Shown: piece after piece, positions 1 through 64,000 of the stretch
Layout of the letters: every line of letters starts with the position of its first letter
How positions within the stretch are numbered: the stretch's first letter is position 1
NCBI GenBank assembly: GCA_024638265.1
Contig: JAHEKQ010000003.1
Coordinates: forward strand, 1 to 64,000
Direction: 5' to 3'
DNA: 64,000 nt
Source: Flammeovirgaceae bacterium
GTDB taxonomy: Bacteria; Bacteroidota; Bacteroidia; Cytophagales; Cyclobacteriaceae
The notes under the pieces: model-generated
Told to the model about the DNA's origin: nothing
The model's input: the letters and a program-made list of their open reading frames with translations, nothing else
Databases searched by the model: none
Program-made: the position numbers and the translations under genes

Positions 1-1179
1 GAGCCGGTAACTAAACTCGAGGACAGCATTACCTATGATATCACAGCCTGGTCACTACCTTACGCTATGGGCCTCGATGCCTATGCATTAAGGCAGCTTA
101 TCCAAGTTTCAGGTGATTATCAAAATCCTCCAGCAGCGTATGTGGTACCTGAAGACGCCGCATACGCCTATGTCTCACCCTGGAGGAGTTTCCAGGATGC
201 TAAATACCTGGCCTATTTACAGAAAAACGGAGTTAAGGTTAGGTCGGCTGCTTATCCATTTACGGTGGAGGGAAAACAGTTTCCAAGGGGATCATTGATT
301 ATCACAAAGAGGAACAATGAAGAATTGGGACAGGATTTCCACAGAATTGTTAAAATGGGGGCTGAGGAGTTTGACAGGGAATTGGCAACTACTTCTACGG
401 GATTTGTTGACTCCGGTTATGATTTCGGATCGGGAAATGTTAATTATCTGGAAGCACCAAGAATCGCCATCGTTGGTGGCTCACAAACTAGATCCACTTC
501 ATTTGGGCAGGTCTGGTATTTCTTCGAACAGGAAATTGAGTACCCGGTCTCTGTACTGGATACGGATTACCTGAATCGGGTTGACCTGGACGAATATGAT
601 GTGATCATACTCCCTAGTGGATTTTATCGGTTCCAGGATAATATGCTTGAAGAAATGTCGGATTGGGTCTCCTCAGGGGGAAGAATAATTGCTATGGATG
701 GTGCCCTGAATGCCTTTGCCGATAAAGACGGGTTTGGATTGAAACAATATGCTTCTGAGGAGGAGAAAAAGAAGGCGGAAAAAGAAAATGAAGATAAACC
801 GCTAAGACGATATGAAGACCGGGAGCGGGAATCTATGAAAGATAATATTCCCGGTGCAATCTATCAAATGCAGTTGGATGACAGTCATCCCCTCGCATTC
901 GGATATAGTAAGGAATATTTTACATTAAAGATTGGATCCAGAAGATATGCCTATCTGGAAAGAGGTTGGAATGTAGGGGTATTAAAGGAAGGAGCCAAGC
1001 CCGTCAATGGATTTGCAGGATCGCGGGCTAACAAGGGACTTTCAGAATCCCTGGTTTTCGGTGTATATAATAAAGGGGGAGGTGAGATTGTCTATCTGGC
1101 TGACAATCCATTGTTCCGCTCTTTTTGGGAAAACGGGAAACTCCTCTTTGCCAATGCGGTATTTATGGTAGGTCAATAG
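1..1179 (+). CDS. M14-family zinc carboxypeptidase, C-terminal part (5' end outside window)
   Basis: The open frame runs from base 1 without a start, so the gene begins upstream; 392 residues are visible. The first residues (YDITAWSLPYAMGLDAYAL) resemble the region after the catalytic domain in large secreted M14 peptidases of Bacteroidota. The zinc ligands would lie upstream and cannot be checked. From about residue 150 a class I glutamine amidotransferase-like fold is suggested by PRIAIVGG and DVIILPSGFY, as in the C-terminal domain of these enzymes. A short charged Glu/Lys-rich stretch lies near residue 255. The role would be periplasmic or extracellular peptide trimming. murF-alr starts 6 bp after the stop, so the two are probably co-transcribed. 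Confidence 0.75.
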   Translation, partial: EPVTKLEDSITYDITAWSLPYAMGLDAYALRQLIQVSGDYQNPPAAYVVPEDAAYAYVSPWRSFQDAKYLAYLQKNGVKVRSAAYPFTVEGKQFPRGSLIITKRNNEELGQDFHRIVKMGAEEFDRELATTSTGFVDSGYDFGSGNVNYLEAPRIAIVGGSQTRSTSFGQVWYFFEQEIEYPVSVLDTDYLNRVDLDEYDVIILPSGFYRFQDNMLEEMSDWVSSGGRIIAMDGALNAFADKDGFGLKQYASEEEKKKAEKENEDKPLRRYEDRERESMKDNIPGAIYQMQLDDSHPLAFGYSKEYFTLKIGSRRYAYLERGWNVGVLKEGAKPVNGFAGSRANKGLSESLVFGVYNKGGGEIVYLADNPLFRSFWENGKLLFANAVFMVGQ

Positions 1180-1185
1180 GGATAC

Positions 1186-3639
1186 ATGTATACCGTTAGG
1201 AAGGTTGCGAAGGCGACAGGAGGTGAACTCGTACACGGAAATGGGGAGGATCTTATAAGGCATATTGTATTTGATTCCCGTGCAATTTTACATCCTTCCG
1301 AGAGCGTTTTTGTAGCCCTGAAGGGACAAAACCGGGACGGCCACGAATTTCTGGCAGAAGTATTTAAAGCGGGCTGCAAGGCAGTAGTAGTTGAAAAAAC
1401 TCCCTCAAAGAATCCTTCCGGAGTTGATGTAATTAAGGTAGAAAATGCCCTGGAGGCACTCCATAACTTAGCCGACTTTCACAGGCAGACATTTAAGGGT
1501 AGAATGATTGCGATTACAGGGAGTAATGGCAAAACAATAATAAAAGAATGGTTATTTGAATTACTGGACCGGTATGGATTATGCGCTAAGTCTCCATTGA
1601 GCTATAATTCGCAATTGGGCGTACCACTTTCATTATGGAATCTTGGCACATGGCATGATTATGCCATCATCGAAGCGGGAATTTCAAAACGGGGAGAAAT
1701 GCAGAAGTTGGAGCGCCTGATCAAACCTAAGACGGGCATTTTTACCAATATCGGACTTGCTCACCAGGAAGGTTTCGGAAGTATCGCTGAAAAAGTGGAA
1801 GAGAAACTCAATCTTTTTACAAATGCCAAGTCCCTGATTTACTGCCGTGACCATGAGGACATTCACAAGGAAATCATCAAACGCGAGCGTTCATTTGACA
1901 CTGTAACATGGGGATGGAATGAACAGTCCGATATACAGATCCTTGAAAAGAAACGAAGCAACAAACGAAACCTGGAGTTAAAGCTGAGATATGGATCAGA
2001 GGAGCTGTTTTTTACCGTACCTTTCCAAACGCCATCCTTCGTAGAAAACGCCCTGCACTGTATTGTCTTGATGATACACAATGGGTTCTCAGAAACTGAG
2101 ATCAATCAGGGCTTGTCGGACTTGAGACCTGTCAATATGCGTTTGTCGCTTAGAGAAGGAATATATGGCACTACCATCCTTGATGACACCTACAATAATG
2201 ATTTAACCGGTCTTCGAGCAGCGATTGATCAACTTGCAGCAATAACGGAATATGATAAGAAGGCTGTAATACTCACTGACATGAGCCAAACAGGGATGCG
2301 CCCGGAAGAATTGTATAAAAAGATCGCTGATATTTTAACAACCAGCGCTATTTCAAGGGTGGTCGCCATTGGCGAAGAGTCTAAAGCACATAGTAATTTG
2401 TTTCCCCCTAATTCTTTGTTTTTCCCAACGACCGATGCCTTCCTGAAGGAGTATAAAGCTATTGACCTGGCCAACCATGCAATATTGATCAAGGGTGGAA
2501 GGACTTTTCGCACCGAACAGATTGTCCACACACTTGAGGAAAAAGTGCATGGCACAATGCTCGAGATCAACCTTAATCACGTTACCACTAATCTCAATTA
2601 CTTCAGATCAAAATTGAAGAAAAATGTTAAGGTAATGGCCATAATCAAAGCCCTGGCATATGGAAGTGGAAGTGTTGAGATGGCGCGTCATCTACTGAGA
2701 CATGGTGTAAATTACCTGGCCGTGGCCTATGCGGATGAAGGCGCAAAGCTCAGGGAAGCGGGGATTGACGCTCCGATAATGGTCATGAACCCGCATCCCG
2801 AAACTTTTCCCATGTTGCAAAGGCACAAACTGGAACCTGAAATCTATTCGCTGCAGCAGCTCAACGATCTCTGCAATTTCTTAAACGGCACACAAATGTC
2901 CATTCACCTGAAAATGGAAACCGGGATGCATCGTCTTGGATTCCTTGAGTCGGAGGTAAATGAATTGTGCAATATTCTCAATGATAATCCTTCCATTCGT
3001 GTAGCAGCAGTTTTTAGTCATTTAGCAAGTTCGGAAAACCCATCCGAAGATGAATTTACACATCGACAAGCATCCCGACTCTATGCGATGGTTGTCGAAC
3101 TGAAGAAAAACCTTGCAGGGCATAACCCAATGGTTCATCTGCTGAATTCAGGGGGAATATCGCGTTTCCCGATGTATCAATTTGATATGGTTCGACTCGG
3201 AATTGGGTTGCACGGTTACAGTCCCTTTCCCGATGACCTCAGCTATCTCCAGCCTGTAGCAACTTTTAAGAGTTTCGTTTCCCAGGTGAGAACAGTGGAA
3301 CCGGGTGAAACAGTGGGGTATGGAAGGGATTCAAAAATTTCCCGGACTACTGAAATTGCTACAATTGGCGTAGGATATGCCGACGGTTTCCGTCGGGTTT
3401 TATCCAACGGAAAAGGAGTTGTTAATATTAAGGGCAAGCTAGTGCCAGTAGTCGGCAATGTCTGTATGGATATGACCATGGTGGATGTCACGGGGCTCCA
3501 GGTGAGAGAAGGGGATGAGGTGATCATTTTTGGTAGCAATCCTACAATCCGTCAAGTGGCAAATGCGCTCAATACGATCCCATATGAAGTTCTGACTGGG
3601 ATTAGTGACAGGGTTAAGCGGGTGTACACCTATGAATAA
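1186..3639 (+). CDS. murF-alr: Bifunctional UDP-MurNAc-tripeptide:D-Ala-D-Ala ligase / alanine racemase
   Basis: A cytoplasmic peptidoglycan-precursor fusion of 817 residues. The N-terminal half is MurF, with the Mur-ligase P-loop ITGSNGKT at residues 110-117, and adds D-Ala-D-Ala to UDP-MurNAc-tripeptide. The C-terminal half, from about residue 455, is a PLP-dependent alanine racemase with the PLP lysine in IIKALAYG (K488), the catalytic tyrosine in ETVGYGR (about 711) and GVGYADG. The racemase supplies D-Ala for the ligase substrate. The fusion is common in Bacteroidota. ATG start 6 bp after the previous stop. No broken motif is seen. Confidence 0.95.
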   Translation: MYTVRKVAKATGGELVHGNGEDLIRHIVFDSRAILHPSESVFVALKGQNRDGHEFLAEVFKAGCKAVVVEKTPSKNPSGVDVIKVENALEALHNLADFHRQTFKGRMIAITGSNGKTIIKEWLFELLDRYGLCAKSPLSYNSQLGVPLSLWNLGTWHDYAIIEAGISKRGEMQKLERLIKPKTGIFTNIGLAHQEGFGSIAEKVEEKLNLFTNAKSLIYCRDHEDIHKEIIKRERSFDTVTWGWNEQSDIQILEKKRSNKRNLELKLRYGSEELFFTVPFQTPSFVENALHCIVLMIHNGFSETEINQGLSDLRPVNMRLSLREGIYGTTILDDTYNNDLTGLRAAIDQLAAITEYDKKAVILTDMSQTGMRPEELYKKIADILTTSAISRVVAIGEESKAHSNLFPPNSLFFPTTDAFLKEYKAIDLANHAILIKGGRTFRTEQIVHTLEEKVHGTMLEINLNHVTTNLNYFRSKLKKNVKVMAIIKALAYGSGSVEMARHLLRHGVNYLAVAYADEGAKLREAGIDAPIMVMNPHPETFPMLQRHKLEPEIYSLQQLNDLCNFLNGTQMSIHLKMETGMHRLGFLESEVNELCNILNDNPSIRVAAVFSHLASSENPSEDEFTHRQASRLYAMVVELKKNLAGHNPMVHLLNSGGISRFPMYQFDMVRLGIGLHGYSPFPDDLSYLQPVATFKSFVSQVRTVEPGETVGYGRDSKISRTTEIATIGVGYADGFRRVLSNGKGVVNIKGKLVPVVGNVCMDMTMVDVTGLQVREGDEVIIFGSNPTIRQVANALNTIPYEVLTGISDRVKRVYTYE

Positions 3640-3646
3640 ATTGATC

Positions 3647-4612
3647 CTACGACCTGTAGTTTACAAACTCTTTCGCAAAGTATGTGAGAATCAGGTCGGC
3701 CCCCGATCGTTTGATACTGGTTAAGATTTCCATAACGGCACTCTTGCGGTCCAGCCAACCCCGTTCCGATGCAGCCGCGATCATGGAGTATTCTCCACTT
3801 ACATTGTATGCTGCGACAGGTATATCGAATGAACTTTTCAGGTCTGAAATAATATCGAGGTAAGCAAGCGCGGGCTTTACCATTAGGAAGTCGGCACCTT
3901 CCTGGAAATCCAGTCCGGCCTCCAGCAAGGCCTCGCGTCGATTGGCGGGATCCATTTGGTAGGTTTTCTTGTCACCGGACTTGGGGGCTGAATCAAGGGC
4001 ATCCCTGAAAGGCCCGTAAAAACAGCTGGCATATTTTGCCGTGTATGATATGATTGAGGTATCGGTGTATCCATTTTCATCGAGAAGATCCCTCAAGTAC
4101 CCAACCCTGGCATCCATCATATCGGAAGGTCCAATCATGTCAACTCCACACTCTGCTTGTACCAGGGCCATTTTACCCAAGATCACCAGGCTTTCATCAT
4201 TGAGGATTTTACCGTTTTCTACAAGTCCGTCATGACCATCAGTACTGTAGGGGTCCATGGCCACGTCAGTTATAATGCAGCTCTCGGGGAATTCCATTTT
4301 GATCCTGGAGAGTGCTTTCAGGTAGAAAAAATCAGGATTGTAACTGTTACTGGCCACCCGATCTTTGTGGCTTTCGTCAACTACAGGAAAAATATCAAAC
4401 GCTTTCACCCCCAGCTTCATCATTTGTTCAATCTCACCAAGCATTTTATCAATGCCCAGCCTGAATATTCCGGGCATCGAATCTACTTCAATTTCAGCTT
4501 TTGGTGATTCAAGCAGGAACAGAGGGTAGATCAGGTCAGAGGCCAGAACCTCGGTCTCACGGGTCATCCCCCTTATCGCTTCAGATTTTCGGTTTCTCCT
4601 TGGCCTTCTCAT
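3647..4612 (-). CDS. hemB: Delta-aminolevulinic acid dehydratase (porphobilinogen synthase)
   Basis: Condenses two 5-aminolevulinate molecules to porphobilinogen in heme/tetrapyrrole synthesis; cytoplasmic. 321 residues from the chosen ATG at 4612. Both Schiff-base lysine regions are present: SYTAKYASCFYGPFRDA and DFLMVKPALAYLDI. The frame could be extended to a TTG at 4633, but that would put a good -7 promoter box (4619-4626) inside the gene, and the family N-terminus (RRPRRNRKSEAIRGM) fits the ATG. Convergent with murF-alr (8 bp between ends), divergent from glmM. Confidence 0.95.
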   Translation of the reverse strand: MRRPRRNRKSEAIRGMTRETEVLASDLIYPLFLLESPKAEIEVDSMPGIFRLGIDKMLGEIEQMMKLGVKAFDIFPVVDESHKDRVASNSYNPDFFYLKALSRIKMEFPESCIITDVAMDPYSTDGHDGLVENGKILNDESLVILGKMALVQAECGVDMIGPSDMMDARVGYLRDLLDENGYTDTSIISYTAKYASCFYGPFRDALDSAPKSGDKKTYQMDPANRREALLEAGLDFQEGADFLMVKPALAYLDIISDLKSSFDIPVAAYNVSGEYSMIAAASERGWLDRKSAVMEILTSIKRSGADLILTYFAKEFVNYRS

Positions 4613-4618
4613 AGCAAA

Positions 4619-4626
4619 CAAAGTTA
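4619..4626 (-). promoter_or_regulatory. hemB -7 promoter element (TAACTTTG)
   Basis: On the minus strand TAACTTTG matches the Bacteroidota -7 consensus TAnnTTTG exactly. It ends 6 nt before the hemB ATG, so transcription would begin at or next to the start codon. No clear -33 TTG is seen at the usual spacing. Confidence 0.5.
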
Positions 4627-4693
4627 TTTCCAATTAATACATAATTGAATGATTAATTGTTTTAATCTAACCCCTCTAGTCCCATTCATTTTC

Positions 4694-4701
4694 TAACTTT
4701 G
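4694..4701 (+). promoter_or_regulatory. glmM -7 promoter element (TAACTTTG)
   Basis: TAACTTTG is an exact TAnnTTTG match 20 bp before the glmM GTG. It is the same octamer as the divergent hemB box, with 67 bp between the two. No -33 TTG is seen at proper spacing. AAGGAG at 4717-4722 overlaps the start codon and is too close to act as a normal Shine-Dalgarno for this GTG. Confidence 0.5.
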
Positions 4702-4721
4702 TGCCCTAAAATAAATAAGGA

Positions 4722-6119
4722 GTGACTTTAATAAAATCAATAAGTGGTATCCGAGGAACTATTGGGGGAATCCCAGGGGAAAATCTGACTCCACTTGATA
4801 CAGTAAAATTTGCCGCAGCTTATGGCTCATGGTTGATAGATTCAGAGAAGGCAAAACGGGTAGTTGTGGGCAGGGATGCACGCTTGTCAGGGGAGATGAT
4901 CTCCCAACTGGTTGTCCATACACTTACCGGACTCGGAATTGATGTAATAGATTGTGGTTTGAGTACCACCCCCTCTGTTGAATGGGCGGTTGAATCGCGC
5001 GAAGCGGGAGGGGGAATAATAATTACGGCAAGTCATAACCCCATCCAATGGAATGCACTTAAGCTCCTCAATGAAAAGGGAGAATTCATCTCTGCCGAAG
5101 AGGGAAAAGATATTCTCGAAAGGGCCGAGACCGGGAATTACTCTTTTGAAGAAGTAAAAAAACTTGGCAGGGTCGAGGGTTATACCACTTCTATGGAAGA
5201 TCATGTAGCAGCCGTTGCGGACCATTCACTGGTGGATACCGAAGCTATCCGCAGAGCGGGATTCAGTATATGCGTAGATGGTGTCAACTCGACTGGGGGG
5301 ATTGCAGTTCCTTTACTACTGAAATCACTGGGAGTAGCAGAAGTTGAGGAGATCAACTGCGAACCTAACGGGCGGTTTGCTCACAATCCTGAACCTCTTC
5401 CCGATCACCTGGGCCAGATCATGGGCAAAATGGAAAGGGGAGATTACCACCTTGGGATTGTAGTAGATCCCGACGTTGATCGGCTAGCCTTCATTTGTGA
5501 GGATGGCTCTTTTTTCGGTGAGGAGTATACTCTGGTTTCCATAGCGGACTATGTCTTACAAAACCGGCAGGGACCTTCTGTTTCTAATCTATCATCCACC
5601 AGGGCATTACAAGATATTGCGAAGAAATACCACCAGGAATATCACTCCAGTGCGGTTGGGGAGGTAAACGTAGTTGCTAAAATGAAAGAAGTTAATGCCG
5701 TAATCGGTGGGGAAGGGAATGGCGGAATAATTGTTCCTGACTTCCATTATGGTAGGGATGCTTTGATTGGAATAGCTCTTTTCCTGACTCACTTGGCAAA
5801 AAACGGATCCAAAGTCTCAAAACTCCGGTCAACCTATCCATCATACTATATGTCAAAAAACAAGATAGAATTGACCCCTGCCATTGATGTGGATATGGTA
5901 CTTGACGCGATTGCTCTACAATACAAAAAATACCCGGTTAACAGGGAAGATGGGGTAAAGATTGATTTTGAAGGTGAGTGGGTACATTTAAGGAAATCCA
6001 ATACAGAGCCTATCATAAGAATTTATTCAGAAGCAGGATCTGAGAGCCAGGCTCAAACGGTGGCTATGAAACTGGTAGGAGATATCAGGGAAATTGTTAC
6101 AGAAAAAGCAGAACAATGA
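4722..6119 (+). CDS. glmM: Phosphoglucosamine mutase
   Basis: Interconverts glucosamine-6-phosphate and glucosamine-1-phosphate for UDP-GlcNAc synthesis; cytoplasmic, 465 residues. The phosphoserine loop TASHNP (about residues 104-109), metal-binding loop DPDVDR, sugar loop GEGNGG and phosphate-binding RKSNTEP are all present in order, as in alpha-D-phosphohexomutases. Start is GTG: the N-terminus TLIKSISGIRGTIGG is the usual family start and no ATG is available. It overlaps the cysteine desulfurase by 4 nt (ATGA). A phosphomannomutase role is possible but less likely given the Bacteroidota GlmM-type N-terminus. Confidence 0.88.
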   Translation: MTLIKSISGIRGTIGGIPGENLTPLDTVKFAAAYGSWLIDSEKAKRVVVGRDARLSGEMISQLVVHTLTGLGIDVIDCGLSTTPSVEWAVESREAGGGIIITASHNPIQWNALKLLNEKGEFISAEEGKDILERAETGNYSFEEVKKLGRVEGYTTSMEDHVAAVADHSLVDTEAIRRAGFSICVDGVNSTGGIAVPLLLKSLGVAEVEEINCEPNGRFAHNPEPLPDHLGQIMGKMERGDYHLGIVVDPDVDRLAFICEDGSFFGEEYTLVSIADYVLQNRQGPSVSNLSSTRALQDIAKKYHQEYHSSAVGEVNVVAKMKEVNAVIGGEGNGGIIVPDFHYGRDALIGIALFLTHLAKNGSKVSKLRSTYPSYYMSKNKIELTPAIDVDMVLDAIALQYKKYPVNREDGVKIDFEGEWVHLRKSNTEPIIRIYSEAGSESQAQTVAMKLVGDIREIVTEKAEQ

Positions 6120-7261
6120 AGGCCTACTTTGACAATGCAGCGACAACAAGAATCGATCCCAGGGTAGGGGAGGCGATGATGCCATTTATTACTGGGAAAT
6201 TTGGAAACCCCAGTTCAACCCACAGCTTTGGGCGTGAGGTAAAGGCTGCCATAGAATTGTCAAGGAAAAGCATTGCCGAACGTCTGGGCTGTACACCCGG
6301 AGAGATTTATTTTACCTCCGGGGGAACCGAATCCATCAATACGATACTGAACAGCGCGGTTCGTGACCTTGGAAAGACTACGGCAATCACATCTCCCATT
6401 GAACATCATGCAGTATTGCATACCCTGGAGAATCTCCGGGAAAGTACTGGCATGAAGCTGAAATTGGTTGAGGTTGATTCTAAAGGTAGAATAGACTTGG
6501 ATCACCTCGAGCTGCTCCTTAAAAAGAATGACAATCCATTGGTATCGCTGATGTTTGCCAATAACGAAATAGCCAATGTAAACCCGGTGAATGAAATAGC
6601 CGCACTTTGCGCGGAGTACAAGGCGTTCTTTCATTCGGATACCGTGCAGGCTATGGGCCATTTCCCGATTAACCTGGAGGAGTGGTCGGTTGACTCAGCA
6701 GTATGTTCGGCCCATAAAATCCACGGGCCAAAGGGAATTGGATTTATGTATTTGAAAAAAGGCTATGACATTCATTCCTATATACTGGGGGGAGGTCAGG
6801 AAAGAAACATGCGGGGCGGAACGGAAAATGTGATTGGGATTATCGGTTTAGCGAAAGCTTTTGAAATTGCCACCGATGAGATTACCGAACAAAAGGAATA
6901 TATCCAGAGCCTCAAAAAACAAATGATTCATGGTTTAAAGGAAAAATTACCCGGAGTTTCATTCAATGGACTGTCGGATGAGGATGAAAGCCTTTACACT
7001 GTGCTAAACGTCAGTTTGCCCACAGATAGCCATAATGAAATGGTGTTGTTCCAACTCGATCTTCAGGGAATATCAGCTTCCGGAGGAAGTGCTTGCAATA
7101 GTGGAGCGGTCGGAGTATCACATGTACTGGAAGCATTGGATTGCCTGCCGGGACGTACATCGGTCAGATTCTCATTTAGCAAATACAATTCCCGTGAAGA
7201 GGTGGATTTTGCAGTAAAAAGTCTTGAGGGGATCTTAAATGGGTCCTTGTTTACAACCTGA
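6116..7261 (+). CDS. Cysteine desulfurase (NifS/IscS family)
   Basis: PLP enzyme that removes sulfur from cysteine as a protein persulfide for Fe-S clusters or thio-modified tRNA. 381 residues. The PLP lysine lies in CSAHKIHGPKGIG and the persulfide cysteine in ASGGSACNSG near the C-terminus. The active loop with SACNSG is the class I type rather than SufS. The ATG overlaps the glmM stop by 4 nt, implying translational coupling. No IscU, SufB or SufC neighbour is present, so the sulfur acceptor cannot be told from context. Confidence 0.9.
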   Translation: MKAYFDNAATTRIDPRVGEAMMPFITGKFGNPSSTHSFGREVKAAIELSRKSIAERLGCTPGEIYFTSGGTESINTILNSAVRDLGKTTAITSPIEHHAVLHTLENLRESTGMKLKLVEVDSKGRIDLDHLELLLKKNDNPLVSLMFANNEIANVNPVNEIAALCAEYKAFFHSDTVQAMGHFPINLEEWSVDSAVCSAHKIHGPKGIGFMYLKKGYDIHSYILGGGQERNMRGGTENVIGIIGLAKAFEIATDEITEQKEYIQSLKKQMIHGLKEKLPGVSFNGLSDEDESLYTVLNVSLPTDSHNEMVLFQLDLQGISASGGSACNSGAVGVSHVLEALDCLPGRTSVRFSFSKYNSREEVDFAVKSLEGILNGSLFTT

Positions 7262-7288
7262 TTTATCACGACTTTAAACGGCCATTGA

Positions 7289-8251
7289 ATGGGAAAAATG
7301 AGGATACTAATTACTGACGGATTTAACCTTAAGGGAATGTTATTGTTGGAGGAAGCGGGATTCGAGGTGGTTGAAAAAAACCTGTCAGTCGAGCAACTCT
7401 CAATGGAACTTCCCGGATATGACGGCATAATAGTTCGAAGCGCCACGAAACTTAAAAGGGATCTTCTCGAAAAGTGTACTCGGCTCAAGTTCATTGGAAG
7501 GGGTGGTGTCGGCCTGGACAATATCGACACAGATTTTGCAGCAGAATCCGGAATCCCGGTATTTAATACTCCGGCCGCTTCTTCACGGTCTGTTGCTGAA
7601 TTGGTTTTTGGGCATATATTGTCAATTACCAGGGGTTTGAATCAGGTCAATCGTGAAATGCCGATTCTTGGCCATACCGAATTCAATCAGCTCAAGAAGA
7701 GGTATGCAAAGGGAGCCGAGTTGTATGGAAAGACTCTTGGGATCATAGGGCTGGGCAGAATTGGTACGGAATCAGCCAGGATCGGCTTGGGGATGGGCAT
7801 GAGAGTAATTGGCCATGATCCACATGTCTCTGAGAAGAAAATAGGGCTTGATATAAATGGTCAGCAAGTCTATAGCACCATCCATTCGGTCAGTACCAAA
7901 GAGCTTTTTGAGAAAAGTGACGTGATTACACTACACGTCCCCAACCAGGACGAGCCAGTTATTGGATTCGGAGAGATAGATCAGATGAAAGATGGGGTAA
8001 TTATAGTAAATGCTTCAAGGGGGGGATTAATTGATGAAAGTGCACTTTTGCAGGGGCTTGACAACGGAAAAATAACCGGTGCCGGCCTGGATGTATTTTA
8101 CGGCGAACCTAATCCGTCCGAACGGATACTACAGCACCCCCTGGTGTCCATGTCGCCACATATCGGTGCCAGCACTTTTGAGGCTCAGGAAAAGATTGGT
8201 ATTGAGCTCGCTCGCAAGATCATTCAGTTAAGAGAAGAACTGGTAGCATAA
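7289..8251 (+). CDS. serA: D-3-phosphoglycerate dehydrogenase, short form
   Basis: NAD-dependent 2-hydroxyacid dehydrogenase of 320 residues, without the C-terminal ACT domain of long SerA. The Rossmann motif GLGRIGTESARIG, catalytic Arg in NASRGGLIDE and His in PHIGAST are visible. The gene two places downstream is serC, the next step of serine synthesis, which supports 3-phosphoglycerate as substrate. The start may be ATG 7289 or ATG 7298 (MRILITDG); the second fits the fold better but both are possible. Lack of an ACT domain suggests no serine feedback through this subunit. Confidence 0.85.
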   Translation: MGKMRILITDGFNLKGMLLLEEAGFEVVEKNLSVEQLSMELPGYDGIIVRSATKLKRDLLEKCTRLKFIGRGGVGLDNIDTDFAAESGIPVFNTPAASSRSVAELVFGHILSITRGLNQVNREMPILGHTEFNQLKKRYAKGAELYGKTLGIIGLGRIGTESARIGLGMGMRVIGHDPHVSEKKIGLDINGQQVYSTIHSVSTKELFEKSDVITLHVPNQDEPVIGFGEIDQMKDGVIIVNASRGGLIDESALLQGLDNGKITGAGLDVFYGEPNPSERILQHPLVSMSPHIGASTFEAQEKIGIELARKIIQLREELVA

Positions 8252-9003
8252 TGTTGGCCCGGCTTTCCATAGCGGGTCAGGATTATGAGGCTGATTTGAC
8301 CACGCCAATCGATTGCTCCATTCCATTACAGTCGGAAAAGGGCCCCAATTGCTATTTTGCTCCGCCGTTTGAGGCAACACCCGTGGTAACGGAAACTTTT
8401 ACCGGCAGTATTGAGTCGGGCTTTCCGGTCAATTTTTATAATCTCAGGATTAACCCCCATGGGAATGGTACCCATACTGAATGCTCGGGGCATATTAATC
8501 CCGGACCGCTTTTTATTGGAAAACTATTCAACGAGTATCATCTCGCAGCCCGACTGATCACGGTTGAACCATCAGACCTTAAAGGAGACAAAATAATTAC
8601 CCGGGATATGCTCAGAGATCAGCAGCAACCCTGGCCTGAAGCCGTTCTGGTCAGGACTGACCCCAACTTCGATGACAAACTCTCCCGAAATTATTCAGGA
8701 ACTAACCCACCCTATTTCCAACCGGAAGCTTTGGCGTTCCTTGCAGCATCAGGGGTAAACCATCTTCTTACGGACCTGCCTTCAGTAGACCGGGAGGACG
8801 ATGGAGGTAAATTATTTGCACATCATGCCTTCTGGGGGAAAGGCGCCGAGCTAAGAAGCAATTGTACGATTACAGAACTGATCTATGTACCGGATGAGGT
8901 GGTAGACGGGCTGTACCTGTTAAACCTCCAGGTTTTAAATATCCAACTGGATGTGAGTCCCTCAAGACCTGTATTGTTTAAATTACAAGTACCGAGAATA
9001 TGA
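8251..9003 (+). CDS. Cyclase-family metal hydrolase, possible kynurenine formamidase
   Basis: 250 residues of the cyclase family (PF04199), which includes the bacterial kynurenine formamidase KynB. The metal-binding signature is seen as HGNGTHTECSGH; classic KynB has HxGTHxDxPxH, so the Asp is Glu and the Pro is missing here. Tryptophan 2,3-dioxygenase and kynureninase lie just downstream in the same run, and the missing step between them is N-formylkynurenine hydrolysis, so this is the natural candidate. That assignment is inference from context. Its start overlaps the serA stop by 1 nt and its end overlaps serC by 4 nt. Confidence 0.7.
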   Translation: MLARLSIAGQDYEADLTTPIDCSIPLQSEKGPNCYFAPPFEATPVVTETFTGSIESGFPVNFYNLRINPHGNGTHTECSGHINPGPLFIGKLFNEYHLAARLITVEPSDLKGDKIITRDMLRDQQQPWPEAVLVRTDPNFDDKLSRNYSGTNPPYFQPEALAFLAASGVNHLLTDLPSVDREDDGGKLFAHHAFWGKGAELRSNCTITELIYVPDEVVDGLYLLNLQVLNIQLDVSPSRPVLFKLQVPRI

Positions 9004-10070
9004 AAAAGTATAATTTTTACGCAGGACCGGCGATTCTGCCTCGAGAAGTAATTGAGGAAGCAGCCAGGGCGGTAAATGATTTCAATGGAAAGGGCCTTTC
9101 GATTCTTGAGATTTCCCATCGCAGCGAGGACTTTATCCAGGTAATGGAACGCGCGGAAGCTGCCGTTAGGAAGTTACTCGAAGCGGGTGAAGAATACGCC
9201 GTACTTTTTCTTTCGGGCGGGGCCAGCACCCAGTTCTTCACTCTTGCAATGAATCTCCTTGATAAGGAGGAACGCGCAGCATACATCGACACGGGATCAT
9301 GGTCATCAAAGGCAATCAAGGAAGCAGCTGGGCTTGCGCAGGTGAAAGTGGTTGCTTCAAGTAAGGATAAGAATTACAATTACATCCCCAAAGACTGGAG
9401 TCTTCCTCCGGATGCAAAATACCTACATATCACTTCGAACAATACCATCTTTGGCACGCGTTATAAAGAGTTTCCTGAAGTTAAAATTCCATTAGTGGCG
9501 GATATGTCTTCAGATATATTCAGCAGACCGGTTCCGATGTCCAGGTTTGGATTGATCTATGCAGGGGCCCAGAAAAATATGGGCCCGGCGGGCACTACGC
9601 TGGTTGTGGTGAGAAAAAAGTACCTTGGAAAGGTTTCCAGGCACCTCCCCACCATGGTCAACTACCAAACCCATATTGAAAAAGGGTCAATGTTCAATAC
9701 ACCCCCTGTATTCCCGATCTATGTGAGTATGCTTACCATGGAATGGATGCTTTCCCAGGGTGGAATTGCGGCTATGGAAAAAAGAAACATGAAAAAAGCG
9801 GCCAAGCTTTACGATGAAATTGACAGGAATTCCTTGTTTATTGGAACTGCAGAAAAGGAAGACCGGTCCATTATGAATGTATGTTTTCTGCTCAATGAGC
9901 AAAAACTGGAGGAAACATTTATGGCGAAGGCTACCGAAGCTGGATGCGTAGGCATTAAGGGTCACCGTTCTGTGGGTGGCTACAGGGCTTCAATCTACAA
10001 TGCAATGGAGATGGAAGGAGTCGATGTTCTTGTAGAAGTTATGCAGGATCTGGAAAAAAACCACGGATAA
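9000..10070 (+). CDS. serC: Phosphoserine aminotransferase
   Basis: PLP-dependent transfer of an amino group from glutamate to 3-phosphohydroxypyruvate, the second step of serine synthesis; cytoplasmic, 356 residues. The N-terminus NFYAGPAILP, the PLP lysine in YAGAQKNMGPAG and the C-terminal GHRSVGGYRASIYNA are diagnostic. It is translationally coupled to the cyclase gene (ATGA overlap) and placed with serA in one run. In some organisms the enzyme also serves pyridoxine synthesis; nothing here shows that. Confidence 0.95.
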   Translation: MKKYNFYAGPAILPREVIEEAARAVNDFNGKGLSILEISHRSEDFIQVMERAEAAVRKLLEAGEEYAVLFLSGGASTQFFTLAMNLLDKEERAAYIDTGSWSSKAIKEAAGLAQVKVVASSKDKNYNYIPKDWSLPPDAKYLHITSNNTIFGTRYKEFPEVKIPLVADMSSDIFSRPVPMSRFGLIYAGAQKNMGPAGTTLVVVRKKYLGKVSRHLPTMVNYQTHIEKGSMFNTPPVFPIYVSMLTMEWMLSQGGIAAMEKRNMKKAAKLYDEIDRNSLFIGTAEKEDRSIMNVCFLLNEQKLEETFMAKATEAGCVGIKGHRSVGGYRASIYNAMEMEGVDVLVEVMQDLEKNHG

Positions 10071-10080
10071 TCATCAGGCC

Positions 10081-11178
10081 ATGAGCGAAGATCGAAAATT
10101 TATAAACGTCCATTATCAATCTTATCTGCAACTAGAGAAGGTTTTAGGGGCTCAGGAAATGCGAAGCGCCAAGCTCGATAAACCCGCACATGATGAGATG
10201 CTTTTTATAATCACTCACCAGGCTTACGAATTGTGGTTCAAGCAAATATTGCATGAGTTGGGATCGGTCTCGGCTCTTTTTAAAGCGGAAAAGATAGACG
10301 AACGTACGCTCGGCACGGCTGTTAGCCGGCTCAACAGGGTAGTGGATATACAGAACCTTATCATCGATCAGATAAGGATTTTGGAAACCATGACTCCCCT
10401 TGACTTCCTCGAATTCAGGAATTATTTGTTTCCGGCCAGCGGGTTCCAGAGTTTTCAATTCAGGCAGGTGGAAGTCCTCCTCGGGCTGGAAGACAAAAAA
10501 AGGATCACTTATAATAAAATTGCTTATGACAGCCCCTTCGATCCTGCTCAACAGGAGGAACTAAAGAAAACCAAAGAGAATAACCTGTTTGACCTGGTAG
10601 AGATATGGCTGGAAAGGACCCCTTTCCTCCAATTCCAGGGATTCGATTTTCTAAGTAGTTATCAAAGCGCTGTAAACCGGATGATTGAGAAGGAGAGGCT
10701 GAGAATTGAAGGCTCAAAGTTAAGCTCCGAGGATAAGGAACAGCGTTTGAAAATGCTCGGAAATACGGATAGCTACTATGAACTGATCTTTAACGAGGAA
10801 CAGCACAAAAAACTAATGGATGAGGGCCAGGTGCGGCTTTCGTATAAAGCGACATTGGCAGCTCTGCTGATCAATCTCTACAGGGACGAGCCCATCCTTC
10901 ATCAACCTTACCGATTGTTAAATGCACTTTCGGAGATCGATGAACTTTTCACGACCTGGAGATACAGGCATGCACAAATGGTGCTGCGCATGCTTGGCAA
11001 AAAAATAGGTACAGGAGGCTCATCCGGACATGATTACCTCCAGAATACAGCGCTCCGTCATCATATTTTCTCAGATTTGCATAATATTTCTACGCTACTG
11101 ATTCCAAGGTCTGAACTTCCCGATCTTCCAGAAGATGTCAGAAAGATGCTTGGGTTCTATTATACTTCAGTGAATTGA
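10081..11178 (+). CDS. kynA: Tryptophan 2,3-dioxygenase family protein
   Basis: Heme dioxygenase opening the indole ring of L-tryptophan to N-formylkynurenine; cytoplasmic. 365 residues, longer than compact bacterial TDO (about 280) through an inserted middle part. Landmarks: HDEMLFIITHQAYELWFKQI near the N-terminus (substrate and heme pocket), FQSFQFRQVE, and the C-terminal RHAQMVLRMLGKKIGTGGSS with the axial-histidine region, followed by SGHDYL. It lies 10 bp after serC and 3 bp before kynureninase, which supports a tryptophan-catabolic role. Confidence 0.9.
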   Translation: MSEDRKFINVHYQSYLQLEKVLGAQEMRSAKLDKPAHDEMLFIITHQAYELWFKQILHELGSVSALFKAEKIDERTLGTAVSRLNRVVDIQNLIIDQIRILETMTPLDFLEFRNYLFPASGFQSFQFRQVEVLLGLEDKKRITYNKIAYDSPFDPAQQEELKKTKENNLFDLVEIWLERTPFLQFQGFDFLSSYQSAVNRMIEKERLRIEGSKLSSEDKEQRLKMLGNTDSYYELIFNEEQHKKLMDEGQVRLSYKATLAALLINLYRDEPILHQPYRLLNALSEIDELFTTWRYRHAQMVLRMLGKKIGTGGSSGHDYLQNTALRHHIFSDLHNISTLLIPRSELPDLPEDVRKMLGFYYTSVN

Positions 11179-11181
11179 TCT

Positions 11182-12441
11182 ATGATATATTCTCCAGGAA
11201 AATCATTTGCTGAACAGATGGACCGGGAAGACCCTCTTCGCGGATTCAGAGAGAAATTTCATTACCCTGATCAACACCGCGGCAAAAAATGTATTTACCT
11301 GTGTGGAAATTCCCTCGGCCTGCAACCAAAATCCACCCGGGAACATATAAATAAGGAACTTGAAAGGTGGCAATTACAGGGTGTAGAAGGTTGGTTTGAC
11401 AAGGAGGATCCCTGGGTGACTTATGCAGAAACACTTTCGGAACCTATGGCCCGAATAGTCGGTGCAGAAGAACATGAGGTTGCAGTGATGAACTCACTGA
11501 CGGTTAATCTCCATCTTATATTGTCAGCCTTCTACAAGCCCACAAAAGAGAGATATAAAATATTAATCGAAAGTGATGCCTTTCCCAGTGATCGATATGC
11601 CTTTGAATCACAGGTCGGACTTCATGGTTTTGACCCGGTCGACGGCATCCTTGAGGTCACTCCTGATGAGGGAACAATAATCTCAACAGAAAAAATCAAC
11701 AAGGTTATTTCTGAAAGAGGACATGAAATAGCTATTGTTTTGCTGGGCGGAGTCAATTATTATACGGGCCAGTGGTTTGACATACCTGAAATAACGCGAA
11801 GTGCACATAACGAGGGATGCCTGGTGGGCTGGGATCTCGCCCATGCTGCTGGAAATGTACCGTTAAATCTACATGGTGATGACGTGGATTTCGCCGCATG
11901 GTGCAACTATAAGTATCTCAATTCAGGCCCCGGGAGCATAGCGGGTGTTTTTATACATGAGCGATTTCACGGTGAGGCGGGAATGCCGGGCCTGGCTGGT
12001 TGGTGGGGCCAGAAGTTGGATAGCCGTTTCAATATGCGAAAGCCCTGGGACCCTGCAGAAGGAGCGAAAGGTTGGGTGATAAGTACCCCAACAATTCTTG
12101 CACTGGCAAGTGTGAGATCGTCGCTGGCAGTATTTGAAGAAGCCGGGATGCCACGAATCCGGGAGAAATCTGTTAGGCTTACCGGTTACCTGGAATACCT
12201 TCTCAGTAACCTTCAGACTGATAGGATTTCACTGATTACACCAAAAGATCCCACTTCAAGGGGAGCACAACTCTCTATTCGCGTCAATGGGGCAGATAAA
12301 AACCTTTTTGAAACACTGAGTAATAAGGGAATCGTCGCAGATTGGAGAGAGCCGGATGTAATACGGGTGGCCCCTGCACCCCTTTATAATTCCTATATGG
12401 ATGTTGGGGAGTTTGTAGAGATTTTAGAGGACGAAATTTAA
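11182..12441 (+). CDS. kynU: Kynureninase
   Basis: PLP enzyme cleaving kynurenine (or 3-hydroxykynurenine) to anthranilate (or 3-hydroxyanthranilate) plus alanine. 419 residues, typical length. CGNSLGLQPKS near the N-terminus, VGWDLAHAAGNVPL and the PLP-lysine motif WCNYKYLNSGPGS are clear. No kynurenine 3-monooxygenase or 3-hydroxyanthranilate dioxygenase is in this window, so the local genes alone would give anthranilate. Ends next to the convergent gene at 12442. Confidence 0.93.
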   Translation: MIYSPGKSFAEQMDREDPLRGFREKFHYPDQHRGKKCIYLCGNSLGLQPKSTREHINKELERWQLQGVEGWFDKEDPWVTYAETLSEPMARIVGAEEHEVAVMNSLTVNLHLILSAFYKPTKERYKILIESDAFPSDRYAFESQVGLHGFDPVDGILEVTPDEGTIISTEKINKVISERGHEIAIVLLGGVNYYTGQWFDIPEITRSAHNEGCLVGWDLAHAAGNVPLNLHGDDVDFAAWCNYKYLNSGPGSIAGVFIHERFHGEAGMPGLAGWWGQKLDSRFNMRKPWDPAEGAKGWVISTPTILALASVRSSLAVFEEAGMPRIREKSVRLTGYLEYLLSNLQTDRISLITPKDPTSRGAQLSIRVNGADKNLFETLSNKGIVADWREPDVIRVAPAPLYNSYMDVGEFVEILEDEI

Positions 12442-12657
12442 TTAGGGACTTTGGATAAAGACCAATGACAGCAAATACAGGCTGAGCAAAACAATAGCTG
12501 AGATTCCATATACCCGGAGTATTCGAATCCGGTTTTGAGTATCCTCCCACCATAGCAGGATCGTAGGTTTATAAAGGCCTACAATGACAAGAAAAACAGA
12601 GAATAGCCCAGTCCAGAGCAGGAGATATTGAATGAATTCGTAGCTACTTGCGAACAT
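12442..12657 (-). CDS. Small two-helix membrane protein, unknown function
   Basis: 71 residues from ATG 12657; the frame also offers TTG 12663. Two hydrophobic segments (about residues 9-30 and 48-69) are split by a basic, polar loop with WWEDTQNRIRILR, so a hairpin in the inner membrane is likely. The start lies inside the end of the upstream DJ-1-like gene (14 bp overlap), so the two may be coupled. I do not recognise a family. Confidence 0.55.
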   Translation of the reverse strand: MFASSYEFIQYLLLWTGLFSVFLVIVGLYKPTILLWWEDTQNRIRILRVYGISAIVLLSLYLLSLVFIQSP

Positions 12658-13363
12658 GGTCAATTGTATTTACATCCCAATCAATTACCAGTCCCTTGGC
12701 CACTCCCCGGGCTGTTTCGTTGCCGTAAAGTAACTCCACCAGGTATAATGCCGGGTCATAAGACTTCGCCCCTCCCGCTGAAGTGATGGCCTTGTCGTCA
12801 TGGACAAAACTCACACCTTCATGAACCACCAGTTGAGGGTAAGCACTTCGAAATCTGGCGATGTCGGAAGGAAAAGTGGTACATTCCAACCCCTCCAGAA
12901 GCCCTGCTTCGGCCAGGACAAAGGCACCATCACAAAGTGACATGATATAATTGGCGTTCTTCCCGATGGATTTCACAAAATCAATCATTTGTGTATTCTC
13001 AAGATCTGAATCCATACTGTTTTCTGCACTTGGAACCACCAGGACATTAATCGAGGGCAGGGAATCATTCCAGGAATAATCGGGTATAATTTTGAGGCCT
13101 TCAAAAGATGTAATGTATTCATTCCCGGGGCCTACCGTAAACACCTTCATTCCATGCTCTGTGTGAAAGACCGTATGGTGTAGAATATCCATGGGTGCCA
13201 CAAGTTCCGAGTTATAAACGCCGTCAACTACAAGAAATGCCACATTCAGAACTCCTTCCGGATGGATGGGATGCGGCATAGCATTCATTTCCAATTGCGG
13301 AGGCTTGGTTTGTTGACAGGATATACAAAGGGTCAGAAAACAGAGAAATACCGAATATTTCAT
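12644..13363 (-). CDS. DJ-1/PfpI-family lipoprotein
   Basis: 239 residues. A lipoprotein signal peptide ends in LTLCISC (Cys16), so the protein would be lipid-anchored and face the periplasm or surface. The rest is a DJ-1/PfpI fold: VLVVPSAENS and the nucleophile elbow MSLCDGAFVLAEAG with Cys144. The family includes proteases, glyoxalases, chaperones and AraC-type sensor domains; the sequence does not separate these. Export is unusual for the family. It diverges from the SRPBCC gene with only 15 bp between starts. Confidence 0.8.
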   Translation of the reverse strand: MKYSVFLCFLTLCISCQQTKPPQLEMNAMPHPIHPEGVLNVAFLVVDGVYNSELVAPMDILHHTVFHTEHGMKVFTVGPGNEYITSFEGLKIIPDYSWNDSLPSINVLVVPSAENSMDSDLENTQMIDFVKSIGKNANYIMSLCDGAFVLAEAGLLEGLECTTFPSDIARFRSAYPQLVVHEGVSFVHDDKAITSAGGAKSYDPALYLVELLYGNETARGVAKGLVIDWDVNTIDHVRK

Positions 13364-13378
13364 AGATTTATATGTAAA

Positions 13379-13906
13379 ATGAAGATACTTAAATATTCAA
13401 TAATTACTATTCTCGTGCTTTTTTTGGTATTCATTTCCATTGGGATACTAAACCCGACATTTACCTACGAGAGCCGGATCGAAGTAAATGCTTCTCCACA
13501 GAAATGTTGGCAAATTTTTACAAGCCAGGAAAAGATGAAGGATTGGATGTTGGACCTGGAAGAAGTGAAATTATTGAGTGGAGAAGAAGGACAGCCGGGT
13601 AGCGAGTATGAATTTACATTTCGGCAGAATGATGAAGTCATAATTGTTAGGGAGAAGGTAGCTGAGATTCGAAAAGGCGAATTCTACGCATTTGACCTCA
13701 AAGCAGAGATACTCGAGGCCCGGACCGAGGTAGCTTTTGAAAATAATGGTGAAACTACCGTAATACACTCAAAGACTGTTGCAGAAGCAAACGACATGAT
13801 TACAAGGTCCTTATTCTCATTAATGGAAAATACCTTTAAGGAACAGTCGGATATCCAGTACGAAAGACTTAAGAAATTAATAGAAAAAGAAGCGGGAGAG
13901 GAATGA
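13379..13906 (+). CDS. Membrane-anchored SRPBCC (START-like) protein
   Basis: 175 residues from ATG 13379; a longer frame reaches 13262 but overlaps the divergent lipoprotein gene and lacks homology-like sequence. One N-terminal membrane helix (residues 5-24) is followed by a START/polyketide-cyclase-like domain: SRIEVNASPQKCWQIFTSQE and a Glu-rich central sheet. Such domains bind hydrophobic ligands. The next gene (SprT-like) overlaps by 4 nt. The ligand and function are unknown. Confidence 0.7.
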   Translation: MKILKYSIITILVLFLVFISIGILNPTFTYESRIEVNASPQKCWQIFTSQEKMKDWMLDLEEVKLLSGEEGQPGSEYEFTFRQNDEVIIVREKVAEIRKGEFYAFDLKAEILEARTEVAFENNGETTVIHSKTVAEANDMITRSLFSLMENTFKEQSDIQYERLKKLIEKEAGEE

Positions 13907-14511
13907 GTATCGCAAAGGGCGAGGATGTATTGAGGAGTCAATTGCCGGAAGGATTTTATGAAATGGCAAGGGCGTGGCAGGAAAATCTCGGGTTCAACCT
14001 GAAAATTACCTCTCCTCGCAAGACTAAATTGGGTGATTTCAAGATTGATCACCGAACGGGGCAACACTGGGTATCGGTAAACAGAACTACCGACAAATGG
14101 TCTTTCCTGATCACATTCGCACACGAGGCGGCTCACAGTGAAGTCCAAGGGAAATATGGTCCGCAGGTGCGTCATCACGGAAAGGAATGGAAGTCCACAT
14201 TCAGGCGCTATCTGCTGGAAATACTATCAACGGGTAGGGTGCCAGAAACTCTTTCCGGTGCGCTGGCCTCCTATTGTAAAAACCCCCGGGCAAGTACGTA
14301 CAGTTATCCTCCACTGGTCAATGCATTGCACGAACTGAGCGGGAATAATCATTTGTTATTAGACAAACTCAAACCAGGCAGTTCTTTTCTGTTTAAAGGA
14401 CAAAAATATACTTACCTGGACCGGCGTAGGACCCGTGCCTTATGTAAACAGGAATCATCGGGTAGAAATTACCTGATTTCTCTGTATGCAGAAATCAACG
14501 CCAGCACCTAA
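13903..14511 (+). CDS. SprT-like metalloprotease-fold protein
   Basis: 202 residues of the SprT family. The zinc motif HEAAH lies at residues 74-78 (FAHEAAHSEVQG), followed by HHGKEWKSTFRR with a probable third His ligand. The C-terminal zinc-ribbon cysteines of longer SprT proteins are not evident. Eukaryotic relatives (Spartan) cut DNA-protein crosslinks; the bacterial role is not settled. Start overlaps the SRPBCC stop (ATGA). The stop overlaps the convergent M20 gene by 4 nt. Confidence 0.8.
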   Translation: MSIAKGEDVLRSQLPEGFYEMARAWQENLGFNLKITSPRKTKLGDFKIDHRTGQHWVSVNRTTDKWSFLITFAHEAAHSEVQGKYGPQVRHHGKEWKSTFRRYLLEILSTGRVPETLSGALASYCKNPRASTYSYPPLVNALHELSGNNHLLLDKLKPGSSFLFKGQKYTYLDRRRTRALCKQESSGRNYLISLYAEINAST

Positions 14512-15803
14512 TTATTATTCATGTAATCTACGGTGAGGTTAACCATGGCCTTTAATCCATGGATCAGGCCACTGTCATCAATGTAGAAATCCGGCGTATG
14601 ATGGGCCGGGATATAGTCACCTTCTTTGTGGGATTCTGGCAAGCCTCCCAGGCGAATAAAAAGTGCAGGGACTTCATTGGCAAAAAACGAAAAGTCTTCC
14701 GCCCCGGTACTGGCTTTAAGAAGCAGAACATTTTCTTCACCAACGGATTTGTTGAGGCTCGACAACATTTTCGCCGTAAGCCCAGGGTCATTATAGGTCA
14801 CTGGTACAGCTTTGGTAATTTCTACCATGGCTTCTGCCCCCTGGCTCTGAGCAATAAGCTTGGCAGTTTTCTCAATCTTTTCATGGATGAGGTCCTGCAT
14901 TTCGACATCCAGTGTCCGTATGGTTCCGATCATCTCCACCTCTTCGGGAATAATGTTGTTTCTGATGCCCCCTCGAATTAAACCAACCGAGATTACCGCG
15001 GCTTCCTTGGTGAGTTCTGATTGCCTGCTGACGATGGTCTGCAGTCCGTTGATGATCAATGCCGAAGTAGAGATGGGATCGACGCCTGCCCATGGTTTGG
15101 AGCCATGCGACTGCACCCCCTTGACTACAATCCTGAACCGGTCAGCTGCCGCCAGGGTACCCCCGGGCTTGTACCCGATTTTTCCAACCGGAATCTCTGA
15201 CGAAATATGTAATCCAAAGATTACGTCGACTTCAGGATTCTGAAATACACCTTCCTTTAGCATTAGTTTGGCACCCCCTTCTTCACCAACCGGGGGACCT
15301 TCTTCGGCAGGCTGGAAAATGAACTTTACGGTCCCGCGGAGATCCTTTTTCATTTGCGATAAAACCTGGGCGGTCGCCATTAAGATAGCAACGTGAGTAT
15401 CATGACCACAGGCGTGCATTACACCGGTTTCTATTCCGTTGTAAGTGGACTGCACTTTTGAAGCGAAAGGTATATCGACCCTTTCGGTTACCGGAAGGGC
15501 ATCCATATCTGCCCTTAGTGCCACCACCGGACCGGGTTTGCTTCCCTTTAAGACTCCCACTACACCGGTATGCGCAACTCCTGTTTCCACTTGAATACCC
15601 AGGGATTCGAGGTGCTCTGCAACCATTTTAGCGGTATTGAATTCCCGGTTGGAAAGCTCGGGATTTTCATGAATATACCTTCTCCACTCCACCATACTGG
15701 TTTCGACTTCAGCGGTCAGTTTGGAGATTTGGGTATCCAGTTTTTTCTGCCCATACGAAAGGCCCGTGGACAGGAGTAATATGCTTAGCAAAATTCTTTT
15801 CAT
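14508..15803 (-). CDS. Secreted M20-family amidohydrolase
   Basis: 431 residues with a signal peptide (RILLSILLLSTGLSYG), so periplasmic or exported. It matches the M20D type (hippurate, indole-acetyl-amino-acid and N-acyl-amino-acid hydrolases): VALRADMDALPV, HACGHDTHVAILM, QPAEEGPPVGEEGG with the catalytic Glu, and a dimerisation domain in the middle. The substrate is probably an N-acylated amino acid. Five bp upstream is the isoaspartyl peptidase gene, so the pair likely forms a periplasmic peptide or amide degradation operon. Confidence 0.9.
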   Translation of the reverse strand: MKRILLSILLLSTGLSYGQKKLDTQISKLTAEVETSMVEWRRYIHENPELSNREFNTAKMVAEHLESLGIQVETGVAHTGVVGVLKGSKPGPVVALRADMDALPVTERVDIPFASKVQSTYNGIETGVMHACGHDTHVAILMATAQVLSQMKKDLRGTVKFIFQPAEEGPPVGEEGGAKLMLKEGVFQNPEVDVIFGLHISSEIPVGKIGYKPGGTLAAADRFRIVVKGVQSHGSKPWAGVDPISTSALIINGLQTIVSRQSELTKEAAVISVGLIRGGIRNNIIPEEVEMIGTIRTLDVEMQDLIHEKIEKTAKLIAQSQGAEAMVEITKAVPVTYNDPGLTAKMLSSLNKSVGEENVLLLKASTGAEDFSFFANEVPALFIRLGGLPESHKEGDYIPAHHTPDFYIDDSGLIHGLKAMVNLTVDYMNNN

Positions 15804-15808
15804 GGATC

Positions 15809-16861
15809 TTAATCTTTATATATAAATACCTGGGGACTTCCTTTTTCATTGATGTATCCCCTGTACATGCCTTCGGTATTAAATTTCATGGCTACGTTAC
15901 CTGCCCGGTCAAGACTTACGATACCCCCGGAACCATTGATGGCAGCAAGCTTATTGTTTACCACTTCTTCAGCCGCATCGTTCAGGCTCATATTCTTGTA
16001 CTTCATCAGGGCCGCGATATCATATGCCACTATATTTCGAATAAAGAACTCGCCATGTCCGGTAGAAGACACGCCGCAGGTGGTATTGTCAGCATAGGTA
16101 CCAGCACCGATAATGGGTGAGTCTCCGATTCTTCCATAGCGCTTGTTCGTCATACCGCCTGTACTGGTGCCTGCAGCAATATTTCCATCTTTATCCAATG
16201 CTATCGCACCCACAGTGCTGAATTTCCTGTCTGGATTTTCGTAGAGGTAAGCCGAAGTACCCTCATTATTTTCCTTTTCCAGTACATCCTGTAATTGTTG
16301 GTATCTTTTATCCGTGTGAAAGTAATCAGGTTCAACAATTTCAAGTCCCTGTTCCAATGCAAACTGCTCTGCTCCCTGACCGGACATCATCACGTGAGGG
16401 CTGTTTTCCATTACTGCCCTTGCGGCAGAGATGGGACTCTTAATATTTGATACCCCGGCAATAGCTCCCGCCATTCCGGTCTTGCCATCCATTATACTGG
16501 CATCGAGTTCATTCCTCCCTTCGTGGGTAAATACAGCTCCTTTACCGGCATTGAACAAGGGGGATTCTTCAAGAACCTGGATGGCCTCGATGATAGCATC
16601 CAGGCTGCTACCCCCATTTTCAAGGACTTGGTAACCGGCGTTTAAGGATTCCGATAACTTAGCCCTGTACTCCGATTCCATATCTGCGGACATTGCATCT
16701 CTTGTAATCGTTCCGGCTCCTCCATGGATAACCAAGGTAATAGGTCCCTGTTCTTCCACGATTTGGCCTGTTGAAAGGGTAGCCTCCAGGGTAGAGTCTC
16801 CTTGATTCCCTGAACAACTGAGTAAAATCAGGAATGAGAATAGGTAGATCAATTTCTTCAT
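15809..16861 (-). CDS. Isoaspartyl peptidase / L-asparaginase lipoprotein
   Basis: 350 residues, Ntn-hydrolase (asparaginase 2) family. A lipobox FLILLSC (Cys16) predicts lipid anchoring. VIHGGAGTI opens the alpha part, and the autocleavage threonine lies in KFSTVGAIALDKDG near residue 215; GTSTGG and GDSPIIGAGTYA complete the active site. Function: hydrolysis of beta-aspartyl dipeptides and asparagine. It is first of a two-gene minus-strand unit with the M20 hydrolase. Confidence 0.92.
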   Translation of the reverse strand: MKKLIYLFSFLILLSCSGNQGDSTLEATLSTGQIVEEQGPITLVIHGGAGTITRDAMSADMESEYRAKLSESLNAGYQVLENGGSSLDAIIEAIQVLEESPLFNAGKGAVFTHEGRNELDASIMDGKTGMAGAIAGVSNIKSPISAARAVMENSPHVMMSGQGAEQFALEQGLEIVEPDYFHTDKRYQQLQDVLEKENNEGTSAYLYENPDRKFSTVGAIALDKDGNIAAGTSTGGMTNKRYGRIGDSPIIGAGTYADNTTCGVSSTGHGEFFIRNIVAYDIAALMKYKNMSLNDAAEEVVNNKLAAINGSGGIVSLDRAGNVAMKFNTEGMYRGYINEKGSPQVFIYKD

Positions 16862-16950
16862 AGTCGTCTCAGATTTAGGAGAAAATTAGGCAAAATCAAT
16901 AACTATCCCAGAGTCATTGATGTATGAGGGCAATCTTTAATGTAAATGGA

Positions 16951-17718
16951 TCAGGCCATCAAAGCTATTAACTCTTTTAGCAGTTTGGCCGTGAGCATGC
17001 CAGTCATCCCGTTAAGGTCCCGGTCGGGATTGAATTCTACAATATCGGCCCCAATGATCTCCTGATCCATCGCTAAAAGTAAGTCGATGACTTGTCTGCT
17101 GCTAAATCCACCCGGCTCATGATGGGCAATCCCGGGAGCAAAAGCCGGGTCAAAAGCATCCATATCTACGGATATGTACAGAGGTCGATCAAATGAAGGC
17201 ACTGATTCTATTCTGTAGTCTTTCATTTCAATGATTTCCACGCCAAATTTATCTGCCATTTCCCTCTGGTGTGCGGTAAGCGTTCGGATCCCCACCTGAA
17301 CCAGTTTATGAGCCAGACCGTCTTCCATGATTCTCGCAAAGGGACAGGCATGAGAGAAGCGGTCTCCCTCAAATTCATCATAGAGGTCGCTGTGCGCATC
17401 AATATGCAGGATATCAAATTCACCTTGATTCTCATGGATCGCCTTTACTATGGGATAACTGATCGAGTGGTCCCCACCAAGGGTAATCAATTTATCAGAG
17501 GCGGCGTTTTTTAAGGTGATATCATAGATATCGAAATAGGAGGAGATAATAAAGTCACCATGATCATTGATTGGAACCTCTGAAATATCCAGGCCCGACT
17601 CCGAGAATAAATTAGCTGAATCAGATTTCAGGCATTCCCGAATCACTGGGGGTGCCTTGGCCGCCCCTCTTAAATAGGATGACTTCTCATCGAAAAGTAT
17701 CCCCTGGAGGCCAATCAT
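16951..17718 (-). CDS. Agmatinase / ureohydrolase-family protein
   Basis: 255 residues, cytoplasmic, binuclear Mn family (arginase, agmatinase, formimidoylglutamase). Metal motifs are complete: GGDHSISYP, DAHSDLYDEF and SVDMDAFDPAFAPG. The short length and the last motif fit agmatinase (SpeB) better than arginase, but no arginine decarboxylase is near. Its start codon overlaps the end of the outer-membrane protein gene by 1 nt, so they are co-transcribed. Confidence 0.85.
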   Translation of the reverse strand: MIGLQGILFDEKSSYLRGAAKAPPVIRECLKSDSANLFSESGLDISEVPINDHGDFIISSYFDIYDITLKNAASDKLITLGGDHSISYPIVKAIHENQGEFDILHIDAHSDLYDEFEGDRFSHACPFARIMEDGLAHKLVQVGIRTLTAHQREMADKFGVEIIEMKDYRIESVPSFDRPLYISVDMDAFDPAFAPGIAHHEPGGFSSRQVIDLLLAMDQEIIGADIVEFNPDRDLNGMTGMLTAKLLKELIALMA

Positions 17719-18359
17719 TAAAAAATAACTCCGATTTCCAGGCCTATAAAGGTGGATTGTATTCTGAAATTCTCATCGAGTGCGATGGTCTCGCTCGCCT
17801 GGTTGATGAAACTCCTCTGATAAGTGAAACCGGCAAATGCACTGGTTTCTGTACCCAACCTCCTTTCCAACCCGGCAGATACGAGTAATCCAATATCTGC
17901 GAAACCTGCCTTTGTTACCAATGGATCAGTGAGTTCCCCGATCTTATCATGAACCTTTATATCAAAGATTCCACCTAACTGCATATACACCTTTGAATCA
18001 AGGGCAACTTCATTGGTAAGTAGCTTCAGTGAAACCGGAATCTGAATGTATTGAATGATTAAATCATCAGCATAGCTAACACCGGGTGTATCACCGCTGA
18101 CATTATAACTGAACTTCTTCGACAGGAAATTCAATCCCGACCTGAATTCGTAATTATCATCCAATTTATAGTCAATGACAAGGCCCGCCAGCATACGCAA
18201 AGGGCTGTTCTCCTCGTTAACAGTCATAGTGTCGGAAAGAAAAGTGGTCCTGAGGGGTGTTAATCCGGGGGCAACCTTGATTCCGAGTTTTAATTGTGCA
18301 ATCCCATTGTAGGCTAAACCGCACAGAAAAATTAATATTGCAACGCGTTTGATACTCAT
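17718..18359 (-). CDS. Outer-membrane beta-barrel protein (PorT-like)
   Basis: 213 residues from ATG 18359; the frame also opens at TTG 18386, but the signal peptide (SIKRVAILIFLCGLAYNGIA, cut before Gln) starts at the ATG. The mature part has alternating hydrophobic strands and ends in an aromatic residue (LEIGVIF), typical for the small 8-stranded barrels often labelled PorT family in Bacteroidota. No specific function. It precedes the agmatinase gene and diverges from gldB with 26 bp between starts. Confidence 0.75.
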   Translation of the reverse strand: MSIKRVAILIFLCGLAYNGIAQLKLGIKVAPGLTPLRTTFLSDTMTVNEENSPLRMLAGLVIDYKLDDNYEFRSGLNFLSKKFSYNVSGDTPGVSYADDLIIQYIQIPVSLKLLTNEVALDSKVYMQLGGIFDIKVHDKIGELTDPLVTKAGFADIGLLVSAGLERRLGTETSAFAGFTYQRSFINQASETIALDENFRIQSTFIGLEIGVIF

Positions 18360-18381
18360 AGGTGTCGATAGTGTAATTTTG
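18348..18381 (+). promoter_or_regulatory. gldB promoter: TTTG-N22-TAATTTTG
   Basis: A -33-type TTTG at 18348-18351 and a perfect -7 box TAATTTTG at 18374-18381, 22 bp apart, match the Bacteroidota housekeeping promoter. The -7 box ends 4 nt before the gldB ATG, which predicts a leaderless or nearly leaderless transcript. The promoter overlaps the 5' end of the divergent barrel gene. Confidence 0.6.
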
Positions 18382-18385
18382 AACA

Positions 18386-19396
18386 ATGATAAAGGTAATT
18401 AAAATCTCCTCATTTTGTACCGCAATGATATTGCTTTTGGCAGGTTGCAGTGGTAATAATAATTGTGATGATCATCCCGGGGGCCTTGAAAACGTGGACA
18501 TTGAGATTCAAAGGCTGGAGAAAACCTTATTGAATATTGCAGACAGGGATGAACTCTCAAGCTTCCTTGATCGTGAACCGGTTATAGCCGAATTCTTTTT
18601 AAGGCAGTCTGAGTACCCAAACCGGCAGATTATGGTCGATCAGCTGATCAGGCGCTTCACGAATCCTTATATAGATTCACTTACCGCCGAGATTGATCAG
18701 ATTCACGGAGACTTGAAGTGGCTGGAGAAAGATCTTGAAGCTGCCTTCAGCTTGCTAAAACACTACTATCCGGAATTTGATATACCGGTGGTAAAAACGG
18801 TAGCGACGGGTTTTGATTATGACCTTTTTGTGTCCGACAGCCTGATCGTCATTGGGTTGGACTATTATATGGGCCCTGAAGCGAAGTACAGGCCAATGGG
18901 CACCTACAATTATATCTTGAAACGGTATGATCAGCAATATATAGTACCTTCCATAATGCTTTTGTATGGCATTTCTTCCCAGTTTAATCACCATGATCCC
19001 GATGACGAAACGATTCTTTCGGATATGATGAGTTATGGTAAGTCATTCTACTTCGCAAAAAGTATGTTACCCTGTACGCCTGACAGTACACTGATCTGGT
19101 ACTCGGATCGGGAGATGGCAGCCGTTGACGCAAACGATGATTTGGTCTGGTCTCATTTTATTGAGAATAACCTTCTTTTCGAAACCAGCCATCTTATCAA
19201 GCGCAAGTACCTCGATGAACGTCCAAAAACCTATGAAATCGGGACTGAATGTCCTCCGAGGATAGCCACCTGGCTCGGATGGGAGATCGTTAAAAAATAT
19301 ATGGATGATCATCCGGAAGTTTCACTGCCAGAATTAATGAAAATTACGGAGGCCAGAAGAATCTTTGAAGAGTCAAAATACAGGCCGGGGACATGA
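18386..19396 (+). CDS. gldB: Gliding motility lipoprotein GldB
   Basis: 336 residues. Lipobox MILLLAGC (Cys21). The sequence matches GldB over its length: an N-terminal DIEIQRLEKTLLNI region, LKHYYPEFDIPVV, DYYMGPEAKYRPMG and a C-terminal CPPRIATWLGWEIVKKYM. In Flavobacterium johnsoniae GldB is needed for gliding and for stability of the type IX secretion/gliding machinery; it is an inner-face periplasmic lipoprotein of unclear chemistry. No other gld or spr gene is in this window. A small zinc-ribbon gene overlaps its stop. Confidence 0.88.
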   Translation: MIKVIKISSFCTAMILLLAGCSGNNNCDDHPGGLENVDIEIQRLEKTLLNIADRDELSSFLDREPVIAEFFLRQSEYPNRQIMVDQLIRRFTNPYIDSLTAEIDQIHGDLKWLEKDLEAAFSLLKHYYPEFDIPVVKTVATGFDYDLFVSDSLIVIGLDYYMGPEAKYRPMGTYNYILKRYDQQYIVPSIMLLYGISSQFNHHDPDDETILSDMMSYGKSFYFAKSMLPCTPDSTLIWYSDREMAAVDANDDLVWSHFIENNLLFETSHLIKRKYLDERPKTYEIGTECPPRIATWLGWEIVKKYMDDHPEVSLPELMKITEARRIFEESKYRPGT

Positions 19397-19554
19397 GCTC
19401 TAAAACCATGGAATGTCCTTCATGCGCCATGGAGATTGACCCCAAGAGTCGGGAATGTCCGATCTGTGGTTATGAGTTTCCGCGACAAAATAGCAGCATT
19501 AAATGGGTGGCGATCCTGTTACTGCTGCTAATCCTCCTCTATTTTATTCTTTAG
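19393..19554 (+). CDS. 53-residue zinc-ribbon membrane protein
   Basis: A short gene whose ATG overlaps the gldB stop (ATGA) and whose stop lies 11 bp inside the 3' end of convergent gcvP. It has two CxxC pairs (Cys8, Cys11, Cys22, Cys25; ECPSCAM and [10 protein letters not shown]), a zinc-ribbon pattern, then one membrane helix from about residue 38 to the last residue. The product would be a tail-anchored inner-membrane protein with a cytoplasmic zinc ribbon. No function is known to me. The coupling to gldB and the well-formed motifs make chance unlikely. Confidence 0.7.
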
Positions 19555-22411
19555 CCACTTCCGTTTCCACCAGGAGATCAATGGGAACACAACTGCAGAA
19601 CAGGTGCCTGTCTCCATAGGCATTGTCTATTCTACTCACAGCTGGCCAGAACTTATTCGCGCGAAGGTCATGGAGCGGGTAGACCGCTTTTTCTCTGCTA
19701 TATGAGAAATCCCAATGATCAGCGGTTGCAATTTCAGCAGTATGAGGTGCGTTTTTCAACACATTATTTTTCTCGTCGGCCAACCCGATCTCTACCTCCC
19801 TGATTTCCTCCCTAATGCTGAGTAATGCTTCACAGAAACGATCCAACTCGGCAACGGTCTCGCTTTCGGTCGGTTCAATCATCATGGTTCCCGGTACCGG
19901 GAAAGATACTGTAGGAGCATGGTAGCCATAATCCATGAGCCTTTTTGCGATATCTTCTACTTCAATACCCGCCTTTTTGAAATCTCTGCAGTCCACGATC
20001 ATCTCGTGAGCCGCTCTTCCCTTTTCCCCGGTATAGAGAATCGGGTAGTCATTTTCCAGTCGTGACTTGATATAGTTAGCATTGACAATGGCCCTCTTCG
20101 TGGCCTCTGTTAATCCATCAGGCCCCATCAAGGCAATGTAGGCATAGGAAATCGGCAGGATCCCTGCACTTCCCCAGGGTGCTGAGGAGATGGAAGTAAT
20201 AGCTTTTTCACCTCCCGTCTTAATTACAGGATTGCTTGGCAGGAAAGGAACGAGATGTTCGGCCACACCAATCGGCCCCATACCCGGGCCTCCTCCACCA
20301 TGAGGGATGCAAAAAGTCTTATGCAAATTGAGGTGACACACGTCTGCGCCGATCAAGCCGGGAGTGGTGATGCCCACCTGCGCATTGAGGTTAGCCCCAT
20401 CCATATAGACCTGGCCACCGTGTTGATGGATGATATCACAAATCAGACGAATATCACTCTCAAATACCCCATGAGTAGAGGGATAGGTGACCATGAGGGC
20501 TGACAGCCTTTCGGAATATTTCTCTGCCTTCGCTTTAAGGTCTTCCACATCAATATTCCCTTTATTGTCGCATTCGACCAGGACCACTTCTTTACCCGCC
20601 ATTACAGCAGATGCTGGATTGGTTCCGTGGGCGGAGGTAGGAATCAGGGTAACATCCCTATTGCCTTCTCCACGGGAATCGTGATATGCTTTGATTACCA
20701 TGAGGCCGCTGTATTCACCCTGCGCACCACTGTTGGGCTGAAGAGAGACGTCGGCGAAACCCGTAATTTCACTGAGCCATTTTCTCAGGTTTACGAACAA
20801 TTCCTGGTATCCGGCGGTCTGAGTAACCGGTGCAAAGGGATGCAGTTGACTGAACTCCGGCCAGGAAATGGGAATCATTTCTGCAGTGGCATTGAGCTTC
20901 ATAGTACATGATCCCAACGAAATCATTGAGTGCACCAGTGAGAGGTCTTTATTCTCGAGTCGCTTCAGGTACCTCAACATTTCGTGCTCAGTCTGGTAGG
21001 AATTAAATACCGGGTGGGTAAGGATTTCATCCGTCCTCTCAAGGGCCTTAATGGGTGATGTATAATCCCGGAATTCCAGTTCGCCCGTAAATCCAAATAC
21101 TTTGAGAATATCCTCGACGTCCGGTAGCAACGTGGTTTCATCCAGGCTGATCCCTATGTCACCATTTTCAAAATACCGGAAGTTAATTTTCTCAGCCTCC
21201 GCTTTTTCTTTGATCCCATCGGGCTTTGCTCCACGGATCAACAGTGTATCATAAAAAATGTCGTTGGCCTGGGTATAACCCAGTTCTCGGAGGTGGTGAT
21301 TCAGAAGCAAAGTAAATGAGTGGACTCTTTCTGCTATCCTTCTGAGGCCTTCGGGGCCGTGATAAACGGCATAAGCACCGCTGATGACAGCCAGTAACAC
21401 CTGGGCTGTACAGATATTGCTGGTAGCTTTTTCCCGCCTGATATGCTGCTCCCTGGTTTGAAGTGCCATACGGTATCCGGTTTTACCGTAAGCATCCTGG
21501 GAAACACCGATGATCCTTCCGGGAATTTTGCGTTTGTAAGCATCATGCGTAGCAAAAAAGGCAGCATGAGGACCACCGTACGCCATCGGCACTCCAAAGC
21601 GTTGGCTGGAGCCAATTACGACATCAGCACCCATTTCACCCGGCGACTTTAACATTACCAGGCTGAGCAGGTCGGTGGCCACACTTACCTGAAGGCTCTT
21701 TTCTTTAGCGTTTTGTATAAGTACAGAGGGATCGAAGATTTCACCCTTGTCGTTAGGATATTGGATCATAAGGCCGAATACATCCTCACGGTCTAGGTCG
21801 GCTGAAAAGCAGTCAGTTACCTCAAGCTGAATGCCGATTGGAAGAGCTCTTGTTCTTAAGACATCTATCGTTTGCGGGAATGTATTTTCATCAACAAGAA
21901 ACACTTCTGACTTTTTCTTGTCCCTCGGCCTGGAAGCGTGCAGCATAGTCATCGCTTCAGCAGCAGCCGTACCTTCATCTAGAAGGGAAGCATTGGCCAG
22001 CTCCATCCCCGTAAGATCGCTTACCATGGTCTGGAAATTTATTAAGGCCTCCAGCCTTCCTTGAGCTATTTCAGCCTGGTAGGGAGTATATGCGGTATAC
22101 CAGCCAGGATTTTCCAGGATGTTCCTCAAGATAACATTGGGTGTGTAGGTATTGTAATACCCCATTCCAATGTATGACCTGTAAATATCGTTCTTGGCAG
22201 CAAGAGCTCTGAAATTCCTGAGAAACTCATGTTCGTCTTGGGCAGCGGGAAGGTCAAGTTCACGATCAATTTTTATGGAATCAGGAACAGTCTCGTCAAT
22301 AAGTTCATCAACTGAACCCACACCGATCACTTCCAACATCTCATTAATCCCTTCCTCAGTGCCATTGTGCCTGAGTTTAAAGGGTACAAAACTGATCTTT
22401 TTTTCCTTCAT
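19544..22411 (-). CDS. gcvP: Glycine dehydrogenase (decarboxylating), P-protein
   Basis: 955 residues, the single-chain P-protein of the glycine cleavage system: decarboxylates glycine and passes the aminomethyl group to the lipoyl H-protein. The PLP lysine lies in [32 protein letters not shown] and EPTESE are diagnostic. The N- and C-terminal halves are homologous, as in the dimer-like single-chain form. gcvT and gcvH are not in the window. Together with serA/serC and threonine aldolase it feeds the glycine-serine one-carbon network. Confidence 0.96.
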
Positions 22412-22434
22412 TTCTGGCTGCTATTTAGGTGCGA

Positions 22435-22442
22435 CAAAGGTA
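22435..22442 (-). promoter_or_regulatory. gcvP -7 promoter element (TACCTTTG)
   Basis: On the minus strand TACCTTTG matches TAnnTTTG exactly and lies 23 bp before the gcvP ATG. No -33 TTG at standard spacing and no glycine riboswitch-like structure is evident in the short leader. Confidence 0.45.
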
Positions 22443-22564
22443 AAACTTATTTATCAATCTAGGACAGTATTTAGGTCATTCGCGCTCTTAATCTGCCGTT
22501 GAGATAAATAACTTTTAAGTGGGGGAATAAGTTTTTCATCTTCGCAGAAATAAATGAAATAGTT

Positions 22565-24103
22565 ATGAAGAAAGTTTGGATATATATCCTCCTGTTGCTC
22601 CCCCTGGGAGTTTACGCCCAAAATGCGGAGGATGCCAGGGTGTTTGCAGAGACGATCACCGTTGAGGACCTAAAGGATCACCTGACCATTGTTGCTTCCG
22701 ATGCCTTTGAAGGCCGTGAAACGGGAACCAGGGGTCAAAAAATTGCTGCAGCCTATATCAAGGCACATTTTGAAAGCCTCGGCCTTGCAGGTCCGGTAGA
22801 TAGCGAATACGGGGATGGTTACTATCAAAGGGTTCCACTCTATACTACACGATCGGGCGATAGCTATCTGAAGACAGGCGACTCACGCTTTGAAGTCTAT
22901 AAAGACATGGTTTCCTGGGGTCAGTCCTCTACAGGTGAGGAGAAAGAAGTAGAATTGGTATTTGCCGGTGAAGGCACCAATGATGAGATAGACGGCCTCG
23001 ACCTGGAAGGAAAAGCTGCTCTTATTATGGGTGATAGTTGGAGGTCAGTACTTCGTGGAGGTGCCGGCAGGCTTGCAAAGGCCGGTGCTGATGTTGTGAT
23101 CGGAGTCGTTCATGAAGACTTGGATTCCTGGAGTGAATTTGTGTCAGCGGTAAGACCCGGTGAAGGTTATGGAAGGCTATCACTGGACAAACCAAGTTTC
23201 TCAGAGGACTTATCCGGTTCGATAATGCTCGTAAGCCCGGACGCAGCAGAAACAATGATGGGAATGCCTGTTGAGGAAATGAAATCCATGATAAAGGATT
23301 TCAAGCCTTCAAAGCGTCATCCTTACGGGAAAGTTAAAACGAACCCGGTAAAAATTAAGACCGAACAAATGGCTCAACTGGTGAAGTCCGAAAATGTATT
23401 GGGCTACCTGGAAGGCACCGATCTCAAGGACGAACTAGTGATACTTACCGCTCATTATGATCACATTGGCAGGCGAGGTGAGAAAATTAATAACGGTGCC
23501 GATGACGATGGTTCTGGCACAGTTACGATACTGGAGCTTGCTGAGGCTTTTGTCAAGGCCAAAAAGGAAGGCAAGAGCCCAAGGCGAAGTATATTATTTA
23601 TGACCGTAACCGGTGAGGAAAAGGGATTGCGTGGGTCAGATTACTATACCCGTAACCCGGTTTTCCCCTTAGAAAACACGGTTGTCAACCTCAACATCGA
23701 TATGATCGGAAGAATTGATCCAAAGCATGAAGACAACCCGGATTATGTTTACCTGGTGGGTTCGGATCGCTTGTCATCCGAACTCCACGAAATCAGTGAA
23801 AAGGCCAATGAAACGTTTACCAGCCTGGAGCTTGACTACACTTATAATGACGAAGGTCACCCTGATCGGATTTACTACCGTTCGGATCACTGGAATTTTG
23901 CAAAGAATAACATTCCCATTATATTTTATTTCACCGGAATTCATGACGATTACCACCAACCCTCGGATACCGTGGATAAAATTGAGTTTGAGCTTCTTGA
24001 AAAACGGGCTCATCTGGTGTATTATACAGCATGGATTCTAGCTAACCGCGACGATCGCGTGGTAGTGGATAAGGTGAAAGACACTACCGTGGAGGAGAGG
24101 TAG
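22565..24103 (+). CDS. Secreted M28-family metallopeptidase
   Basis: 512 residues with a signal peptide (WIYILLLLPLGVYAQ). A protease-associated (PA) domain-like insert lies at about residues 130-270. The zinc motifs follow: TAHYDHIG, NNGADDDGSG, TGEEKGLRGS with catalytic Glu, and the late DDYHQPSDT ligand. The enzyme is likely a periplasmic or outer-surface aminopeptidase in peptide scavenging. A weak CATCTTCG element lies about 20 bp before the start. A hairpin terminator follows the stop. Confidence 0.9.
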   Translation: MKKVWIYILLLLPLGVYAQNAEDARVFAETITVEDLKDHLTIVASDAFEGRETGTRGQKIAAAYIKAHFESLGLAGPVDSEYGDGYYQRVPLYTTRSGDSYLKTGDSRFEVYKDMVSWGQSSTGEEKEVELVFAGEGTNDEIDGLDLEGKAALIMGDSWRSVLRGGAGRLAKAGADVVIGVVHEDLDSWSEFVSAVRPGEGYGRLSLDKPSFSEDLSGSIMLVSPDAAETMMGMPVEEMKSMIKDFKPSKRHPYGKVKTNPVKIKTEQMAQLVKSENVLGYLEGTDLKDELVILTAHYDHIGRRGEKINNGADDDGSGTVTILELAEAFVKAKKEGKSPRRSILFMTVTGEEKGLRGSDYYTRNPVFPLENTVVNLNIDMIGRIDPKHEDNPDYVYLVGSDRLSSELHEISEKANETFTSLELDYTYNDEGHPDRIYYRSDHWNFAKNNIPIIFYFTGIHDDYHQPSDTVDKIEFELLEKRAHLVYYTAWILANRDDRVVVDKVKDTTVEER

Positions 24104-24125
24104 ACTTGAGAATGATATTGAAACT

Positions 24126-24160
24126 AAGGGGGCCGGTTTTATAATCGGCCTTCTTATTTA
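24126..24160 (+). terminator. Intrinsic terminator after the M28 peptidase gene
   Basis: GGCCG (24131-24135) pairs with CGGCC (24146-24150) around a 10-nt loop and is followed by a T-rich run. The G/C stem is only 5 bp, extendable with mismatches, so it is moderately strong. Confidence 0.55.
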
Positions 24161-24173
24161 ACATACTTGGAAG

Positions 24174-24181
24174 TACATTTA
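24174..24181 (+). promoter_or_regulatory. -7-like element (TACATTTA) abutting the dehydratase start
   Basis: TACATTTA deviates from TAnnTTTG only in the last base and ends 4 nt before the GTG at 24186. If used, the mRNA would begin at or next to the start codon. Confidence 0.35.
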
Positions 24182-24185
24182 CATT

Positions 24186-25145
24186 GTGAGTGAACTCCCC
24201 ACCAGAGAAAGCATTCAGGAAGCACATAGGAGGATTGCACCTTATATACACCGGACTCCCATCCTGACCAACGAATCAATCGACCATGCTGCGGGTGCCA
24301 GTCTGTTTTTTAAAACGGAGAATTTTCAAAAGGTAGGTGCATTTAAAGCCAGGGGCGCACTTAATGCAATCCTCGCTCTCAAAGAACAGGGAAAGCTGGA
24401 ATCAGTGGGAACCCATTCCTCCGGGAATCATGCCCAGGCACTTGCCAAGGCTGCCGCTTTGGTGGGAATCAAAGCCCATATTGTGATGCCCACCAGTGCA
24501 CCAGCAGTAAAGAAGGCCGCGGTCCTGGATTACGGGGGGGAAGTGATTGAATGTGAACCCACCCTGGAAGCCAGGGAATCTACCTTGAAAAATGTGATCC
24601 GGGAAACTGGAGCGGTAGAAATTCATCCCTATAACGATTACCTTGTCATTGAGGGACAAGCTACGGCAGCAAAAGAACTTATTGAGGATGTAGATGAACC
24701 ATTGGATATGATTATCACTCCTGTTGGTGGCGGCGGCTTACTGAGTGGATCCATTCTCTCATCCAAGTATTATTCTCCTGAAACGGATGTTTATGCAGGA
24801 GAACCCGAGGGAGCGGATGATGCCTTCAAATCACTTCAGGCCGGCAAAATAATTCCTTCCGTGAAACCCGATACCATTGCTGACGGACTTCTTACCTCCC
24901 TGGGTGAAAAAGGTTGGTCTATCATAAAAGGCGGGGTAAGAGATATCATCACCGTTTCAGATGCTGAAATCCTCAAGTCTATGAAATGGTTATGGGAAAG
25001 GGCTAAAATTGTAGTGGAACCATCAGGCGCAGTTCCGCTGGCTGCCGTATTGAAACGGCCGGAAATCTTTAAGGGTCAAAATGTCGGGATCATTATTTCC
25101 GGTGGAAATGTGGATGTGGGGAAAATTCTCGATGCCTATTATTAG
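24186..25145 (+). CDS. Threonine/serine dehydratase or serine racemase-like PLP enzyme
   Basis: 319 residues of fold-type II PLP enzymes. The PLP lysine lies in FQKVGAFKARGA, the asparagine/glycine loop in HSSGNHAQALA, the phosphate-binding glycine loop in TPVGGGGLLSGS, and VEPSGAVPLAA near the end. There is no regulatory ACT-like domain, so it fits catabolic threonine dehydratase or serine racemase rather than biosynthetic IlvA. Which substrate dominates cannot be told. Start is GTG at 24186 (SELPTRESI follows). Confidence 0.85.
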   Translation: MSELPTRESIQEAHRRIAPYIHRTPILTNESIDHAAGASLFFKTENFQKVGAFKARGALNAILALKEQGKLESVGTHSSGNHAQALAKAAALVGIKAHIVMPTSAPAVKKAAVLDYGGEVIECEPTLEARESTLKNVIRETGAVEIHPYNDYLVIEGQATAAKELIEDVDEPLDMIITPVGGGGLLSGSILSSKYYSPETDVYAGEPEGADDAFKSLQAGKIIPSVKPDTIADGLLTSLGEKGWSIIKGGVRDIITVSDAEILKSMKWLWERAKIVVEPSGAVPLAAVLKRPEIFKGQNVGIIISGGNVDVGKILDAYY

Positions 25146-25161
25146 AATACCCTCGGATCAT

Positions 25162-25248
25162 TTAACAATTACCTAACAACCTCTCTCGCCCCGTAACAAT
25201 TTCTTAACGCCCAATTGGGGATGGGGTAACATACAAACCCCAGCTTTG
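25162..25248 (+). promoter_or_regulatory. Pho-box-like direct repeats and -7-like element upstream of the lipoprotein gene
   Basis: Hexamers of TTAACA type: TTAACA 25162-25167, CTAACA 25173-25178, GTAACA 25193-25198, TTAACG 25204-25209 and GTAACA 25226-25231. Within each pair the spacing is 11 bp (6+5), and 25204 to 25226 is 22 bp. CAGCTTTG at 25241-25248 is a near -7 box (one mismatch) and sits in the same helical phase relative to the repeats as in the other two arrays of this window. Tandem 11-bp half-sites of this sequence are typical of PhoB/PhoP-type OmpR-family activators. Confidence 0.6.
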
Positions 25249-25281
25249 TGGAATAAGTCAAAATTTAAATCGAAATAAGAA

Positions 25282-26937
25282 ATGACTAGAGTTCTCAGAT
25301 TTGCTGTTGCCGTGGTATTTACTGCCGGGTTCATCGCCTGCGGTGACGATCCGGATCCATCATTCGGTGCTCCCGAATTCACAGCAGAAGCGGCTAATTC
25401 CACTGTGGAAGTTGGAGGTATGACAACAATAACTATCGATGTGTCTTCCGCTGAAGGTACTATTGCCTCTATAGAGGCTACCACTTCCAGTGGAACTATA
25501 GATGCCCCCACTACTTTAAATGGGCAGACTTCGGGAAGTGTTCAGGCTACTTTTACAGCAGCTAATTCCAGGAGTGTAGCTGATATTCAAATTACAGTAA
25601 CTGATTCTCAAAATCCGGTGAAAGCTTCCACACAGGAATTGAGTATCAGAGCTACATCATTTGACACCGATGGAAACTCAGTAGAGGATCCCGGCTTTGG
25701 TGCAACAGATATTGTACCCGCTGCCAATACAGGTTCTCCGTTTACGGTTTCAGGAAATTCTTTTATAGAAACCGCTGATTACGTGGGTGCGGTCGACCCT
25801 AACGCGGCCACCCCATGGTATATCCAGGACACATGGTCTTTTTACGCACATATCCTGGTAAACCAGGGCGTTGACAAATCGAGAAATCAGGGGGTAATTA
25901 CAGTAACGGTAACCGATGGTGATCTTGACGGCGATGGCAATGCAGATGGTGATGTGATCGACTGGTCTGCCCTGAACACGTATGTCCTCGACGGATTCGT
26001 ATTTGTGAACGATGGTCAGACCCTGAATATTGAAGCTGGAACAGTTATCAAAGGTAAGTCCGGAACAGGAGAAGATGCATCGGCCCTGATAGTGGCCCGC
26101 GGTGGTACCATCAACGCAAACGGAACATCCACAGCGCCTATCATCTTTACCGCTGAAGCAGATCCTCTTGATGGAACTTCCTCTCCTTCTACCAGGGGAC
26201 TTTGGGGTGGCCTGATCATTCTTGGAAATGCCAGCCTCAATTCAGCTCCCGGGGAAACCCAGATCGAAGGTATTCCTACTTCTGAAACAAGGGGCCTTTA
26301 CGGAGGTTCCATTGATGACGACAATTCAGGCAGGCTCAGCTATGTTTCAATTCGTCATGGCGGAAGTGAGATTGGGGCAGGAAATGAGATCAATGGCCTT
26401 ACGCTCGGTGGGGTGGGCTCAGGAACAACAATTGATTATGTAGAAGTGGTTGGAAACGCTGATGATGGAATCGAATGGTTTGGTGGAACAGTAAATGCCA
26501 AGCACCTGATCGTGGTATTCCAGGGTGATGACGGACTTGATTATGATGAGGGCTACCGCGGATCTAATCAGTTCGTGATTGTACACCAGGATCCCGCTAC
26601 CGGAGCCGGTGACAGGGGTGGTGAGCACGACGGGGGAACGTCTCCTGAAACGGGAACTCCTTTCGCAACACCTACTTTTGTGAATGTTACTTCTGTAGGA
26701 AAAGCGACTGATAACAACCGGGCATTGACATTCAGGGATAATGCAGGAGGAAGCTACTACAACTCCATCTTCGTGGATTACGGAAGAGGGATCGACGTGG
26801 AAGATATTCTCGCTGACGAACAGGATAGTTGGAAGCAGTACGTAGACGGTGACCTTGGAATATACGGATGTGTATTCAATAACATCGCTGTCGGGTCTAC
26901 CTCTGAAGCACTGTTTACAGTTTCTGAAATAGACTAA
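25282..26937 (+). CDS. Beta-helix-type outer-membrane lipoprotein, partner of the following receptor
   Basis: 551 residues. Lipobox TAGFIAC (Cys20) predicts lipid anchoring. Residues about 35-125 form an Ig-like beta domain rich in Thr/Ser. A calcium-loop-like DGDLDGDGNADGD follows near residue 215. From about 230 the sequence has the Gly/Asn/Val pattern of a right-handed parallel beta-helix (LNIEAGTVIKGKS, GLWGGLIILGNASLN, TIDYVEVVGNADDGIEW). I know this type only as an uncharacterised Bacteroidota lipoprotein beside TonB receptors. It is not a SusD protein. The upstream repeats suggest phosphate control. Binding or hydrolysis of a phosphate-containing polymer or ester is a guess. Confidence 0.7.
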   Translation: MTRVLRFAVAVVFTAGFIACGDDPDPSFGAPEFTAEAANSTVEVGGMTTITIDVSSAEGTIASIEATTSSGTIDAPTTLNGQTSGSVQATFTAANSRSVADIQITVTDSQNPVKASTQELSIRATSFDTDGNSVEDPGFGATDIVPAANTGSPFTVSGNSFIETADYVGAVDPNAATPWYIQDTWSFYAHILVNQGVDKSRNQGVITVTVTDGDLDGDGNADGDVIDWSALNTYVLDGFVFVNDGQTLNIEAGTVIKGKSGTGEDASALIVARGGTINANGTSTAPIIFTAEADPLDGTSSPSTRGLWGGLIILGNASLNSAPGETQIEGIPTSETRGLYGGSIDDDNSGRLSYVSIRHGGSEIGAGNEINGLTLGGVGSGTTIDYVEVVGNADDGIEWFGGTVNAKHLIVVFQGDDGLDYDEGYRGSNQFVIVHQDPATGAGDRGGEHDGGTSPETGTPFATPTFVNVTSVGKATDNNRALTFRDNAGGSYYNSIFVDYGRGIDVEDILADEQDSWKQYVDGDLGIYGCVFNNIAVGSTSEALFTVSEID

Positions 26938-26970
26938 GATATATCGATTGCGGTTTAATAAACCGATTCT

Positions 26971-27000
26971 AAAGCCGCCCCAGGGGCGGCTTTTTCTTTT
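26971..27000 (+). terminator. Strong intrinsic terminator after the lipoprotein gene
   Basis: An 8-bp G/C stem, GCCGCCCC (26974-26981) with GGGGCGGC (26983-26990), allowing a small loop by opening inner pairs, followed by TTTTTCTTTTT. It separates the lipoprotein gene from the receptor gene, which has its own promoter array. Confidence 0.85.
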
Positions 27001-27017
27001 TCCCTCCAATCTACTTA

Positions 27018-27073
27018 TTAACAATTTGTTCATATTTCGTTAACCTCGAACTGATGAAGGGCTGGTACTTTTG
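27018..27073 (+). promoter_or_regulatory. Pho-box-like direct repeats and -7 box upstream of the TonB receptor gene
   Basis: TTAACA (27018-27023), TTCATA (27029-27034) and TTAACC (27040-27045) repeat with an exact 11-bp period. Exactly 20 bp further lies TACTTTTG (27066-27073), a perfect TAnnTTTG -7 box. The last repeat occupies the place of a -33 element, the usual geometry of a class II activator site. Predicted start of transcription is about 27078. Confidence 0.65.
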
Positions 27074-27098
27074 TACAGCGTTTAATTACTGCAAATCG

Positions 27099-29915
27099 AT
27101 GTATAGAAATCTAATAGTAACAGCCCTTTTCATGGGCCTTACAAGCGTCCTGTTTGGTCAAACAGGAACGATACGTGGGAAAGTTATTGATGGGGACTTT
27201 GGTGATGGCCTTATTGGTGCCACGGTTGTGGTATCAGGCACAACAAATGGATCTGTTACCGATATTGAGGGAAGCTTTTCGATCGGAAACCTCCCAACCG
27301 GTTCTTATGATCTTGAAGCGAGCTTTGTCGGATATGAGATGAAAAAAATTACCGGTGTCGAAGTGATCACCGGAGAAATATCCGTAATCAATATTACCCT
27401 TGGCGGGACCACAGAAGAACTTGAAGAAGTGGTCATTACGGCTGAAGCCCTCAGGAATTCGGAAGCAGGTGTGCTAACAGCCCAAAAGAAAGCCCTTCAA
27501 GTGGTCGACGGAATGGGAGCTGAGCAGTTCGCCCGAGGAGGTGATAATAACGCCGCTAGTGCAATCAAGAGGATCACAGGGGTGTCCGTCGAGGGCGGAA
27601 AGTACGTATATGTTCGCGGGTTGGGGGATCGCTATTCAAAAACCAACCTGAATGGTGCCGATATCCCGGGACTGGATCCCAATAGAAATACGGTTCAAAT
27701 GGACCTTTTTCCTGCTAACCTTATCGACAATATCATGGTCTACAAGACATTTTCACCTAATCTACCCGGGGATTTTACCGGGGGTTTTGTGAATGTGGAA
27801 ACAAAGGACTTTCCGGATCGGTTTACCCTGCAATTTTCCAATTCTTTCAGTTTCAACACCCAGGCAAACTTCAATGATGAATTTTTATCGACACAAGGTG
27901 GAAGTACTGATTACCTGGGAATGGATGACGGTTCCAGGGATATTCCCGAGGTAATATTGAACAATGCAGTCCCTGTTAATGGAGGAGCAAATGATAGTGA
28001 AAGGGCCCTTCTCAACCAAATGGGTAATTCATTCGGGCTCATGCAAATGGCGCCTTTCCAAAACAGTAGGTTCCTGAATCAGAGCCATTCCCTCAGTATT
28101 GGAAACCAAAAGGTTCTTTTCGGCAAGTCCTTTGGTTTTATTGGAGGACTCTCCTACAACCGGGGGTATTCACATTATTCCAACGGAAGCACTGGTCGCT
28201 ATTCACTGCCTGGCGTGGGATCTACCAGCCTGAATACGGAATTGTCCTTAAACGATACAAGAAGTGCTGAATCTGTGCTCTGGGGAGCTTTCGCCAACCT
28301 CAGCCTGAAGTTGACAGACAATAACAAACTGAGCTTTAACATGATGAGGAACCAGAGCTCGGACAACATAGCCAGAAGCCAGTCAGGTTCCAAGCCATTG
28401 GATGATCCTGAGCTAAACTACGAGACCCGGGCCATCATGTATGTGGAACGGTCGATCACTTCTGCCCAATTAAAAGGGGAACACTTCCTGGGTGGAGCCG
28501 GAAGGGCTACCCTGGACTGGATTTCGAGTTACACGGTCTCTTCCCAGGAAGAGCCCGACCTCAAATTCTTCACCTTTGGAACCCGGGAGAGAATTGGTGG
28601 GGGAACCATCTACCAGATACAGCCTTCCATCGGGCAGCTTCCCAGCCGGTATTATCGCGATATGACGGAAAGTCATTTTGACAATAAAGTGAATTTCAGT
28701 CTTCCCATCGGTGAAGAAGACAAAGCTGGATCCATAAAAGCGGGACTTTCCTACGTGATAAAAGACCGTGGATTCAGGGAATTCCAGTATCGCTATAATT
28801 CCAATCCAACACCCCCGGATTATTTCAATGGCGATATCAACGCCTATGTATCCTCTCAGCTCGCTACTTCGGATAATCCCAGGGGAACTTACATTTTCGA
28901 TGCCTTCGATGATGGGAACAACTACGATGCAGACCAGACTATCGCTGCAGCATACGGGATGATTGAGAAGAATATCGGGGAGAAACTCAGACTGGTAGCA
29001 GGCGCAAGGGTGGAGACTACCGAACTGGAGATCATTAGTTTTGATGAAGATGATGAGCCCGGAAGCCTCGATAATGTAGATGTACTTCCTGCACTTTCTT
29101 TTACCTATGCCCTGAACGACAACATGAACGTTAAGGGGGGATATAGCAAAACACTGGCAAGGCCTACCTTCAGGGAGCTTGCACCTTATACTTCGTTTGA
29201 CTTCATCGGTGATTACCTGCTTGCAGGTAACACACAACTTGAAAGGACTTCGATAAGCAACCTTGATATCCGGTGGGAGTACTATTCGAGACCCGGTGAG
29301 TTGTTTGCATTCAGCACTTTTTACAAGGATTTCACCAATCCCATTGAAAAGACCTTTAACGTCAATGCGGCCAACGGAAATGAGTTGACCTGGAGAAACA
29401 CCCCGAGGGCCCGTATACTAGGAATTGAAGCCGAGTTCAGAAAGCGTCTCGATTTTATCATTCAATCTCTGCAGAACTTCACCATTGGTGCCAACTTTAC
29501 CTATGTGAAATCAGAAGTGGATATTGACCAGGCGGAGCTCGGTATTATCAGGGCTTTCGATCCTGATGCTCCCGCAACCCGGCAGATGTTCGGACAATCA
29601 CCTTATATCGTCAATACGTTTATCTCTTATGATAATTTTGAAGGTTTCACCTCTAACCTGACCTTCTATGTCAATGGAGACAGGCTATCAGTAGTGACGG
29701 CGGGAGGTGCCCCCAATGTGATTGAGAAGGCGCGTCCAACACTCAACTTTAACCTATCTAAGAGAGTTGGGAAATTTGACCTTAAGTTCTCGGCCAACAA
29801 CCTCCTGAACCCCGAATTCAAATTCGTCCAGGATTTCCTCGGGGAGGATAATATTTTCCAGAATTCAACGATGGGCCAGACCTTTAAATTGGGCTTTAGC
29901 TATCGCGTTGATTAA
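27099..29915 (+). CDS. TonB-dependent receptor with carboxypeptidase-regulatory-like domain
   Basis: 938 residues from ATG 27099; the frame extends to 27054, but that ATG lies upstream of the -7 box, and the signal peptide (NLIVTALFMGLTSVLFG) begins at 27099. After it comes a carboxypeptidase-regulatory-like domain (residues about 24-105, TIRGKVIDGDFGDGLIGAT), then a plug (GGKYVYVRGLGDRYSKTNLN) and a 22-strand barrel ending in LGFSYRV. YVRGLGDRYSKT is typical of non-SusC receptors. There is no SusD partner. It imports a ligand across the outer membrane with TonB energy; the ligand is unknown and the promoter suggests a link with phosphate. Confidence 0.9.
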   Translation: MYRNLIVTALFMGLTSVLFGQTGTIRGKVIDGDFGDGLIGATVVVSGTTNGSVTDIEGSFSIGNLPTGSYDLEASFVGYEMKKITGVEVITGEISVINITLGGTTEELEEVVITAEALRNSEAGVLTAQKKALQVVDGMGAEQFARGGDNNAASAIKRITGVSVEGGKYVYVRGLGDRYSKTNLNGADIPGLDPNRNTVQMDLFPANLIDNIMVYKTFSPNLPGDFTGGFVNVETKDFPDRFTLQFSNSFSFNTQANFNDEFLSTQGGSTDYLGMDDGSRDIPEVILNNAVPVNGGANDSERALLNQMGNSFGLMQMAPFQNSRFLNQSHSLSIGNQKVLFGKSFGFIGGLSYNRGYSHYSNGSTGRYSLPGVGSTSLNTELSLNDTRSAESVLWGAFANLSLKLTDNNKLSFNMMRNQSSDNIARSQSGSKPLDDPELNYETRAIMYVERSITSAQLKGEHFLGGAGRATLDWISSYTVSSQEEPDLKFFTFGTRERIGGGTIYQIQPSIGQLPSRYYRDMTESHFDNKVNFSLPIGEEDKAGSIKAGLSYVIKDRGFREFQYRYNSNPTPPDYFNGDINAYVSSQLATSDNPRGTYIFDAFDDGNNYDADQTIAAAYGMIEKNIGEKLRLVAGARVETTELEIISFDEDDEPGSLDNVDVLPALSFTYALNDNMNVKGGYSKTLARPTFRELAPYTSFDFIGDYLLAGNTQLERTSISNLDIRWEYYSRPGELFAFSTFYKDFTNPIEKTFNVNAANGNELTWRNTPRARILGIEAEFRKRLDFIIQSLQNFTIGANFTYVKSEVDIDQAELGIIRAFDPDAPATRQMFGQSPYIVNTFISYDNFEGFTSNLTFYVNGDRLSVVTAGGAPNVIEKARPTLNFNLSKRVGKFDLKFSANNLLNPEFKFVQDFLGEDNIFQNSTMGQTFKLGFSYRVD

Positions 29916-29936
29916 TAAAAAAATAATTAGTTTTCA

Positions 29937-29969
29937 GGCCGTTATCTTCCTTGGGTAACGGCTTTTTTT
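29937..29969 (+). terminator. Intrinsic terminator after the TonB receptor gene
   Basis: GCCGTTA (29938-29944) pairs with TAACGGC (29956-29962), followed by a run of seven T. The T run directly abuts the ATG of the next gene at 29970. Confidence 0.85.
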
Positions 29970-30836
29970 ATGGTACCGGAATCAATAGTAAATGACCTCA
30001 ATAAATTTCATGACGGGATAGAAATCCGTCACTATCGGCATGCCTCCGGGGGTTGTATCAATAACGGGGGGCTCATCAAGACCAATCGAGGTGATTTCTT
30101 TATTAAGTGGAATGATGCCGGGAAATACCCTCTCATGTTTGAGGCGGAGTTCAAGGGACTAAATCTTCTCAGGGAAACCAACACACTGTTGATACCTGAA
30201 CCACTCTTTACCGGTGAAGCCGAGGGGACGAGTTATATCTTGATGGAACATATCGGTAGTTCCGGAAGGAATACGAATTTTTTCGAAGAACTTGGAGAGG
30301 GGCTGGCCAAGCTGCATCGTTCTCTATCTTCTCATTTTGGACTTGATCATGATAACTATATCGGTTCGTTGCCCCAATACAATAATCAAACGGATTCATG
30401 GGCAGAATTTTTTAGAGTAAGGAGGTTGGAGCCCCAACTGCAAATGGCTGTAGATAATGGGCTCATGAACCAGGTGGACTCAAAAAACTTTAACAAACTC
30501 TTTCTGCTTCTGGCAGATCTATTCCCTACCGAATCTCCTTCCTTGCTGCATGGTGATTTATGGAGCGGAAATTACATGGTTTCCGGAGATGGGAGGCCTT
30601 GTTTGATAGATCCCGCGGTATATTATGGACACCGTGAAATGGATATCGCCTTTTCACGGTTATTTGGCGGCTTTGACAGTGATTTTTACACCGTTTATAA
30701 TGAAACTTATCCCCAGGAATCCGGGTTCGAGGACAGATTGGATGTTTACAATCTTTATCCTTTACTCGTTCATGTCAATTTATTCGGGAGTTCTTACCTG
30801 GGGCAAGTAAGATCAATTCTGCAGAGATTTTGCTGA
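29970..30836 (+). CDS. Fructosamine kinase family protein
   Basis: 288 residues of the fructosamine-3-kinase/aminoglycoside-phosphotransferase fold. HGDLWSGNYM carries the catalytic Asp, IDPAVYYGHREMDIAFSRLF the metal-binding Asp and the family hallmark, and FFIKWND the ATP lysine. Bacterial members phosphorylate ribulosamine/fructosamine adducts so that glycated amines fall off. Start is ATG 29970, directly after the terminator T run, so expression must depend on readthrough or a very short leader. Confidence 0.88.
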   Translation: MVPESIVNDLNKFHDGIEIRHYRHASGGCINNGGLIKTNRGDFFIKWNDAGKYPLMFEAEFKGLNLLRETNTLLIPEPLFTGEAEGTSYILMEHIGSSGRNTNFFEELGEGLAKLHRSLSSHFGLDHDNYIGSLPQYNNQTDSWAEFFRVRRLEPQLQMAVDNGLMNQVDSKNFNKLFLLLADLFPTESPSLLHGDLWSGNYMVSGDGRPCLIDPAVYYGHREMDIAFSRLFGGFDSDFYTVYNETYPQESGFEDRLDVYNLYPLLVHVNLFGSSYLGQVRSILQRFC

Positions 30837-30838
30837 AC

Positions 30839-31168
30839 TCAGAGCCATTGATAATAATCGTTGGCCAAGAACAACAGCAATACCAGGTTGGCAAGTGTGC
30901 CGAACTTTGAATCTCCCCAATTTCTGAAGATCAGTACCTGTGATAATGCTATCGATCCGAGGGTAAGTATACTCCATTCGGGGATGTCAAATATAAAGAG
31001 CAGGGCACAAGACAGGAAAGCCAAGGTGGAGATCAGCCACAATAATCCTTCAAATTTTGAAAGATTTGAAGCCATATCTTCCATTTTCGCCAGTCGAAAC
31101 GCATTGACAAACCCAAAGAGATGGATCAACCCGTGTATGATGCATGTCACAATAAATACAAAACTCAT
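30839..31168 (-). CDS. Four-helix membrane protein, unknown function
   Basis: 109 residues, four hydrophobic helices (about residues 3-24, 40-62, 66-84 and 88-106). The N-terminal IIHGLIHLFGFVNAF recalls the membrane part found in some longer Bacteroidota proteins, but I cannot name a family with certainty. Convergent with the fructosamine kinase gene (2 bp apart) and divergent from rnr. Confidence 0.6.
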   Translation of the reverse strand: MSFVFIVTCIIHGLIHLFGFVNAFRLAKMEDMASNLSKFEGLLWLISTLAFLSCALLFIFDIPEWSILTLGSIALSQVLIFRNWGDSKFGTLANLVLLLFLANDYYQWL

Positions 31169-31243
31169 TTCCCGGCCATTTAGAGTTGGCGTAATATACT
31201 ATTTTGATTACAAAGCGTATAAATATACTAATTCAATAATTTT

Positions 31244-31251
31244 TACCTTTA
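31244..31251 (+). promoter_or_regulatory. rnr -7-like element (TACCTTTA)
   Basis: TACCTTTA differs from TAnnTTTG in the last base and ends 6 nt before the rnr ATG, predicting a nearly leaderless mRNA. No -33 TTG at standard spacing. Confidence 0.4.
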
Positions 31252-31257
31252 GGACAT

Positions 31258-33393
31258 ATGGGAAGAAAGAGAAAAAAGACGAAGGGAGGCGGTGCCAAAC
31301 AGCGGGCAAAGCTAAAAAACAAGGTTCGTGGACTGCTGGACAGCCGGCCCAACAATTCATATTCTGAAACACAAATTATTCAGAGACTTGGCTTTCGGGA
31401 TAACTACATAAATAGTGAACTACCATACATAATTTCTGAATTGACTGATGATGGAGCAATTAAGGAACTCCCTGACGGACGATTTCAGAGCACTCATTCG
31501 GTGGAGAACATAACGGGCATCATTGACCATGTAAGTTCACGTTTTGCCTATCTCAAGCAAGGTGAGGATGAGGATATATTTATCAGGGGTAGGGACCTTA
31601 ATTCAGCTACTCATGGCGACAATGTGGAAGTGCAGTTGTTGAGGAGACGCCACGGTGCCAAAAGGGAAGGACGCGTAGTAAAAATCCTGGAACGGGCACG
31701 GTCTGAAGTAGTGGGAAAACTTCTTATCCAAAGAGATCTGGCCTTTGTCACACCCGATAACAAGAAACTCCATGATGATTTGTTTGTGACCCAGGCAGAA
31801 TTACATGGGGCAAGACATAACGATAAGGTTATTGTCCGGGTAATTGACTGGCCTGGCCCTCGACAGAAGGGTGAAGCTACTGTGATCAGGGTGCTCGGGC
31901 CTGCGGGGAAGAACGAAGCGGAGATTCACAGTATTATGGCAGAATTCGAACTGCCGTTTGAATTTCCCGAGGAAGTTGAAATGGAGGCCTCCAAAATCAA
32001 AGACACCATTGAGGATGAGATAAAAAACAGAAGGGACATAAGGCAGGTGCCTACTTTTACCATAGACCCTGCAGATGCAAAGGATTTTGATGATGCACTT
32101 TCATTCCGGAAGTTGGAGAATGGTCACTATGAAATTGGGATACATATTGCTGATGTGACTCATTATGTGAAACCGGGGACGGTATTGGAAGAAGAGGCTC
32201 TCCATCGTGCAACATCTGTGTACCTGGTCGACCGGACTATCCCGATGCTGCCGGAGAAACTGAGCAATGAATTGTGTTCTCTGCGGCCTCTGGAAGAAAA
32301 ACTCACATTCTCAGTGATTTTTGAACTGGACGACCGGGCAGTGGTCAGAGGCCAATGGTTTGGAAGGACTGCAATTTACTCTGACCGGCGTTTTACCTAT
32401 GAAGAGGCCCAGGAAGTTATTGAAAGTGGGAAAGGTGATTTTTCAGAAGAGATCGCCATACTGAATAAACTGGCTCTTAAGCTCAAAGAGAAACGGTTTA
32501 AGGATGGAGCTGTAAATTTTGAAACGGGAGAAGTAAAGTTTAGGCTGGATGACGATGGTATCCCGCTCGAAGTCATTCCCAAAATCAGGAAAGACGCACA
32601 CAAGCTCATTGAGGAATTTATGCTACTGGCCAACAGGAGCGTGGCGACATTCGTATATAAGAGGAAAAAGGGAGAGGATAAAGAAACCTTCGTTTACAGG
32701 ACTCATGACTACCCTGATCCTGAGAAGATGAGCGACTTTGCAGCCTTCGCCAGTAAATTCGGACACAAGGTGGCCCTGGAAGGAAGGGCAATCAGCCATT
32801 CGATAAACAAGCTCCTAAAGGCGATTGAAGGACAACCTGAAGAACATCTACTGCAGACGCTTGCAATTCGCTCTATGGCCAAAGCCAAGTATACTACTTC
32901 CGAACAGGGGCACTTCGGGCTCGCCTTTAAACATTACACGCATTTTACCTCCCCGATCAGGAGATACCCGGACATGATGGTGCACAGGCTATTGCAGCAT
33001 TATCTCAATGACGGAAAGTCTGCGAATAAGAAGGATTACGAGGAAAAATGTCAGCATAGTAGTGAGAGAGAGAAACGGGCTGCCGACGCTGAACGCGCGT
33101 CCATCAAGTATAAGCAGGTTGAATACATGTCCAATGCACCCGATAAGGTATATGAGGGTCTGATTTCCGGAGTTACCGAATGGGGTATTTATGTCGAAAT
33201 AGTCGAAAATCGATGCGAGGGGATGATAAGGCTATCGGATATGGATGACGATTTCTATGAATTCGATGAGCGGAATTACCGGGTACTTGGAAGGTCCACC
33301 GGGAATGAATATACGCTTGGAGATGAAGTAAAAGTAAAGGTAAAGAACACCGATATCGACAAACGGATTATTGACCTTGTGCTTGTTTGGTGA
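31258..33393 (+). CDS. rnr: Ribonuclease R
   Basis: 3'-to-5' exoribonuclease of 711 residues that degrades structured RNA. Order: a very basic N-terminus, a winged-helix domain (residues about 20-80), two cold-shock OB domains (80-240), the RNB catalytic domain with TIDPADAKDFDDALSF (four Asp metal site, about 271-286) and HFTSPIRRYPDMMVHR, then an S1 domain (EGLISGVTEWGIYVEI). It ends just after S1 and lacks the long basic tail of the E. coli enzyme. Confidence 0.95.
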   Translation: MGRKRKKTKGGGAKQRAKLKNKVRGLLDSRPNNSYSETQIIQRLGFRDNYINSELPYIISELTDDGAIKELPDGRFQSTHSVENITGIIDHVSSRFAYLKQGEDEDIFIRGRDLNSATHGDNVEVQLLRRRHGAKREGRVVKILERARSEVVGKLLIQRDLAFVTPDNKKLHDDLFVTQAELHGARHNDKVIVRVIDWPGPRQKGEATVIRVLGPAGKNEAEIHSIMAEFELPFEFPEEVEMEASKIKDTIEDEIKNRRDIRQVPTFTIDPADAKDFDDALSFRKLENGHYEIGIHIADVTHYVKPGTVLEEEALHRATSVYLVDRTIPMLPEKLSNELCSLRPLEEKLTFSVIFELDDRAVVRGQWFGRTAIYSDRRFTYEEAQEVIESGKGDFSEEIAILNKLALKLKEKRFKDGAVNFETGEVKFRLDDDGIPLEVIPKIRKDAHKLIEEFMLLANRSVATFVYKRKKGEDKETFVYRTHDYPDPEKMSDFAAFASKFGHKVALEGRAISHSINKLLKAIEGQPEEHLLQTLAIRSMAKAKYTTSEQGHFGLAFKHYTHFTSPIRRYPDMMVHRLLQHYLNDGKSANKKDYEEKCQHSSEREKRAADAERASIKYKQVEYMSNAPDKVYEGLISGVTEWGIYVEIVENRCEGMIRLSDMDDDFYEFDERNYRVLGRSTGNEYTLGDEVKVKVKNTDIDKRIIDLVLVW

Positions 33394-33502
33394 GCCCCGA
33401 CGGGACTTCTGTAACAAAAATCACTGTACACTTTCGCCAAAGCCAATACATTTATAACACAATTTGACTTTAAAGCGTACAGAAAATAAAAAGAGATAAC
33501 CT

Positions 33503-34909
33503 ATGAAAGTTGAACAAATCTATACCGGATGCCTTGCTGAAGCGGCCTACTACATTGAATCCAATGGAGAGGCTGTAATTATAGATCCACTCAGGGAAAC
33601 CGATGAATATGTTCAGAAGGCCAAGGAGGATGGTGCTAAAATAAAATATGTTCTGGAAACACATTTTCACGCAGATTTCGTAAGCGGCCATATTGACCTC
33701 GCAAAGAAAACGGGTGCTAAAATTGTATTTGGCCCTATGGCATCTCCTGATTATGAAGTACACCTGGCCGAGGACGGCGAGGAATTGAAGGTGGGCGATG
33801 CCACCATTAAAGTATTACATACTCCCGGCCATACCATGGAGTCCACTACCTATTTGCTCATTGATGAAAATGGCAAAGAACATGGGATATTCACCGGGGA
33901 TACACTCTTTATTGGCGATGTCGGACGCCCGGATCTCGCTATTAAAAGCGACGTTACCAAGGATGATCTCGCCGGTTTTCTTTTTGATTCCCTGAGGAAC
34001 AAAATCATGACTCTTCCAGACGATGTGATCGTTTATCCGGCCCATGGAGCGGGTAGCGCTTGTGGGAAAAATATGAGCAAAGAAACTACGGACACCCTGG
34101 GCAATCAAAAGAAATTCAATTATGCCCTGAGGGCGGATATGACCCGGGAAGAATTTGTAAAAGAGGTAACGGAAGGACTGGTAGAGCCACCGCAGTATTT
34201 CCCTAAGAATGCCATGTTGAATAAGATGGGATATGAGAGCTATGATACAGTGATGGAACGGGGAATGGTGGCGCTTAACCCTGACCAATTTGAGTCAGTG
34301 GTCAATTCCGAAGGGGCACTTATGCTCGATACCCGTACGGAAGAAGAATTCAGGGACGGGCATATCCCCAACTCGATTTATGTGGGCCTGCACGGATCTT
34401 ATGCGGTTTGGGTAGGTACGCTGGTTACGGACATCAACCAGGCTATCGTTGTGATTACTGATGAGGGTAAAGAAGAGGAGGCAATTACCCGGTTATCAAG
34501 GGTTGGTTACGACAATGTACTGGGCTACCTGCAAGGGGGAGTGGAAAATTGGGCAAAAGCAGGGAAAGAAATTTCCGGGGTGCGCCAGGTGAGTGCAGAG
34601 GAATATCTCCACCTGGCCAGTGAAAAGGAACTGGCTACTCTTGATGTTCGAAAGAAGAGTGAGTGGGAATCGCAGCATGTGATCGGTGTAGACAATTTTC
34701 CCCTGGATTTCATCAATAGGAAAATGAATGAACTTGATAAGGAGGATGAATACTATGTTCACTGTCAGACCGGGTACAGGTCGATGGTAGCGGCATCCAT
34801 ACTTATGGCCAGGGGATACCAAATAGTGGACGTCGCGGGTGGATATGAGGCGATGGTTAATGCGGGAATGGAAACCACCGAGTACGTTTGCCCAAGCACA
34901 ATGTTATAA
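33503..34909 (+). CDS. Persulfide dioxygenase-like MBL-fold protein with two rhodanese domains
   Basis: 468 residues. Residues 1-240 are a metallo-beta-lactamase fold of the persulfide dioxygenase/ETHE1 type: HFHADFVSGH (His54, His56, Asp58), HTPGHTMEST and the Asp in FTGDTLFIGDVGRPD. Two rhodanese modules follow (about 265-360 and 370-468); the first lacks an evident active cysteine, while the second has YVHCQTGYRS with cysteine. It would oxidise glutathione-type or low-molecular-weight persulfides to sulfite, with sulfur transfer by rhodanese. Neighbours thioredoxin, SQR and YeeE/YedE support sulfide detoxification. Confidence 0.88.
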   Translation: MKVEQIYTGCLAEAAYYIESNGEAVIIDPLRETDEYVQKAKEDGAKIKYVLETHFHADFVSGHIDLAKKTGAKIVFGPMASPDYEVHLAEDGEELKVGDATIKVLHTPGHTMESTTYLLIDENGKEHGIFTGDTLFIGDVGRPDLAIKSDVTKDDLAGFLFDSLRNKIMTLPDDVIVYPAHGAGSACGKNMSKETTDTLGNQKKFNYALRADMTREEFVKEVTEGLVEPPQYFPKNAMLNKMGYESYDTVMERGMVALNPDQFESVVNSEGALMLDTRTEEEFRDGHIPNSIYVGLHGSYAVWVGTLVTDINQAIVVITDEGKEEEAITRLSRVGYDNVLGYLQGGVENWAKAGKEISGVRQVSAEEYLHLASEKELATLDVRKKSEWESQHVIGVDNFPLDFINRKMNELDKEDEYYVHCQTGYRSMVAASILMARGYQIVDVAGGYEAMVNAGMETTEYVCPSTML

Positions 34910-34925
34910 AAATGACGCTTCATGG

Positions 34926-34964
34926 TTATTGGTCGCCGTCCTTGCGGCGGCGGCCATAATTTTA
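34926..34964 (+). terminator. Hairpin between persulfide dioxygenase and thioredoxin genes
   Basis: A long G/C-rich stem formed by 34926-34940 and 34946-34959 with a 5-nt loop, then TTTTA. It may be a partial terminator or processing site lowering thioredoxin expression. It occupies the leader if the thioredoxin start is at 34970, and disfavours the upstream ATG at 34922, which would be inside the stem. Confidence 0.55.
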
Positions 34965-34969
34965 GCACT

Positions 34970-35287
34970 TTGAACAATTTTAAAGATATCATATCATCTC
35001 CTACTCCAACATTGGTGGACTTTTATGCCGATTGGTGCGGACCCTGTAAAATGCAGACACCTATTCTTGAAGAATTAAGCAGAAGAGCAAAGGGAAAGGT
35101 GAAAGTTATCAAGGTTGATGTAGACAGGAATCGCGATGCCTCCATCCGGTATGGGGTGAGGACCATCCCAACACTGATGTTATTCCAACGGGGAGAAGTA
35201 GTATGGCGCCATATTGGAGTGGCACCCCTTGACGAATTGGAACAAGTGGTAAACTATCACGATAAGATTAGAGGATCAGCAGCATAA
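34970..35287 (+). CDS. Thioredoxin
   Basis: 105 residues from TTG 34970, the usual thioredoxin length; a longer frame starts at ATG 34922, but its extra 16 residues (GRRPCGGGHN) come from a hairpin and do not look like protein. The active site WCGPC is at residues 22-26, and the cis-proline loop is in RTIPTLMLF. It reduces disulfides or persulfides in the cytoplasm. Its place between the persulfide dioxygenase and SQR genes suggests a role as sulfur acceptor or reductant in sulfide oxidation. Confidence 0.88.
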   Translation: MNNFKDIISSPTPTLVDFYADWCGPCKMQTPILEELSRRAKGKVKVIKVDVDRNRDASIRYGVRTIPTLMLFQRGEVVWRHIGVAPLDELEQVVNYHDKIRGSAA

Positions 35288-35307
35288 TATAAAGTTTAGT
35301 TCATGGG

Positions 35308-35336
35308 AAAAGGCCGGTTATTCCGGCCTTTTTTTT
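35308..35336 (+). terminator. Intrinsic terminator after the thioredoxin gene
   Basis: AAAAGGCCGG (35308-35317) and CCGGCCTTTT (35323-35332) form a stem with a TTATT loop, followed by T run to 35336. Nearly symmetrical, but nothing converges here. Confidence 0.85.
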
Positions 35337-35436
35337 AATGATTGATTGAACAAAAATCAGTTTCTTAAGTAACCCACATCACAATAGTTGAGGCCTTTTT
35401 GAATGTAATTTTGGGGACAAATCAAACAACATAACC

Positions 35437-36690
35437 ATGAGCGCACATCATCAGGTATTGATTATCGGTGGTGGTACCGCCGGCATTATGACGGCAGCAC
35501 AACTGAAAAAGAGGGACAGGAAGTTGAATGTGGCTATCATTGAACCCTCTGATAAGCACTACTATCAACCCGCCTGGACACTCGTCGGAGCGGGAACATT
35601 CAAATATAATAGTACTATAAGAAAGGAAGAAAGGTATATCCCAAGGGGAGTAAACTGGATTAAGCAAAAGGCTAAAACTATTGATCCCGATGCTAATATG
35701 GTCACACTGGAGGATGGTGAAAATGTCAGCTATAACTTTCTTGTTGTCTGCCCTGGAATACAGTTGGATCCGGAAGGCATTGAAGGTCTGAAAGAGACCC
35801 TGGGCTCAAACGACGTTTGCAGCAACTATACAGATCCCAACTACACATGGGAAGTATTGAAAAAATTCAAGGGAGGTAATGCCATATTCACGCAGCCCAC
35901 CACCCCGATCAAGTGTGGAGGTGCCCCACAGAAAATCATGTATCTCGCCGAAGAATATTTCGTGAAGAGCGGTGTCAGGGACAAGACAACGGTGAAGTTT
36001 GTAACACCGGGATCTGTGATCTTTGGAACCAAGGACTTTGCTGATACTTTAAATGAAGTAGTGAAGAGAAAAGATATTCACACCCGGTTTTTTTATGCAC
36101 CGGTTAAAATTGACGGTCCGAATAAGAAAATATGGTTTAAACTAATGAACGAGAACAGCACACCACCAGAAGAAGGGCTTGGGGAGATTGCCGGGGATAA
36201 CGGATTGGTTGAAATGGATTTTGATATGCTTCACCTGGCGCCTCCCCAATCAGCCCCTGATTTTATAAAGATATCTAAGCTCGCTGTACAGGATGGACCG
36301 GGCAAAGGATGGGTGGATGTTGACAAGCATACGCTTCAGCACAATACTTACAAGAATGTTTTTTCTCTCGGTGATGTTGCTAATTTACCGACCGCCAAAA
36401 CAGGAGCCGCTGTAAGAAAGCAGGCCCCCGTTGTAGTAGAAAATATTATGCGTATCCTGGGGTCAGGGGAACTGGGAGAAAAAGAATACAATGGATACTC
36501 CTCATGTCCACTAGTTACCGGATACGGTAAAATGGTCCTCGCAGAATTTAAGTATGATAACATCAGGGATAGCGACCCTTTCCTGAGCAAGTTTCTTGAT
36601 ACAGCGAAGGAGAGCTGGCCTCTTTGGATATTGAAAAAATATATGTTGCCATATTTGTATTGGAATAGAATGTTAAAAGGAAAAATGTAA
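35437..36690 (+). CDS. sqr: Sulfide:quinone oxidoreductase
   Basis: FAD flavoprotein of 417 residues that oxidises sulfide and passes electrons to the membrane quinone pool. The FAD site VLIIGGGTAGIMTAA is at residues 8-22. YYQPAWTLVGAG is typical for SQR. Cysteines for the polysulfide bridge are available in VVCPGIQL, PIKCGGAPQKIMYL and YSSCPLVTGYGKM. The C-terminal amphipathic part (WPLWILKKYMLPYLYW) probably anchors it to the membrane. The YeeE/YedE gene starts 5 bp downstream. Confidence 0.9.
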   Translation: MSAHHQVLIIGGGTAGIMTAAQLKKRDRKLNVAIIEPSDKHYYQPAWTLVGAGTFKYNSTIRKEERYIPRGVNWIKQKAKTIDPDANMVTLEDGENVSYNFLVVCPGIQLDPEGIEGLKETLGSNDVCSNYTDPNYTWEVLKKFKGGNAIFTQPTTPIKCGGAPQKIMYLAEEYFVKSGVRDKTTVKFVTPGSVIFGTKDFADTLNEVVKRKDIHTRFFYAPVKIDGPNKKIWFKLMNENSTPPEEGLGEIAGDNGLVEMDFDMLHLAPPQSAPDFIKISKLAVQDGPGKGWVDVDKHTLQHNTYKNVFSLGDVANLPTAKTGAAVRKQAPVVVENIMRILGSGELGEKEYNGYSSCPLVTGYGKMVLAEFKYDNIRDSDPFLSKFLDTAKESWPLWILKKYMLPYLYWNRMLKGKM

Positions 36691-36695
36691 TTGAA

Positions 36696-37256
36696 ATGAT
36701 AGATGCATTAAATGGAACCTGGCCCTGGTATATTGCCGGACCGCTGATCACTGTCGTGTTATTCCTGTTATTGTACTGGGGTAAGACTTTTGGTGTATCA
36801 GGAAATTACCGCACAATGTGCTCGATGCTCGGAGCGGGCAAGTCGAACAAGTTTTTTGACTTTGACTGGAAATCAGAAAAGTGGAACCTCGTCTTCATAC
36901 TTGGAGCGATGATAGGTGGCTGGATTGCCCATGAGTTTTTACCAAGTGGTCAGATTCCGATCTCGGAAGCTACTGTGGCTGATCTACAGGCGATTGGAGT
37001 GTCCGTCGGACAGGAAATGGTCCCCATGGATATATTCGATGTAAATCAGCTCTTTACACTTAAAACCATAGTGTTTGTAGTTGTGGGTGGATTCCTCGTT
37101 GGGTTTGGCACCCGCTGGGCAGGCGGTTGTACTTCAGGTCATGCCATAACCGGTCTGAGTAACCTGCAATTACCTTCACTGATAGCAGTGATTGGATTTT
37201 TCATTGGCGGCTTGCTGGTGACTCACTTACTCCTGCCTTATTTGGTTGCACTTTAA
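36696..37256 (+). CDS. YeeE/YedE-family membrane protein (sulfur transport)
   Basis: 186 residues, about five membrane helices. The conserved cysteine motif GGCTSGHAITGLSNL near residue 145 marks the YeeE/YedE (thiosulfate transporter-like) family. A split pair with the next gene is common, each half carrying one cysteine motif. Its task would be movement of thiosulfate or another sulfur species, fitting the sulfide-oxidation neighbours. Confidence 0.85.
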   Translation: MIDALNGTWPWYIAGPLITVVLFLLLYWGKTFGVSGNYRTMCSMLGAGKSNKFFDFDWKSEKWNLVFILGAMIGGWIAHEFLPSGQIPISEATVADLQAIGVSVGQEMVPMDIFDVNQLFTLKTIVFVVVGGFLVGFGTRWAGGCTSGHAITGLSNLQLPSLIAVIGFFIGGLLVTHLLLPYLVAL

Positions 37257-37268
37257 CGGAACAGAAAA

Positions 37269-37682
37269 ATGAAATTGATTAAATACTTATTGTTGGGAAT
37301 ATTTTTCGGGATTGTCCTGACCAAATCCGAGGTGATATCCTGGTATAGGATACAGGAAATGTTCCGCTTTCAGTCGTTCCACATGTACGGGATTATTGGT
37401 TCGGCGGTAGTACTCGGTGCGGTGGTCGTGCAGATTATCAAGAGAACGGGGATGAAAGATACTATGGGGGAGAGCATTGATTTGCCTCCTAAGGACAAGG
37501 TCTTCTGGCGTTATATCCTGGGTGGTTCGATATTCGGTATGGGATGGGCTCTTACAGGCGCCTGCCCCGGCCCCACCTTCGCCCTGGTAGGAAATGGCTA
37601 CTGGCTCTTCTTATTGGTGATAGCCTTTGGTGTGCTAGGCACTTATTTCTATGGGGTGATCAAGGATAAGTTACCCCACTGA
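37269..37682 (+). CDS. YeeE/YedE-family (DUF6691-like) membrane protein, second half
   Basis: 137 residues, four membrane helices, with the family motif LTGACPGPTFALVGNG (about residues 100-115). It is 12 bp after the first YeeE/YedE gene and most likely works with it as one transporter. Last gene of the sulfur set; a terminator follows. Confidence 0.82.
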   Translation: MKLIKYLLLGIFFGIVLTKSEVISWYRIQEMFRFQSFHMYGIIGSAVVLGAVVVQIIKRTGMKDTMGESIDLPPKDKVFWRYILGGSIFGMGWALTGACPGPTFALVGNGYWLFLLVIAFGVLGTYFYGVIKDKLPH

Positions 37683-37723
37683 TGCCAATACTATTGGTAA
37701 ATTAATTGTGATCGTCTAAATTT

Positions 37724-37755
37724 GCACTCCCTTACGGGAGTGCTTTCTTTTTGTG
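37724..37755 (+). terminator. Intrinsic terminator ending the sulfur gene set
   Basis: GCACTCCC (37724-37731) and GGGAGTGC (37736-37743) form an 8-bp perfect stem with a TTAC loop, followed by TTTCTTTTT. This and the following entries account for the 379-bp gene-free stretch 37683-38061. Confidence 0.88.
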
Positions 37756-37770
37756 AGAAGGCAGAGGAAC

Positions 37771-37838
37771 GGTGGTTGTAGTTCTTTGGTTAGAACGTCC
37801 CGATCTTTGATCGGGAAGGTCGTGGGTTGAAGGTTATA
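37771..37838 (+). pseudogene. Decayed tRNA-His-like copy
   Basis: GGTGGTTGTAGTTC is repeated exactly 76 bp upstream of the intact tRNA-His, followed by TTGGTTAGAACG and, later, AGGTCGTGGGTT, all shared with tRNA-His. The anticodon arm differs: CCCGATC and GATCGGG enclose only TTT, so there is no 7-base anticodon loop, and the T arm and the 3' acceptor strand are destroyed. A functional tRNA is not possible. It is a remnant of a tandem duplication. Confidence 0.7.
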
Positions 37839-37846
37839 TGAAATAT

Positions 37847-37921
37847 GGTGGTTGTAGTTCAGTTGGTTAGAACGCCTGATTGTGGTTCAGGAGGTCGTGG
37901 GTTCGAGTCCCATCTTCCACC
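37847..37921 (+). tRNA. tRNA-His (anticodon GTG)
   Basis: Starts with the extra G(-1) typical of tRNA-His, pairing with C73 (37921). D arm GTTC/GAAC; anticodon stem CCTGA/TCAGG with loop TTGTGGT, anticodon GTG at 37882-37884; T arm GTGGG TTCGAGT CCCAT. The acceptor stem has two T-T mismatches at pairs 5 and 6, so I hold the exact ends with some caution. CCA is not encoded. Confidence 0.92.
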
Positions 37922-37926
37922 CAAAC

Positions 37927-37983
37927 AAATTTCAAAGCTGTGTACAAAGTGCATGGCTTTTTTTATTGAATACTTTGAAATTT
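37927..37983 (+). terminator. tRNA-His terminator within a larger inverted repeat
   Basis: An 11-bp stem with three G-T wobbles (37934-37944 with 37950-37960) and a T run to 37964 form a terminator. Around it AAATTTCAAAG (37927-37937) and CTTTGAAATTT (37973-37983) are a perfect 11-bp inverted repeat that could form an alternative hairpin. Confidence 0.65.
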
Positions 37984-37990
37984 CTTGGAA

Positions 37991-38062
37991 CTCCCCCACC
38001 TACTTGCTCACCCTCATACCTATCCTACCCTTCACCCTCACCCTCACATGCACCTTATCCCC
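37991..38062. repeat. C/T-rich low-complexity stretch
   Basis: An irregular CACCT/CACCCT-rich tract on the plus strand between the tRNA terminator and the 3' end of the regulator gene. No coding or clean tandem unit is seen. It resembles the TACCAC tract upstream of uvrA. Confidence 0.5.
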
Positions 38063-40875
38063 TAATACTCTAAAATAAACTTCGACAAGTTCTGCTCGGA
38101 GCTCAGATCGAGCTTCTTCCTCAACCGGTACCGCGCAACCTCAACACCACGGAGGGAAATTCCCATCAGGTTGGCAATCTGTTTGGTATCCATTTTAAGC
38201 CTGAGAAATGCACATAGCTTTTGTTCCCCCGGTGTGAGATCGAGGAATTCACTCGTCAGCCGGGAAAGGAAATCGCCATGAACCCGGTCGAAGTGATGTT
38301 CAAATTGCTTCCAGTCCTCCTGTACTTTTAAGGTAGTGTCAATTTCTTTTGCGATCCGCTCCAGGGCTTTATCCTTGTTTTTCTCTTTCTGGACATGCTT
38401 GATCTCCTGCTTGATATTTTCCATGAACTCGTTTTTCACTACAAGATTCATAGTGGATGCTGCAAGCAGGTTGTTTACGTGACGTAATTCACTTTTGATC
38501 TTTTCCTCTTTAAGCTCCTGCAACTCGAGTTGTTTTGCCTCGAGCTCTTCCCTTTTTGCCGCCACGAGTTTACCCTGTTTTCTCTTGTAATACCGACGTT
38601 GTGCCCGGTAAGCCATATATAATACTAGAATTATAAGAATTGCATATGCCACTTTTGCCAGGGTAGTTCTATAGAACGGCGGATCGACTAGTATTCTAAT
38701 AGGCTGACTGGTAACAACTTCTCCCATGGAATTCAGGGTTTGTACATAGAATTCATAATTCCCCTCTGAGAGGTTGGTATACTCCTTAAGGGTCACATTT
38801 GACCAATCACCGTATCCCTCCTCAAAGCCAGTGAGAAAATATCGGAACCGTTGGTTGCCACTTTCCTTAAATTGAAATGATTCGACATGGAATTGGAGAA
38901 TTCTCGTTCCTTCTGATAACTGGACGACCGGGATATTGTCAGTGCGGGGTATAAATGGCAGTTTGGAATAAAGAACACTGTCTTCAGCAACCGCATAGAC
39001 CCGGCTGATAATTGGGGGTTTGTGGTTGGAGACCTTGTCCTCCAGGGCGGGGACATACTGGATAAATCCCTCGTTGGCATTATACATAATCCCATTCTTT
39101 ACATTCACGGATATCCTTAGGAGATCATTGTTAAATGTCTGACTGAGCTGGTAAAGAGATGAGGGGATGAATTCATAATTACTGGGACTTACCTGCTTGA
39201 AATATCCGATAAGATCTTCGCTGTAAATATGAACGTTTTTGGTGTGGTCCTGGGAAATTAGATATACCCACTGTTCTCCTACTATTTCTGAAAAAATCTC
39301 GGCTTCTATAATGGAGTCACTGGTTTGATCGATCATGTAGATTCCCCGGGAAGTACCTATATATATTTCGTCGTCGATCCTGCTCAGTATAACATATTGC
39401 TGAATGGGGTATTCCGAAGACTCCGAAACTTTGGTCACTGTTGCGTTCTGAAAAGATTTATCCAGTTGGAGCTGATAAAGACCTTTATAGTACTGGCCAA
39501 CCCAAATATGTCCTTTACGATCTTCCTCAAAAAACCTGCTGGATTCATCAAAACCCTTGATCTTATGCTGGAATTCGAGTTCTCCCCTTTCATCAATTTG
39601 AAACAGGTAGAGACCGGAATAGGATCCCCCGATGGCGTACCGGGGATTGCTTTGTACCTGCTTTATCTCCCATAATCCATCTGTTTCCGCAATTCTTACC
39701 GCCTTTCCATTTTCAAGTTTAAAAAGACCGGTATGGTGACCTGCATATAACTTAAAATTGATCATTTGCATACCGTACGCGGGACCTTCTGTCCCGGCTA
39801 GAAAAGTACTGCTATTGGCTCCTTCCGGAAGGAAATAAATTCCATTCGAAGTGGAATAATAGGTGCCTTCATCCAGTTCAAAGGCCTCGTAGCCGCTTCC
39901 TCTCAGGTCAATATCCTTGTTGACAAGTCTGAGTGGAGAGTTGATATCCACAAGTGCTATTCCATTTTGCATCCCCACCCAAAGATTACCGTTGTAATCC
40001 TGGAAGGTCCTTAGGCAATCGTTGGATCGCAGCCCGTCCTCAGTTCCAATTTTTTCTATAGATCTATCCTGTTCCCTGAAAAGATAGATGCCAGCTCTCT
40101 GTGTTGAAATCACAAAGCGTGTATCAGACAACTGGAGGACATGATTGACATACTTTCCTTCCAGCTCCAGTGACAGTTCCGGGTATATTTCAGCGACACC
40201 GATAGAATTGGCAAACTCAATCCTCCCTGAGTTGTAGAAAACCACATAACCGTCCTGGTTGTGAATGATACCAGCAATAATCTGCCCGGGATGTCCCGCC
40301 ATTTCCGAGGGAACCAGCCGGTCATCGTCAATTTCAAATAGGTCCCCTTCCGGGGATTGTGTAAATAATCTGTTCCCCGATAAAAATGACCGGTTAAAAC
40401 CACCGGGGCGACTAATGACTTTGACCTCATCACCGGAAAAGACATAAATACTCTGGAAGGTGCAGAAATACACTTTTGAATCGAACAAAAACACATCCCA
40501 TACTTCATCAAAATCCCGTGAGTTTTCCGGGATGAGTTCCAGCAGGGAATGGTATTCCCAATCATCCTCGATGTATCCGAATTCACCCTGGGAACCTACA
40601 TATAATCGGTTGGTTGATTCATCAAAGGCTAAAGATCTCTGTTTTTTACCGGTATTAAATGCATGCACCTCCCATTCATTTCCATTGAAGGATAACACGC
40701 CCAGGTTATTGGCCGCAAAAAGCGTAAGATCCCGGTTTTGGGCAAAATCGATGTTTTGAATACCTGCCCGGTAGTCAGCAGGCCCAAAATTCTTAATGGG
40801 GTATTTGCCATCGTTCGCAAAAACTGAAAGGTAAACTAGCAGAAAAGAGAAGATGCTGAAAGTTAATTTTTTCAT
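38062..40875 (-). CDS. Propeller-Y_Y_Y transmembrane regulator with LuxR-type helix-turn-helix
   Basis: 937 residues from ATG 40875; the frame extends to 41013 but the signal peptide (LTFSIFSFLLVYLSVFA) starts here. Residues about 20-640 are periplasmic two-component-regulator propeller repeats (NLWVGMQNGIALVD, GHIWVGQYYKGLYQL). A Y_Y_Y domain (about 650-730) precedes one membrane helix (738-756), a long coiled coil (762-850) and a LuxR-like HTH (880-937, TKQIANLMGISLRGVEVARY). It lacks a histidine kinase domain. It would sense a sugar outside and regulate inside. Its divergence from the glycosidase genes makes them its likely targets. Confidence 0.85.
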   Translation of the reverse strand: MKKLTFSIFSFLLVYLSVFANDGKYPIKNFGPADYRAGIQNIDFAQNRDLTLFAANNLGVLSFNGNEWEVHAFNTGKKQRSLAFDESTNRLYVGSQGEFGYIEDDWEYHSLLELIPENSRDFDEVWDVFLFDSKVYFCTFQSIYVFSGDEVKVISRPGGFNRSFLSGNRLFTQSPEGDLFEIDDDRLVPSEMAGHPGQIIAGIIHNQDGYVVFYNSGRIEFANSIGVAEIYPELSLELEGKYVNHVLQLSDTRFVISTQRAGIYLFREQDRSIEKIGTEDGLRSNDCLRTFQDYNGNLWVGMQNGIALVDINSPLRLVNKDIDLRGSGYEAFELDEGTYYSTSNGIYFLPEGANSSTFLAGTEGPAYGMQMINFKLYAGHHTGLFKLENGKAVRIAETDGLWEIKQVQSNPRYAIGGSYSGLYLFQIDERGELEFQHKIKGFDESSRFFEEDRKGHIWVGQYYKGLYQLQLDKSFQNATVTKVSESSEYPIQQYVILSRIDDEIYIGTSRGIYMIDQTSDSIIEAEIFSEIVGEQWVYLISQDHTKNVHIYSEDLIGYFKQVSPSNYEFIPSSLYQLSQTFNNDLLRISVNVKNGIMYNANEGFIQYVPALEDKVSNHKPPIISRVYAVAEDSVLYSKLPFIPRTDNIPVVQLSEGTRILQFHVESFQFKESGNQRFRYFLTGFEEGYGDWSNVTLKEYTNLSEGNYEFYVQTLNSMGEVVTSQPIRILVDPPFYRTTLAKVAYAILIILVLYMAYRAQRRYYKRKQGKLVAAKREELEAKQLELQELKEEKIKSELRHVNNLLAASTMNLVVKNEFMENIKQEIKHVQKEKNKDKALERIAKEIDTTLKVQEDWKQFEHHFDRVHGDFLSRLTSEFLDLTPGEQKLCAFLRLKMDTKQIANLMGISLRGVEVARYRLRKKLDLSSEQNLSKFILEY

Positions 40876-41074
40876 ACAAATCGGACCCAAGCTGAAGTGT
40901 GTCAATATCATCATTGAGCAATTAAATATAGCTATTATTATTAGCAACAGGCCGCAAATCAAATGATTTGTAGTAGTAAGTTTAGAGAATTGATGTAGTG
41001 GTATAAGTGGCAATTTTGGTTAAAAACACACTACTTTAAATTAATTCTGTACAGGAGAAGAAAGAGAATCAAGA

Positions 41075-42379
41075 ATGAAGAATCTTGAGATTGCATTGAT
41101 ATTCATTTTGCTTGCCGTCACCGCTTGTACACAATCCGGAGCAGACGTGTCGATAAGTAGGGAGAATTCGGGAATGAAGCTTATTGTCGATGGTGAGCCG
41201 TTCATCATCAATGGTATGAACTGGGATTATTACCCAATTGGAACAAACTATTCTTACAACTTGTGGGAGAAGCAGGATGAGTTTATTAAGACAGCCCTTG
41301 AGAGTGAAATGTCCCTTTTGAAAGAGATTGGAGTAAACGCAGTAAGGATATATACGGGAATACCCGCAAAATGGATCAGCTACATTTATGAGGAATATGG
41401 GATTTACACCATGCTAAACCACTCCTTCGGAAGATATGGATTAACACTTGATGATAAATGGGTAGACAATACCGATTACGCAGATCCGAGGGTGAAAGAA
41501 ACGTTGATCTCGGAAGTGACTGAGTTGGCCATGAAATATCGTAATACGGATGGCTTATTGTTGTATTTGTTAGGAAATGAAAACAATTACGGATTATTCT
41601 GGGAAGGAGCAGAAACAGAGGACATACCCGGTGAAGATGTCGGCACTGATGAAAAGGCCACCGCAATGTACCGGCTATTTAACGAAGCGGTACTCGCTAT
41701 AAAGAGAATTGATAATTCGCGACCGGTTGCAATCTGTAATGGGGACCTTGCTTACCTTGAAATAATCAAAAATGAATGTCCGGACATCGATATTCTGGGT
41801 ACCAATATCTATCGGGGTGTTTCCTTTGGCGATGCTTTCCAGCGAGTTAGGGAGTTCCTTGATAAACCGGTAATGTTCACTGAGTTTGGTGCAGATGCTT
41901 ACAATGTAATTCTCAACAAGGAAGACCAGGAATCGCAGGCGTATTACATACTTGGAAACTGGAAGGAAATCTATGCGAATGCTGCTGGTATGGGAAAAGC
42001 AGGAAACTCCCTCGGGGGATTTACCTTTCAGTTTAGTGACGGTTGGTGGAAATACGGGCAGGATAAAAATCTGGGTGTGCACGACACAAATGCCTCCTGG
42101 GCTAATGGCGGTTATGACAGGGATTATCAACAGGGTTCGAATAATATGAATGAAGAATGGTTTGGAATATGCGCGAAGGACGAGACCGATCCGGACGGTC
42201 ATTATCTCCTTTTGCCAAGAGCCGCATACTACGTTTTAAAAGAAGTTCACAAATACGATCCCTATGGATATGGAAAAACCCTCGAAGAGTTGGAGGATCA
42301 TTTTTCGCGAATTCAACTGGATGAGATCATTAACAGGGTGAACGATAATGTTAGTAATGACCAAGGACAAGAGTTGTGA
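41075..42379 (+). CDS. Lipoprotein glycoside hydrolase of clan GH-A (GH2/GH5-like TIM barrel)
   Basis: 434 residues. Lipobox LLAVTAC (Cys18). A (beta/alpha)8 hydrolase: DGEPFIINGMNWDYYPIG at the first strand, YLLGNENNYGLFW with the acid/base Glu after Asn, and VMFTEFGADAYN with the nucleophile Glu, the clan GH-A pattern. Family is uncertain: GH2-catalytic-domain-like, GH5 and GH158 all come to mind. Neighbouring GH17 and GH30 genes suggest beta-1,3/1,6-glucan or its oligosaccharides. First gene of the plus-strand run after the regulator. Confidence 0.75.
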   Translation: MKNLEIALIFILLAVTACTQSGADVSISRENSGMKLIVDGEPFIINGMNWDYYPIGTNYSYNLWEKQDEFIKTALESEMSLLKEIGVNAVRIYTGIPAKWISYIYEEYGIYTMLNHSFGRYGLTLDDKWVDNTDYADPRVKETLISEVTELAMKYRNTDGLLLYLLGNENNYGLFWEGAETEDIPGEDVGTDEKATAMYRLFNEAVLAIKRIDNSRPVAICNGDLAYLEIIKNECPDIDILGTNIYRGVSFGDAFQRVREFLDKPVMFTEFGADAYNVILNKEDQESQAYYILGNWKEIYANAAGMGKAGNSLGGFTFQFSDGWWKYGQDKNLGVHDTNASWANGGYDRDYQQGSNNMNEEWFGICAKDETDPDGHYLLLPRAAYYVLKEVHKYDPYGYGKTLEELEDHFSRIQLDEIINRVNDNVSNDQGQEL

Positions 42380-42412
42380 GAAAATAAATCGGAATTAAGC
42401 AGGGAAAATAGG

Positions 42413-43699
42413 ATGAAGTTGATTGCAAAAATATTGATTTTAGGAGTGTTCCTTTCTTCGTTTATTGCGTGCCGTCAAAACAAGGATGAAATAAATAGTG
42501 AACAAAAAAGCGAATTGAAAGAAGTGACCGCGAAAGATATACTGGGGAACCCCGAGTACCTTGCAATCTCCTATGGGGGATACCGAGCCAAGTCAAGAGA
42601 TCAACAGCCCACTATTGCCCAGTTGAAGGAGGATATGAAAATCCTTTCCGCTATGGGTGTAAGGATATTGAGAACCTATAATGTACAATTGCCCCATGCA
42701 TCCAATATCCTGAAGGCAATTTCTGAATTGAGAAAAGAGAATCCGGAATTTGAAATGTATGTCATGCTTGGAGCATGGATCGACTGTAAGAATGCCTGGA
42801 CAGACCAGGAACCGGATCACAATACCGAGAGCGAGCAAAATGAAGGTGAAATAGCAAGGGCAGTGAAGTTGGTCAATCAATACCCGGATATAGTGAAAGT
42901 GCTGGCGGTGGGAAACGAGGCAATGGTCAAGTGGGCCGCTTCATATTATGTTCAGCCAGGGGTCATTCTTAAATGGGTTAGCTACCTCCAGGAATTAAAG
43001 CTGAAGGGCGAGCTTCCCAAAGATTTGTGGATTACCAGTTCCGATGATTTCTCATCATGGGGAGGAGGCGACAGCCTATACCACACCCCTGACCTAAACG
43101 AGCTTATTAAAGCAGTGGATTATATTTCAATGCATACATATCCATATCACAATTCGCATTATAACCCCGGATTCTGGCTGGTCCCGGAAAACGAAGAAAA
43201 AATGTCAGATATCGAAAAAGTGGATGCGGCCATGCTGCGCTCTTTAAAATTTGCTCAAGCACAGTATGATTCTGTAAAGGCTTATACAGCAGGCCTTGGA
43301 GTTGATAAACCAATACATATTGGAGAGACTGGCTGGGCGACAGTGTCTAATGGACATTACGGACCGCATGGATCGAGGGCTACCGATGAATATAAACAGG
43401 CATTATACTACAAGCACATGCGTGAGTGGACGAATGAAGCCGGAATTTCATGTTTCTACTTTGAAGCCTTCGATGAACCCTGGAAAGATGCCGGTAACCC
43501 CAGGGGTTCCGAGAATCACTTTGGATTGATCACTACCGATGCCCAGGCCAAGTATCCACTGTGGACCCTGGTTGATCAGGGTGTCTTCGAGGGGCTAACA
43601 CGCGACGGCTATACGATTGCAAAAACATTTGGAGGGAACATCGATACTTTGATGAAAGAAGTACTGGTTCCACCCGTAGAATATGAAGTTTCACATTGA
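42413..43699 (+). CDS. GH17-family beta-1,3-glucanase lipoprotein
   Basis: 428 residues, lipobox FLSSFIAC (Cys20), so anchored in the outer or inner membrane facing out. The GH17 core is seen in GVRILRTYNVQLPH, the acid/base Glu in LAVGNEAMVKW and the nucleophile Glu in PIHIGETGWATVS, followed by FYFEAFDEPWK. Family members cut or transglycosylate beta-1,3-glucans such as laminarin. The GH30 gene starts 2 bp after its stop. Confidence 0.85.
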   Translation: MKLIAKILILGVFLSSFIACRQNKDEINSEQKSELKEVTAKDILGNPEYLAISYGGYRAKSRDQQPTIAQLKEDMKILSAMGVRILRTYNVQLPHASNILKAISELRKENPEFEMYVMLGAWIDCKNAWTDQEPDHNTESEQNEGEIARAVKLVNQYPDIVKVLAVGNEAMVKWAASYYVQPGVILKWVSYLQELKLKGELPKDLWITSSDDFSSWGGGDSLYHTPDLNELIKAVDYISMHTYPYHNSHYNPGFWLVPENEEKMSDIEKVDAAMLRSLKFAQAQYDSVKAYTAGLGVDKPIHIGETGWATVSNGHYGPHGSRATDEYKQALYYKHMREWTNEAGISCFYFEAFDEPWKDAGNPRGSENHFGLITTDAQAKYPLWTLVDQGVFEGLTRDGYTIAKTFGGNIDTLMKEVLVPPVEYEVSH

Positions 43700-43701
43700 T
43701 T

Positions 43702-45195
43702 ATGAAATACTCGAATAATTACCTCTTTATATTATGTATCGTGATAATGACTGCCTGTGGTCAGGAAGAAAATATGCTTGAAGCAGAAGTGTACGAAACC
43801 AGTGCGGGGGGGAATCAGCTGACACTTCTCACGGGATTTACTCCCGGTTCATCACCGGCTAAACTTACTATTAATCCCGAAGAAACCTTCCAGGAGATTA
43901 CGGGCTTTGGGGGGTCTTTTACAGAGTCTTCTGCTTATCTTCTCAACCAGTTGGGCCCTGATAACAGGGACCGAATTCTTGAAGCATATTTTGGGGAAAG
44001 TGGGGCCCGCTATTCACTCACTCGGACACACATGAACTCCTGCGACTTCTCGCTGGACCAATATTCCTATGCTCCGGTAGAGGGCGATACTATCTTGGAG
44101 AGCTTCTCTATTGATGAGGACCGCGATGACATCATCCCGATGATAAAGGATGCGATGGCAAAATCAAAAGATGGTTTCAAGATCATTTCTTCACCCTGGA
44201 CGGCTCCACCCTGGATGAAAGACAATAACGACTGGGTAGGGGGAAATTTATTGCCTGAATATTATGACACATGGGCCCTGTTCTTTTCAAAGTACCTTGA
44301 TGCTTATCAAGCAGAGGGAATCGATATCTGGGGACTAACGGTCGAAAACGAACCGCTCGGCAATGGCAATAACTGGGAAAGTATGCATTTCACCCCGGAA
44401 GAAATGACGGATTTTGTGGAGAGTCATCTTGGTCCCAGATTGGAAGCAGATGGAAAAAGTGATGTAAAGATCCTGGGCTACGATCAGAACCGGGAGCACC
44501 TGAAGGAGTGGGTAGATGAAATGTACCGCAATGAAGCTTCTACACGGTATTTTGCCGGTACGGCGATCCATTGGTATGCCAGCACCTACGAGGTATTTCC
44601 GGATGAATTGCAGTATGCCCACGAAAAAGCACCAGGCAAGCACTTAATACAGTCTGAAGCCTGTGTGGATGCCGAAGTCCCCAAGTGGCAGGACGATGAA
44701 TGGTATTGGTCAAAGGAAGCTACTGACTGGGGTTGGGACTGGGCACCGGAAGATCAGAAGCCCCTTCACCCTAAATATGTGCCCGTGTACCGTTATGCAC
44801 GTGACATCATTGGCTGCCTGAATAACTGGGTTGATGGATGGGTAGATTGGAATATGGTCCTTGACCGTCAGGGCGGACCCAACTGGTTTAAAAACTGGTG
44901 CGTGGCCCCGGTAATTGTTGATCCGGAAAATGATGAAGTGTATTTCACCCCTTTGTATTATACTCTGAGTCATTTCAGCAGGTTTATTCGTCCCGGGGCA
45001 GTACGAATTGGACTTCTGTTATCAGATGAGTCAATACAAGCTACTGCAGTACGCAACCCTGACGGTTCCATTGCCATTGTATTGCTCAATGAGCAAAATG
45101 ATCCCAGGGATGTGTCACTTGTATTAGGTGATGAAAAGACAGCGTTTACTATCTCAGGACAAGCTGTACAAACCGTAATCATTGAAGCAAAGTGA
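43702..45195 (+). CDS. GH30-family beta-glucosidase/beta-1,6-glucanase lipoprotein
   Basis: 497 residues from ATG 43702 (a TTG at 43696 overlaps the GH17 stop). Lipobox CIVIMTAC (Cys19). GH30 marks: EITGFGGSFTESSAYLL, acid/base Glu in TVENEPLGNGNNW, nucleophile Glu in HLIQSEACVD, and a C-terminal beta-sandwich. In marine Bacteroidota GH30 enzymes of laminarin loci remove beta-1,6-linked glucose branches; this is the likely role here, by family and context. Confidence 0.9.
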   Translation: MKYSNNYLFILCIVIMTACGQEENMLEAEVYETSAGGNQLTLLTGFTPGSSPAKLTINPEETFQEITGFGGSFTESSAYLLNQLGPDNRDRILEAYFGESGARYSLTRTHMNSCDFSLDQYSYAPVEGDTILESFSIDEDRDDIIPMIKDAMAKSKDGFKIISSPWTAPPWMKDNNDWVGGNLLPEYYDTWALFFSKYLDAYQAEGIDIWGLTVENEPLGNGNNWESMHFTPEEMTDFVESHLGPRLEADGKSDVKILGYDQNREHLKEWVDEMYRNEASTRYFAGTAIHWYASTYEVFPDELQYAHEKAPGKHLIQSEACVDAEVPKWQDDEWYWSKEATDWGWDWAPEDQKPLHPKYVPVYRYARDIIGCLNNWVDGWVDWNMVLDRQGGPNWFKNWCVAPVIVDPENDEVYFTPLYYTLSHFSRFIRPGAVRIGLLLSDESIQATAVRNPDGSIAIVLLNEQNDPRDVSLVLGDEKTAFTISGQAVQTVIIEAK

Positions 45196-45226
45196 TTGAG
45201 TTCTTATAAAGACTAACCGGAATTAA

Positions 45227-46657
45227 ATGATACAACATACCATTTCAGAAAGAGACAGGGTACCCATGGTTCAGAAACTGGCCTTTGGTTCGGGCCATTT
45301 CGTGAATAACATGCTTCCGGGTGCCCTGGCATTTTTCATGTTCTTTCTTCTTACTGCATTTGGTATGGACCCCTTTTTAGCCGGTCTTCTAGGTGGTCTC
45401 CCCAGGATATTTGACGCTCTTACCGACCCGATTATGGGATTCATTTCGGATAACACCGATTCCAGGTGGGGACGCAGAAGACCCTATATATTTATCGGGG
45501 CCATTTTGAGCGGGATCCTCTTTGTGGTCTTGTGGCAAATGGATGAAAATAACTCCCAGGTATTCAATTTCTGGTATTTCCTGATCCTTTCCATGGTCTA
45601 TCTTATCGGTAATACCATGTTTTCAACCCCATTGATTGGCTTGGGTTATGAAATGACGTCTGACTACAATGAACGTACCCGTTTGATGGCATTTTCCCAA
45701 ACAATGGGCCAGGTTGCCTGGATGATCGTTCCCTGGTTTTGGGTAATTATAGCTGACCCGGAAATATTTGAGTCCCAGGCTGTCGGCGTAAGGCAACTAT
45801 CTCTTATGGTAGGCGGGCTTTGTATAGTATTGGGAATATTGCCGGCTATTTTCTGCCGGGGAATAGACAGTTCTCATATTGAAAACCGCAAAGAAATTAG
45901 TTTTAAAACGATGTTTTCAAATTTGAAGGATCTGTTTAAGGGAATTGTACAGGTGTCAAAGAATGTTCCGTTCTTAAGACTGTGTGGTGCCACTTTCCTG
46001 GTGTTCAACGGTTTCCAAATGGTGGCCTCATTCAGCGTATTCATTATCGTATTTTATATGTTTAATGGGGATTATGGAATGGCGGGAACATGGCCGGCTT
46101 GGTTCTCTACGGTTAGTGCGGTGCTTACCGCATTTATGGTAATTCCGATTATCTCCGCCATGGCCAATCGTTGGGGTAAACGAAATGCATTTATAATATC
46201 AACTTTAATATCTATCGTTGGATATGGATTGAAATGGTGGGGATTCAACCCGGAAAGTCCATTTATGATCTTTATGCCCGTTCCATTGATGGCATTTGGG
46301 ATCGGGGGCCTCTTTACTCTTATGATGAGTATGACTGCTGATGTCTGTGACCTCGATGAACTAAAGAACGGGATGCCGAGGAAAGAGGGAACTTTCGGTG
46401 CCATTTACTGGTGGATGGTTAAACTGGGCCAGGCATTGGCATTGGTACTGGGAGGCTTGGTTCTTAAGGTCGTCGGTTTTGACCAGAATGCAGCCACTCA
46501 AACTTTGGAAACTATGACGAATCTTCGGATCGCTGATATTGTTATACCGGCTTCAACAGCAACTCTTGCCATAATAGTTATGTGGAAATATGATATCACC
46601 GAGGAAAAAGCAAGAGATATAAAAAAGCAGCTGGAAGATCGGCGAGGAGTTCTTTAA
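45227..46657 (+). CDS. MFS (GPH-type) sugar:cation symporter
   Basis: 476 residues, about 12 membrane helices. The GPH-family signature is visible: DPIMGFISDNTDSRWGRRRP, and later DVCDLDELKNGMPRKEGTFG. Such symporters take up glycosides with H+ or Na+. Between two glucanase genes it most likely imports glucose oligomers released by the lipoprotein enzymes. Confidence 0.9.
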   Translation: MIQHTISERDRVPMVQKLAFGSGHFVNNMLPGALAFFMFFLLTAFGMDPFLAGLLGGLPRIFDALTDPIMGFISDNTDSRWGRRRPYIFIGAILSGILFVVLWQMDENNSQVFNFWYFLILSMVYLIGNTMFSTPLIGLGYEMTSDYNERTRLMAFSQTMGQVAWMIVPWFWVIIADPEIFESQAVGVRQLSLMVGGLCIVLGILPAIFCRGIDSSHIENRKEISFKTMFSNLKDLFKGIVQVSKNVPFLRLCGATFLVFNGFQMVASFSVFIIVFYMFNGDYGMAGTWPAWFSTVSAVLTAFMVIPIISAMANRWGKRNAFIISTLISIVGYGLKWWGFNPESPFMIFMPVPLMAFGIGGLFTLMMSMTADVCDLDELKNGMPRKEGTFGAIYWWMVKLGQALALVLGGLVLKVVGFDQNAATQTLETMTNLRIADIVIPASTATLAIIVMWKYDITEEKARDIKKQLEDRRGVL

Positions 46658-46674
46658 TAAACAAACTTATAGGA

Positions 46675-47556
46675 ATGGGAAAATACGGTAAGATAATGAC
46701 ACTTGCGGGTGTCGAACTTAATAAACTTAGCGAGAAACAACTACTGGATCTTTACCGGGAGTACCTCGAAAATGGGATGCATGGGCTTTGTTTTAGTCCA
46801 TATGGTGAGGGTCAGGAACCAGGCGATCATTTGAGCGAGGAACAAATCCATAAGAGGATGAAAATTATTCAGCCTTATACCAATTGGGTGCGTTCGTTTT
46901 CTTGCACGGAAGGCAATGAGATGATTCCAAAAATTGCCCGTGAATATGGCTTAAAAACACTCGTAGGCGCCTGGTTGAGCGATGATGCCGAGACAAATGA
47001 ACGTGAAATAGAGGGGTTGATCAAGGTGGTCAAAGAGGGATATGTGGATATAGCGGCGGTTGGTAACGAAGTCCTTTACAGGAAAGAGCTTACGGAGGAG
47101 GAATTGCTGGAGTTTATGCATCGGGTGAAGAAAGAGATCCCCGGAACCCCAATCGGTTACGTGGATGCCTATTACGAGTTTACTTCCCGTCCTGCGATCA
47201 CTGAAGCTTGTGATATCATCCTGGCAAACTGCTATCCTTATTGGGAGGGCTGCAATATCGATTACTCTCTGCTCTATATGCAGGGAATGTATAACCAGGC
47301 GCTGGGAGCAGGCAACGGCAAAAGGGTGATTATTACCGAAACGGGTTGGCCAAGTAATGGAACAGGACTGGAGGGAGCTCAACCCTCTGCTGAAAATTTC
47401 ATGAAGTACTTCATTAATACCCAGCGATGGTCCGAGGAAGCCGGGATTGAGATATTTTATTTTTCATCCTTTGATGAGGCCTGGAAAGTGGGAGCTGAAG
47501 GGGACGTAGGAGCCTATTGGGGTATTTGGGAAAAAGACGAGAAACTGAAATTCTAA
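46675..47556 (+). CDS. GH17-family enzyme without signal peptide
   Basis: 293 residues. GH17 fold: acid/base Glu in AAVGNEVLYRKELT and nucleophile Glu in VIITETGWPSNG; FYFSSFDEAWK closes the barrel. No signal peptide or lipobox, in contrast to the GH17 gene upstream, so it should act in the cytoplasm, for example on imported beta-1,3-oligosaccharides. It starts 17 bp after the symporter gene, completing the run import then hydrolysis. Confidence 0.83.
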   Translation: MGKYGKIMTLAGVELNKLSEKQLLDLYREYLENGMHGLCFSPYGEGQEPGDHLSEEQIHKRMKIIQPYTNWVRSFSCTEGNEMIPKIAREYGLKTLVGAWLSDDAETNEREIEGLIKVVKEGYVDIAAVGNEVLYRKELTEEELLEFMHRVKKEIPGTPIGYVDAYYEFTSRPAITEACDIILANCYPYWEGCNIDYSLLYMQGMYNQALGAGNGKRVIITETGWPSNGTGLEGAQPSAENFMKYFINTQRWSEEAGIEIFYFSSFDEAWKVGAEGDVGAYWGIWEKDEKLKF

Positions 47557-47588
47557 ACCCTCTTCACTTTTCAATTGAAAGTCAAAAA

Positions 47589-47650
47589 TAATTATGTAAT
47601 TAATTACATAATTAACCCATAGATAATTACATAATTAATTATATAATTAT
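47589..47650. repeat. Two tandem AT-rich palindromes upstream of the aldo/keto reductase gene
   Basis: A perfect 26-bp palindrome at 47589-47614 (core ATGTAATTAATTACAT) and a 28-bp palindrome with one mismatch at 47623-47650 share TAATTACATAATTAA. Their centres are 35 bp apart and the second reaches the ATG of the next gene. They may be operator sites, or a bidirectional hairpin. Confidence 0.7.
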
Positions 47651-48533
47651 GATGAGCCAACAAGAGATCACGGGGTCTGCCGGACAACCTCTTATTTTAG
47701 GTGCATGGCGTTGGAACGATCTGCCCATGTCACCGGGAGAAATCGAAAAACTACTCCACACTGGCCTGGAATTAGGAATCTCTACCATAGATCATGCGGA
47801 TATCTATGGAGATTACACCTGCGAACTGTTGTACGGAAAGGTCGTTAAGAACAATCCGGATTTTAGGGATCAGTTTCGTCACATTACAAAATGTGGAATC
47901 AAGTTGGCCTCTGATAAGTTTCCCGGCCGTATCCTGCCCACCTATGATACCAGCCGTGAACATATAGTCACTTCCGTGGAAACGTCCCTGAAAAATATGG
48001 ATCTCGAAAAACTGGATCTCGTATTAATTCATCGTCCTGATCCCCTGATGGACCCCAACGAAGTGGCTGAAGCATTTACAGTTTTGAGAAGCTCTGGAAA
48101 AGTAGCAGAATTTGGTGTATCCAACTTTAACCGGGAGCAGTTTGAACTATTGCAGGCACACCTTGACTACCCCCTGGTCACTAACCAGATTGAACTTTCA
48201 CTTCTCAATTCCGAGCCCTTTATCGATGGGAGCATTGATTTCCTGCACACCATGAATTTACCTATAATGGCCTGGTCACCTTTTGGAGGGGGGAAACTTT
48301 TCAAGGATGAAAAGCTGTACGGTGACTTGCAACCCCTGGCACAACGCTATGAATGTTCAGTTTCAGCCCTTGCCATTGCATGGCTTTTGCATCATCCTGC
48401 CACCATTCTCCCCATATTAGGCACTACCAACAAGGGCCGCCTACATGAGATAGCCAAAGCCCTCGAAATTAATCTTGACCGTGAAGACTGGTTCAAAATG
48501 CTGAAGTACGCCCGCGGCTACGATATACCCTAG
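47649..48533 (+). CDS. Aldo/keto reductase
   Basis: 294 residues, NADPH-dependent (beta/alpha)8 reductase of the AKR superfamily, YdhF-like. The catalytic Asp/Tyr region is DHADIYGDYTCELLYGKVV, the Lys region KCGIKLAS, then LVLIHRPDPLMD and GVSNFNREQF; ILPILGTTNKGRL is the cofactor phosphate site. Substrate unknown. Start is ATG 47649 or ATG 47652; both touch the palindrome. It may or may not belong to the glucan locus. Confidence 0.85.
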   Translation: MMSQQEITGSAGQPLILGAWRWNDLPMSPGEIEKLLHTGLELGISTIDHADIYGDYTCELLYGKVVKNNPDFRDQFRHITKCGIKLASDKFPGRILPTYDTSREHIVTSVETSLKNMDLEKLDLVLIHRPDPLMDPNEVAEAFTVLRSSGKVAEFGVSNFNREQFELLQAHLDYPLVTNQIELSLLNSEPFIDGSIDFLHTMNLPIMAWSPFGGGKLFKDEKLYGDLQPLAQRYECSVSALAIAWLLHHPATILPILGTTNKGRLHEIAKALEINLDREDWFKMLKYARGYDIP

Positions 48534-48591
48534 GAGAAGTAAAAATTCAAAGGGCAAAAGTCAAAAGTTAAATCTATTGGGGAAGTGATAC

Positions 48592-48729
48592 TACCACTTT
48601 ACCACTTTACCACTTTACCCACCTACCACCTACCACCTTACCACCTTACCACCTACCACCTTACCACCTTACCACCTTACCACCTTACCACCTTACCACT
48701 TTCTACTTTCTACTTTCTACTATACACTT
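48592..48729. repeat. TACCACC(TT) simple-sequence tract
   Basis: About 130 bp made of irregular copies of TACCACTT, TACCACC and TTACCACC, ending in TACTTTC units. It lies between the aldo/keto reductase and uvrA genes. A formal open frame through it (Tyr/His/Leu/Thr-rich) continues into uvrA but is not credible protein. Confidence 0.85.
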
Positions 48730-48744
48730 TCACCCTAAACCAAC

Positions 48745-48752
48745 TATCTTTG
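48745..48752 (+). promoter_or_regulatory. uvrA -7 promoter element (TATCTTTG)
   Basis: A perfect TAnnTTTG box right after the simple repeat, 42 bp before the uvrA ATG. No -33 TTG at standard spacing; the repeat occupies the upstream side, so changes in repeat length could alter promoter context. Confidence 0.5.
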
Positions 48753-48794
48753 CATTTTTGCAAAATATTGGCCGGGAAGGAAGATAATATAGTA

Positions 48795-51617
48795 ATGGAT
48801 GCGACGGGTTATGAGAACCTGGAAGTATTGGGTGCCCGGGAGCATAACCTCAAGGATATCAACGTCATCCTTCCGCGGAATAAGCTGGTGGTAATTACGG
48901 GAATTTCGGGTAGTGGAAAGTCCTCATTGGCCTTCGATACCATCTATGCAGAAGGTCAAAGGAGGTATATGGAGAGCTTTTCTGCCTATGCCAGGTCTTT
49001 TATCGGGGATATGGAGCGTCCGGATGTTGACAAGATCAACGGGCTCAGCCCGGTAATTTCCATTGAGCAAAAAACCACCTCGCGAAATCCCAGGTCGACT
49101 GTTGGAACAGTCACCGAGGTTTATGATTTCTTCAGGCTCCTCTATGCACGGGCTGGGGATGCTTACAGCTACATTTCAGGCAAGAAGATGATGCGCCAGA
49201 CTGAGGAGCAGATCATCGACCATATCATGAGTTATTTTGCCGGGGGCAAACTAACCATCATGGCCCCGGTCGTCAGAGCCCGCAAGGGCCATTACCGTGA
49301 ATTGTTTCAGCAATTGCGGAAATCGGGATACGGCAAGGTCAGGGTAGACGGTATGGTGGAGGATATTGTGCCCAAGATGCAACTTGACCGATACAAAATC
49401 CATGACATTGAGGTGTTGATAGATCGCGTCGTGGTTAATGAAAAAGATCGCTTCCGGATCAGCCAGTCAATCATGACCGCGATGAGAGAGGGCAGGGGGG
49501 TTATCATGTGCCTGGACGGTGATGGCAACCTTCATCATTTCAGCAAGTTCCTGATGGATGCCGAGAACGGGCTTTCCTATGACGAACCGGCCCCGAATAC
49601 TTTTTCATTCAACTCACCCTATGGAGCCTGTCCACGATGTAACGGGATGGGGGTGATTGAGGAGATTACCAGGGATTCAATCATTCCTGATCCCTCAAAA
49701 AGCATAAGCCGTGGAGGAATTCTTCCTCTCGGGGAATACAGGGACATATGGATTTTCAAGAAGATCCAGGCAATCCTGCGAAAGCATAAACTCGATATTT
49801 CCACACCAATAAGAAAGCTGCCTGAGGAGGTCATTGATGTTCTGCTTTACGGGGATGAAACACCCGTAGCCGTAGCTTCCAAAAAGTACCCCGGAACTGA
49901 TTGGTATACGAAATTTGAGGGGATCATCCGTTTCCTTGAAAAACAGAAATCCGGCTCTTCCGATAAGATCCAGAAATGGTTGAAGGAATTTATGGTCATC
50001 TCTACCTGCCCGGAATGCGAAGGTGCCAGGCTTAAAAAGGAATCCTTGTTCTTCAAGATTGATGACAGGAATATATCCGAGCTGGCCAGGATGGATATCA
50101 AGACCCTTGCTGACTGGATGGTAGGCCTTGAAGACCGAATGACGGAAAGACAGAGAAAGATAAGCCCCGAGGTATTAAAGGAGTTGAGAAAACGGATTGG
50201 TTTTCTGCTCGATGTGGGGCTTGACTACCTCCAACTCGATCGTCCGCTCAGAACACTGTCGGGGGGTGAAGCGCAGCGGATCAGGTTGGCTACCCAGATC
50301 GGAAGCCAGTTGGTGGGGGTTCTTTACATTCTGGATGAGCCCAGTATCGGGTTACACCAGCGGGATAACCATCGATTAATCAAGGCTTTAAAGAACCTGC
50401 GCGATATTGGGAATAGTGTGATTGTGGTGGAACACGACAAGGACATGATGCTTGAATCCGACCACATCATTGACATAGGACCTGGGGCTGGAAGGTTTGG
50501 AGGCCAGATTGTAGCAGAAGGAGCACCTGATCATTTCTATTCCGGTGATAGCCTGACCGCGAAATATATCAGGGGTGAGAGAACCATCCCGGTACCACTC
50601 CATCGCAGGGAGGGCAAGGGAGAGGAGTTGGTAATTCACAAGGCCCGGGGAAATAACCTGAAAAACATCGACCTGAAACTTCCGCTTGGAAAGATGGTTT
50701 GTATCACGGGCGTCTCGGGAAGTGGTAAGTCGACCCTTATCCACGACACGCTTTTCCCCATACTGAATACGCACTTTTATCGTTCAAGACTCACCCCACT
50801 GCCCTTTGAAAAGGTAGAAGGGTTGAAATACCTGGATAAGGTGATTGAAGTGGATCAAAGTCCTATCGGGCGAACCCCCAGGTCAAATCCCGCTACCTAT
50901 ACAGGGGTATTTTCTGATATCCGCTCCTTGTTCTCCAATCTTCCGGAAGCCAAGATCAGGGGCTACAAACCCGGTCGTTTTTCATTCAATGTGAAGGGAG
51001 GAAGGTGTGAAACCTGCGAAGGTGCTGGGCTAAGAACTATCGAAATGGATTTTCTTCCGGATGTTCATGTTTTATGTGAGACCTGCAAGGGAAAGCGGTA
51101 TAACCGGGAAACCCTGGAGGTAAGATTCAAAGGGAAGTCCATTGCGGACGTGCTCGACATGACCGTAGAGGATGCTGTCGAATTCTTTGAGAATCAGCCT
51201 CGTATACTGAGAAAGATCAAAACCCTCAACGATGTTGGACTTGGATACATCCACCTGGGTCAGCATGCTACTACTTTGTCGGGAGGAGAGGCACAGCGGG
51301 TCAAGCTGGCTACGGAATTATCCAAGAAAGACACCGGAAAAACCCTTTATATCCTGGATGAGCCGACAACAGGGTTGCATTTCCAGGATATCCAACATCT
51401 CCTTGAAGTATTGAACAGGTTAGTGGATAAGGGAAATACGGTGCTCATTGTAGAACATAATCTTGACGTGATTAAGATGGCCGATCACATTATTGACCTT
51501 GGGCCTGAAGGGGGTGAAAAAGGTGGAAAAATCGTTGTTGAAGGATCCCCGGAGAAGGTCACCCGATCCCGAAAAAGCTATACCGCCAGGTATCTCAAGG
51601 AGGAGTTGAGTCGGTAA
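48795..51617 (+). CDS. uvrA: Excinuclease ABC subunit A
   Basis: 940 residues from ATG 48795 ([13 protein letters not shown]), which is the family N-terminus; the longer frame from 48585 runs through the simple repeat. Damage-recognition ATPase of nucleotide excision repair. Two ABC modules: Walker [10 protein letters not shown] and GVSGSGKST, signatures [12 protein letters not shown] and [12 protein letters not shown], and zinc-finger pairs [25 protein letters not shown] and CETCKGKR. Complete. uvrB and uvrC are not in the window. Confidence 0.96.
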
Positions 51618-51625
51618 AAATAGAA

Positions 51626-51648
51626 ATGCCGCCTGGTGCAGGCGGCAT
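51626..51648 (+). terminator. Hairpin after uvrA (weak terminator)
   Basis: ATGCCGCCT (51626-51634) and AGGCGGCAT (51640-51648) form a 9-bp stem, but no T run follows. It may mark the 3' end by RNA stability rather than intrinsic termination. Confidence 0.4.
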
Positions 51649-51763
51649 CTCACGTTCAACCAAAACCTTGAAAGTATTCAACCATTTATTTAACGATCAA
51701 TCGTTTTAAAAAGTTCTGATCGATCTTCTAACAATAGATATTTTTAAGCAACTTAGAAGTGCT

Positions 51764-52135
51764 ATGAAAAAAACCCGCCTTTTGTGCGTGGAAGACGACA
51801 GTATCAATGCCTTCATCATGGAAAAGTTGTTGGCAAAAGATTATGACCTTGTCTGTGTGAAAGATTTCGAGAGTTGTCTGAATGAACTTGAGAACGGGGA
51901 TTATGATGTAATCCTTATGGATATAAATCTCGGCAGGGGACAGATGGATGGTACAGACCTTCTGAAGACCATTCGGGAAAATGAAAGGATATCCAATATT
52001 CCCGTATTTGCCATTACTTCCTATGCATTACCTGGAGACCGGGAAAAATTCCTGGAGATGGGTTTCAATCATTATTTCAGTAAGCCCATTGATAGAAATG
52101 AGTTGATTGGGATAATTCAAAATTATGTTTCATGA
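51764..52135 (+). CDS. Single-domain response regulator
   Basis: 123 residues, only a receiver domain: acidic pair Asp11-Asp12 in CVEDDSINA, phospho-acceptor Asp53 in VILMDINLG, Thr/Ser in FAITSYA and Lys in FSKPIDR. There is no output domain, so it works as a phosphorelay intermediate or protein-binding switch. Its kinase is not in the neighbourhood. The stop overlaps the threonine aldolase start by 4 nt. Confidence 0.92.
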   Translation: MKKTRLLCVEDDSINAFIMEKLLAKDYDLVCVKDFESCLNELENGDYDVILMDINLGRGQMDGTDLLKTIRENERISNIPVFAITSYALPGDREKFLEMGFNHYFSKPIDRNELIGIIQNYVS

Positions 52136-53151
52136 TCGATCTTAGAAGCGATACTGTTACGAAGCCCACTTCGGGAATGATGGATGCCATGATGAATGCC
52201 GAAGTCGGAGATGATGTTTTTGGAGAAGACCCAACGGTAAACGAACTGGAAGAAAAATGTGCGCGTATATTCGGAATGGACGGAGCACTATTTTGTCCTT
52301 CTGGCACCATGGCCAATCAGATTGGTATGGCAGTGCTTACACAACCCTATGAGGAAGTAATCTGCTATGAAGGGTCACATATATACAAATACGAGGGTGG
52401 TGGCTTGCATGGAAACAGTGGCCTATCGGTGCGCTTGCTAAAAGGGGATAGAGGCAGGATAACGGCACATGATGTAAAGAAGAACATCAATCCGGATGAC
52501 CAGCATTTTCCCACCACCTCGGTAGTTGGTTTGGAAAATACCGTTAACAAAGGGGGTGGGTCGTATTACAACCTTAAGGAAATCGAAGAGATCAACGAAG
52601 TTGCCAGGGAATCGGGTTTAAAGATGCATCTCGATGGAGCCCGGTTGTTTAATGCCCTGGAGGAAACACGGGATGATCCGCGTGATTACGGGAAAATGTT
52701 TGAAACAATTTCCATTTGTCTTTCTAAGGGACTGGGTGCCCCAGTAGGCTCTGTCCTGATGTTCGACAGGCCCCTTAAACGATCGGCGCGACGTAGGAGA
52801 AAAACTTTCGGTGGAGCTATGAGACAAGCGGGATTTCTCGCCGCGGCCGGCATTTATGCGCTGGAAAACCATGTAAAAAGGCTAAAAGAAGATCACCGCC
52901 GGGCCAGGGAACTCGGAAGCTGCCTGAATGCACTTTCCTGGGTGGAAGAAGTTCTTCCTGTTGATACGAATATTGTCATTTTCAAGCTTCGACCTGGGAT
53001 GCATTCTTCTGAAATAGTACCAGAGCTGGAGGATAAGGGCATTTTATCAGTTGCATTCGGCCCCGATGAAATAAGGCTTGTAACACACCTGGATTACAGG
53101 GACGATGATCTGGAGAAAACAATTGATATTCTGAAGAAATTCAGAAGGTGA
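52132..53151 (+). CDS. ltaE: Low-specificity L-threonine aldolase
   Basis: 339 residues, PLP enzyme of fold type I that splits L-threonine/allo-threonine to glycine and acetaldehyde. RSDTVTKPTSGMMDAMMNA at the N-terminus, FGEDPTVNELE, LENTVNKGGG, HLDGARLFNA and the PLP lysine in SICLSKGLGAPVGS are complete. Product glycine could feed the cleavage system encoded in part at 19.5-22.4 kb. Confidence 0.93.
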   Translation: MIDLRSDTVTKPTSGMMDAMMNAEVGDDVFGEDPTVNELEEKCARIFGMDGALFCPSGTMANQIGMAVLTQPYEEVICYEGSHIYKYEGGGLHGNSGLSVRLLKGDRGRITAHDVKKNINPDDQHFPTTSVVGLENTVNKGGGSYYNLKEIEEINEVARESGLKMHLDGARLFNALEETRDDPRDYGKMFETISICLSKGLGAPVGSVLMFDRPLKRSARRRRKTFGGAMRQAGFLAAAGIYALENHVKRLKEDHRRARELGSCLNALSWVEEVLPVDTNIVIFKLRPGMHSSEIVPELEDKGILSVAFGPDEIRLVTHLDYRDDDLEKTIDILKKFRR

Positions 53152-53239
53152 GCTGTCTGACAATTCACAATCTTTTTTCTGACAAACCAAACTTAACTAT
53201 CACACATATCGTTTTGACAAATACATCAAATCAAATAAC

Positions 53240-53737
53240 ATGAAAGCGTATAAAATACTTCTCTCCCTGATCATTGTTTTGATTGGGTCCCCTTTGCTGG
53301 CACAGAAAAGCCCAAAAAAAGAAGCTGAAGGCGAAATTGAAGGCGTCAGTGTAAAGATCGTATATCATTCACCCTCTGCACGTGGAAGAACTATAATGGG
53401 TGAACTGGTTCCTTACGACAAGGTTTGGAGAACAGGTGCCAATAACGCCACGACATTTGAAATTGATGGAGATATCTCCATTGAAGGTGAAACCCTGGAG
53501 GCTGGCAGGTATGGCTTGTTTACCATTCCCGGTGAAGACAGTTGGACCATTGTTTTTAATAGCAATGCCGATCAGTGGGGCGCTTTTAACTACGACGAAT
53601 CAGATGATGTCCTTCGGGTTGAAGTTTCCCCGGATGAGACCTCTGACTTTGTCGAGTCGTTCAATATCTCGGTAGAAGGCAATGGTTTCCGGTTGGAATG
53701 GGAAAATACTTCTGTGTTTGTGAGCGTTAGTAATTAA
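53240..53737 (+). CDS. DUF2911-family exported protein
   Basis: 165 residues, signal peptide (ILLSLIIVLIGSPLLA). The domain pattern YHSPSARGRTIMGELVPY, KVWRTGANNATTFEI and FTIPGEDSWTIVFN is typical of DUF2911 proteins, common in Bacteroidota, with beta-rich periplasmic domain and unknown function. A terminator follows, overlapping the end of the convergent gene. Confidence 0.85.
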   Translation: MKAYKILLSLIIVLIGSPLLAQKSPKKEAEGEIEGVSVKIVYHSPSARGRTIMGELVPYDKVWRTGANNATTFEIDGDISIEGETLEAGRYGLFTIPGEDSWTIVFNSNADQWGAFNYDESDDVLRVEVSPDETSDFVESFNISVEGNGFRLEWENTSVFVSVSN

Positions 53738-53754
53738 ACTACACAGTTTACTTT

Positions 53755-53790
53755 TTCAGAGGGAAGCCTGCTCAGGGTTTCCCTTTTTTA
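53755..53790 (+). terminator. Intrinsic terminator of the DUF2911 gene
   Basis: AGGGAAGCCT (53760-53769) pairs with AGGGTTTCCCT (53774-53784) with small internal mismatch, followed by a T run. The plus-strand stem lies inside the last codons of the convergent CHASE2 gene. Confidence 0.7.
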
Positions 53791-54958
53791 TGATTCCTGT
53801 TTTCTTATAGGTAAACGTGACTAGTTTGTCAATTAAGTATAGATAGAATGTTAGCCAGAGGATATTGAGCAGAAAACTGAAAATGAGGTAGGTGGTCAAT
53901 ACCATGAGTATCAATAGGAGAAAATAACTGAAAAACCCCGCAAGGGCAGACGCTATTTTGCTGCTGCCACTGATCTTGGCTAACCAAAATTCCAGGGGAT
54001 CTCCCGGAATGAAAATGATGAGGGAGATAACAAAATAACATACGAATATATAAGCAAGGGAATACCAGTTCAACCGGTTAAGGCCTCTGGATAGCGTGTA
54101 GTATGCGTTTACCAGGATTAGTGGGCCAGGCATGGTTCCAAGGAGTGTCTCATGGGTATCGTACTTAGTAAAATCACCTAAAATGATGATACGGTCATTG
54201 GTGATTTCCCTTAAGTAGTCAGAATCTAGTGCAGTGAGATTTCCAAGGTCGGCGTACCAGTATTTATCCTCCCGGTCAAAAAGATCATAGGGTCGTACAA
54301 GCAGGTCAGAAAGGAATGTATTGAAATAGGATTTATTCCCTTCCCGCAGGAAATATTTGCCCATCCTGTAGCTTTTATTATTGATCATTTCATCCATTAA
54401 AAGGGGTACGGTTTTAATGGTGTCCTGGTAGATGTATTGGAACTTGAAAAAACTTCCCCCTACTACGGGATAGTCAGAGATCCCATAAGTAGCATTGATA
54501 ACCATCGGGTTGGGAACACCTTCAGTCAGGTGATTGGATACGATCAGCCCTTCTGTTTTGTCAATAGCCTCTTGTAGCAACTCATCATGTTCAGAAGGGA
54601 GATCGAACCTGATATCCAGAAAGACGGCCTTGTGATTGTTGGTCTCCGAGAGCATATTGAGAAATGTTGCGAGTTTAGATCTGTCTGTGATCGCCTCATT
54701 ACCGAAGATCTCCCCGTCGAAGAAGTCAACCAGCTGATTATCATTGGATACATTAATGAACATCAGTTCCTTCGCGGGAGGCTTCTCTTCTATGTTGAAT
54801 ACCAGTTTTTTGAGAATAGGCCCAAATTGGAGCAACTCTCCTTCATCCCAGTGAACGAAGTACCAGTTAAGTAGGAAATAGGAGAGGATCATCAGGAAGA
54901 AGGCATGAATCAGTGATATGCCCACCATGAGGTTCCGTTGCCGGTTGGGTAAGTTCAT
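53756..54958 (-). CDS. CHASE2-domain membrane protein without output domain
   Basis: 400 residues. One N-terminal helix (residues about 10-32), a periplasmic CHASE2-like domain (35-290; AVFLDIRFDLPSEHDELL and MPGPLILVNAYYTL), then three C-terminal helices (about 297-375) and a short basic tail. CHASE2 normally feeds a kinase or cyclase, but nothing follows the helices here, so signal output must be through a partner. The FecR-like gene lies 12 bp upstream, and CHASE2/FecR pairs are known in other bacteria. Confidence 0.72.
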   Translation of the reverse strand: MNLPNRQRNLMVGISLIHAFFLMILSYFLLNWYFVHWDEGELLQFGPILKKLVFNIEEKPPAKELMFINVSNDNQLVDFFDGEIFGNEAITDRSKLATFLNMLSETNNHKAVFLDIRFDLPSEHDELLQEAIDKTEGLIVSNHLTEGVPNPMVINATYGISDYPVVGGSFFKFQYIYQDTIKTVPLLMDEMINNKSYRMGKYFLREGNKSYFNTFLSDLLVRPYDLFDREDKYWYADLGNLTALDSDYLREITNDRIIILGDFTKYDTHETLLGTMPGPLILVNAYYTLSRGLNRLNWYSLAYIFVCYFVISLIIFIPGDPLEFWLAKISGSSKIASALAGFFSYFLLLILMVLTTYLIFSFLLNILWLTFYLYLIDKLVTFTYKKTGIIKKGNPEQASL

Positions 54959-54970
54959 AGTAATGCCCGG

Positions 54971-55783
54971 CTAAAGGTCATAATGCAATTTCAGCCAGGA
55001 TTTGAGATTGCCGGGATGTACCCTTCCGTAAATATCAGAGAGATAGGCCTCAACTTCATCAATAATTTGATCCTGTTCGGTGCCTGAAGATTTCAGCTCC
55101 TCGACTAAGATGCCCACGCCGGGTTTAACTTCCTCATCATCGGGGAAATGCATGATCATTTGGCTGATCTTTCGGGGAAATTCCCATTCTTTTTCGAAGT
55201 AAAAGAACTCCATTTCTCCCACTTTTTCTTTGGGAATGGGTTTACCATCGATTTGGAAAATCTCATCTCTGTCAAATAGTAAGGTGTCTCCGTTATGTGA
55301 GAGTTTTTTATTGATGGTTTCGCCGTCATAGGCGTAACGGAGAAAGAAGAAAGATCCATCGGCCATATCAAAGGCTTTTGGATTCATGACTATCTTGGCC
55401 CTTCCCCCAAGCACGAGGTATTCCCCCTGGAAGTGGTTAGAAAGGTCGAGGAGGTTGAGTGTCGCCCCCCGGGTAGAAAGTTTCCCGCTGGCCGCCGAAA
55501 CAACATCCTTCAAGAAGGTGCTCAACTCGCTTTCAGCCGAAGCCTCGGGGTCAGGTTTGATCACGAAACGACCCTTTTTATTTCCCAGGGCAATAACGAG
55601 GTCCGATTTGCTTCCAAACACGATTTCAGCGTTGGCTTTGATTTTATCCCCTGTTTTAACGTTCTCCCCACTATTCTTAAGGATGACTTTTCCTTTCACA
55701 TGGAGTATGTGATAAACTTCTTGTGAATACACAAGAAGTGAAAAAGACATAAGGGTTACGATTAGTATAGTTCTCACAAGCAT
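54971..55783 (-). CDS. Exported FecR-like protein
   Basis: 270 residues with signal peptide (TILIVTLMSFSLLVYS). Residues 25-75 (HVKGKVILKNSGENVKTGDKI, then a strand pattern) resemble the FecR sheet domain of periplasmic sensors; the rest is unassigned and ends acidic/aromatic. It lies 12 bp before the CHASE2 gene and 22 bp after the second Na/Pi cotransporter gene on the same strand. A periplasmic partner of the CHASE2 protein is a reasonable inference. Confidence 0.6.
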   Translation of the reverse strand: MLVRTILIVTLMSFSLLVYSQEVYHILHVKGKVILKNSGENVKTGDKIKANAEIVFGSKSDLVIALGNKKGRFVIKPDPEASAESELSTFLKDVVSAASGKLSTRGATLNLLDLSNHFQGEYLVLGGRAKIVMNPKAFDMADGSFFFLRYAYDGETINKKLSHNGDTLLFDRDEIFQIDGKPIPKEKVGEMEFFYFEKEWEFPRKISQMIMHFPDDEEVKPGVGILVEELKSSGTEQDQIIDEVEAYLSDIYGRVHPGNLKSWLKLHYDL

Positions 55784-55805
55784 TAAAATACAAAAATCCT
55801 TTTAA

Positions 55806-57656
55806 TCAGTTATTCCCGTTTTCAGCCATTTGTAACCCGACGCTGGCATGGGTCAGAGGATGCATGGGAATAATAAAGATGTCGGGTTCCATATAGAGTA
55901 GTTCGGCCGCCTTCAACATACTTTGACAAATATTGGCTACTGTCGCACTGTCATTGAGCAAACTGCTGGCTTCATCACTCGTTACTTCACCTTCACGGAT
56001 CAGATTTTCCAGCACACCGTTGTAGAGCACATCGAATTCCTTAATCATGGCAGCATATTTTTTGAATTTCTTACTTCTTTTTTCAATGTGTTCAGCAATT
56101 AGTCTGGCCCTCTCCCCTTCTTCAAGGTCTTCCTCCAGGTTGGGCAATTGTGCCTTGAAAACCTGCCTCAGAACTTTAACTATTCTGAACCTGAATTTGT
56201 CGTACTCATCCCTCATGGCCTCTCGATTGGAATTCAGGTACTTACTTAGGTTGGGCTGAATCTCGTTGAGTTCTTTGATGGCTTCGACAATATACCGGTT
56301 TGATTCCTTTATGCGGTAAATGAGATCGATTTGCTTATGGTTGGCATTAATGGCCTGTGCTTTGGTGGCAAATTCAATGATTCCACTATAAATGGACTTT
56401 ATTTTTTCATGGTAAAGGCGTTCAACATCAGTGATTACTATATGATCGTACTTGGCGGCTTCAGGATCAATTTTCTTTCTTACCAATATTTCCGATTTCT
56501 TGTATCCGAGACCCCTGGAAAAGATTTCAAAGGCATGATCAAGGAGATGATGTGTTTCATTGATCAGTGCTGATATGGCGGAAGTAGGGTAATTCAAGGC
56601 TGACTTTGAGAGATATTTTGGTTCCGAAATCGGTATTTTTGGTGTAGGGAAAATTCGCTCAAGAATACGTACCATGACACCGATAAATGGCAGCATGATC
56701 AAGACCCCCATCACATTGAAAGTACTGTGGAAAAGTGCTAACCTGATCAAATAATTTGAACTGGGTACTTCAAGGAGATCACTAATCCAGTCAACTCCCC
56801 AACTGAGAGGATTGATCAATGCCAGGGCAAAAATTCCCGTGACCATATTAAAGGCAAAATGGGCTCCGGCGAGTTGTCGCCCCGTTGAATTGGAGGCTGC
56901 AGCGCCTATCACTGCGGTGATGGTAGTCCCGATATTAGCTCCTATAGATAAAGCCAGGGCATTAAAATAGGTAATTTGGGTTGCTGCAAGAGCGGTTAAT
57001 ATTATGGACATCGCTGCACTACTGGACTGAAGGATCACTGTGAGTAGAACACCAATCGCCGTATAAAGCAGTAATCCACCAAACCCCTCCATGCTGTATT
57101 GTGCGAGGTCAAACGTATCCTTAAAAGCATCAAACCCCACTTTCATATAATGAATTCCCAGGAAGAGGAATCCGATCCCTGCCAGGACATTACCCAACCC
57201 TTTTATGGAGCGGTTATTTTGGAAGATCAGAATAACCCCGATCACCAGCATAGGCATGGCAAAGGCTGATATATTTACTTTGAGGCCCAGGGTAGCCACC
57301 AGCCACGCGGTCGCGGTCGTTCCTACATTGGATCCAAAAATGATACCTATGCCAGCTTTTAATCCCAAAAGGCCTGCCCCAATGAATGAGATGGCAATTA
57401 CTGAAATCAGTGAAGAGGATTGCAAAATGGCTGTAGAGACCAGCCCGAGACTAAAACTTTTATAAAACTTGTTAGTTGCCCTTAATAAAATTCTCCTAAG
57501 CGGCCCCTCGGTGAAATTTTTGAATCCGTTCTCCAGCCCCATCATGCCGAAAAGAAGAATGGCCACACCGGCAGTGATCTCTTTAAATTCGGGACTGACG
57601 TAAATCAACACCCCTACCAGGATAATGAAGGATGGAAGGAATAGCTTTCTGATCAT
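55806..57656 (-). CDS. Na/Pi cotransporter family protein (with PhoU-like domain)
   Basis: 616 residues. NptA/PNaS family: two inverted membrane repeats with ILQSSSLISVIAISFIGAG and VILQSSSAAMSIILTALAA, each followed by NVGTT/NIGTT. The C-terminal about 270 residues are helical and PhoU-like (EILVRKKIDPEAAKYDHIV onward). It moves phosphate with sodium, in or out depending on gradients. It follows a related cotransporter gene by 54 bp. Confidence 0.9.
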   Translation of the reverse strand: MIRKLFLPSFIILVGVLIYVSPEFKEITAGVAILLFGMMGLENGFKNFTEGPLRRILLRATNKFYKSFSLGLVSTAILQSSSLISVIAISFIGAGLLGLKAGIGIIFGSNVGTTATAWLVATLGLKVNISAFAMPMLVIGVILIFQNNRSIKGLGNVLAGIGFLFLGIHYMKVGFDAFKDTFDLAQYSMEGFGGLLLYTAIGVLLTVILQSSSAAMSIILTALAATQITYFNALALSIGANIGTTITAVIGAAASNSTGRQLAGAHFAFNMVTGIFALALINPLSWGVDWISDLLEVPSSNYLIRLALFHSTFNVMGVLIMLPFIGVMVRILERIFPTPKIPISEPKYLSKSALNYPTSAISALINETHHLLDHAFEIFSRGLGYKKSEILVRKKIDPEAAKYDHIVITDVERLYHEKIKSIYSGIIEFATKAQAINANHKQIDLIYRIKESNRYIVEAIKELNEIQPNLSKYLNSNREAMRDEYDKFRFRIVKVLRQVFKAQLPNLEEDLEEGERARLIAEHIEKRSKKFKKYAAMIKEFDVLYNGVLENLIREGEVTSDEASSLLNDSATVANICQSMLKAAELLYMEPDIFIIPMHPLTHASVGLQMAENGNN

Positions 57657-57710
57657 AAATCAAGGTTGCCCCTGAAATTACAATAAAAAGCTTTTTTGCA
57701 AAATGAGAAT

Positions 57711-59396
57711 TTACTCTTCCTCGACTTCTTCTACGTCTTCTCGAAGCACTTCTGATACATTTTCAACGTGATCTCCTATTCGTTCAAATGAATTAAAAAG
57801 ATCTCGATAAATAATGCCTGCTTTGATATTATAACCAGGCTTTTCAATGCTTGAAAACTGCTCTTTTCGCAATTTTTTAACAAAAGAATTAATTTTTCTT
57901 TCAGCGTTTTCTACAGCATTCAAATCGGCACTGTAGTTATCAAGGTTAGTGATCATAATGTCTATGGCATCATCAACAAGCCCTGCAAGTTTATTCAGGT
58001 TGCTCCTTTGATCTTCGCTAAATACTATATCATGATCTTTTTTCCTGACAAGGTCGTTTGACATACGGTTATAAATATCAGCAATCCTCTCCAGGTCGGT
58101 AATAATGCTCGCCAATCCCTGTACTTCCCTTGAGCTCTTTTCAGAGAGTTTGGATTCAGAAACTCTCTGTAGAAATTGCGATATCTGCTCTTCAATATCA
58201 TCAGTGAGTGACTCCAACTTCTTTATTTTTTTATTGAGCTTCAGCACCTTCTTTTCTTTATCTGCATTACTCTGATCCATTAGCAGCTGCGATATCTTAG
58301 AAACTGTCTGGGAAAACATTACAACACTTCGCCTCGCCTCATCTATCGAAATGCTCGTAGTACCCACCACTCCCTTGTTTAAGTAGGTCAGCCAGTAGTC
58401 CTCTTCGTCATCCCCCCCCTTGGATTTTATGGTCCTTGTAGCAATTTGCACAAGTCTGTTTACAAACCCGATCAGTAACAAGACATTGAGGGTATTGAAT
58501 ATTGTGTGAAATGCTGCCAATGCAAATGTATTTCCACCATTATCAAGCTGGTTGGGGAAAATTAAGCTTATAAAATGTAGGAACACCGGGGCTAAAAAGA
58601 TCATCCATGTTACCCCGATAATATTGAACATGGAATGAATCCGTGCAGATCTCTTGGCATGTACATTGGCTACTAAGGAGGCTAGTTCTGCCGTGATGGT
58701 GGTTCCAATGTTTTCACCCAGTACCATAGCGGCTGCAATATCCAGCGGAAGTCCTTTCGCCACAAGGGCAATGGTCAAGGTCATGGCTGCACTACTGGAT
58801 TGCATGACTACGGTTATTAATGCCCCTATTAGGACAAACATCAACCTTGAGAGGATCCCGGGATCGCTGAATTGCTCAAGGAAGGCAAATACTGCTTCGT
58901 TTTCCCTAAGATCCGGTACAGCATCCTTCAATGCAGCCAGTCCCAGGAATAGCAGGGCAAATCCTATGATGGTCTCTCCCCATTTCTTCGCCTTTTGCCG
59001 GTCGGACAACATCAGAGGAAGCCCGATAGCAATAATGGGTAATGCAATACTGGATATTTTAACTTTAAATCCTATAATAGAAACCAACCACCCTGTGATG
59101 GTTGTACCTATGTTGGCACCCATCATAACCCCGGCCGATTCCGTAAGCGTGATCAAACCCGCATTTACAAAGCTTACGGTCATCACCGTGGTGGCAGATG
59201 AACTTTGGAGAATAGCCGTAATCATGAAACCGGTGGTAACGCCGGTGTAGCGGTTAGTGGTCATTGCACCGAGAACTTTCCGCAGTTTATTACCTGCTAC
59301 TTGTTGCAAGCCCTCGCTCATGGTCTTCATTCCAAAAAGGAAAAAGCCAAGTGCTCCTATTACCTGAAGGGAACCGATTATTACTTCCCACACCAT
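57711..59396 (-). CDS. Na/Pi cotransporter family protein (with PhoU-like domain)
   Basis: 561 residues, same family as its neighbour but not a recent copy. QSSSATTVMTVSFVNAGL with GANIGTT and QSSSAAMTLTIALVAKGL with GENIGTT mark the two repeats; a PhoU-like domain covers about residues 340-561 and ends in a Glu-rich tail. ATG 59396. It diverges from the OprP-family porin across 255 bp which contains the porin's 11-bp repeats. I see no similar repeat array pointing towards this gene. Confidence 0.9.
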   Translation of the reverse strand: MVWEVIIGSLQVIGALGFFLFGMKTMSEGLQQVAGNKLRKVLGAMTTNRYTGVTTGFMITAILQSSSATTVMTVSFVNAGLITLTESAGVMMGANIGTTITGWLVSIIGFKVKISSIALPIIAIGLPLMLSDRQKAKKWGETIIGFALLFLGLAALKDAVPDLRENEAVFAFLEQFSDPGILSRLMFVLIGALITVVMQSSSAAMTLTIALVAKGLPLDIAAAMVLGENIGTTITAELASLVANVHAKRSARIHSMFNIIGVTWMIFLAPVFLHFISLIFPNQLDNGGNTFALAAFHTIFNTLNVLLLIGFVNRLVQIATRTIKSKGGDDEEDYWLTYLNKGVVGTTSISIDEARRSVVMFSQTVSKISQLLMDQSNADKEKKVLKLNKKIKKLESLTDDIEEQISQFLQRVSESKLSEKSSREVQGLASIITDLERIADIYNRMSNDLVRKKDHDIVFSEDQRSNLNKLAGLVDDAIDIMITNLDNYSADLNAVENAERKINSFVKKLRKEQFSSIEKPGYNIKAGIIYRDLFNSFERIGDHVENVSEVLREDVEEVEEE

Positions 59397-59568
59397 AAGG
59401 TCACTGTTTGATTTGGGTTAAGCGTCTGACCCTAATATTGTCGAATCAGTAAAAGCGGTGGCAATTTCGCAAATTAAATTGTATTTGGGTAGGCCAATAC
59501 CCCCATCCAATATGGATGATATTATTCGCACGAAAATTTGGTTAAACAACATTGCTGAAGACAGGTTG

Positions 59569-59635
59569 ATAACATTCCGTTAACATATAAATAACAATAT
59601 GTTAAAATAACTCCAAGGAAAAAATAGCGTATTTG
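59569..59635 (+). promoter_or_regulatory. Pho-box-like direct repeats and -7-like element upstream of the OprP-family porin
   Basis: Four hexamers with an exact 11-bp period: ATAACA (59569), TTAACA (59580), ATAACA (59591) and TTAAAA (59602-59607). CGTATTTG (59628-59635), which keeps the TTTG of the -7 box, begins exactly 20 bp after the last repeat, the same distance as upstream of the TonB receptor gene. This is the longest and cleanest of the three arrays. Confidence 0.7.
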
Positions 59636-59651
59636 CGTAAAATTTAGACTC

Positions 59652-60836
59652 TTGAAACTTCTTTTCTTAATATTATCGACAGTATTTATCACCACTGCTT
59701 TTAGCCAGGATATCACTTCCAATAAATTCGGGAAGGGGATAAGCATACTTGCCAAGGATTCCTCCTTCTCCATGAAGGCTTCGGTTCGCTTTCAAACGCT
59801 TTATGAAGGTGTATATAACAGGGACAATAAAACCTGGGCAGATAAATTACTGATCAGAAGGTCAAGACTTAAGTTCGACGGCTATGCCTTTTCGCCCCGC
59901 CTCAAGTATAAAGTCGAGTTGGGTCTGAGTAACCGGGATCATGGAGGTGAAATCGATGAAACAAATAATACCTCCAACCTGGTGATGGATGCGGTAATTA
60001 TGTGGAATTTCGCCGGCAATTGGGAATTGTGGGCCGGGCAAACCAAGCTCCCCGGAAATCGTGAGCGTGTCATCTCGTCACAAAAGCTTCAGTTTGTAGA
60101 CCGGTCCCTGGTCAATTCAAGATTTAACATAGATCGAGATATCGGGATACAGTTGAGAAATAAATCAAGCATAGGGTCTGTGAAAGTAAATACTATGTTT
60201 TCCATAAGTATGGGAGAAGGAAGGAACATCACAGCGAATAATACGGGTGGCTACGATTATACGGCACGAGTCGAGTTTCTGCCGCTTGGCTCCTTTACCA
60301 GTAAAGGCGATTATTTTGGAAGTGACTTGTCAAGGGAGCCCTCTCCAAAATTATCTGTAGGGATAACGTATGACTACAATGACGGTGCTTCCCGACAACG
60401 GGGCCAATTGGGTAGTTATATTGAAGATATCTCCGGAACGAGAATCAACACGGACCTGAGTACAATTTTTGCCGATATTATGTTCAAGTACAAGGGTATT
60501 CAATACATGTCTGAATTTGCGGACAAGAATAATGTAAATGAGAATTTCGGTGCCTTGGGTGGAGGAAATTTTGCAGGCTTTTACTCGGGAACTGGGATGG
60601 CTCATCAACTGGGATACCTGTTTGCGAATAATTGGGAAATCGCTGGCCGCTATACCAGGATTAAGCCCGACGACATAAGTTATTCCAGCCTTCCGGATGA
60701 AACCGAATGGACGCTTGGTGTAAACAAGTATATTGTAGGACATAGCCTCAAAGTTCAGAGCGATTTTTCTGTGAGAGATAGGGTGGGCTCTTCTTCGGTT
60801 TTCCAGTTCCGGCTTCAAATGGAACTGAGCTTTTAA
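59652..60836 (+). CDS. OprP/OprO-family porin
   Basis: 394 residues with signal peptide (KLLFLILSTVFITTAFS). Matches the phosphate-selective porin O/P family: ASVRFQTLYEGVYNRDN, LLIRRSRLKFDGYAFSPRLKYK, and WAGQTKLPGNRERVISSQ, with an aromatic C-terminus (LQMELSF). Not all Bacteroidota members are phosphate-specific, but here Na/Pi cotransporters are divergent neighbours and a Pho-like array is upstream, which supports phosphate or polyphosphate passage. Start is TTG 59652; no in-frame ATG gives a full signal peptide. Confidence 0.88.
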   Translation: MKLLFLILSTVFITTAFSQDITSNKFGKGISILAKDSSFSMKASVRFQTLYEGVYNRDNKTWADKLLIRRSRLKFDGYAFSPRLKYKVELGLSNRDHGGEIDETNNTSNLVMDAVIMWNFAGNWELWAGQTKLPGNRERVISSQKLQFVDRSLVNSRFNIDRDIGIQLRNKSSIGSVKVNTMFSISMGEGRNITANNTGGYDYTARVEFLPLGSFTSKGDYFGSDLSREPSPKLSVGITYDYNDGASRQRGQLGSYIEDISGTRINTDLSTIFADIMFKYKGIQYMSEFADKNNVNENFGALGGGNFAGFYSGTGMAHQLGYLFANNWEIAGRYTRIKPDDISYSSLPDETEWTLGVNKYIVGHSLKVQSDFSVRDRVGSSSVFQFRLQMELSF

Positions 60837-60867
60837 CATTCCCTTTTCCGGCTCCACAATTTTCCCG

Positions 60868-60875
60868 TATCTTTG
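60868..60875 (+). promoter_or_regulatory. -7 promoter element (TATCTTTG) of the holin-X-like gene
   Basis: A perfect TAnnTTTG box 13 bp before the GTG start, between the porin stop and the three-gene run. No -33 TTG at standard spacing. Confidence 0.5.
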
Positions 60876-60888
60876 AAAAAAGGGTCAA

Positions 60889-61248
60889 GTGGAAAGCAAA
60901 CTCCTAAAATTTTTCAAACTGGACAACCTGTTTGATAGTATATCAGGTTACCTGGAAACCAGGCTGGAACTCTTCAAACTGGAGGCCAGGGAGGAAATAG
61001 CCGAGACAACCGCGAAGGGGATACAGGCTGTAATCATTATTTTGATGTTCCTTTTTGCCCTTATGTTCTTATCCATGGCATTGGCATTTTTTATTGGAAT
61101 GTGGCTTGACCAGGTCGGATATGGCTTTCTAATAGTGGGCGGTTTCTATGCCTTCCTGGCATTAACACTCTATTTGCTACGGGGCAGGATTGGACTTAAA
61201 GAGAAAATTAATCGTTATCTTGGAAGTAAGATTGCAGACGATGAGTGA
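60889..61248 (+). CDS. Holin-X-like (phage-holin family label) membrane protein
   Basis: 119 residues. An amphipathic N-terminus (SISGYLETRLELFKLEAREE) is followed by two membrane helices (about 45-70 and 80-102) and a basic/acidic tail. This matches the putative holin superfamily III / Actinobacterial Holin-X type, a chromosomal envelope protein that has nothing to do with phage here. GTG start; no ATG upstream. Its stop overlaps the next start (ATGAGTGA). Confidence 0.7.
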   Translation: MESKLLKFFKLDNLFDSISGYLETRLELFKLEAREEIAETTAKGIQAVIIILMFLFALMFLSMALAFFIGMWLDQVGYGFLIVGGFYAFLALTLYLLRGRIGLKEKINRYLGSKIADDE

Positions 61249-61663
61249 GATCAGCGAACAACTAAAAAAACAGCTTTCCATGGCTACCGAGGAGTATAAG
61301 GAAGATATCCAGGTAGCCCTTAAGGATGTAGCAAACCGGATGGGAAAAACGGGTATGAACGCCTTGATCATAACGGGTTCTCTCCTCATTTCATACCTGT
61401 TGTATCGGGGAATTGCCGGACCGAACAAGAAGAAGAAAAAGGAATTGGAAGATGGGGAGGAAGGAGCCGAATCAGGGTCTACTTACAACATGCTGGACCG
61501 CCTGGCCGACCAGGTATTGGAACAGACTTTAGTGTTCCTGCTTAACCTCGCCAAGGAACGACTTATTGCTTACTTAACAGAAATCAGTGAAGAACATGAG
61601 GATACTGAACCTGCTGCAGCAGAAGAGCAAAGCGCGGGAGAAATCCCTGGCAGTCTTAATTGA
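61241..61663 (+). CDS. Hypothetical protein with one membrane helix
   Basis: 140 residues from ATG 61241, which overlaps the upstream stop by 8 nt; the frame also extends to 61190. An amphipathic helix (SEISEQLKKQLSMATEEYKE), a membrane segment (about 38-56), a Lys/Glu-rich linker (KKKKKELEDGEEG), a second amphipathic part and an acidic tail. This gene regularly follows holin-X-like genes in relatives, as I recall, but no function is known to me. Confidence 0.65.
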   Translation: MSEISEQLKKQLSMATEEYKEDIQVALKDVANRMGKTGMNALIITGSLLISYLLYRGIAGPNKKKKKELEDGEEGAESGSTYNMLDRLADQVLEQTLVFLLNLAKERLIAYLTEISEEHEDTEPAAAEEQSAGEIPGSLN

Positions 61664-62357
61664 CCCGGATAAAGTCTCCGATGCCGAACAGGTTGTCAAA
61701 CTGGTAGAAGTTGCCAATGAGAACTACCTGGACTTTTTCTTTGTGGGGGGAAGCCTGATCACGGCACCCAACCTGTCGATGGTGATCCATACCATTAAAA
61801 AGAACACCTCAATACCCGTTATCCTGTTTCCGGGAAGTAATATGCACATCGACACGAGTGCTGATGCCATCCTGTTTCTATCACTCATTTCCGGTCGCAA
61901 CCCCGAACTGCTTATTGGCCAGCATGTCATAGCTGCACCGATAATCAGGAATAGTCAACTTGAAACGCTTCCCACCGGCTATATGTTGGTAAGTTCAGGA
62001 AAGTCTACCTCAGTTTCCTATATGAGTAATACAATACCGATACCGGCAGATAAGTATTCAATTGCGGCAAGTACTGCCATGGCTGGAGAAATGCTGGGAC
62101 TGAAGTTGATTTACATGGACGCCGGAAGTGGTGGAGTTCCCATCAGCAGCAAAATGATATCGAAAGTCCGACGATCTGTAAACGCTCCGCTTATCGTAGG
62201 GGGAGGAATCAGTACCGTCCAAAAAGCGGTGGATACACTCAATGCCGGCGCAGATACCATAGTCATTGGAAATGCCATTGAAGAAAATCCGGATCTTCTG
62301 ATTGAAGTCTCGGCGAAGATATACGACATAAATAAAGACAGGAAGGTTCAGGCCTGA
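61596..62357 (+). CDS. Geranylgeranylglyceryl/heptaprenylglyceryl phosphate synthase
   Basis: 253 residues from ATG 61596 (or GTG 61587). PcrB/GGGPS family TIM barrel: LAVLIDPDKVSD, FFVGGSLITAP, ILFPGSN, YMDAGSGG and VGGGISTVQKA (phosphate loop). It joins a polyprenyl chain to glycerol-1-phosphate by an ether bond, a typical archaeal step known also from Bacteroidota, where the lipid product is unclear. It overlaps the upstream gene by about 70 bp. The stop abuts the stop of the convergent AraC gene. Confidence 0.9.
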   Translation: MRILNLLQQKSKAREKSLAVLIDPDKVSDAEQVVKLVEVANENYLDFFFVGGSLITAPNLSMVIHTIKKNTSIPVILFPGSNMHIDTSADAILFLSLISGRNPELLIGQHVIAAPIIRNSQLETLPTGYMLVSSGKSTSVSYMSNTIPIPADKYSIAASTAMAGEMLGLKLIYMDAGSGGVPISSKMISKVRRSVNAPLIVGGGISTVQKAVDTLNAGADTIVIGNAIEENPDLLIEVSAKIYDINKDRKVQA

Positions 62358-63269
62358 TCAGACATTAATCAGAGTTTCCCGTTTTCTCATTTTACCTGCA
62401 GGTATACCGTACATCATTTTGAACCGTCGGCAGAAATAGGCCGTGTCCTTATAGCCACAGGATTTGCCCACATCCCGAATGCTCATCTTAGTGGTTCGTA
62501 ACAGTTCCACTGCATGTTCCATTCTTTTGTATTCAATATAATCCTGAGGATTGATCCCCGTTAAGGCCTTGAAGTACTGGCCTACATAATCCTCACTGAC
62601 CCCGGCAATTTCCGCAAGTTTTTTATTGGTCAGTTCCCTACTTATATTTTCTTTAATATGCTTGAAAAGACTTATAAGTCGGGGATCCTTGAAATAGGTG
62701 GCATTGGTGACCATCTTTTCTACAAATAGGTTATTGCTGAGGATATATCGAACCACTTCAATAACAATGTGCTCCGTTTTAATGGAAATCACCCGCTGAA
62801 AACCCTCTCTCCGGTCCGATTGTTCGCGGGTTATATCGTAAATAAGACCGTTGAGAATGGGGTGGTCCAGGGCAAAGGCGGGAATTTCCAGGGTGTTGAA
62901 AAAACTGACCGTATCGAAGATAGTGGTTTCAAAACTCACCAGGGTCAATTCAGCCTTAGCGCTTCCCCCCAGGTCCTCGCGGAAGAATTCGTTCCTCTTG
63001 AACCGGAATTCTTCCAGGTTCATGACAGTAGGACTGGCCAAATCCCCGAAATTGATTTTGGTAGGCTTTGAATCCGGGATCAATACGGCCTGCCCCTCCT
63101 TAACCTCGTGGTCGTCAATGGATAGTTTCCCCTTTTTTAAAAAGATGAGAAGGTTTTCGGGTTCCTGGAAATCATCGACTTGCAGGTTATCGATCACGTC
63201 AACATTGCGACAGGCAATGAACCGGATACTTAGCGATTCGATTACCTTATTGTAGTTTTCTGTTGACAT
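62358..63269 (-). CDS. AraC-family transcriptional regulator
   Basis: 303 residues. The C-terminal about 100 residues carry the two helix-turn-helix motifs (NKKLAEIAGVSEDYVGQYFK and MSIRDVGKSCGYKDTAYFCR) with the family end motif GIPAGKMRKRE. The N-terminal part (about 1-190) is a sensing domain without clear assignment; an early ILIFLKKGKLSIDD stretch recalls cupins. Target unknown; neighbouring genes are GGGPS and acyl-CoA dehydrogenase. Confidence 0.88.
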   Translation of the reverse strand: MSTENYNKVIESLSIRFIACRNVDVIDNLQVDDFQEPENLLIFLKKGKLSIDDHEVKEGQAVLIPDSKPTKINFGDLASPTVMNLEEFRFKRNEFFREDLGGSAKAELTLVSFETTIFDTVSFFNTLEIPAFALDHPILNGLIYDITREQSDRREGFQRVISIKTEHIVIEVVRYILSNNLFVEKMVTNATYFKDPRLISLFKHIKENISRELTNKKLAEIAGVSEDYVGQYFKALTGINPQDYIEYKRMEHAVELLRTTKMSIRDVGKSCGYKDTAYFCRRFKMMYGIPAGKMRKRETLINV

Positions 63270-63362
63270 GTAGAATTATTCAAATGCAAATCGTAAAATC
63301 AAGGGTGCCCAATTTCACTAATTGCGAATAATTATACAATTCCAAGATGAAATTTAAATCCT

Positions 63363-64000
63363 CTATTTCAGGATATCACGGGCTATTACTATACGCTGGA
63401 TCTCAGAAGTTCCTTCATAGATCTGGGTGATCTTGGCATCCCTCATCAAGCGCTCCACGTGAAATTCCTTAACATAGCCGTATCCACCGTGAACCTGGAC
63501 AGCTTCGACGGCAATATCCATAGCTGCTTCTGAAGCATATAGCTTTGCCATGGCACTTGCAGTGGCATAATTTTTCCCATTGTCTTTCAACCAGGCGGCT
63601 TTCAAGCACAAATTCCTTGCGGCCTCCACTTTGAGAGCCATATCAGCTAGCTTAAATTGGATCGCCTGGTGTTTCGATATCTCCTTGCCAAAGGCTTTTC
63701 TTTCCTTACTGTATTGTAACGCAAGCTCATATGCACCGGAAGCGATTCCAAGGGCTTGTGCAGCAATACCTATGCGGCCACCGTTCAGGGTATTCATGGC
63801 AAAGTTAAAGCCAAACCCGTCTTCGCCGATTCGATTTTCTTTCGGGACTTTTACATCGCTGAACATCAGGGAATGTGTATCTGATCCGCGGATACCCAGC
63901 TTATCTTCTTTTTTTCCAACCACAAATCCCTGCATATCCTTCTCCATGATCAGGGCATTAATCCCTTTATGGCCTTTCTCTACATCGGTTTGGGCCATTA
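63363..64000 (-). CDS. Acyl-CoA dehydrogenase, C-terminal part (5' end outside window)
   Basis: About 212 residues are visible; the frame continues past base 64000. FAD/acyl-CoA dehydrogenase: the visible N-terminal beta-domain part is [22 protein letters not shown], then [33 protein letters not shown] and the catalytic Glu in [15 protein letters not shown]. The short-chain (butyryl-CoA dehydrogenase) type fits best. Function: first step of a beta-oxidation or amino-acid breakdown turn. Confidence 0.92.

Follow-up and report, generated by a model that had tools for sequence, protein, structure and literature searches.

The window, by which we mean the whole 64-kb stretch of DNA that was analysed, carries an array of four hexamers at 11-bp intervals between a Porin_O_P gene and a divergent Na/Pi cotransporter gene. 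This raises the question whether the array is the operator of a phosphate regulator, and how such an operator would act on the promoters of Bacteroidota, which are unusual in having TTTG at -7 and a -33 element. In Bacillus subtilis the PhoP box is built of TTAACA-like repeats about 11 bp apart. The features of the locus are as follows.

59569..59574, plus strand: half-site 1, ATAACA, read directly; units 1-3 were also scored with a matrix
59580..59585, plus strand: half-site 2, TTAACA, an 11-bp step from half-site 1
59591..59596, plus strand: half-site 3, ATAACA, an 11-bp step; 35 bp from its end to the TTTG
59602..59607, plus strand: half-site 4, TTAAAA, an 11-bp step, at the -33 position; 24 bp from its end to the TTTG
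59628..59635, plus strand: CGTATTTG, a weak -7-like element with the TTTG at 59632-59635, at the lattice position found in pstS promoters
59652..60836, plus strand: Porin_O_P outer-membrane porin with a TTG start, the presumed target gene (PF07396, E 1.5e-14)
57711..59396, minus strand: Na/Pi cotransporter with a PhoU domain, divergent from the porin and a possible second target (PF02690, PF01895; TIGR00704 above cut-off)
55806..57656, minus strand: second Na/Pi cotransporter, downstream of the first on the same strand (Pfam)

The first-pass annotation had described ATAACA, TTAACA, ATAACA and TTAAAA at exact 11-bp steps, followed by a gap of 20 bp between the end of TTAAAA (59607) and CGTATTTG. 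Both the hexamers and the gap are present in the sequence as placed. CGTATTTG is called -7-like by comparison with TAnnTTTG, which we take to be the consensus. When the 255-bp intergenic region was subjected to dinucleotide shuffling, none of 20,000 shuffles contained four WTAAMA units separated by one fixed spacer of 0-9 bp, and three such units gave 18 strand-wise matches per 20,000. None of 5,000 shuffles of the intergenic region reached the real array in matrix score. Neither strand of the 64-kb window has a second site at which three WTAAMA units are evenly spaced by 0-9 bp, and an Rfam search of window positions 57500-61000 yielded no matches up to E 0.5. A weaker three-unit array (18.2 bits) was seen at 27018-27050, directly upstream of an ORF at 27054 that, judged by eye, looks like a CarboxypepD/TonB-type outer-membrane protein.

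The own genome (3.63 Mb) was searched with strict patterns. Three WTAAMA units at 11 bp, one mismatch allowed, were found in 4 places, 2 of them the window array, against 4 for the reversed pattern; three TTAACA units at 11 bp with at most two mismatches gave 3 places, again with 2 in the window array, against 0 reversed. These counts were rejected as evidence for a regulon, with the window array as the sole one standing out.

The conservation of the repeats was examined upstream of orthologous porins, the check that had been proposed for the array, and 11-bp pairs were found in excess over shuffles. For this purpose TTAACA-like hexamers with at most one mismatch were counted after removal of the window and of the training arrays of G058 and G074. 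The 27 family porin orthologue regions contained 23 pairs at 11 bp, compared with 1.7 in shuffles. The 37 named porin loci, mostly from Flavobacteriia, contained 22 compared with 2.9, counts that are inflated by kinship among these loci. Pairs at 22 bp were also enriched, with 9 against 1.3 in the 27 family regions and 18 against 3.2 in the 37 named loci, and in the family porin regions distances of 19 and 31 bp lay slightly above the shuffles as well (7 each). An array with a score of at least 9 was absent from 13 of 29 family porin regions.

At the level of whole genomes, three TTAACA units at 11 bp, one mismatch allowed, occurred at 98 placements, overlapping ones included, in 70 of the 196 family genomes, against 15 for the reversed pattern. 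When the step was changed to 12 bp, 15 placements and 21 reversed ones were obtained. Among 148 genomes of the phylum, the 11-bp pattern gave 55 placements in 34 genomes and 10 reversed. The strict three-unit pattern in 21 named genomes (mostly Flavobacteriaceae, L057 excluded) gave 5 sites against 1 in the control and was dropped as too few; the named Flavobacteriaceae genomes carry looser boxes.

We think it highly improbable that the array arose by chance or serves as a bending or UP-like AT-rich element, with no dedicated protein to bind it. The array region is indeed AT-rich (34.5% GC) and 11 bp makes one helical turn, as such an element would have it, but neither 12-bp arrays nor reversed patterns, alike in composition, showed enrichment, shuffling failed to yield the array, the orthologues keep the spacing, and a lattice of TTTG positions is common to these porins and pstS. 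The direct repeats with an 11-bp period that mark a Pho box are present in the window array, which, judged from the sequence, is very probably a real and conserved Pho-type operator with a well-defined architecture.

Part of this architecture is the distance between the box and the -7 TTTG, taken in forward arrays with a score of at least 9 as the gap that separates the three-unit core (28 bp) from the first base of the TTTG. Of 40 such regions of porin and pstS genes, the window included, 31 had a TTTG 13, 24 or 35 bp past the core; all remaining offsets from 0 to 45 bp in the same regions held 10 TTTG in total. The named porins had the TTTG at 13 (n=20), 24 (n=3) or 35 bp (n=1), and two family porins had it at 35 bp, one being the window. 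For pstS the offset was 35 bp in 5 of the 7 regions with an array and 36 bp in one; these 7 come from 12 regions, five being excluded as cut off or devoid of an array. The porin set was taken without L032 and L077, where the arrays are far from the gene. In the window the TTTG follows the three-unit core at an offset of 35 bp and the fourth unit at 24 bp. Between 59600 and 59618, where the window promoter would have its -33 element, no TTG was found; the fourth unit stands there, as had been proposed. A further mark of a Pho box, a constant position ahead of the promoter core where a -35/-33 element would otherwise be, was found as well.

Among the family porin arrays, 9 of 16 were in the TGTTAA orientation and lay off the forward lattice. 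Reversed arrays of the named porins had the TTTG at 42 (three cases), 20 (two cases) and 31 bp (one case), again in 11-bp steps but displaced from the forward lattice by roughly half a turn; single cases were seen at 2 and 32 bp.

The geometry also bears on the direction of the control. A repressor that occupies the -33 region and silences the porin promoter before a signal arrives would suit those arrays that end 0-30 bp ahead of the start codon, and it would suit the 8-fold rise of pstS mRNA in a Riemerella phoPR mutant given in the excerpts of PMC5399024. We consider this rather unlikely, since the absent -33 TTG and the weak -7 element argue for dependence on an activator and the 13/24/35-bp placement resembles a contact to the polymerase. 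It is also at odds with Bacteroides fragilis, where, in the sections of PMC3547664 at hand, the deletion of phoB brought the expression of pstC at low phosphate down to a trace. The earlier claim that the porin is under a Pho-type activator held in part: a conserved OmpR/PhoB-type box common to pstS, pstC, response regulator and porin genes is there, whereas a simple activator is spoken against by the rise of pstS in Riemerella and by a Flavobacterium johnsoniae gene annotated OprP, a name that does not imply orthology to the window porin, which was not induced by phosphate depletion in the excerpts of PMC8115612.

The genes that carry the box were then sought with a matrix trained on 72 sites, from which porin, response regulator and metallophosphoesterase sites were left out. 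A score of at least 12 was reached upstream of 10 of 26 family porins and 28 of 37 named ones, 5 of 12 pstS genes (one of the 7 failing regions is cut by a contig end) and 12 of 26 response regulator genes, or 18 of 41 with a looser selection. Upstream of other genes of the named loci it was reached in 11 of 95, a control that comes from the named loci only and is unmatched to the family sets. The control genes are not clean partly because arrays also stand before a small divergent secreted gene. When the spacing in the matrix was set to 8-10 or 12-14 bp, just 0-3 regions per set scored 12 or more. The search for the repeat in front of the pst and porin genes of relatives, a second check that had been proposed, gave the box at part of the pstS genes (the 5 of 12 above), at pstC and at porins. 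The same element before pst and the regulator gene, which also characterises a Pho box, was found in part of the relatives. The small divergent protein just mentioned is secreted and about 105-130 aa long; its gene has an array to itself, in most cases 30-75 bp ahead of the start (loci L042-L045, L047-L051, L054-L060, L071, L073, L075 and L078).

As the target of a strict-pattern site we took the nearest ORF that points away from the site and starts no more than 450 bp from it; by this rule a target on both sides was found for 33 of 94 rows, and none for 4. The 94 rows correspond to 89 distinct places, as two rows of L084 recur at L113, L108 recurs as L170, and L098 and L135 each appear once per strand. 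Pfam was run on 101 of 117 flanking proteins, and the targets named here are among the families listed (25 of 61). The commonest target, at 27 of the 89 places, was no phosphate gene but one for a secreted protein, about 260-310 aa long, in which C, H and E form an invariant pattern that we liken to that of transglutaminases; the six of these proteins that were shown singly had no Pfam match. Its gene is often divergent from an aldehyde dehydrogenase gene (L081-L165, e.g. L098:689-1468, L140, L146). A PhoB-like response regulator was flanked by the array at 5 of the 89 places and DUF2490 proteins at 4. Porin_O_P genes were flanked by 6 arrays in 5 genomes, one array being common to a divergent Na/Pi cotransporter, and FecR and TonB-receptor genes were likewise among the targets.

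Genomes from other families of the phylum have the pattern upstream of two Porin_O_P genes, one BBP2 porin gene and two PstC genes, with Porin_O_P and PstC above cut-off, and a PstS gene lies 366 bp from one further site. At these loci (L268-L302), 10 of 48 flanking proteins were picked by eye for Pfam and 7 of 48 for NCBIfam, 4 of them for both. Five of the ten were Porin_O_P, PstS or permeases later named PstC, and five were otherwise; four of the ten were a Porin_5, two CarboxypepD/TonB-type proteins and one without a match. We also scored pstS loci of the phylum that were chosen independently of the pattern, the best 30 of a longer list. A score of at least 12 was found in 3 of 3 loci of family f21 and in the single locus of f10 (TTTG at 24 bp), but in none of 20 loci of f15 (best 11.8), none of 4 of f11, and not in the single loci of f6 (8.1) and f23. 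The box is therefore not universal in the phylum.

A purple acid phosphatase was rejected as a target of the box. The secreted 311-330 aa proteins at L334, L335 and L336 (genomes G154, G070 and G175), which stand behind arrays of 4-5 units, contain only the N-terminal PF16656, two above cut-off and one slightly below, and no catalytic domain was found in them. Metallophosphoesterases of the LpxH type, or presumably PlcP, at L115 and L157 are weakly supported as targets, as the LpxH models remained below cut-off; at L157 no array was found within 260 bp of the start.

The neighbourhoods of the boxes were compared between genomes. In G051 a single contig carries, in this order, a Na/Pi cotransporter gene, an array, a pst operon, another Na/Pi cotransporter gene and the porin gene; PstS and PstC of this operon were named by models, and pstA, pstB and phoU by look and order. 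In G083 the porin, an array, a response regulator, a glycosyltransferase, a metallophosphoesterase, a second array and pstS lie within 8 kb. A porin relative and pstC share a contig in G015, G083 and G068 as well. The Na/Pi cotransporter gene is divergent from and adjacent to the porin gene in relatives too, for example at L061, L069, L076 and L265. The PcrB and AraC genes located 3' of the porin in the window were seen 3' of a pst operon in G079, and L264:8231-10500 compared with window 60889-63269 looks as if porin/NaPi and pst had been swapped at one locus.

These targets can also be read in another way. The box may belong to a PhoP/ArcA-like response regulator with a broad regulon for the envelope, redox or aerotolerance, in which the phosphate genes are only some of the targets. 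We regard this as possible but doubtful. It draws on the excerpts of PMC9603813, where DAP-seq of the Riemerella anatipestifer PhoP gave the motif TTTAACA with 583 peaks, the motif was found similar to that of the E. coli ArcA, and the regulon was interpreted as aerotolerance. The strict-pattern targets point the same way, headed by the transglutaminase-like protein and with DUF2490, FecR and TonB-receptor genes among them. However, box and lattice are common to pst, porin and Na/Pi genes and the box is commoner there than in the control genes, and the contigs that bear it hold porin and pst genes together. In E. coli, the ArcA box consists of TGTTAA-type repeats. TGTTAA is the reverse complement of TTAACA, but the regulon differs.

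A Pho-type operator, the reading that we prefer, was set beside the known phosphate boxes. With the PhoP box of Bacillus subtilis the array shares the half-site word, the 11-bp period and several tandem half-sites upstream of the promoter core; it differs in that it occurs in another phylum, keeps a fixed distance of 13, 24 or 35 bp to the -7 TTTG and is connected with Porin_O_P and Na/Pi genes. The E. coli PhoB Pho box has two 11-nt direct repeats, CTGTCAT, according to the excerpts of PMC4415409. Like the window array, it is built of tandem 11-nt direct repeats, and it is bound by an OmpR-family regulator and involved in pst control, but the window array has four units instead of two, and direct reading showed that the CTGTCAT-type half-site is absent from it. 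The Riemerella PhoP motif is alike in its core word, in the phylum and in an autoregulatory site at a nearly equal distance from the regulator gene. It is unlike in that the main text of PMC9603813 never uses the term direct repeat, the sections at hand report no 11-bp tandem structure, promoter lattice or phosphate theme, and the first T of TTTAACA is not conserved in the sites described here. In Bacteroides fragilis, also a member of the Bacteroidota, a PhoB-type regulator binds a pst promoter; the site is unmapped in the excerpts of PMC3547664, whose main text contains none of the words consensus, motif and repeat.

The remark that the Bacteroidota Pho box is poorly described was accurate only in part, as the Riemerella motif was published in 2022 (PMC9603813, seen in excerpts). 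No Bacteroidota phosphate operator with a defined architecture was found in the excerpts of the open-licence PMC literature. Phosphate control in this phylum is described there in terms of regulators and regulons, and an operator architecture is not defined. A box on a fixed lattice would make phosphate genes predictable from the sequence in Cytophagales and Flavobacteriia, would allow the interplay of a response regulator with this unusual type of promoter to be tested directly, and would connect the Riemerella PhoP motif with phosphate genes.

For the protein that binds the array, the own genome was searched with the Bacteroides PhoB model. Among 23 matches two span the whole model, and the better one, on contig C108, scored 211.9 compared with 159 bits, where the cut-off of the model is 270. 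This regulator (G000:C108:47037-47708) had TIGR02154 (PhoB) as its top-scoring NCBIfam model, with 230.1 bits and hence below the cut-off of 296.2, and it reached 212.4 bits with NF053854, below the cut-off of 270. A kinase gene overlaps its end; the nearest models of the kinase are PnpS and PhoR, both below cut-off. Orthologues of the regulator with E <= 1e-70 were found in 85 of 88 family genomes. When response regulator genes were preceded by arrays with a score of at least 12, these lay at -160..-111 from the start codon in 12 of 18 cases. The excerpts of PMC9603813 describe gel-shift binding of the Riemerella PhoP to 35 nt in front of its own operon, from -156 to -121, and those of PMC3547664 a gel shift of the B. 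fragilis PhoB with the pstC promoter, in which the site is unmapped. In the upstream region of the own regulator gene the best array scored 9.2 and was in reversed orientation. We infer that the PhoB-like C108 regulator is the most likely array-binding protein.

With good confidence we propose from the sequence comparisons that the window array is a Pho-type operator for a PhoB/PhoP-type regulator, under which the porin would probably rise at low phosphate. In this mechanism, a regulator of the OmpR family would bind the four direct half-sites head to tail, one helical turn apart and all on one face of the DNA. As the lattice ends 24 bp before the -7 TTTG, the last half-site would stand in for the absent -33 element, and RNA polymerase would be recruited by the regulator once bound. 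The likely physiological use would be the production of more Porin_O_P when phosphate is low.

The window porin itself matched PF07396 with 54.5 bits, above the Pfam gathering cut-off of 20.9, and relatives with E <= 1e-20 were found in 71 of 118 family genomes. In the own genome, whose assembly is 97.6% complete, neither PstC over cut-off nor a TIGR02136-type PstS was found, a search in which a TIGR00975-type PstS was outside the scope. By these PstC and TIGR02136 PstS models the genome seems to be without Pst, and therefore the porin and the Na/Pi cotransporters may be its main route for phosphate.

In Flavobacteriaceae a second transcript might be connected with the box. Upstream of the porin's own box, 25 loci contain a GTTTTTGTC core, within which AGTTTTTGTC is invariant in the 24 aligned loci. 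The core was followed by a T run ending within 65 nt in 24 of the 25 loci, with a terminator-like hairpin ahead of the T run. The candidate has the following positions.

L042-L052, L054-L060, L065, L071-L075, L078; e.g. L049:4801-4909: candidate sRNA with core, terminator hairpin and array

In 19 of 25 loci a TTTG stands 24 bp past the best array upstream of the core, and in 2 further loci the distance is 35 bp; these offsets are raw counts without a shuffle control, and only 7 of the arrays score at least 12. Six loci were searched against Rfam and had no match, and a search of the window with a model of the sRNA gave nothing significant (sole match E 0.6). The sequences suggest a candidate sRNA that is driven by the box and antisense to the porin leader in Flavobacteriaceae. 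We hold it about as likely as not that parts of the Bacteroidota have a Pho box peculiar to them, in which TTAACA-like half-sites recur every 11 bp, keep the -7 TTTG at an offset of 13, 24 or 35 bp and work with no -33 element, and that in Flavobacteriaceae this box also drives an sRNA whose AGTTTTTGTC core pairs with the leader of the neighbouring Porin_O_P mRNA directly ahead of the start codon. If this is true, a single regulator would control both the porin and the antisense brake of the porin. In 22 of 25 comparisons the core can form an uninterrupted stretch of 12 or more pairs, G-U included, with the porin leader just 5' of the start codon; of the three others, L057 and L071 were mis-anchored and L048 has an inserted base. 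Covariation of core and leader was observed in L065 and L072, where both strands change jointly. Within the alignment, 6 of 12 predicted pairs were changed on both sides, all of them in the terminator stem.
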